Origin: a virus
Virus record (IMG/VR): IMGVR_UViG_3300032242_001581
Span: 1-20,161 of that record
DNA: 20,161 nucleotides
Strand: one strand, 5' to 3'
Under the pieces are notes generated by a model. It was given only the letters and a program-made list of their open reading frames with translations, did no database searches and was not told the origin of the DNA. Below, one piece after another: positions 1-20,161 of this stretch; position 1 is the stretch's first letter; each line of letters opens with the position of its first letter. The position numbers and the translations under genes are program-made.

Positions 1-97
1 ATGCTTCTTCTAATGCGATTTTAGCGTTAGCGATAGCAGTTTCACGTACAGCTTTAGCATCAGCAATTGCTTCTTTCAACAATTTTGAACTTGCCAT
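1..97 (-). CDS. probable prohead scaffold/core protein (gp22-like), N-terminal 32 codons only
   Basis: The gene starts at ATG 97-95 and runs off the left edge of the window, so only 32 complete residues are visible. They form an alanine- and charge-rich helix beginning MASSKLLKEAIADAKAV and ending ALEEA. Such Ala/Lys/Glu helices, and the position after the portal and protease genes, fit the T4 order protease (gp21), scaffold (gp22), major capsid protein (gp23), so the capsid gene probably lies further left. This is the only gene here with a clear Shine-Dalgarno sequence (AAGGA at 104-108, 7 nt before the start). Residues 29-32 (L-E-E-A) match the gp21 cleavage consensus. It could instead be the start of another head protein, because the diagnostic part is missing. 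Confidence 0.55.
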   Translation of the reverse strand, partial: MASSKLLKEAIADAKAVRETAIANAKIALEEA

Positions 98-103
98 TTG
101 TTT

Positions 104-108
104 TCCTT
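104..108 (-). promoter_or_regulatory. ribosome binding site of the scaffold gene
   Basis: The minus strand reads AAGGAAAACAA immediately before the ATG at 97, giving AAGGA at a normal spacing. It stands out because nearly all other genes in the window have only A/T-rich sequence before the start codon. This suggests that the scaffold (and probably capsid) message is translated unusually strongly. Confidence 0.55.
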
Positions 109-211
109 ATTTATCGGATTTCTTAAGCTATTGTATTGGAGCTTAAATAGAATTAATGATTGGCATTTGGTCACTACACATAGAATCGTGAGTATTCACT
201 ACCAATAGAAA

Positions 212-229
212 AACCTATAAGAATAGGTT
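212..229 (-). terminator. hairpin followed by T-run in the leader before the scaffold gene
   Basis: On the minus strand AACCTAT and ATAGGTT form a perfect 7-bp stem around a TCTT loop, running directly into a run of five T. This is a small intrinsic-terminator-like structure. It lies downstream of the 139-residue gene, but also a few nucleotides downstream of a putative promoter element (238-247). It could therefore end the preceding transcript, or act as an attenuator or 5' stabilising hairpin of the scaffold/capsid message. Confidence 0.4.
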
Positions 230-237
230 ATTGTTAA

Positions 238-247
238 GAATAAATAT
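238..247 (-). promoter_or_regulatory. recurring AT motif (ATATTTATTC), candidate late promoter for scaffold/capsid
   Basis: The minus strand reads ATATTTATTC. The same 10-mer occurs at 728-737, and ATATTTATATG variants precede several other structural genes. If it is a promoter, the scaffold message would have a leader of about 130 nt containing the 212-229 hairpin. The assignment rests only on recurrence upstream of genes. Confidence 0.35.
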
Positions 248-268
248 ATAAAAGTTTATAAAAACATA

Positions 269-294
269 AATTTCTAAAAAATTCTTTAGAAATT
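269..294 (-). terminator. AT-rich hairpin at the end of the 139-residue gene
   Basis: On the minus strand AATTTCTAAA and TTTAGAAATT form a perfect 10-bp inverted repeat with a 6-nt loop. It overlaps the stop codon at 293-295 and is followed by T-rich sequence. Only one G-C pair is present, so it is a weak terminator at best. It may instead protect the 3' end of the transcript. Confidence 0.3.
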
Positions 295-712
295 ATTTTC
301 TTTGTATCATTTTTTTAACAATCTTATCAATATCATCAAGCTTCTTTTGTATCTCTGCTTTAGCTTGTGAATTGGTAGATGTTTTTAATGCTTTTTCAAA
401 CATATCTTTTGCTTTCATTAGAGATGAAGCAATTTCTTTATCTTTCTGAAAAGAATCACTTTCATTTACAGATTGTAATTTTCTTTTAAATTCTTCTCTA
501 AAAATGTTTTTGATTTCTTCTCTTAGATAATTTTCAACGTGTTGAGGTAATCCTTTATGTCCGGTTTCTGCATAATCTTTTGCAGCTTTTTTAGAAATAC
601 TTTTTGCAGTATCTTTTATTTTATCAGATACATCAGATGGTTTGATATCACCTTTTTGTAAAGCATGAACCATTCCCATAAATCTTTGTTGTGCTACTGA
701 TTTTGCCGGCAT
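293..712 (-). CDS. small conserved phage protein, DUF3008-like N-terminus
   Basis: The product is a 139-residue, strongly basic and charged protein. It opens with MPAKSVAQQRFMGMVHALQK and contains the segment AETGHKGLPQHV around residues 49-60. This is the pattern I recall from the short DUF3008-type proteins found in phages and bacteria, whose function is unknown. The second half (about 65-139) is a Lys/Glu-rich helix likely to form a coiled coil. The gene lies between the methyltransferase and the scaffold gene, starts 24 nt after the methyltransferase stop, and has no Shine-Dalgarno sequence. A head-associated or DNA-associated role would be a guess from position and charge. Confidence 0.7.
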   Translation of the reverse strand: MPAKSVAQQRFMGMVHALQKGDIKPSDVSDKIKDTAKSISKKAAKDYAETGHKGLPQHVENYLREEIKNIFREEFKRKLQSVNESDSFQKDKEIASSLMKAKDMFEKALKTSTNSQAKAEIQKKLDDIDKIVKKMIQRK

Positions 713-727
713 AATATTATTCTTTAT

Positions 728-737
728 GAATAAATAT
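728..737 (-). promoter_or_regulatory. recurring AT motif (ATATTTATTC) inside an inverted repeat before the 139-residue gene
   Basis: The minus strand reads ATATTTATTC 15 nt before the ATG at 712, identical to the element at 238-247. It overlaps the TAA of the methyltransferase gene. It also forms one arm of a near-perfect inverted repeat (713-722 against 728-738, with one bulged base), so the start region may also be folded in the RNA. Confidence 0.35.
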
Positions 738-2068
738 TATTTTTGTTCAAAAAGATAAATATAATCAGGATGTTTGTCAGATTTTAATTTTTGACGAACT
801 CTCTCGTCAGAACAATTAAAGTATTCTGCAGCTTCTATAATTGAATAAAACTCTTTACCTTTACATTGTATGATAGGTAATTCTATACGAATATTATTAT
901 CCCACAAATCTTGCATTTGTTCGTATGTGATATCGGTAGTATCTATTCGTTTCCAATGTCTGTATTTTGGATTATTAGATTCAATATAATTTCTTGCCAT
1001 TGATTCAGTAAAATCCCCACCAATCAATTCCGCTATTTGTTTTGGGTTCTCAAAAGGAATCCCATCTACTTCGTATTTAATATGTGGATTGGTTTCTTCA
1101 CCAATCACTTGCCATTCTTTATATTTGGATTTAGTTGAGCGACATCTTCTTTCAACTTCGGTAGCTACTAATTCATTTGGATTGATATCAATTGCAGCTT
1201 CTCTAAAACTTCTATATTGTTTTCCATCAACACTACATACAAAATTATCACCATTAACAATGTTTTCAGTTGCTATATCAGGATTTCCTTTTACAAATAC
1301 TAATATGTTTTGATGTACCGATGCAATTTTACGATTTCTTTCAAAGTATGTATCAACAACTCTTGAAGCTTGGTGTTGTGAATTAAACAAAATCATATCA
1401 TTATAAAAATGTAAACCGGCTTCTTCACAAGCTCTAATCGTTTTCCAAACTAATCCTTTATACTTTCCTATTTTATAATTACCAGTTGTAGATTGTTCTC
1501 TAACTTCCGATACAACAATAGCAAAGAAACGATTATCTTTTAATTTAGCTGCTGATTTTTTAACAATAGAATAATACTTCTTATCAAATGAATCTTCATC
1601 CATATTTGAAAGGTCTGCTGGATTATCCGTATATTTTTCTAAATCGTAGTAAGGTGGACAGGTAAATACAAAATCTTGTGTATTATCGTATATAGAATCA
1701 ATCACCCATTCACTATCACCTGTAATCCATACGGGTTTTGATGATTGTTTTTTATTTGCTTCAATTTGTTCATCCGAAAGGTCAATACCATTATAGATAT
1801 ACCCCATCTCACTTGCAACAATACCTCTAACACTACCACCTGCAAACGGGTCTAATATTCTACCTTCTTTTGGACAAAACCATTCATACATTTTTTCACA
1901 AAGAGTTGCATCAAATATAGAAACGGTATTATCTTCCCAAAAACGAGATTTTGATTCAGTATTCTCTCTACCCAATTCTGATTGGATATTATAGGTATTA
2001 ATCCACCATCTTTTACGCTCTTGCCATTCTTTAGAGCGAGTATCTAAAATTGAGAAAGGTTTAATCAT
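737..2068 (-). CDS. DNA methyltransferase (CPPY type) with three C-terminal NUMOD-like DNA-binding repeats
   Basis: A 443-residue SAM-dependent DNA methyltransferase, probably modifying an exocyclic amino group (N6-adenine or N4-cytosine). The SAM site DPFAGGSVRG is at 73-82, followed by a GID acidic motif at 94-96. The catalytic loop TCPPYYD is at 136-142, with Cys in the place of the usual Asp/Asn/Ser, and HQNILVFVKG closes the domain at 252-261. Motif order is I then IV. After residue 275 come three tandem units of about 45 residues (278-322, 332-375, 401-440) with the pattern hydrophobic-x-x-x-G-K-x-(F/Y)-x-S/N-x-x-x-A-A, then V/M-R and a closing W. They resemble NUMOD modules of phage homing endonucleases. 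No nuclease motif is present. The gene has its own upstream terminator and host-like promoter, so it looks like an insert in the head module. The target sequence cannot be read from the protein. Confidence 0.88.
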   Translation of the reverse strand: MIKPFSILDTRSKEWQERKRWWINTYNIQSELGRENTESKSRFWEDNTVSIFDATLCEKMYEWFCPKEGRILDPFAGGSVRGIVASEMGYIYNGIDLSDEQIEANKKQSSKPVWITGDSEWVIDSIYDNTQDFVFTCPPYYDLEKYTDNPADLSNMDEDSFDKKYYSIVKKSAAKLKDNRFFAIVVSEVREQSTTGNYKIGKYKGLVWKTIRACEEAGLHFYNDMILFNSQHQASRVVDTYFERNRKIASVHQNILVFVKGNPDIATENIVNGDNFVCSVDGKQYRSFREAAIDINPNELVATEVERRCRSTKSKYKEWQVIGEETNPHIKYEVDGIPFENPKQIAELIGGDFTESMARNYIESNNPKYRHWKRIDTTDITYEQMQDLWDNNIRIELPIIQCKGKEFYSIIEAAEYFNCSDERVRQKLKSDKHPDYIYLFEQK

Positions 2069-2072
2069 AACA

Positions 2073-2103
2073 CAAATATACGAAAAAAGCTTGGATTTAC
2101 CAA
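2073..2103 (-). promoter_or_regulatory. Bacteroidota-type promoter giving a leaderless methyltransferase mRNA
   Basis: The minus strand has TATATTTG at 2080-2073, a perfect match to the Bacteroidota -7 element TAnnTTTG. Exactly 19 nt upstream is TTGG (2103-2100), matching the TTG/TTTG -33 element. Only TGTT separates the -7 box from the ATG at 2068, so transcription should begin at or next to the start codon. The -33 element lies inside the terminator stem at 2085-2109. Confidence 0.65.
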
Positions 2104-2109
2104 GCTTTT
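2083..2109 (-). terminator. intrinsic terminator after the 271-residue gene
   Basis: On the minus strand AAAAGCTTGG and CCAAGCTTTT form a perfect 10-bp stem around a 5-nt loop (TAAAT), followed by two more T and then CG, so six T in a row. It lies 23 nt after the stop codon at 2133 and just before the methyltransferase promoter. It is the best intrinsic terminator in the window and should end the head-gene transcript, insulating the methyltransferase gene. Confidence 0.75.
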
Positions 2110-2132
2110 AATTGTATTTTTATTTGAATTTA

Positions 2133-2948
2133 TTAATTAAAATCAGAATTATAAACCCCACCATATCCATGTATATCTTTATGTGCTGCAGTTTTAGCTT
2201 TTGATGCATTTGGGTCCTCATCGTATAAACTATTGATATATTTATCTTCTATATCTGCTAAATTTCTTCTATAAGCCGCTAATTGAGCCGTACCCTTTTT
2301 TAAATCTGGCATCATAGAAGCTTTTCTTTTAGGGTCTTTTTCTGCAAAATATTTAGCACCCATTGCTTTTTGTTTATCTTCAAGTTCTTTTACTTTTTTT
2401 TGTACCGCCATATATTTTATATACATTTTAGGTATTCCAGCTTCTTCAATTTTTTCTTCAGGTTTTTTACCATTCTTAGTATCATCACCATCAGCCCAAT
2501 CTTCTTTAACTACTCCTTCTGGAACACAATTTGGTACTTGTTTACCATTTTTTGATTTCATTCCAACTTGCTTATATCCTTTCCAACAAGGTGCATTTTC
2601 ATTTACATTTTCACCTTTATACTCATAATAGCCAGAAGAAGCTTGTGTAATATAATTTTCAGCATTTGAAATGTGGTCTTGAATCCAAGCAGGAATATCT
2701 TTTTCATTATCTCCTAATTTCTTTCTTAATTCATAAGCTGCTTTGATAATAGTATCTAATTGATTATGAGCCATATGAACTTCATGGTCACCACCTTCTT
2801 TCTCATGTGATTGAGCTCCTGCATCTTCACCTTCGTTTGTTGGTTTAAATGCTGATGCAAATGGGTTAGAATATACTTTTCCGTATTCAAATTGTCTATT
2901 ACCCATTTTGAAACTACCTTTACCTGCTAAATCAGTTAAACGAATCAT
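2133..2948 (-). CDS. conserved T4-like phage head-module protein, function unknown
   Basis: A 271-residue hydrophilic protein. The N-terminal third is acidic and glycine-rich. A segment DIPAWIQDHISNAENYI (84-100) resembles a helical motif recurring in marine T4-like phage structural proteins. A paired-cysteine stretch, C121-WKGYKQVGMKSKNGKQVPN-C141, resembles a small motif I have seen in similar phage proteins. The C-terminal half (about 160-240) is a charged coiled coil. Residues 167-170 (I-E-E-A) match the T4 prohead protease consensus. The start lies 1 nt after the stop of the preceding gene, so the two are translationally coupled, and a terminator follows. A head-assembly or internal capsid role is inferred from position only. 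Confidence 0.7.
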   Translation of the reverse strand: MIRLTDLAGKGSFKMGNRQFEYGKVYSNPFASAFKPTNEGEDAGAQSHEKEGGDHEVHMAHNQLDTIIKAAYELRKKLGDNEKDIPAWIQDHISNAENYITQASSGYYEYKGENVNENAPCWKGYKQVGMKSKNGKQVPNCVPEGVVKEDWADGDDTKNGKKPEEKIEEAGIPKMYIKYMAVQKKVKELEDKQKAMGAKYFAEKDPKRKASMMPDLKKGTAQLAAYRRNLADIEDKYINSLYDEDPNASKAKTAAHKDIHGYGGVYNSDFN

Positions 2949-2949
2949 A

Positions 2950-3693
2950 TTATTTAATTTTTACAAATCCTTTACCAGTAAACTTATAACCTGCTTTATA
3001 TAATGCTGCTACAGCTGCTTTATAGTTATGATTTTTTTCTCCCTGTGATAAGATGAAGTGAATACTCTGCCCTGCAACTTTAGTTTTATCTAAATCAATA
3101 TTTCCTAATTTATAAGGAATAGCTGGTTTTAATGCTTCTTTTTTGATTGCTAATCTTTGATTCATTGTATCTTCACTAATATCAGCAATTTCATAATATC
3201 TATTTAAGATGTGACCCATATCTTCATACAAAGAATGTAATCTTTCATCCATTGCTTTTGCTTCAACAGCAAATTTATCAAATGATTTACCTAATTTATC
3301 TAATTCCTGCATATTTCTTTTTACAGTCACATTATCAAACCAATCTCCACTTTCTCTTAATGTCATTTCCTTTGCGGCCTCAACGATACCACCTAAAGTA
3401 TTTGCTACTTCAGTCATATCACTTTTACGCTTCATTTGGTCTTGAAAAGTATTATATGTAGAAATAATTTCTAAGAAATGTTTTTTAACTTCTGGAGATA
3501 ACTTTCTATCACTATCTTCTAAATTTTCTTTAATACTAAATTTACCATTAACTATCTTTACTTCATTCAAGTTAGTTTTACGGATATCGTTGTATCCTTT
3601 AGAAACTTTAGTAGCGTTTTTTGGTGCTTCAACCTTCAAAGTCATTTTGTTGTTGTGCACATAATCGTAAATATCGAATGATTTCTTGCTCAT
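2950..3693 (-). CDS. conserved phage protein next to the prohead protease, function unknown
   Basis: A 247-residue, lysine-rich protein with no recognisable catalytic motif. The middle (about 65-175) is a long amphipathic helical region likely to form a coiled coil. The C-terminal 50 residues (ending KAAVAALYKAGYKFTGKGFVKIK, from about 225) look like a compact basic alpha/beta domain. There is no signal peptide or membrane segment. It sits between protease and the 271-residue gene with 1-nt gaps on both sides, so it belongs to the head operon. A scaffold-associated or internal head protein is possible, but this is inference. Confidence 0.65.
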   Translation of the reverse strand: MSKKSFDIYDYVHNNKMTLKVEAPKNATKVSKGYNDIRKTNLNEVKIVNGKFSIKENLEDSDRKLSPEVKKHFLEIISTYNTFQDQMKRKSDMTEVANTLGGIVEAAKEMTLRESGDWFDNVTVKRNMQELDKLGKSFDKFAVEAKAMDERLHSLYEDMGHILNRYYEIADISEDTMNQRLAIKKEALKPAIPYKLGNIDLDKTKVAGQSIHFILSQGEKNHNYKAAVAALYKAGYKFTGKGFVKIK

Positions 3694-3694
3694 A

Positions 3695-4294
3695 TTATAC
3701 TATCTCTGTTATTATTTCTCTCATTAAATCCTGTGCTTTGCAGTAATCACCACAAACATCAGTACCAATTTGTTTTAAAGGATTGTAAGACTCATTTACA
3801 GGTACCATAAATGCACCATGTGTTGACGGGTTACTTACAAAATCCCAACCTATTAATTCAAAATCTTCTTGTACTTCTACTTTGTTTCCACTTAAGTTAC
3901 GAGTAGAACCCATACCTCTTGAAGAAATACCCAATAGGATACCGGCTTTTAATAATTCTTTTAAGATATTACCAGATGGTGTAGAAAGAATTTCAACTGT
4001 TCCTACTAAATCATCACCGTCCCAATGAATCTCTCTAACATTATGAGATACATTTTTTAAGTTAATAACAGTAGAATCTGGATGGTCTAATTCACCCAAA
4101 GCTCTTCTTTCCTTAATTAATGTTTCATACTTCTTAGCTTCTCTCATTAAGATTGGCTTAGGATATACTCTACCGTTTTGGTTTTCAGCACCAGCTCTTT
4201 GTAGAACACCTTTTACAATAGTTCTACCACCAGCATCTTCTTGTACTCTACCCTCAAATAAATTTGTTTCTATTAAAAGCGATTTCATTATCAT
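3695..4294 (-). CDS. prohead core protease (T4 gp21-like serine peptidase)
   Basis: A 199-residue protease of the T4 gp21/S77-type family, which matures the prohead by cutting scaffold, capsid and internal proteins. Visible motifs are NQNGRVYP (39-45), the catalytic His in GELDHP (H71), the segment VSHNVREIHWDGDDLVGTVEI (82-102), and the nucleophile region GISSRGMGS (122-130, Ser124 or Ser125). WDFVSNPSTHGAF (150-162) closes the fold. Length is close to T4 gp21 (about 210). Residues 12-15 (L-F-E-G) fit the protease's own consensus, suggesting autoprocessing of the N-terminus. There is a second in-frame ATG at codon 3; the first is kept. It lies in the portal-to-scaffold interval, as in T4. 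Confidence 0.92.
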   Translation of the reverse strand: MIMKSLLIETNLFEGRVQEDAGGRTIVKGVLQRAGAENQNGRVYPKPILMREAKKYETLIKERRALGELDHPDSTVINLKNVSHNVREIHWDGDDLVGTVEILSTPSGNILKELLKAGILLGISSRGMGSTRNLSGNKVEVQEDFELIGWDFVSNPSTHGAFMVPVNESYNPLKQIGTDVCGDYCKAQDLMREIITEIV

Positions 4295-4305
4295 TTATCT
4301 TTTTA

Positions 4306-4695
4306 TTATGACCAACACTCACACATCTCTTTTGTTAAACCACAATGAGGACAAGTTTTTTGTTCTCCTTCATCAACTACTTCATATCCTGTCATTGATG
4401 CTAATCTTTTTGCAGTTTTTTTAGCTTGTTCAGGTCCTTTTGCAAACGCCGCAGGAGTATTATATCCAGCAACACCACCAGTACCACTCATCTCGTTGGT
4501 ATTTTCTTTCTTTTCGCCTTTACCATTCCATGCAGCATCTATTTTGTTGAAAAAAGCTTTCTTTTCTTCATCACTCATAGATTGAATAGATTTACCAGCT
4601 TTTTCTAATGCTTTAGCGAAAAAAGCCTGATATTCAGACTCTTCGTTCATTACTTCTTTAACGATTTCTTTTAATCGGTTTTTTGAAATTTTCAT
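4306..4695 (-). CDS. small head-module protein with C-terminal zinc-knuckle motif
   Basis: A 129-residue protein. The N-terminus is an amphipathic helix (KNRLKEIVKEVMNEE, 5-19) similar in style to the next upstream gene product. A segment MSDEEKKAFFNKIDAAW (40-56) recurs, in my recollection, in structural proteins of related phages. A Gly/Ala-rich linker follows, and then a compact cysteine cluster: C115, C118, C125 and C127 (CPHC...CEC), a likely metal site. It is separated by 1 nt from the upstream gene and 11 nt from the protease gene. A minor prohead or internal protein is inferred from location, by comparison with T4 gp67/gp68, which occupy this interval; no sequence similarity to them is claimed. 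Confidence 0.65.
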   Translation of the reverse strand: MKISKNRLKEIVKEVMNEESEYQAFFAKALEKAGKSIQSMSDEEKKAFFNKIDAAWNGKGEKKENTNEMSGTGGVAGYNTPAAFAKGPEQAKKTAKRLASMTGYEVVDEGEQKTCPHCGLTKEMCECWS

Positions 4696-4696
4696 A

Positions 4697-5146
4697 TTAT
4701 AATCCTCTTATTTTTTCTGAAAGGTTCATTAATCTTTCTTTGATTTTATATAAACTTTTATTAGTTCTTTTATAGTAATCTTCCTTCTTAAGTCCGTTTT
4801 CAGTTTTTAATTTAGAATACCAATTAACAAATTTTTCAACTTCAGTTAATTGATTATGAATACTGGTAATACCTCTACTTATTTTAGCTTTTGGTGAACC
4901 ATCTTCTTTTTTAAGTGCTAACCAACGATTTTCTTTCAAAGTTTTTTCAGCATCATCAGTTGCTAATACCATACCACTAACATCTGCCAATGCACCATCA
5001 TCTTTTGTATCAGCTGCAGTTGGTTTCATTTCCAAAGGTTTTTTAGAATTAGCTGGAACATCGTTTTTTAACCAGTCCTTAGCTTCTTCTAATTGAATTT
5101 CTTTGATTATTTCTTTAATGGTATTTTTTAATTTGATATTATCCAT
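4697..5146 (-). CDS. small head-module protein, function unknown
   Basis: A 149-residue protein whose start overlaps the previous gene by 8 nt, indicating coupled translation. The N-terminal helix (TIKEIIKEIQLEEAKDW, 9-24) contains L-E-E|A at 19-22, a potential prohead-protease site that would remove a short leader. The middle is a low-complexity Asp/Ala/Lys region, and the C-terminal part (about 90-149) is a strongly charged helical or coiled-coil segment. No enzymatic motif is seen. The N-terminal helix with an LxE site resembles capsid-targeting leaders of T4 internal proteins, so a packaged or prohead-core protein is the best guess. Confidence 0.65.
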   Translation of the reverse strand: MDNIKLKNTIKEIIKEIQLEEAKDWLKNDVPANSKKPLEMKPTAADTKDDGALADVSGMVLATDDAEKTLKENRWLALKKEDGSPKAKISRGITSIHNQLTEVEKFVNWYSKLKTENGLKKEDYYKRTNKSLYKIKERLMNLSEKIRGL

Positions 5147-6011
5147 TTACTTTTGATTTTAATTCTTTGATTAACTCATAAGAAAGCATGATAGATGAAA
5201 CTTGATTATCAGATACAGTTTTACCAATTTTCATTTTTTCTAAAACAGAAACTGTTTCAGTTAATTTGATTTTAGTAACCTTATCAGATATTTTTGATTG
5301 AATATTCTTTAATTCAGCTATTATTTTTGGTAATTCTATACCAACATAATCTTTGAATTTAGATGTATTTGAAATATTATTAATATACTCTTTTAATAAA
5401 TTCTTTTGTGATTCGTTTAAATTAGTATATTTTTTGTTAAAGGTTTCAACTAAAATTTTGTATGTTAATAAACGAAGGTCTTTATCTTGTTGCTTATAAG
5501 TCTCAATTAATTTTTTATCTTCTTGAGGTTGTATTTTTTGTACAGGCTTTGATGTGATATTTTCTATTAGGGTAATTTTTGAATTAAAAATATCTTTGAT
5601 ATCATATCCTTCGGTTTTCTTAGATTCAAATACTTTATATATTGATGCTAATACTTTATAGTTAGTTATAGGAGAAGATAAGAAGTTTTCTAATTCAAAC
5701 TTAGAATTAATCTCTTTAATAAGATTATATTTCTCTTTTGAAAGTTTTGTGTAGTTCAATTTAGTATGTGCTTCACATACAGTTTCTACAAATTTATCCG
5801 CTTTTGTTTCTGAATTATATTTCTCTTTCAACAATAAATCATAAAGACGTAATTCTTTATTTAATTCTGTTGATGGACCAAAGAATTCTTTTACAATATT
5901 TTTAGCGTTTTCTGTCTTATCGCCGTTAAGAACTTCCAATGTTATTTGTCTTACCAAAAGCTCAAATAACACTCCAGTATTCTTAAATTTGGAATGTTTA
6001 ATTTTTTTCAT
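5139..6011 (-). CDS. conserved T4-like phage protein downstream of the portal gene
   Basis: A 290-residue, lysine-rich, all-helical protein. The N-terminus KFKNTGVLFELLVRQITLEV (8-27), the following TELNKELRLYDLLL segment and ITNYKVLASIYKVFE are a pattern I recall from proteins encoded just after the portal gene in marine T4-like phages. They are usually annotated as structural or head-assembly proteins without a proven role. No Cys motif, signal peptide or catalytic residues are apparent. The start at 6011 is preceded by a 66-nt gap with a candidate promoter element (6050-6060) and AGGG 10 nt before the ATG, a weak Shine-Dalgarno. A prohead-core function is plausible by position only. Confidence 0.72.
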   Translation of the reverse strand: MKKIKHSKFKNTGVLFELLVRQITLEVLNGDKTENAKNIVKEFFGPSTELNKELRLYDLLLKEKYNSETKADKFVETVCEAHTKLNYTKLSKEKYNLIKEINSKFELENFLSSPITNYKVLASIYKVFESKKTEGYDIKDIFNSKITLIENITSKPVQKIQPQEDKKLIETYKQQDKDLRLLTYKILVETFNKKYTNLNESQKNLLKEYINNISNTSKFKDYVGIELPKIIAELKNIQSKISDKVTKIKLTETVSVLEKMKIGKTVSDNQVSSIMLSYELIKELKSKVNG

Positions 6012-6049
6012 TTAATTACCCTATGTTTTTTCTAACCTATAATTTAACA

Positions 6050-6060
6050 CATATAAATAT
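6050..6060 (-). promoter_or_regulatory. recurring AT motif (ATATTTATATG), candidate late promoter
   Basis: The minus strand reads ATATTTATATG in the gap between portal and the 290-residue gene, 38 nt before the ATG at 6011. The same 11-mer precedes the genes starting at 8316 and 13676. Confidence 0.4.
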
Positions 6061-6077
6061 AAACTTTTTAATGTTTA

Positions 6078-7859
6078 TTAAAATTTGGTATCATCTAATA
6101 TATTTTTTTCATCTAAAAGGTCAGATTTTTCAGTTTTTTCACTTAAAATCTTCTTTTTAGAGGATATACCGTTTATATATTCACGTGCTAATTTTTTTGA
6201 ATTGGCATTTACATTTCTACTATCTCTTGCCCTTTCTTTCTCATTCTCTTTATTACCTAATGGGTCTCTACCATACGGATGCTTATCCTTACCATATGTG
6301 TTACCTTCTCGTGGTCTACCACCCTGATTATCCACTATCTCTTGCTTCATTTTTTCAATTTCTTCTTCAACATTAGTTTGTTGAGGTGGATTTGCAGGGT
6401 CTTGTCCTTGTTGTTCTATTGAATTATATCTGAATCTATCTTTAACATCTAATACAATCTTAGCTCTTTCTAAATCAATTTCATCTTTACTCATACCAAA
6501 TACATTATGGTATGCCCAATCAGTAGATAACATATTAAGACCTTTAAGGTCAGTTGCCAATCTTACTTTTTCAGACCATAAATTAACTTTCTCTTGTTCG
6601 TATATTGTAGATGCGTTTGTTAAACTTAATTCAAAATCTGCTAAATCGGCGTCATCCACACCTTTAGCAGCTAAATGAACTACAGCTATTTTAGCCAATT
6701 CACTAACAACCGTTCTTTGTATTCTTTCAATAGTTCTAGCAAAACGAACATCTTCCGCAGCTAATGTAGCTTTACCATTCACATTTTCATCATAAGATAA
6801 ATAAGCCTTTGGTACTCTTAATGCCGCAAATAATTTATTCTTTAAATAATCAATATCTTCGATAGCTGCATAATCCAATCCTTGTAAATTGTTTATTTCA
6901 GTACCACTATCACTACCACGAACTGGTAAGAAGAAATCTTCCGTAAGGTTTTGAATATTATATTTTAAGTTATAATCTCCTGTATTTTGGTCAACAAATG
7001 GAGTTTTCTTCATTTTGTTGATAATCTTCTGCATGTAATTATCCACTTCTTGAGGTGGTATATTACCTATATCAATTTTAAATACTCTTTTTTCAGGTGC
7101 TCTCATAATACGATGGATTAACATCGCATCTTCCATAAGAGTTAATTGTTTCCAAATTCTTCTAGCATTTTCAATCATTGATTTACCATAAGGTAAGAAA
7201 TTGGTATCAGATAACATTCTAAAATGAGCCATCTCATATTCTTCATATTCTTTTTTACCAAATCTATCTAATTCAACTCTATACTTTACATAATTTGAAT
7301 TATTAGGGTCAGTACCTTCTAATCTTTCAGTATTGTAAACAGAATAAGGATGTACATTTACAATACCTGCTTCTGGAGCAATCTCTAATGCTAAAAACGC
7401 ATCACCGTATTTAACTAAATTTCTAATCCAAGGCCATAAATTGAATTCGATGTTCATTACATCATAGAATAAGTTATGAAGCATTTCTCTAATATGCTCA
7501 TTCTTTGATTTAATTTGAAGAACATCACCATATTCATTTTTAGTTGTAGATTCATCTGCATATATATCTAATGCAGAACCAATGATTGGGTCGTTATCCA
7601 TAGCATCATAATCTCTAAAAAGTTCTCTACGAACTTGATGATATGCCATTGATTGAGCCCCTTGTTGAGTCTCATAATAAGAACGCTGTAATTTTGTATA
7701 TCTATCTCTTAGATTTACAAAGTTAGTATTCATTTGACGGTCTTCAAAATCAACCACCTTTCGTTTACCATCTTTACCAACGGTTACGATTGCGTTTTGG
7801 GAGAATAATTTCTTTAACCTACCAAAAAAACTTCTGTCATCTATTTCTTGTTCTGCCAT
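6078..7859 (-). CDS. portal vertex protein (T4 gp20-like)
   Basis: A 593-residue portal protein that forms the dodecameric ring at the capsid vertex for DNA entry and tail joining. Diagnostic gp20-type stretches are DPIIGSALDIYADE (90-103), YGDAFLALEI (151-160), IMRAPEKRVF with IDIGNIPP (251-269), and the NLQGLDYAAIEDIDYLKNKL region (324-343) leading to ALRVPKAYL (346-354). Length is somewhat above T4 gp20 (about 524); the excess is a polar, low-complexity C-terminal tail (about 490-593). It lies two genes downstream of the terminase. Unlike T4, no sheath or tube genes separate terminase and portal, an arrangement shared by other distant T4-like phages. Confidence 0.96.
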   Translation of the reverse strand: MAEQEIDDRSFFGRLKKLFSQNAIVTVGKDGKRKVVDFEDRQMNTNFVNLRDRYTKLQRSYYETQQGAQSMAYHQVRRELFRDYDAMDNDPIIGSALDIYADESTTKNEYGDVLQIKSKNEHIREMLHNLFYDVMNIEFNLWPWIRNLVKYGDAFLALEIAPEAGIVNVHPYSVYNTERLEGTDPNNSNYVKYRVELDRFGKKEYEEYEMAHFRMLSDTNFLPYGKSMIENARRIWKQLTLMEDAMLIHRIMRAPEKRVFKIDIGNIPPQEVDNYMQKIINKMKKTPFVDQNTGDYNLKYNIQNLTEDFFLPVRGSDSGTEINNLQGLDYAAIEDIDYLKNKLFAALRVPKAYLSYDENVNGKATLAAEDVRFARTIERIQRTVVSELAKIAVVHLAAKGVDDADLADFELSLTNASTIYEQEKVNLWSEKVRLATDLKGLNMLSTDWAYHNVFGMSKDEIDLERAKIVLDVKDRFRYNSIEQQGQDPANPPQQTNVEEEIEKMKQEIVDNQGGRPREGNTYGKDKHPYGRDPLGNKENEKERARDSRNVNANSKKLAREYINGISSKKKILSEKTEKSDLLDEKNILDDTKF

Positions 7860-7866
7860 AATTTAT

Positions 7867-8316
7867 TTACCATTTTCTACAACTCCAATAGTTTGCTTTT
7901 GTTCTAGGACCAGGATTATCACAATGCATTCTAGCTCTAAAATTCTTTCTTCTTTCTGGGTTGTCTTTTTTGATTACCATTCCTTTTTGTCCAAAATTTA
8001 CTTTAATAATCTTTCCAGTTTTTGGATTTTTTACATAAACTTTAAACTTCTTAACATCCCCTTGCATTGGTTTACCCAATTTAACTTCTCTACCTTGATA
8101 TTCGGCTTCATAAACACAACCACAATTTGCTTCTTCTAATTGAGATTGATATCCTTTTAAGAAATTAATAAAATCAGGCATATCTTCCTGTTCAACATCC
8201 AATTCATCATAATCATCAATTGGATTGTCTTGTGGAGTATCACCTTTTTTATACAATTGGTCTACTTCGCTTTCTTCTTTCATTATGGATTTTAAACTAA
8301 TCATAGTATTTGACAT
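7867..8316 (-). CDS. small conserved phage protein with C-terminal CDNPGPR/YWSC domain
   Basis: A 149-residue protein with two parts. Residues 1-65 are acidic and probably disordered, with L-E-E|A at 60-63 as a potential prohead-protease site. Residues 73-149 form a basic domain (KKFKVYVKNPKTGKIIKVNFG, then DNPERRKNFRARMHCDNPGPR and YWSCRKW) that I recognise as widespread among T4-like phages of marine bacteria, with unknown role. C132 and C146, with C65 and C67 before the domain, could bind metal or form a disulfide. The gene lies between large terminase and portal. Cleavage at 62/63 would release the conserved domain as a mature small protein. Confidence 0.72.
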   Translation of the reverse strand: MSNTMISLKSIMKEESEVDQLYKKGDTPQDNPIDDYDELDVEQEDMPDFINFLKGYQSQLEEANCGCVYEAEYQGREVKLGKPMQGDVKKFKVYVKNPKTGKIIKVNFGQKGMVIKKDNPERRKNFRARMHCDNPGPRTKANYWSCRKW

Positions 8317-8321
8317 TATAT

Positions 8322-8332
8322 CATATAAATAT
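8322..8332 (-). promoter_or_regulatory. recurring AT motif (ATATTTATATG), candidate late promoter
   Basis: The minus strand reads ATATTTATATG in the 33-nt gap between terminase and the 149-residue gene. It ends only 5 nt before the ATG at 8316, so if it is a -10-like element the message is essentially leaderless. Confidence 0.4.
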
Positions 8333-8349
8333 TCGTTTTTATCAAAACA

Positions 8350-9945
8350 CTATAACCATTGTGATAAATCTTCAAATCCATCACCCACTCTCATCTTCCA
8401 AGGGTTTTCATCAGGTTGTGAACCACCATAAATACCTGTATATTGCATGTTTGATGATATACCACCCAATGTTCTTTTTGTAAGGTCAATACCCTCTTGT
8501 CTTAATCTTAATGCGGTATCTCTTACCCATAATGAAATCGATAATGCCATTACTAAGTCATCATTATATCCTTTCATAGCTTCCGCTCTACCATTTATAA
8601 AAATAAATGTAAACAACTCATCTATCAAACGATTAGAACGAATTGTTATTGCTTTTTCTCTGAAATACTCATCTAATTTTGATATAATCAAAGGTCTAGT
8701 CTTAGATGTTGTTGAAAATCCAGCCACCATTTGTTTTTCTTCCGCACGATATTTGTTTCTCATTTGATTTTCTACATCAATATATTTTAAATCCTTACTC
8801 ATATAAAATAAGTTTTTATAATCTCTATCTATACATTGTTGAATACATGCCCATCCAATATTAGAGTTTTCTATTACAAGTAAAGCATCATTATATTCAG
8901 TTGAAAGATTTACTAAAAAGTTTCCAAAATCTTTTGTTTCAATTTTACCTTTATATTCTGCAACTTGAGTTGAGTTCATAATATCAATCACCTGTGCAGC
9001 CGAATAGTCAGCTCCATCACCTCTAGCAACGTCCGCTACTACCATATAAGAACCACCGGCTACTGGATATTCCCATCTCCAAAGATTACCATCAAATCCT
9101 GTTTTTTCAATCGGATTTTGACAATATGTTTCTTTATAAAACATTAATAATTCAGGTTCAATTACAGTTTCACCAGATGATACAAAGTCACAATCACATT
9201 CTTGAGCTGCTTTTTTAGGTCCTAATAATTTTTCTTGCTCATCTCTCCATTTTTGGTCTCTTTCAGGATGCACAGTCCAATGTAATCTAATTGTATTAAA
9301 TGGATTTGTACTTTCTTCTGCACCCAACCATGTTTGGTGAAACCAGTTACCCACACCATTAGGAGTAGAAAGTGCAATACACGCACCACCCGTTGATAAT
9401 GTAGATTGTGCCGCTACCCATATCTCATCAATATCATCAATAAATGCAGCCTCATCAAATATAAGAAGTGATAACGCTTCCGAACGTCCTGCATCAGGAG
9501 AAGAAGCAATCGCTTTAATTTGAGAACCATTTGCTAATTTTAATGAAAGTTTATTATCTTCCAATGAACCACCCTTTAACCAAGATGGAAGTAATTCATG
9601 CATTACTCTTACTTTAGTTACTAAGTTTTTTGCTACATCTTGTTTAGTTGCAATTACCAACACATTAAAATCCGAATTAAATATCATTTTCCAAAGTGCG
9701 TATCCAGCTGATAAAGTTGAGATACCAGTTTGTCTTGATTTCAATACTATATTAAATCTATGGTCTTTAAATTCAGTTAATGTTCTCTCCTGAAATGGGA
9801 AAAGGTGAAAAGGTATTTTACCTCTCACCGGATGTTGAATCATACAATACTTTTTCATAAAATGTATCGGGTCAACCGCACATTTTTTGTATTCTTCTGC
9901 AATTATTTCCTTTAAAGATTTCTTTTGTGTTATACCAGTCGCCAT
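8350..9945 (-). CDS. terminase large subunit (T4 gp17-like packaging ATPase/nuclease)
   Basis: A 531-residue packaging motor. The N-terminal ATPase has the Walker A variant SRQTGIST (70-77), Walker B LLIFDEAAF (160-168) with catalytic Glu165, and the coupling motif STPNG (193-197). The C-terminal RNase H-fold nuclease has ADVARGDGADYS (304-315; Asp305), VIENSN (357-362; Glu359) and GYNDDLVMA (459-467; Asp462/463) as the acidic triad. Length matches the gp17 family (about 550-610 in T4-like phages, slightly short). It is separated by 1 nt from the preceding gene. No intein or intron interrupts it, although this gene is a frequent insertion site in phages. Confidence 0.96.
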   Translation of the reverse strand: MATGITQKKSLKEIIAEEYKKCAVDPIHFMKKYCMIQHPVRGKIPFHLFPFQERTLTEFKDHRFNIVLKSRQTGISTLSAGYALWKMIFNSDFNVLVIATKQDVAKNLVTKVRVMHELLPSWLKGGSLEDNKLSLKLANGSQIKAIASSPDAGRSEALSLLIFDEAAFIDDIDEIWVAAQSTLSTGGACIALSTPNGVGNWFHQTWLGAEESTNPFNTIRLHWTVHPERDQKWRDEQEKLLGPKKAAQECDCDFVSSGETVIEPELLMFYKETYCQNPIEKTGFDGNLWRWEYPVAGGSYMVVADVARGDGADYSAAQVIDIMNSTQVAEYKGKIETKDFGNFLVNLSTEYNDALLVIENSNIGWACIQQCIDRDYKNLFYMSKDLKYIDVENQMRNKYRAEEKQMVAGFSTTSKTRPLIISKLDEYFREKAITIRSNRLIDELFTFIFINGRAEAMKGYNDDLVMALSISLWVRDTALRLRQEGIDLTKRTLGGISSNMQYTGIYGGSQPDENPWKMRVGDGFEDLSQWL

Positions 9946-9946
9946 A

Positions 9947-10630
9947 TTAATCTTTTGGTGCTTTGATTAAATCGTAGTTTTTATTTTTTAATTTATCCCA
10001 AGCTTCATTTCTCAATTTGGTTACATCTTCAACTTCTTTTTCAAAATTCATAATATCAAGAAGTATTTCAGCTTTCATAGTTTCTGTATCTTTCTCCATA
10101 GTCCACTTCTCACTTTCACCTTTTTCATTAATATATTCGTATTCTTGCTTAACATCATTGTAAGCTTGTTTAAATCTAGCTATTACATCTTTTCCGTGGT
10201 CAATCATATTAGAATATATTTTATAATCTTCATATTCTTTCCACAATCCATCATATTTTATTTGAGCTTCTTTCTTTGTAAGACAGTGTAAACAATATCC
10301 AGTTTTAGATATTAACTTCTTATCAACTCTACCAACTTTAATTGTTTGACAATCTTCTGCTTTGCAAGTATTTAATCTATCTAAATACGCTCTAGCTTCT
10401 TCAAACACATCACCATGTTCAGACACGGAAATTTTACCGGCTTCTAATTGTTTCCACTTTTTACCATTAGAATCGGTCCATTCCTCACCAACTTCCCTTT
10501 TTACATTTTGATTTTCTGCTCCTGCAAATGAAATTTGAGTATCCTTTTCGTATTCTCCACCTGTTAAAACCATATCAACCAACTTCTTACGAGTTGGGTG
10601 CATGAACTTTTTATTAAATTCTTTTGTCAT
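9947..10630 (-). CDS. zinc-motif protein immediately upstream of large terminase; possible small terminase
   Basis: A 227-residue protein. The N-terminus (FMHPTRKKLVDMVLTGG, 9-25) looks like a short helical module. GEEWTDSNGKKWKQLEAGKI (48-67) is a probable beta-hairpin. Four cysteines (C89, C94, C113, C116: CKAEDC and CLHC) likely bind zinc. Residues 120-215 are a long Lys/Glu coiled coil. Small terminases such as T4 gp16 lie directly upstream of the large subunit and have a central coiled coil, so position and coiled coil are compatible with that role. The zinc site is not typical of gp16, and I recognise no helix-turn-helix, so the assignment is tentative. The 1-nt spacing implies coupled expression with the large terminase. 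Confidence 0.6.
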   Translation of the reverse strand: MTKEFNKKFMHPTRKKLVDMVLTGGEYEKDTQISFAGAENQNVKREVGEEWTDSNGKKWKQLEAGKISVSEHGDVFEEARAYLDRLNTCKAEDCQTIKVGRVDKKLISKTGYCLHCLTKKEAQIKYDGLWKEYEDYKIYSNMIDHGKDVIARFKQAYNDVKQEYEYINEKGESEKWTMEKDTETMKAEILLDIMNFEKEVEDVTKLRNEAWDKLKNKNYDLIKAPKD

Positions 10631-10632
10631 AT

Positions 10633-10655
10633 TATATACGATATTTTCGTATATA
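10633..10655 (-). promoter_or_regulatory. hairpin directly before the start codon of the 227-residue gene
   Basis: A perfect 9-bp inverted repeat (TATATACGA and TCGTATATA, 5-nt loop) ends 2 nt before the ATG at 10630. There is no Shine-Dalgarno. It could be a protein-binding operator, or an RNA hairpin that limits translation of this gene and the coupled terminase. Confidence 0.4.
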
Positions 10656-10664
10656 TAAGTATAT

Positions 10665-10672
10665 CAAAATTA
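10665..10672 (-). promoter_or_regulatory. weak host-type -7 element (TAATTTTG)
   Basis: The minus strand reads TAATTTTG, which fits TAnnTTTG, just after the 997-residue gene. No good TTG/TTTG element lies 19-20 nt upstream, so it is a weaker promoter candidate than those at 2073 and 17490. It would place the hairpin at 10633-10655 at the 5' end of the terminase message. Confidence 0.25.
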
Positions 10673-10682
10673 GATAAAACGA

Positions 10683-13676
10683 TTAATTATCGAAGAATAT
10701 ACCTAATATTTGATTTAAAGGTGCAAATGCTCCAGTAAGTTTGTAAGTGTTACCACCATATACAAATACTATACCTTCATTTGGTACAATTTTATCAAAT
10801 CCACCCAAAGCTTGCATTCTACTTAATTCTAATTTAAGTTTTTCAATCTTTTTAGGGTCACCACTTGCTTTTACTTGTGCTATTGTTGATTGTAATCTAG
10901 ATACCATTTGTTTAGTAGCTTGTGTTGGATTTGCAGTTAATACTGATGTCATAAATGATAATACTTCCGCACCTACACCTAAGAATATCTCCTCAAATCT
11001 CATTAAGTTATCTTTGGATATTTTAGATTGGTCTTTTTTATCAACACCATCTGCCCATGCTCTTATTTTATCATCTTTAATATCTGCAATACGGAAACTC
11101 TTATCACCAAACGCCCATCTTTTAACTAATCCTATTTTTTGTTGAGCATCTAACTTTTTAGCATTTTTATCTACAAAGTTTGTCCACCAAGCCTGATGAT
11201 AATCTGCTACACCATCTTTATCACTCAATCCAAATTCAGATTGTAATTTAGAAATCATAGAAATATACTTTCCTTGTTTAGAAGAAAGGTCTTGTGTTTT
11301 TGGTAATGATTGCATTGGAGGTCCCTGTATAGTATATTGTGATTGAACATGCTGATTTACTTGCTTAATCATTCCGGCTAATACTTTAGCTGCATCTTGA
11401 TTTTGTCCAATTACATTACCATCCTTATCATATTCAAAAGTACCATGAAATACCAATAAAGGTTGTCCATAAGGAATTACATTTACTGATGTTGGGTATA
11501 TTACTTCCAAATTCATAAAACATTTACCATCTTCAAATATCTTTTTTCTTTGTGCTTCTGATAATGAACCTATTGCTTTTGAAAGGTCATTCATAGCAAA
11601 ATTATATGCATCAGTTAATCCACCTCTACCTGCAAATTTATCAGCTACTTGTCCTATTGTCATAGCACCAGCACCACTATTTTTAAGATGTGATTTATTA
11701 CGAGCTGCAACCAATCTACCATTTACCCAACTAATTGCTAATGCCTGTCCATCAGTTTTTTCTCTTGCAGTTTCTAAATCACCATTAAGTGCTTTAGTTA
11801 CAATATTTTTTAAATCACCAAATGTAAGATTCATTTCAATATCAAATGGATGATGCATATGTCCATAAGCACCACCTTCGGTTAATAGTGATTCATTAAT
11901 ATTATCTTTTACTGGAAATCTTAACTTTACACTTTTAGCAATGTGTCTTTCATCATCTTTTATAGTTTCTCCATCAATATCAACACTTGGGTCCATATTT
12001 ATTCTTTCATCTGTTCCAGGCTGATTATCATATTGATTTGGATATACATCGGTAGTACCGGCTGTATTTTTACCATCTCCTTTTACAAAATCGGCTGGTA
12101 ATTTATATCCATATTTTAATGTACGATTATATTTGTGTACACTATCATCGTGATTATCAACAGGAAGTTTTGCTTGATTTTTTAATCTTTTTAATTCATG
12201 TTCAGATGGAGTTTCGTGATATGTTGCCCAACCTGGTAAATCTTTTGTATAATAACCAGCTCTATCATAATCATTCCAATCTGCATTCCATTGATATCCA
12301 GTTACAGTATTTCCATCATTATAAAAAGCATCTGCTCCACTATATTCTAATAAACAATGTTCTTTTAATTTATCATAGTATCTAATATCTTCCCATAAAT
12401 GGTCCATAGCTATTTCAGCTGCATAACGGATATCAGATGTATGTTCCATCTCAATTTTAATACCTTTTTCTAATTGTTTTTTAACATATTCTTTTGCAAA
12501 TTGTTTTGGGTCATAGTATCCTTTAGGGTCCCATTTTTTAGCCAAATCAATTAAAGTTTTATTTTTTGCTAATCCACCAGGTATTAAATCTTCATACTGT
12601 TTAGTATTATCATTTCCGCATTTATGACAAACATATGGGTCATCTCCACCATCGGATAAATCCCAACTCCAACCACATTTTGAACATTCTACTTTTTTAT
12701 AATCAGAATCCCAATTTTCTTTTACAGGTTCATATTGGTCATCATTTTTTTTCTTTAATTTTTTAGCAGTTTTTTTAACATCCTTTGGGTCAGGTGCTCC
12801 ATTAATATATCCAGAAGGTAAACTTAATCCAGTTCCAATCCCACCAGGGAATCCACTAGCAGCTCCACCTGCACCAGCAGCACCAGTTCCAAAACCAAAT
12901 TCTTTTAATTCATCCTTTTTAGGTATTCTAAATGTTACTGCTTTTTTACCATTGATTGTTGGCATACCATATTCATCCTTACCAATATCTTTAACTAATA
13001 CTTTTTTGTTTTTGAATTTACCCATTAATAAAGTATCTCCAACTTTTACATTTAAACCAATTTCTTCATTAATACATTCTTTAAGTTTCTTTAACTTAAG
13101 AGTAATCATTTTGAATATTTGGTCATCAAACTTAGGATATGCTTTTGTAAAATTCTTTTTTCTTTCAGCTTCAGTACCAGCACTTAACCAATATCTAACA
13201 TCAGTACCACTAATAGGATTTGATGTTGCAGGTGCTGCATATACATAACCTCTATCTAAATAAGGTTCAGTTACTTTACCTGTATATGGTGTGAAATATT
13301 TACCACCTAATCTTTGTTCATCCTTTTCACCAACAACCGTTATAAATCCGGTTTTATCTTTATTATATTTGTTAAGGATTTCAGTTGGAGCATATGGATT
13401 TTTTACATTAACAATTTTAGATGATGGTATTCCAAACATCTTAGTCATTATTGCTTTCTTCTCTGCAAAACCGAATGGTGAATTTGAACTATTTGTTACA
13501 TTAGAAGTTGCGATATAAACATTATCTGCACCAAACTTCCTTACTAATTGCTCATAAGTTGCGTAATGTCCCTTATGAAAAGGTTGAAAGCGGCCAGAAT
13601 AGACAACTATTACTTTGTCTATTGAAGCCGCTTCCAATAATATTGATTCTACTAAAAAATTTGCTAATCCGTTCAT
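10683..13676 (-). CDS. NMNAT-like nucleotidyltransferase / zinc ribbon / DUF5661-like / KxDG ligase-like fusion protein
   Basis: A continuous 997-residue multidomain protein. Residues 20-200 form a Rossmann-type adenylyl/cytidylyltransferase: GRFQPFHKGHY (28-38) holds HxGH (34-37) and ISGTDVR (155-161) is the second signature, as in NMN adenylyltransferases. A Gly/Ala linker (261-290) follows. A zinc ribbon has C331, C334, C350 and C353 (CSKCGWSW...CHKC). Residues 361-437 (IPGGLA...EMEHTSDIRYAAEIAMDHL) resemble DUF5661. After a Tyr/Asp-rich spacer, residues 600-997 carry ligase-superfamily motifs: REKTDGQA with Lys640 (KxDG), RNKSH (659-663), NLEVIYP (722-728), NEGIVF (966-971) and YKLTG (978-982). 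Potential gp21-type sites lie at L13-L14-E15|A16 and L598-T599-E600|G601, the latter just before the ligase-like domain. Substrate unknown; NAD or RNA metabolism is the leading guess. The NMNAT-like call is firm, the ligase-like call moderate. Confidence 0.82.
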   Translation of the reverse strand: MNGLANFLVESILLEAASIDKVIVVYSGRFQPFHKGHYATYEQLVRKFGADNVYIATSNVTNSSNSPFGFAEKKAIMTKMFGIPSSKIVNVKNPYAPTEILNKYNKDKTGFITVVGEKDEQRLGGKYFTPYTGKVTEPYLDRGYVYAAPATSNPISGTDVRYWLSAGTEAERKKNFTKAYPKFDDQIFKMITLKLKKLKECINEEIGLNVKVGDTLLMGKFKNKKVLVKDIGKDEYGMPTINGKKAVTFRIPKKDELKEFGFGTGAAGAGGAASGFPGGIGTGLSLPSGYINGAPDPKDVKKTAKKLKKKNDDQYEPVKENWDSDYKKVECSKCGWSWDLSDGGDDPYVCHKCGNDNTKQYEDLIPGGLAKNKTLIDLAKKWDPKGYYDPKQFAKEYVKKQLEKGIKIEMEHTSDIRYAAEIAMDHLWEDIRYYDKLKEHCLLEYSGADAFYNDGNTVTGYQWNADWNDYDRAGYYTKDLPGWATYHETPSEHELKRLKNQAKLPVDNHDDSVHKYNRTLKYGYKLPADFVKGDGKNTAGTTDVYPNQYDNQPGTDERINMDPSVDIDGETIKDDERHIAKSVKLRFPVKDNINESLLTEGGAYGHMHHPFDIEMNLTFGDLKNIVTKALNGDLETAREKTDGQALAISWVNGRLVAARNKSHLKNSGAGAMTIGQVADKFAGRGGLTDAYNFAMNDLSKAIGSLSEAQRKKIFEDGKCFMNLEVIYPTSVNVIPYGQPLLVFHGTFEYDKDGNVIGQNQDAAKVLAGMIKQVNQHVQSQYTIQGPPMQSLPKTQDLSSKQGKYISMISKLQSEFGLSDKDGVADYHQAWWTNFVDKNAKKLDAQQKIGLVKRWAFGDKSFRIADIKDDKIRAWADGVDKKDQSKISKDNLMRFEEIFLGVGAEVLSFMTSVLTANPTQATKQMVSRLQSTIAQVKASGDPKKIEKLKLELSRMQALGGFDKIVPNEGIVFVYGGNTYKLTGAFAPLNQILGIFFDN

Positions 13677-13694
13677 TATACGATATATCTTATA

Positions 13695-13710
13695 CCATAT
13701 AAATATATGG
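13695..13710 (-). promoter_or_regulatory. 16-bp palindrome containing ATATTTATATG, candidate late promoter or operator
   Basis: The minus strand reads CCATATATTTATATGG, a near-perfect dyad (7-bp arms around TT). It contains the recurring 11-mer and lies 18 nt before the ATG at 13676 of the nucleotidyltransferase fusion gene. It may be a promoter element, a binding site for a dimeric regulator, or both. Confidence 0.4.
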
Positions 13711-13712
13711 GA

Positions 13713-14099
13713 TTATTCTTTTACAACCTTTAAGTTAGAACTTGGATTTTGTTGTTGTTCAGCAAGTTGCTTTTTGGTTGGAGTTCCAGGTTGGAAAGTT
13801 ATTGTACCTTCATTTAAATTCAATCTTCCTTGAGGATATAAATCATCCAATTCACCCAATATTTCTCTTAACTGTTCATTAAGAGTTTTGAATTCATCTT
13901 CTGATTTTTCTAAGATATCATCTAATCTTACTAACTCTTCTTGAAGTTCTTTTTTTCTTAAATAGATTTCACCAAATCTTCCAACATATCCATTGATAGT
14001 TGTATTTAAACCTTGGATATTTTCTAATACTCCCTCATCAATCTTTACAGTTGCAATCTCAATAGTAGATTTTTGTGGAATTTTGTCTAGCTCTGCCAT
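13713..14099 (-). CDS. coiled-coil protein, paralogue of the gene at 17523-17810
   Basis: A 128-residue protein. Residues 24-88 form a leucine/glutamate-rich coiled coil, followed by the conserved tail LYPQGRLNLNEGTITFQPG (87-105) and a Gln/Asn-rich end. The 95-residue product at 17523-17810 has the same layout and an almost ungapped alignment (for example VLENIQGLN with TLDNLVSSQ, RFGEIYLRKKELQEEL with TFGQLNLRIRDLENEV, and YPQGRLNLNEG with YPKGEVDLNEG). The two copies flank the sugar-modification genes. The role is unknown. A small structural or assembly protein is plausible because of its position between tail-fibre and head genes, but no database family is recognised. Confidence 0.68.
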   Translation of the reverse strand: MAELDKIPQKSTIEIATVKIDEGVLENIQGLNTTINGYVGRFGEIYLRKKELQEELVRLDDILEKSEDEFKTLNEQLREILGELDDLYPQGRLNLNEGTITFQPGTPTKKQLAEQQQNPSSNLKVVKE

Positions 14100-14148
14100 A
14101 AAATATTGTTTTTATTTGTTTATATATAATTATCCTATTTTTTAATTT

Positions 14149-15297
14149 TTATAGGAATTTTTCTAATTCTTTTATCACCATTTCTGATGTTATTGATTTG
14201 GTACATTCAAATTGTCTATCCGTTCCTTTATGGTCAGGACACCAATTCCAATCCGATGGGTCTAATCTTATTCTATTAAAACACCCTTCACATTTTCCTT
14301 TTGGAGCAGTAATTCTTACACAATCTTGCATTTCAGCCCAATCGTATGAAAATCCACTTATTAAAACGGTTGGAACATTTAAAGCCCAACTCAACCAACT
14401 CAATCCACTACCTATACCAATAAATGCTTTAGATTTTATCATTTCATCCATTACCAATTCAATAGGGCCGTTTGGATGTTTAACCACTCCTGTTGGGAGT
14501 TTATTTCCCATATAGTTATCACCCTCTTTAGAAACTAACTTAACGATATACCCCCTCGAATTCAACCAGTCCACTACATCTTGCCAACCCTGTGGATTGT
14601 TCCAAAATTTAGATTGAGCAGTACCAAATACACCAATGCAAACCTGTTTATCGTTTGGTTTAATTTTAGGATTTCTCTTTTTAATTAATGGTTTTACCTC
14701 TTTATATTCTAATCCTAAAATATCAGATGCCATTTTTTGTAAAGTAACCGATTTAGGGTCATTTGGATTTTTATAAAAATTAACTGAACTATCATCATTA
14801 TAATATAATCCAATTCCATACATTGCATATAAATTTGTTACATTAACTCCTGGTTCTACAAATTCTAATTCCGGATATTGTTCTTTAAACATACCATTCA
14901 TAAATGTAGATACAACCACTTTGCAATTATATTTTTTTCTAAACTCCTCTGCGTAAGGAAACCATGCCATACTATCACCCAATGCTTTAGAATCTAATGC
15001 AATATAAACTCTTTTACCAATTGGATTAAATAAATGCTCATACCATAATTTACCATTTTCATAAATCTTAATATGCCAGTTTACAAAATATTCAATACTA
15101 CATTTAGACCAACAATTATTTTTAATAGTAGATTCGTAAATGATTTTACTAGTATTACTATTAATAAATTGTATTTTATATTCCGCTTCTTTTGGACCAG
15201 TAATTTCTACAAAAGCTCCTTTTACAAAATGCAATGATGCTTTGTTTTTTATTTCTACAATATTATTTTGATTTTTTTGTAAATTATCGTAAATCAT
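14149..15297 (-). CDS. TibC-like autotransporter-type heptosyltransferase (BAHT family)
   Basis: The start is placed at ATG 15297-15295, which overlaps the stop of the upstream gene as TAATG. A TTG nine bases earlier is less likely. The 382-residue product has a beta-rich N-terminal region (about 1-90) and a GT-B glycosyltransferase fold. Typical BAHT features are RVYIALDSKALGDSMAWFPY near 96-115, the segment VCIGVFGTAQSKFWNNPQGW near 219-238, IGIGSGLSWLSWA near 293-305, and a C-terminal cysteine motif C-x2-C-x13-C-x11-C (CEGC...WCPDHKGTDRQFEC) that binds iron in TibC. BAHT enzymes transfer ADP-heptose to serines of beta-helical autotransporters. The gene follows the glycosyltransferase fusion and lies near the tail fibre, so the acceptor may be a phage protein or a host surface protein. 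Donor and acceptor are inferred. Confidence 0.87.
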   Translation of the reverse strand: MIYDNLQKNQNNIVEIKNKASLHFVKGAFVEITGPKEAEYKIQFINSNTSKIIYESTIKNNCWSKCSIEYFVNWHIKIYENGKLWYEHLFNPIGKRVYIALDSKALGDSMAWFPYAEEFRKKYNCKVVVSTFMNGMFKEQYPELEFVEPGVNVTNLYAMYGIGLYYNDDSSVNFYKNPNDPKSVTLQKMASDILGLEYKEVKPLIKKRNPKIKPNDKQVCIGVFGTAQSKFWNNPQGWQDVVDWLNSRGYIVKLVSKEGDNYMGNKLPTGVVKHPNGPIELVMDEMIKSKAFIGIGSGLSWLSWALNVPTVLISGFSYDWAEMQDCVRITAPKGKCEGCFNRIRLDPSDWNWCPDHKGTDRQFECTKSITSEMVIKELEKFL

Positions 15298-17474
15298 TAA
15301 CTCCAAGTTTTAACTGTTAAATCCAAAAGTGAAAATCCTTCTGCCTGTTTACTATACATTTTATTAGTAGTATATCTATTTTTAGGATGATTATAAAATA
15401 CATGATTGTACCATAAATCACCAACATCCCAACCACAATCTTTTAATCTGTCCATCCACCAACTTTTAGTTCGGTTTGGAATTAAATAAGCGTGGGCTAA
15501 ATCTTGATTGTATGCAGTTTTTGTAAATAAATCATCTATCTTATCTTTACTAATAGATGGGTTATCAGCCAAACCAATAAAATATACATCATCTCTTTCA
15601 GATATAAAACATGCCCTATGTACTATTTCAACAAATTCTTCTAAGCCAGTATAAATAAATGCATCAGCTTCAAATACTAAAGTGTAATCAAAGTTTTCTT
15701 CATCCATAGTTTCTAATGCCATTCTATGTGCCAAATAACATCCATAATGCCTACCAGTCATCCATCCCAATCCAGCACCAGGATATAATTCACCAGGTTT
15801 ATTATCTTTACTAATGTGCTCTGGTCTTCTACAATTTTCGGCAGGCGCTAATCCTTCGTATGGTTTATTTACAATTGGTTCATAGTACATACCATATTTT
15901 TCCAATTGTTTAAGAGATTGAATAGATACTCTTTCTCTCATATCATCTGGTCTGGTTAACATATGTTTTATTTGAATACGAGGTTTTTTTCTTATCCAAC
16001 TTCTAAATCCTTTTGTAAATTGGTCATAGAAAAACTCATCCGCTGCTTGATTAACACCAGAGAAAACACCATAATCATCTCCACTAATAATACCTCCTGG
16101 TTTTACTTTATTGTACCAAAAATGAATATCATCTTTAACATCTTCGTAAGAATGTCCCGCATCAATCATTATAAAATCAATACTATTATTTTGAAATTGA
16201 TTAGCTGCATTATGGGATGTATCTTTAATCGTATCAAATGTTCCAAAATTATTAGATAAAACTGTGTTATCTATAAACTCATAAAATATATCACCACTAT
16301 ACGCATTTACAATATTCTGATGTAGTTCCTCATCTTCAGTCCCTTTCCAAGTATCAACTGCTGTAAATTTAATATCTTTACCTGATTCTTTTATTTTTGT
16401 TGCTAAATGATTTGTTGATTTACCTAACCACGCTCCAACTTCTACAAATGTTTCACCACCTCTTGCATTCTCAACCATTTCATTATATAAATCCTCATAC
16501 GCAAACCAACCAGGTATTTCATTAAATTCAGGTTGTAATTTTTCTAATATAATTCTTTTTGTTAATTTTAAATCATCGTTGATATACGTTACTAAAGGAT
16601 TATTATCGTATGTATCTAAATAGGTATGCAATCTTCTAAAAATAGATGGCATTTCAAATGAAAGTGCCTCTTTAATTGAAAGTGGATTTAATTCTAATAA
16701 TGATGAGAAGTAAAATAAATCACATGCAGCATAAAATTTTTCTACATCATTTCTTTCTCCCCATACAATACAATTATCTGGCTTATGTTTCATAAGAGGT
16801 TTCCAATAGTCCTCATAGTTCATTGCCTGATTTCCTACAAAGTGAAATTTAATTTTATACTTTTCTAATTGTCTTGCAATGTTGAATATTTCTCCTTGAT
16901 TTTTTCCTTGCCCAAATAATCCAACATTTAATACATGCTTCCAAGTTGGGTCTAATCCTAATTCTTTTTTAGCTTCATTTTTATTGAAATCATATTTTTC
17001 AACTGGGTATTCCCATACATCTAATTCAACTCCCAAATCGGCATCTTCAAATCTTTGTTTACTCCATTCAGATACTAAAACATATTTATCTGGTTGATAA
17101 ACAATTTCAGATGGATTTGTAAAAGAACCATGTGTAGTTGCAAGAATAAAATAATTTCTATCTTTTTTAAAGATTTGGTCTAATACAAATGGTGCTAAAT
17201 CAAATTGTGGAATTTCCTGAAAATGTATAATATCAGGATTAAATGCTTCAATTACCTTTAATACTTCAGATTTATCTTGTCCTAAAGTATGAACAGGAAC
17301 TAATTCTTTAATTCTATTTTTTTGAACTACATAAGCGTTTCCACCACTATTGTTTATTTCAACAACTTCGATTTCAAAATCATTATGAAAATTCTTTACC
17401 TGTTTATAGGTATATTGAGGTTGTCCTCCCGTAGAAAGATGGGGACAGATGTAAAGTAACTTCTTTTTAGACAT
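15297..17474 (-). CDS. trifunctional glycosyltransferase (GT4) / SAM methyltransferase / GT25-like glycosyltransferase fusion
   Basis: A continuous 725-residue protein with three domains. Residues 1-320 are a GT-B, GT4-type glycosyltransferase: ICPHLSTGGQPQY (9-21) is the N-terminal loop, HVLNVGLFGQGKNQGE (180-195) starts the donor domain, and ELNPLSIKEA (261-270) gives the E-x7-E motif. Residues 325-490 are a class I methyltransferase of the TylF/Methyltransf_24 style: FVEVGAWLGKST (343-354), acidic Asp374, IDFIMIDAGHSYEDV (432-446) and PGGIISGDDY (459-468), suggesting sugar O-methylation. Residues 495-725 are a GT-A-like domain reminiscent of GT25/LPS transferases, with GRHYGCYLAHRMAL (574-587) and FEADAFI (601-607) as the probable metal/donor site. 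It overlaps the heptosyltransferase gene by one base and has its own host-type promoter. Sugar and acceptor are unknown. Confidence 0.87.
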   Translation of the reverse strand: MSKKKLLYICPHLSTGGQPQYTYKQVKNFHNDFEIEVVEINNSGGNAYVVQKNRIKELVPVHTLGQDKSEVLKVIEAFNPDIIHFQEIPQFDLAPFVLDQIFKKDRNYFILATTHGSFTNPSEIVYQPDKYVLVSEWSKQRFEDADLGVELDVWEYPVEKYDFNKNEAKKELGLDPTWKHVLNVGLFGQGKNQGEIFNIARQLEKYKIKFHFVGNQAMNYEDYWKPLMKHKPDNCIVWGERNDVEKFYAACDLFYFSSLLELNPLSIKEALSFEMPSIFRRLHTYLDTYDNNPLVTYINDDLKLTKRIILEKLQPEFNEIPGWFAYEDLYNEMVENARGGETFVEVGAWLGKSTNHLATKIKESGKDIKFTAVDTWKGTEDEELHQNIVNAYSGDIFYEFIDNTVLSNNFGTFDTIKDTSHNAANQFQNNSIDFIMIDAGHSYEDVKDDIHFWYNKVKPGGIISGDDYGVFSGVNQAADEFFYDQFTKGFRSWIRKKPRIQIKHMLTRPDDMRERVSIQSLKQLEKYGMYYEPIVNKPYEGLAPAENCRRPEHISKDNKPGELYPGAGLGWMTGRHYGCYLAHRMALETMDEENFDYTLVFEADAFIYTGLEEFVEIVHRACFISERDDVYFIGLADNPSISKDKIDDLFTKTAYNQDLAHAYLIPNRTKSWWMDRLKDCGWDVGDLWYNHVFYNHPKNRYTTNKMYSKQAEGFSLLDLTVKTWS

Positions 17475-17482
17475 AAATTATT

Positions 17483-17502
17483 TATTGTACAAATATACAA
17501 TA
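17483..17502 (-). promoter_or_regulatory. inverted repeat over the -7 box, possible operator
   Basis: Arms TATTGTA and TACAATA (7 bp, perfect) flank six bases of the -7 element of the glycosyltransferase promoter. A dyad placed exactly over a -7 box is a typical repressor site. It could also be coincidental in such AT-rich DNA. Confidence 0.35.
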
Positions 17503-17520
17503 TTTTTTTGAAATAACAAA
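17490..17520 (-). promoter_or_regulatory. Bacteroidota-type promoter of the sugar-modification cassette
   Basis: The minus strand has TTTG (17520-17517), a 19-nt spacer and TATATTTG (17497-17490), matching the Bacteroidota consensus TTTG-N19-TAnnTTTG exactly. The ATG at 17474 lies 15 nt past the -7 box, so the leader would be about ten bases. Confidence 0.7.
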
Positions 17521-17522
17521 AT

Positions 17523-17810
17523 TTATTTTTCTTCGGTTTCGTAGATAACGATTCCTTCGTTTAAATCAACTTCTCCTTTTGGATATTTTAATTCTAATTC
17601 AGCAACTATGTTATTAAAACCATTTGCAGATTCATCTATTTGTGTTTCTAATTCTGCTTTTGCTGTAGATAATCTTTTTACTTCGTTTTCCAAATCTCTA
17701 ATTCTTAAATTCAATTGTCCAAATGTAAAAATTAATTCATTTGTTTTAGTTTGTGAACTAACTAAATTATCCAATGTTTCTTGTGGTAATTTTTCAGTTA
17801 TTTTTGCCAT
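17523..17810 (-). CDS. small coiled-coil protein, paralogue of the gene at 13713-14099
   Basis: A 95-residue protein, almost entirely a coiled coil (about 12-75: DLENEVKRLSTAKAELETQI), ending in YPKGEVDLNEGIVIYETEE. The coiled coil plus YPxGxxxLNEG tail is shared with the 128-residue protein at 13713-14099, so they are paralogues or a duplicated pair. It lacks that protein's longer N- and C-terminal extensions. It sits directly after the tail-fibre chaperone and before the glycosyltransferase promoter, and has an AATATTATG start context without Shine-Dalgarno. Function is unknown; a virion-associated role is inferred from neighbours. Confidence 0.66.
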   Translation of the reverse strand: MAKITEKLPQETLDNLVSSQTKTNELIFTFGQLNLRIRDLENEVKRLSTAKAELETQIDESANGFNNIVAELELKYPKGEVDLNEGIVIYETEEK

Positions 17811-17826
17811 AATATATTATTTTATA

Positions 17827-17837
17827 TATATAAATAT
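17827..17837 (-). promoter_or_regulatory. recurring AT motif (ATATTTATATA), candidate late promoter
   Basis: The minus strand reads ATATTTATATA within a longer alternating A/T tract, about 16 nt before the ATG at 17810. It is the least specific of the motif copies because its surroundings are nearly pure A/T. Confidence 0.25.
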
Positions 17838-17845
17838 ATAGTTTT

Positions 17846-18304
17846 TTAGTTTCCGTATGGTGAATTTCCTAATAAATCAGTTGGCCATTTCCCTTTTAAT
17901 TCATCAATTGTAGTAACATCCGATAAATTCATAGTTGGTAAATCTCTCAATTGTTGTTTTTTTGCTACAATTTCAGTAGTTGGATTACCAGTTTCTAAAG
18001 TTCTCATAAATTGAATATCTAATTCATCTAATATAGAAACTCTAGCTTCCCTCATATCATCTATAAATTTAATTTTTGCAACTTCCATATTAATAATTAA
18101 TGGGGATATACTTCCTTTTTCCAAATTCCAATCTAATTCATATGAACTATAAAAATCAGAATCATTAATAGGATTCTCACTTAATAAATAATTAATACTT
18201 CCAGTTGGTATATGTAATTCTTTATTAAAATCATTTACATTTCCATCTCCTAAGTAGTACCAAGTTTCTCCTTCTAATAGATAATTTTTATATATTATAT
18301 ACAT
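17846..18304 (-). CDS. tail-fibre assembly chaperone-like protein
   Basis: A 152-residue protein encoded directly after the tail fibre, 18 nt past its stop. The N-terminal half (1-75) is a beta-rich region (GETWYYLGDG, then HIPTGSINYLL). The C-terminal half has the pattern REARVSILDELDIQFMRTLETG (85-106), KKQQLRDLP (115-123) and ELKGKWPTDLLG (135-146). This corresponds to the R-D-x-L-L-x-x-x-D / R-Q-x-L-R-D-x-P / W-P signature of phage tail-fibre assembly and tail chaperone proteins. Such proteins help fibres fold or trimerise, or sit at the fibre tip like T4 gp38. Both position and motif support the call; whether it stays in the virion cannot be told. Confidence 0.75.
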   Translation of the reverse strand: MYIIYKNYLLEGETWYYLGDGNVNDFNKELHIPTGSINYLLSENPINDSDFYSSYELDWNLEKGSISPLIINMEVAKIKFIDDMREARVSILDELDIQFMRTLETGNPTTEIVAKKQQLRDLPTMNLSDVTTIDELKGKWPTDLLGNSPYGN

Positions 18305-18322
18305 TTTATTATATTTTATTTT

Positions 18323-20161
18323 TTATTTGTCAAATACTGCAAAACAAACATATCCACCAGCAACTCCTTCGGCAATAGGCTTTGTATTATTATTAAGAGC
18401 TTGTATTCTAAACATAAATGAACTATTAGTTTTAGCCATAACCATACATACTGTTGTTTTTTGGCTTGATGCGTAATCAATATTCGATGATAATAATACA
18501 ACGGAATAATTACCATCAGCTAAATTGTTTGTAAATGTAACTGTATATGATGTATATGTAGAATTATATCCAACGCTTGTACTAACATTATATGGATTTG
18601 TTATACCATAATTGTTTGGGTTTGTTGTACCGCCACCATTATATATTACACTACCAAATGCTTTTACAGCAGGGCCGTATCCATTTTTATCTTTACTTAA
18701 TGATGAAAATAAAACACCATCTATTAAATTTAATGGGCCTTTTATTTTAGCACTATATGGAAATGCACCACTGAATCCACCATCAATACCATCTGTAACA
18801 GAAAAATATTTTGTATCATCCATTGCCACCAAAAATCCACCACCATTTACATATGTACCCGCACTTGTAGCTTTTATCGATATTGCTGCTCCAGGTTCAG
18901 TAAAACTTACCCATGCTTCAGATGAATCATTCCAAGGAGAACCAGAAGTATTCGATGAGTTTGTATAAAAAGTTACATATAATTGTAATTTATAAGATGT
19001 TGATGCAGTTAATCCAGTTGCACTTACTGTAAATACTGTTGGTTTTGCTAAGTATTGAACTTGACCACTTAAATACCCATCATATCTTCCAGTAACAGGG
19101 TTGTAGTGATAACTACTTCCACCATATGCATATATACTTCTCTGAGTTCCGTATCCATTTCCTATTATATTATTAGAACCATCTGTTATAACTAATTGAA
19201 GGCTTATTTGTGCACCCGCTTGTCCATATCCATATGCAACTAGATTTTGTCCGGATGGATTATATGTCCAAGTTGCAGTATGAGTACCACCTGCGGTTGA
19301 TGCTACAAAATCCGTTAAAGGAAAATATAAATAAGTACCATCGTTTTCATTAGCACCATCGGTTGTTGTTGTATCCGTTTGGTTAATATGAAGTGTTGTT
19401 GGTGATGTTTGCCATACAGGAGAACCACCAGGTCCAGTTATTGAATAACCGGTAGGTTGTGCTGCACCAGGACTTGGTAATGATAATCCAGTATTTGCAG
19501 AAAATCTCAATGCATCATTTGCATCTTTTACTTCAATTGCTTCAGCTCCAGTTGTTGCTGTTAATTTAACTCTGGTATTTGCAGATGAAAATGCACTACC
19601 ATCTAAATGCCACGCCCCAAATGTAGCATCGCTTGAATTAAGTGTTCCTTTAAAAAATGCAGTACCATCACCTTTAACAGCAAATCCAGTTGATGTAATA
19701 TTACCATTTGATAAATCAATAAATGTACCCGCATCGGAATATATACTACCAGCAGTATATGAATAGTTTGTAGATGTGATTAAATTTGTTGCAACCATAT
19801 TAGTTACAATAGAACCTGCTCCAATATATGTAGTAGCGTTACCACTATTAATTGCGTTAATTGCAGCCATTGCACCTAATGAACCACTAAACAAAGTAAG
19901 TGCAGTTGCAGATGATGCCGATGCAGCTGTATATGAACCAGATGCTGCAGCTCCTGCTGTTAATTTTGCATAATTTTGAGTTGCCGCATTACCACTTCCT
20001 CCTGTAATATTAATATCTCCAGAAATTTGTAATGTAGAACCATTCCATTTAACATACTTATCACCACCACTATTAACCAATGATAATCTATCCGAATATG
20101 AACCGCCGCCGGAATCATATATTCCTAAGAAAATACCCTGATTACCATATCCAATATTTGC
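18323..20161 (-). CDS. tail fibre / receptor-binding protein, C-terminal 612 residues (start outside window)
   Basis: The reading frame is open to the right edge, so the gene starts beyond the window. A TTG at 20080 is only an internal codon. The visible part is rich in Gly, Ser, Thr, Asn, Tyr and Ala, has just one Cys-containing tip segment, and alternates short beta-strand stretches, as expected of trimeric fibres. A segment GFAVKGDGTAFFKGTLNSSD followed by FGAWHLDGSAF resembles shaft modules common in fibres of Bacteroidota phages. The last about 100 residues (SYTVTFTNNLADGNYSVVLL through GYVCFAVFDK) look like a compact beta-sandwich tip and are the best candidate for receptor contact. The chaperone-like gene follows immediately. 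Its Ser/Thr-rich repeats make it a candidate substrate for the nearby glycosyltransferases (inference). Confidence 0.85.
   Translation of the reverse strand, partial: ANIGYGNQGIFLGIYDSGGGSYSDRLSLVNSGGDKYVKWNGSTLQISGDINITGGSGNAATQNYAKLTAGAAASGSYTAASASSATALTLFSGSLGAMAAINAINSGNATTYIGAGSIVTNMVATNLITSTNYSYTAGSIYSDAGTFIDLSNGNITSTGFAVKGDGTAFFKGTLNSSDATFGAWHLDGSAFSSANTRVKLTATTGAEAIEVKDANDALRFSANTGLSLPSPGAAQPTGYSITGPGGSPVWQTSPTTLHINQTDTTTTDGANENDGTYLYFPLTDFVASTAGGTHTATWTYNPSGQNLVAYGYGQAGAQISLQLVITDGSNNIIGNGYGTQRSIYAYGGSSYHYNPVTGRYDGYLSGQVQYLAKPTVFTVSATGLTASTSYKLQLYVTFYTNSSNTSGSPWNDSSEAWVSFTEPGAAISIKATSAGTYVNGGGFLVAMDDTKYFSVTDGIDGGFSGAFPYSAKIKGPLNLIDGVLFSSLSKDKNGYGPAVKAFGSVIYNGGGTTNPNNYGITNPYNVSTSVGYNSTYTSYTVTFTNNLADGNYSVVLLSSNIDYASSQKTTVCMVMAKTNSSFMFRIQALNNNTKPIAEGVAGGYVCFAVFDK

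Follow-up and report, generated by a model that had tools for sequence, protein, structure and literature searches.

The 997-residue protein encoded in the window (the whole stretch of 20,161 nt that was analysed) joins two enzyme folds, both assigned with high confidence: a HIGH-superfamily domain resembling NMN adenylyltransferases (NMNATs) and an RNA-ligase-type nucleotidyltransferase. A short leader and cleavage motifs in its sequence indicate that the protein is probably packaged into the phage head and cut there by the prohead protease. The gene comes from a T4-like aquatic phage, and its architecture is not unique, relatives being widespread among viral contigs.

Gene setting and domain architecture

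The open reading frame lies on the minus strand without internal stops, opposite a stop-rich plus strand, and was also uninterrupted in dozens of independent contigs, bearing out an earlier sequence-only reading that had proposed a single uninterrupted protein in a packaging module; all the motifs named in that reading were located in the protein, at the positions listed in Table 1 and below. The module is a T4-type packaging and head cluster, with terL, portal and protease all on the minus strand, and terL lay downstream in 144 of the 146 relatives with enough flanking sequence.

Table 1. Features of the 997-residue protein and of its neighbours in the window; a slash marks the predicted cut
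Feature	Residues	Position (nt)	Strand	Remarks
997-aa gene: leader, HIGH nucleotidyltransferase, variable middle, ligase-type domain	1-997	10683..13676	-	ATG start
Putative capsid-targeting leader	1-15	13632..13676	-	MNGLANFLVESILLE/A; ends in [LI]xE site (LLE/A)
HIGH-superfamily nucleotidyltransferase, NMNAT-like	20-196	13089..13619	-	HKGH 34-37, ISGTDVR 155-161
Small beta module	204-255	12912..13067	-	KVGDTLLMGKFKNKK; INE/E ahead; first module behind leaders in relatives too
Four-Cys zinc ribbon	327-360	12597..12698	-	C331/C334/C350/C353; weak HypA-type zinc match only
DUF5661 module	372-439	12360..12563	-	Pfam
Putative prohead-protease site LLTE/GG	596-600 (SLLTE)	11877..11891	-	Predicted disordered linker before ligase
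RNA-ligase-type nucleotidyltransferase domain	601-997	10686..11876	-	KTDG 640-643, E724, EG 967-968, K979
227-aa protein, uncharacterised		9947..10630	-	Between 997-aa gene and terL; position kept in several relatives
Terminase large subunit (terL), T4-type		8350..9945	-	
Portal protein gp20, T4-type		6078..7859	-	
Head maturation (prohead) protease, gp21-like, predicted processing enzyme		3695..4294	-	phrog_207, E 3.1e-48

The NMNAT-type domain proposed at the N-terminus was upheld by both profile and fold. The HxGH and ISxTxxR motifs were both present, the Pfam profile CTP_transf_like matched residues 25-161 above its curated cut-off (E = 1.3e-7), and the top Foldseek structural matches were NMNATs (NadM 2r5w, E = 9.8e-4, probability 1.00), with many NadD structures also matched. 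Groups 2 and 3 of the relatives carry GxHH in place of HxGH, so that some members of the family may lack NMNAT activity, and relatives were labelled "cytidyltransferase" by PHROGs. A NadV-type gene (nicotinamide phosphoribosyltransferase/NAPRTase) was present in one of 19 relatives' records, a count that is evidence neither way because most of these records are partial. Gp088 of Flavobacterium phage immuto, which carries a NadR annotation at the equivalent genomic place, has the HIGH domain; since the ligase domain was not detected in it, it was rejected as a homologue and regarded as a parallel case.

The KxDG ligase-like domain of the earlier reading was likewise recovered, with the motifs of covalent nucleotidyltransferases in order (I, KxDG; III, Glu; IV, EG; V, Lys) at KTDG 640-643, NLEVIYP 722-728, NEGIVF 966-971 and YKLTG 978-982. 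Seven residues (K640, D642, G643, E724, E967, G968 and K979) were invariant in all 60 non-redundant C-domain relatives, at identities down to ~22%, indicating that the motifs are not a product of chance. When the predicted structure of residues 600-997 was examined, a nucleotidyltransferase fold was found, residues 601-997 being modelled as a ligase-type adenylyltransferase (pLDDT 86) that opens with an invariant GGAxGHMxHPF motif and in which a predicted helical insertion of roughly 170 residues splits motifs III and IV. Motif V usually has a second Lys, which is missing from YKLTG.

The first 44 VIA rows for this domain were, without exception, RNA ligases, DNA ligases or capping enzymes, the best being T4 Rnl1 (Z 8.6 over 191 residues, a Z close to what unrelated models can attain). 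In the viral structure library its own relatives ranked first, followed by named rows that were mostly RNA ligases, and the nearest solved and viral structural relatives were RNA ligases (T4 Rnl1, Naegleria, REL1); against the PDB the best Foldseek E was 0.035, no match being individually significant. An hhalign alignment with T4 Rnl1 placed K640 on K99 and E724 on E159 (E = 0.11, not significant alone), and profile comparisons with T4 Rnl1 and Rnl2 did not reach significance. Pfam RNA_ligase (PF09414) weakly touched 26 of the 60 members (best E 0.0029), the C-terminal region alone gave no Pfam match, and no Pfam or PHROG entry of its own was found for this widespread, conserved domain family. 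Pfam detected no NAD-ligase Ia domain before the KxDG core, where residues 501-608 are predicted to be disordered; the LigA arrangement, with the Ia domain directly ahead of the core, was thus not found in the protein. Among the matches of the ligase profile to PDB sequences, one to LigA at KxDG was sub-threshold and was discarded, and those to ribosomal protein eS6 were chance-like, owing to the biased composition of the helical insertion, in which Pfam matches to PgdA_N and similar families were also judged to be chance.

The two domains are separated by a variable and for the most part disordered linker of ~400 residues, the length and content of which vary across the relatives, other enzymes being inserted there. 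The DUF5661-like segment noticed earlier was confirmed by Pfam (residues 400-439, E = 1.2e-7, above the curated cut-off), and the zinc ribbon varies among relatives. Group 2 carries an AAA_33/Zeta-type P-loop kinase, left unsettled by phmmer against the PDB among a polynucleotide kinase, a riboside kinase and a zeta-toxin-like kinase; relative L132 has a CCA-adding enzyme plus HD, and in L256 a Tad3 Thoeris inhibitor module (E = 5.6e-33) sits between the N-domain and the ligase, a label based on Pfam alone, as a literature search for Tad3 gave nothing. Relatives occur in hundreds of viral contigs, and ligases devoid of the NMNAT domain exist as well, stand-alone or separately encoded; in L144 the two enzymes are encoded by neighbouring genes, and the ORF with the ligase carries a leader of its own. 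Real gene splits were considered for the divided ORFs of L022, L077 and L100, a reading dropped because sequencing errors were equally likely. The overall layout, with several conflict-related domains fused beside head and terminase genes, is that of polyvalent proteins.

Leader and candidate prohead protease sites

The putative leader and the site ahead of the ligase share a fuller pattern, E-S-[IL]-[LI]-x-E/[AG], and both fall in low-pLDDT linkers. In statistics taken from kin sequences, with phylogeny ignored, P3 was Leu or Ile and P1 was Glu in 43 of 43 distinct leader windows, P1' being mostly Ala (these windows were chosen with a pattern requiring [LI]xE; unfiltered leaders agree), and at the pre-ligase site the same held for P3 in 134 and for P1 in 129 of the 135 distinct contexts. 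P2 was variable at both sites (entropy 2.6-2.8 bits, against 0.0-0.9 at P1 and P3). The background frequency of [LI]xE was 1.0% per position, and nine of the 12 such sites in the 997-residue protein lie in linkers, where 3.5 were expected. This pattern resembles the [LI]xE sites of the T4 prohead protease, which cleaves C-terminal to Glu (PMC5694885). The relatives' major capsid proteins carry LLDE/A, LVTE/A or LITE/S at the corresponding place, and further modules in relatives, N-terminal or internal, begin directly after hydrophobic-x-E. In the cultured Microcystis phage Mel-JY01, one of the relatives, IIAE directly precedes the GG ahead of the ligase.

The T4 internal proteins IPI, IPII and IPIII likewise have a short N-terminal leader ending in [LI]xE/A (MKTYQEFIAE/A in IPII and IPIII) and a gp21-type protease in the same head cluster, and the targeting sequence is the sole feature that T4 internal proteins have in common (PMC3012670). 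The 997-residue protein differs from them in being much larger and multi-enzyme, in its second, internal leader-like site and in its swappable modules. The Glu ahead of the ligase was missing in 11 of 206 relatives (MGG or CGG), relative L002 lacked the EGG motif, and most group-3 proteins lacked the N-terminal leader; given the 11 relatives and group 3, packaging or cutting cannot be universal. Neither the leader nor the cleavage motifs had figured in the sequence-only reading, and they make a head-packaged polyprotein the probable reading, in place of a bifunctional enzyme.

Competing explanations and proposed mechanism

An intact bifunctional enzyme, in which the NMNAT domain makes NAD+ and hands it to an NAD-dependent ligase in the same chain, would fit the presence of both folds in one polypeptide, a fusion kept in hundreds of contigs and found in 110 of the 121 complete proteins recovered. 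Local making and use of NAD, as envisaged earlier, is nevertheless weakly placed, because the long linker bears a prohead-protease-type site, ligases occur without an NMNAT domain and no Ia domain was detected; the nearest folds are, moreover, ATP-dependent RNA ligases, and the middle differs among relatives, with other enzymes spliced in. We consider this explanation very unlikely. Only slightly less improbable is a protein that stays out of the injected material and assists late morphogenesis or packaging, its ligase-type domain acting on DNA ends or joining proteins near the terminase. Tight linkage to terL and portal speaks for such a role, as does T4 gene 63 (RnlA), annotated as a catalyst of tail fibre attachment as well as an RNA ligase; the [LI]xE sites and the leader, however, resemble those of internal head proteins and not tail or motor parts, and the Thoeris inhibitor, kinase and CCA-adding enzyme of the mosaic suit delivery to the host better than assembly.

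A head-packaged polyprotein might also act on other substrates, the HIGH domain being something other than an NMNAT (transferring, for instance, AMP or CMP onto another phosphorylated group) and the ligase-type domain AMPylating or capping RNA or protein instead of sealing RNA. The "cytidyltransferase" label, the GxHH of groups 2 and 3, the single Lys of motif V and the large helical insertion are compatible with this, but the best structural matches of the HIGH domain are NMNATs, those listed for the ligase-type domain are dominated by RNA ligases among solved and viral structures alike, and we regard such substrates as rather unlikely.

We lean instead, by a modest degree, towards a polyvalent, head-packaged precursor whose cleavage would yield individual enzymes that are injected and act independently of one another in RNA repair, NAD supply and counter-defence. 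This late, head-associated multi-enzyme precursor of "polyvalent protein" type would be drawn into the prohead by its N-terminal leader, in the manner of the T4 internal-protein capsid-targeting sequence, and the gp21-like protease would cleave after Glu at [LI]xE sites, removing the leader after E15 and releasing the ligase after E600, with other linker sites probably cut too. The released modules would stay in the head alongside the DNA and then be injected. Once in a new host, the ligase-type domain may adenylylate K640 and seal broken RNA, for example tRNAs cleaved by the defence nucleases of the host. The NMNAT-like domain may produce a dinucleotide, either NAD+ or a related one, and the middle would be the place where small modules for counter-defence or nucleic-acid functions are exchanged. 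Packaging, cutting and injection are what we infer from the motifs; the most speculative elements are the role against host defences and the assignment of RNA and NMN as substrates, and RNA repair and NAD supply as the purpose of the protein are proposed tentatively.

Known systems and biological meaning

In polyvalent proteins a single phage polypeptide unites numerous conflict-related domains, and these proteins are encoded near head genes and are predicted to be injected (Iyer et al. 2017, PMC5512222), all of which would apply to the 997-residue protein. A word search of that paper did not find the combination of HIGH-NMNAT and RNA ligase ("NMN", 0 hits), ATP-grasp RNA ligases being mentioned in it as other phage proteins; relative to polyvalent proteins, the joining of modules by T4-type [LI]xE sites is a new feature. 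With T4 Rnl1, Naegleria Rnl, TbREL1 and T4 Rnl2 the C-domain shares the KxDG Lys, the motif III Glu, the EG of motif IV, the motif V Lys and the core fold, whereas it differs in its ~10% identity to them, its helical insertion, its initial motif and the lack of a Pfam or PHROG family of its own. The N-domain has the HIGH fold and both signature motifs of NadM and NadD, including phage NadM (NatV), but is not fused to a Nudix domain or a riboside kinase, lies in a late head cluster and has GxHH in many relatives. In phage NAD+ rescue by NARP1, two genes, Adps and Namat, are used (PMC12774641); here too a phage enzyme could in principle rebuild NAD+ against an NAD-depleting defence, although it would come ready-made in the virion.

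The layout may be a general loading platform of T4-like aquatic phages, a possibility that falls somewhat short of an even chance: a single late gene would encode a series of cassettes, among them the Thoeris inhibitor, the CCA-adding enzyme, the kinase, the NMNAT-like enzyme and the RNA ligase, and every cassette would be bracketed by a capsid-targeting/[LI]xE protease signal. The chain would be packaged whole, cleaved within the prohead and then injected to provide a ready-made kit for RNA repair and counter-defence, active before phage gene expression, with the ligase forming an unnamed RNA-ligase family. The protease-framed modular layout also offers a route to new counter-defence proteins, by inspection of the modules between the conserved leader and the ligase, a slot already occupied in one relative by a Thoeris inhibitor (Pfam label). 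If the reading is right, hundreds of environmental T4-like phages send NAD-making and RNA-sealing enzymes into the cell with their DNA, which would explain how a phage could face, from the very start of infection, defences that deplete NAD or cut tRNAs.

Gene, neighbourhood and relatives

The 997-aa protein, which the sequence-only reading had described as one uninterrupted product, was confirmed to lie in a single open frame, and all the motifs named in that reading were found at their positions. The gene belongs to a T4-type head and packaging cluster; towards lower coordinates it is followed by genes for a 227-aa protein, terL, a 149-aa protein, the portal and three small proteins, and then by that for the gp21-like head maturation protease, also inside the window. 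The upstream glycosyltransferase genes (Table) are retained in some relatives.

Coordinates of the genes and modules discussed (sequences labelled L are relatives)
Feature	Coordinates	Strand	Content or setting
997-aa ORF	10683-13676	minus	reading frame without interruption
GT9-like protein and 725-aa fusion	14149-17474	minus	directly upstream of packaging genes; fusion of group-1 glycosyltransferase, Methyltransf_24/TylF and GT25-like domains
DNA methyltransferase-like protein	737-2068	minus	phrog_12517, phrog_498; adjoins head genes
Protein with CWKGYKQVGMKSKNGKQVPNCVP module	2133-2948	minus	phrog_9737/phrog_4359
Multi-module relative	L132:3-6284		2094-aa open-ended protein
Tad3 module	L256:5862-6200		type I Thoeris inhibitor, E 5.6e-33
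gp088 of Flavobacterium phage immuto	L280:4132-6855		907 aa, annotated NadR; region upstream of terL

In the phage collection, sizeable matches came from only three phages, the cultured Microcystis phage Mel-JY01 (639 aa) plus two huge, uncultured ones; short middle modules were all that was shared by another huge phage and by four records of Flavobacterium phages. Relatives numbered in the hundreds in IMG/VR, where at least 586 encode a ligase-domain relative, and GTDB assemblies added six loci, some of which, on 400-kb contigs labelled as uncultured Firmicutes and Erysipelotrichaceae, encode the ligase domain by itself or joined to a HIGH domain. The 225 distinct proteins analysed formed three groups: window-like (group 1, ligase domain 77-99% identical), marine (group 2, about 45-53%) and compact (group 3, about 22-26%). 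Both protein ends were conserved, and the middle (window residues 205-585) varied freely in length and content. Where 4 kb or more of downstream sequence was available (146 relatives), terL followed on the same strand in 144 (73/73, 46/46 and 25/27 for groups 1, 2 and 3), and Mel-JY01 had the same gene order.

The two enzyme-like ends

Residues 25-161 matched CTP_transf_like (E 1.3e-7), and among sequences of solved structures the N-domain also matched archaeal and NadM NMNATs. The full-length model had a mean pLDDT of 63, but values were mostly about 70-90 across residues 20-196, and its Foldseek search returned NadM 2r5w (E 9.8e-4, prob 1.00) followed by a series of NadD structures. Both motifs of the window protein, HKGH and ISGTDVR, are canonical; in groups 2 and 3 (L131-L265) GxHH replaces HxGH, with xSGTxxR retained, so activity of this domain may not be uniform across the family. 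A different HIGH-domain fusion, gp088, occupies the same neighbourhood in immuto; it reads as a PolB-like nucleotidyltransferase, a HIGH domain and a metallopeptidase, and its neighbours include several small proteins with leader-like N-termini.

The alignment of 60 non-redundant members showed K640, D642, G643, E724, E967, G968 and K979 to be invariant, and GGAxGHMxHPF to be a family-specific start of the C-domain. Its model (pLDDT 86, pTM 0.82; residues 585-604 disordered) retrieved exclusively RNA ligases, DNA ligases or mRNA capping enzymes in VIA-align rows 1-44, headed by T4 Rnl1 (Z 8.6, rmsd 4.1, 191 residues) together with Naegleria RNA ligase, TbREL1 and fungal Trl1. Individual fold scores were modest (best Foldseek E 0.035); despite this, the uniform match list and the invariant motifs make the ligase-type fold convincing. 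Among predicted viral structures the domain's own relatives ranked top, followed by mostly RNA ligases among the named rows. Pfam RNA_ligase matched 26 of the 60 members weakly, no PHROG covering the C-domain was found, and a profile alignment to T4 Rnl1, itself not significant, placed K640 on K99 and E724 on E159. A large helical insertion occupies the motif III-motif IV interval. By motifs and modelled fold matches together, the C-domain is a ligase-type nucleotidyltransferase with RNA-ligase affinity, and it may seal RNA.

Leaders, cleavage-type sites and swapped modules

Group-1 proteins begin with MxxLxxFLVE[ST]ILxE/A (the slash marks the putative cut), and the same kind of leader (MNKLTEWLxxPFLxE/D and others) opens group-2 proteins ahead of other first modules, namely KOW/SH3-like, kinase or APRVP modules. 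In 43 distinct leader windows, selected by a pattern requiring P1 E and P3 L/I but in agreement with the unfiltered leader list, P1 was always E, P3 always L or I, P2 free and P1' mostly A. The 135 distinct pre-ligase contexts, selected solely via the downstream GGxxGH motif, had E at P1 in 129 and L or I at P3 in 134, with P2 free; both sets are raw counts from related sequences, kinship ignored. Both sites share E-S-[IL]-[LI]-x-E/[AG] and sit in low-confidence linkers of the models; the window protein contains 12 [LI]xE sites, 9 of them in linkers, versus 3.5 expected. In relatives, major capsid proteins have LLDE/A, LVTE/A or LITE/S at the position of the cut in the T4 capsid protein. T4 IPII and IPIII begin with MKTYQEFIAE/A, and IPI has ITE/A at residue 19. 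The pattern of the leader and pre-ligase sites is that of the T4 prohead protease, which cuts C-terminal to Glu (PMC5694885).

The leader is absent from most group-3 proteins, a caveat to this packaging signature, and P1 was M or C in 11 of 206 relatives. The pre-ligase Glu is replaced in ELLLMGG (L168, L177, L181, L206, L209, L210, L284) and [QH]LL[LMV]CGG (L225, L236, L237, L239, L263), which perhaps reflects another protease specificity or a loss of processing.

Extensions and middles contained DUF5661 (14 of 60 segments), AAA_33/Zeta-type kinases (7), PAP2 and a zinc-protease-type domain. L132 joins a CCA-adding enzyme (E 1e-32 to CCA-adding enzymes), HD, the HIGH domain, a long middle and the ligase; L002 has a ParB-like N-terminus; and the Tad3 module of L256, with the N-domain and ligase on either side, is flanked by VLTE/S and YITE/GG. 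The modules have RNA repair, NAD and counter-defence as themes, similar to those discussed for phage NAD networks (PMC9503650) and polyvalent proteins (PMC5512222). Hydrophobic-x-E travels with modules between architectures: ILAE, FLTE, GLSE or PVIE precedes the APRVP module, and VMKE, NVNE, KIQE or ILQE the kinase. Stand-alone ligases have their own leaders (MKFLKSYEEFLNENLILE/GG in L003, MKSLIQYISE...QPILE/GG in L286), and L144 encodes the two enzymes in neighbouring genes, with a leader on the second. These mobile modules and separate leaders make the protein look like several internal head proteins, once separate, that were strung together. The CWKGYKQVGMKSKNGKQVPNCVP module also occurs between both enzyme domains in L051, a further sign that head-cluster proteins share modules.

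Proposed delivery with the head

Internal proteins, targeting sequences, polyvalent proteins, phage NMNATs and phage RNA ligases are already known. In the open papers and sequence collections covered, their combination, the recurrence of the targeting/cleavage signal inside the protein, where it bounds modules, and the ligase family of the C-domain all appear undescribed. Folds, motifs, signals and linkage come directly out of the analysis; packaging, cutting and injection are inferred, and the substrates and target defences are guesses. The most likely order of events is that the 997-aa protein would be expressed late, together with the head genes, and brought into the prohead by its leader, where the protease would cut it at E15 (after the leader) and E600 (before the ligase), perhaps also at E204 and E444. 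The products would stay in the head and then be injected, and in the first minutes of infection the ligase may seal RNA while the HIGH domain may carry out NAD-type synthesis.
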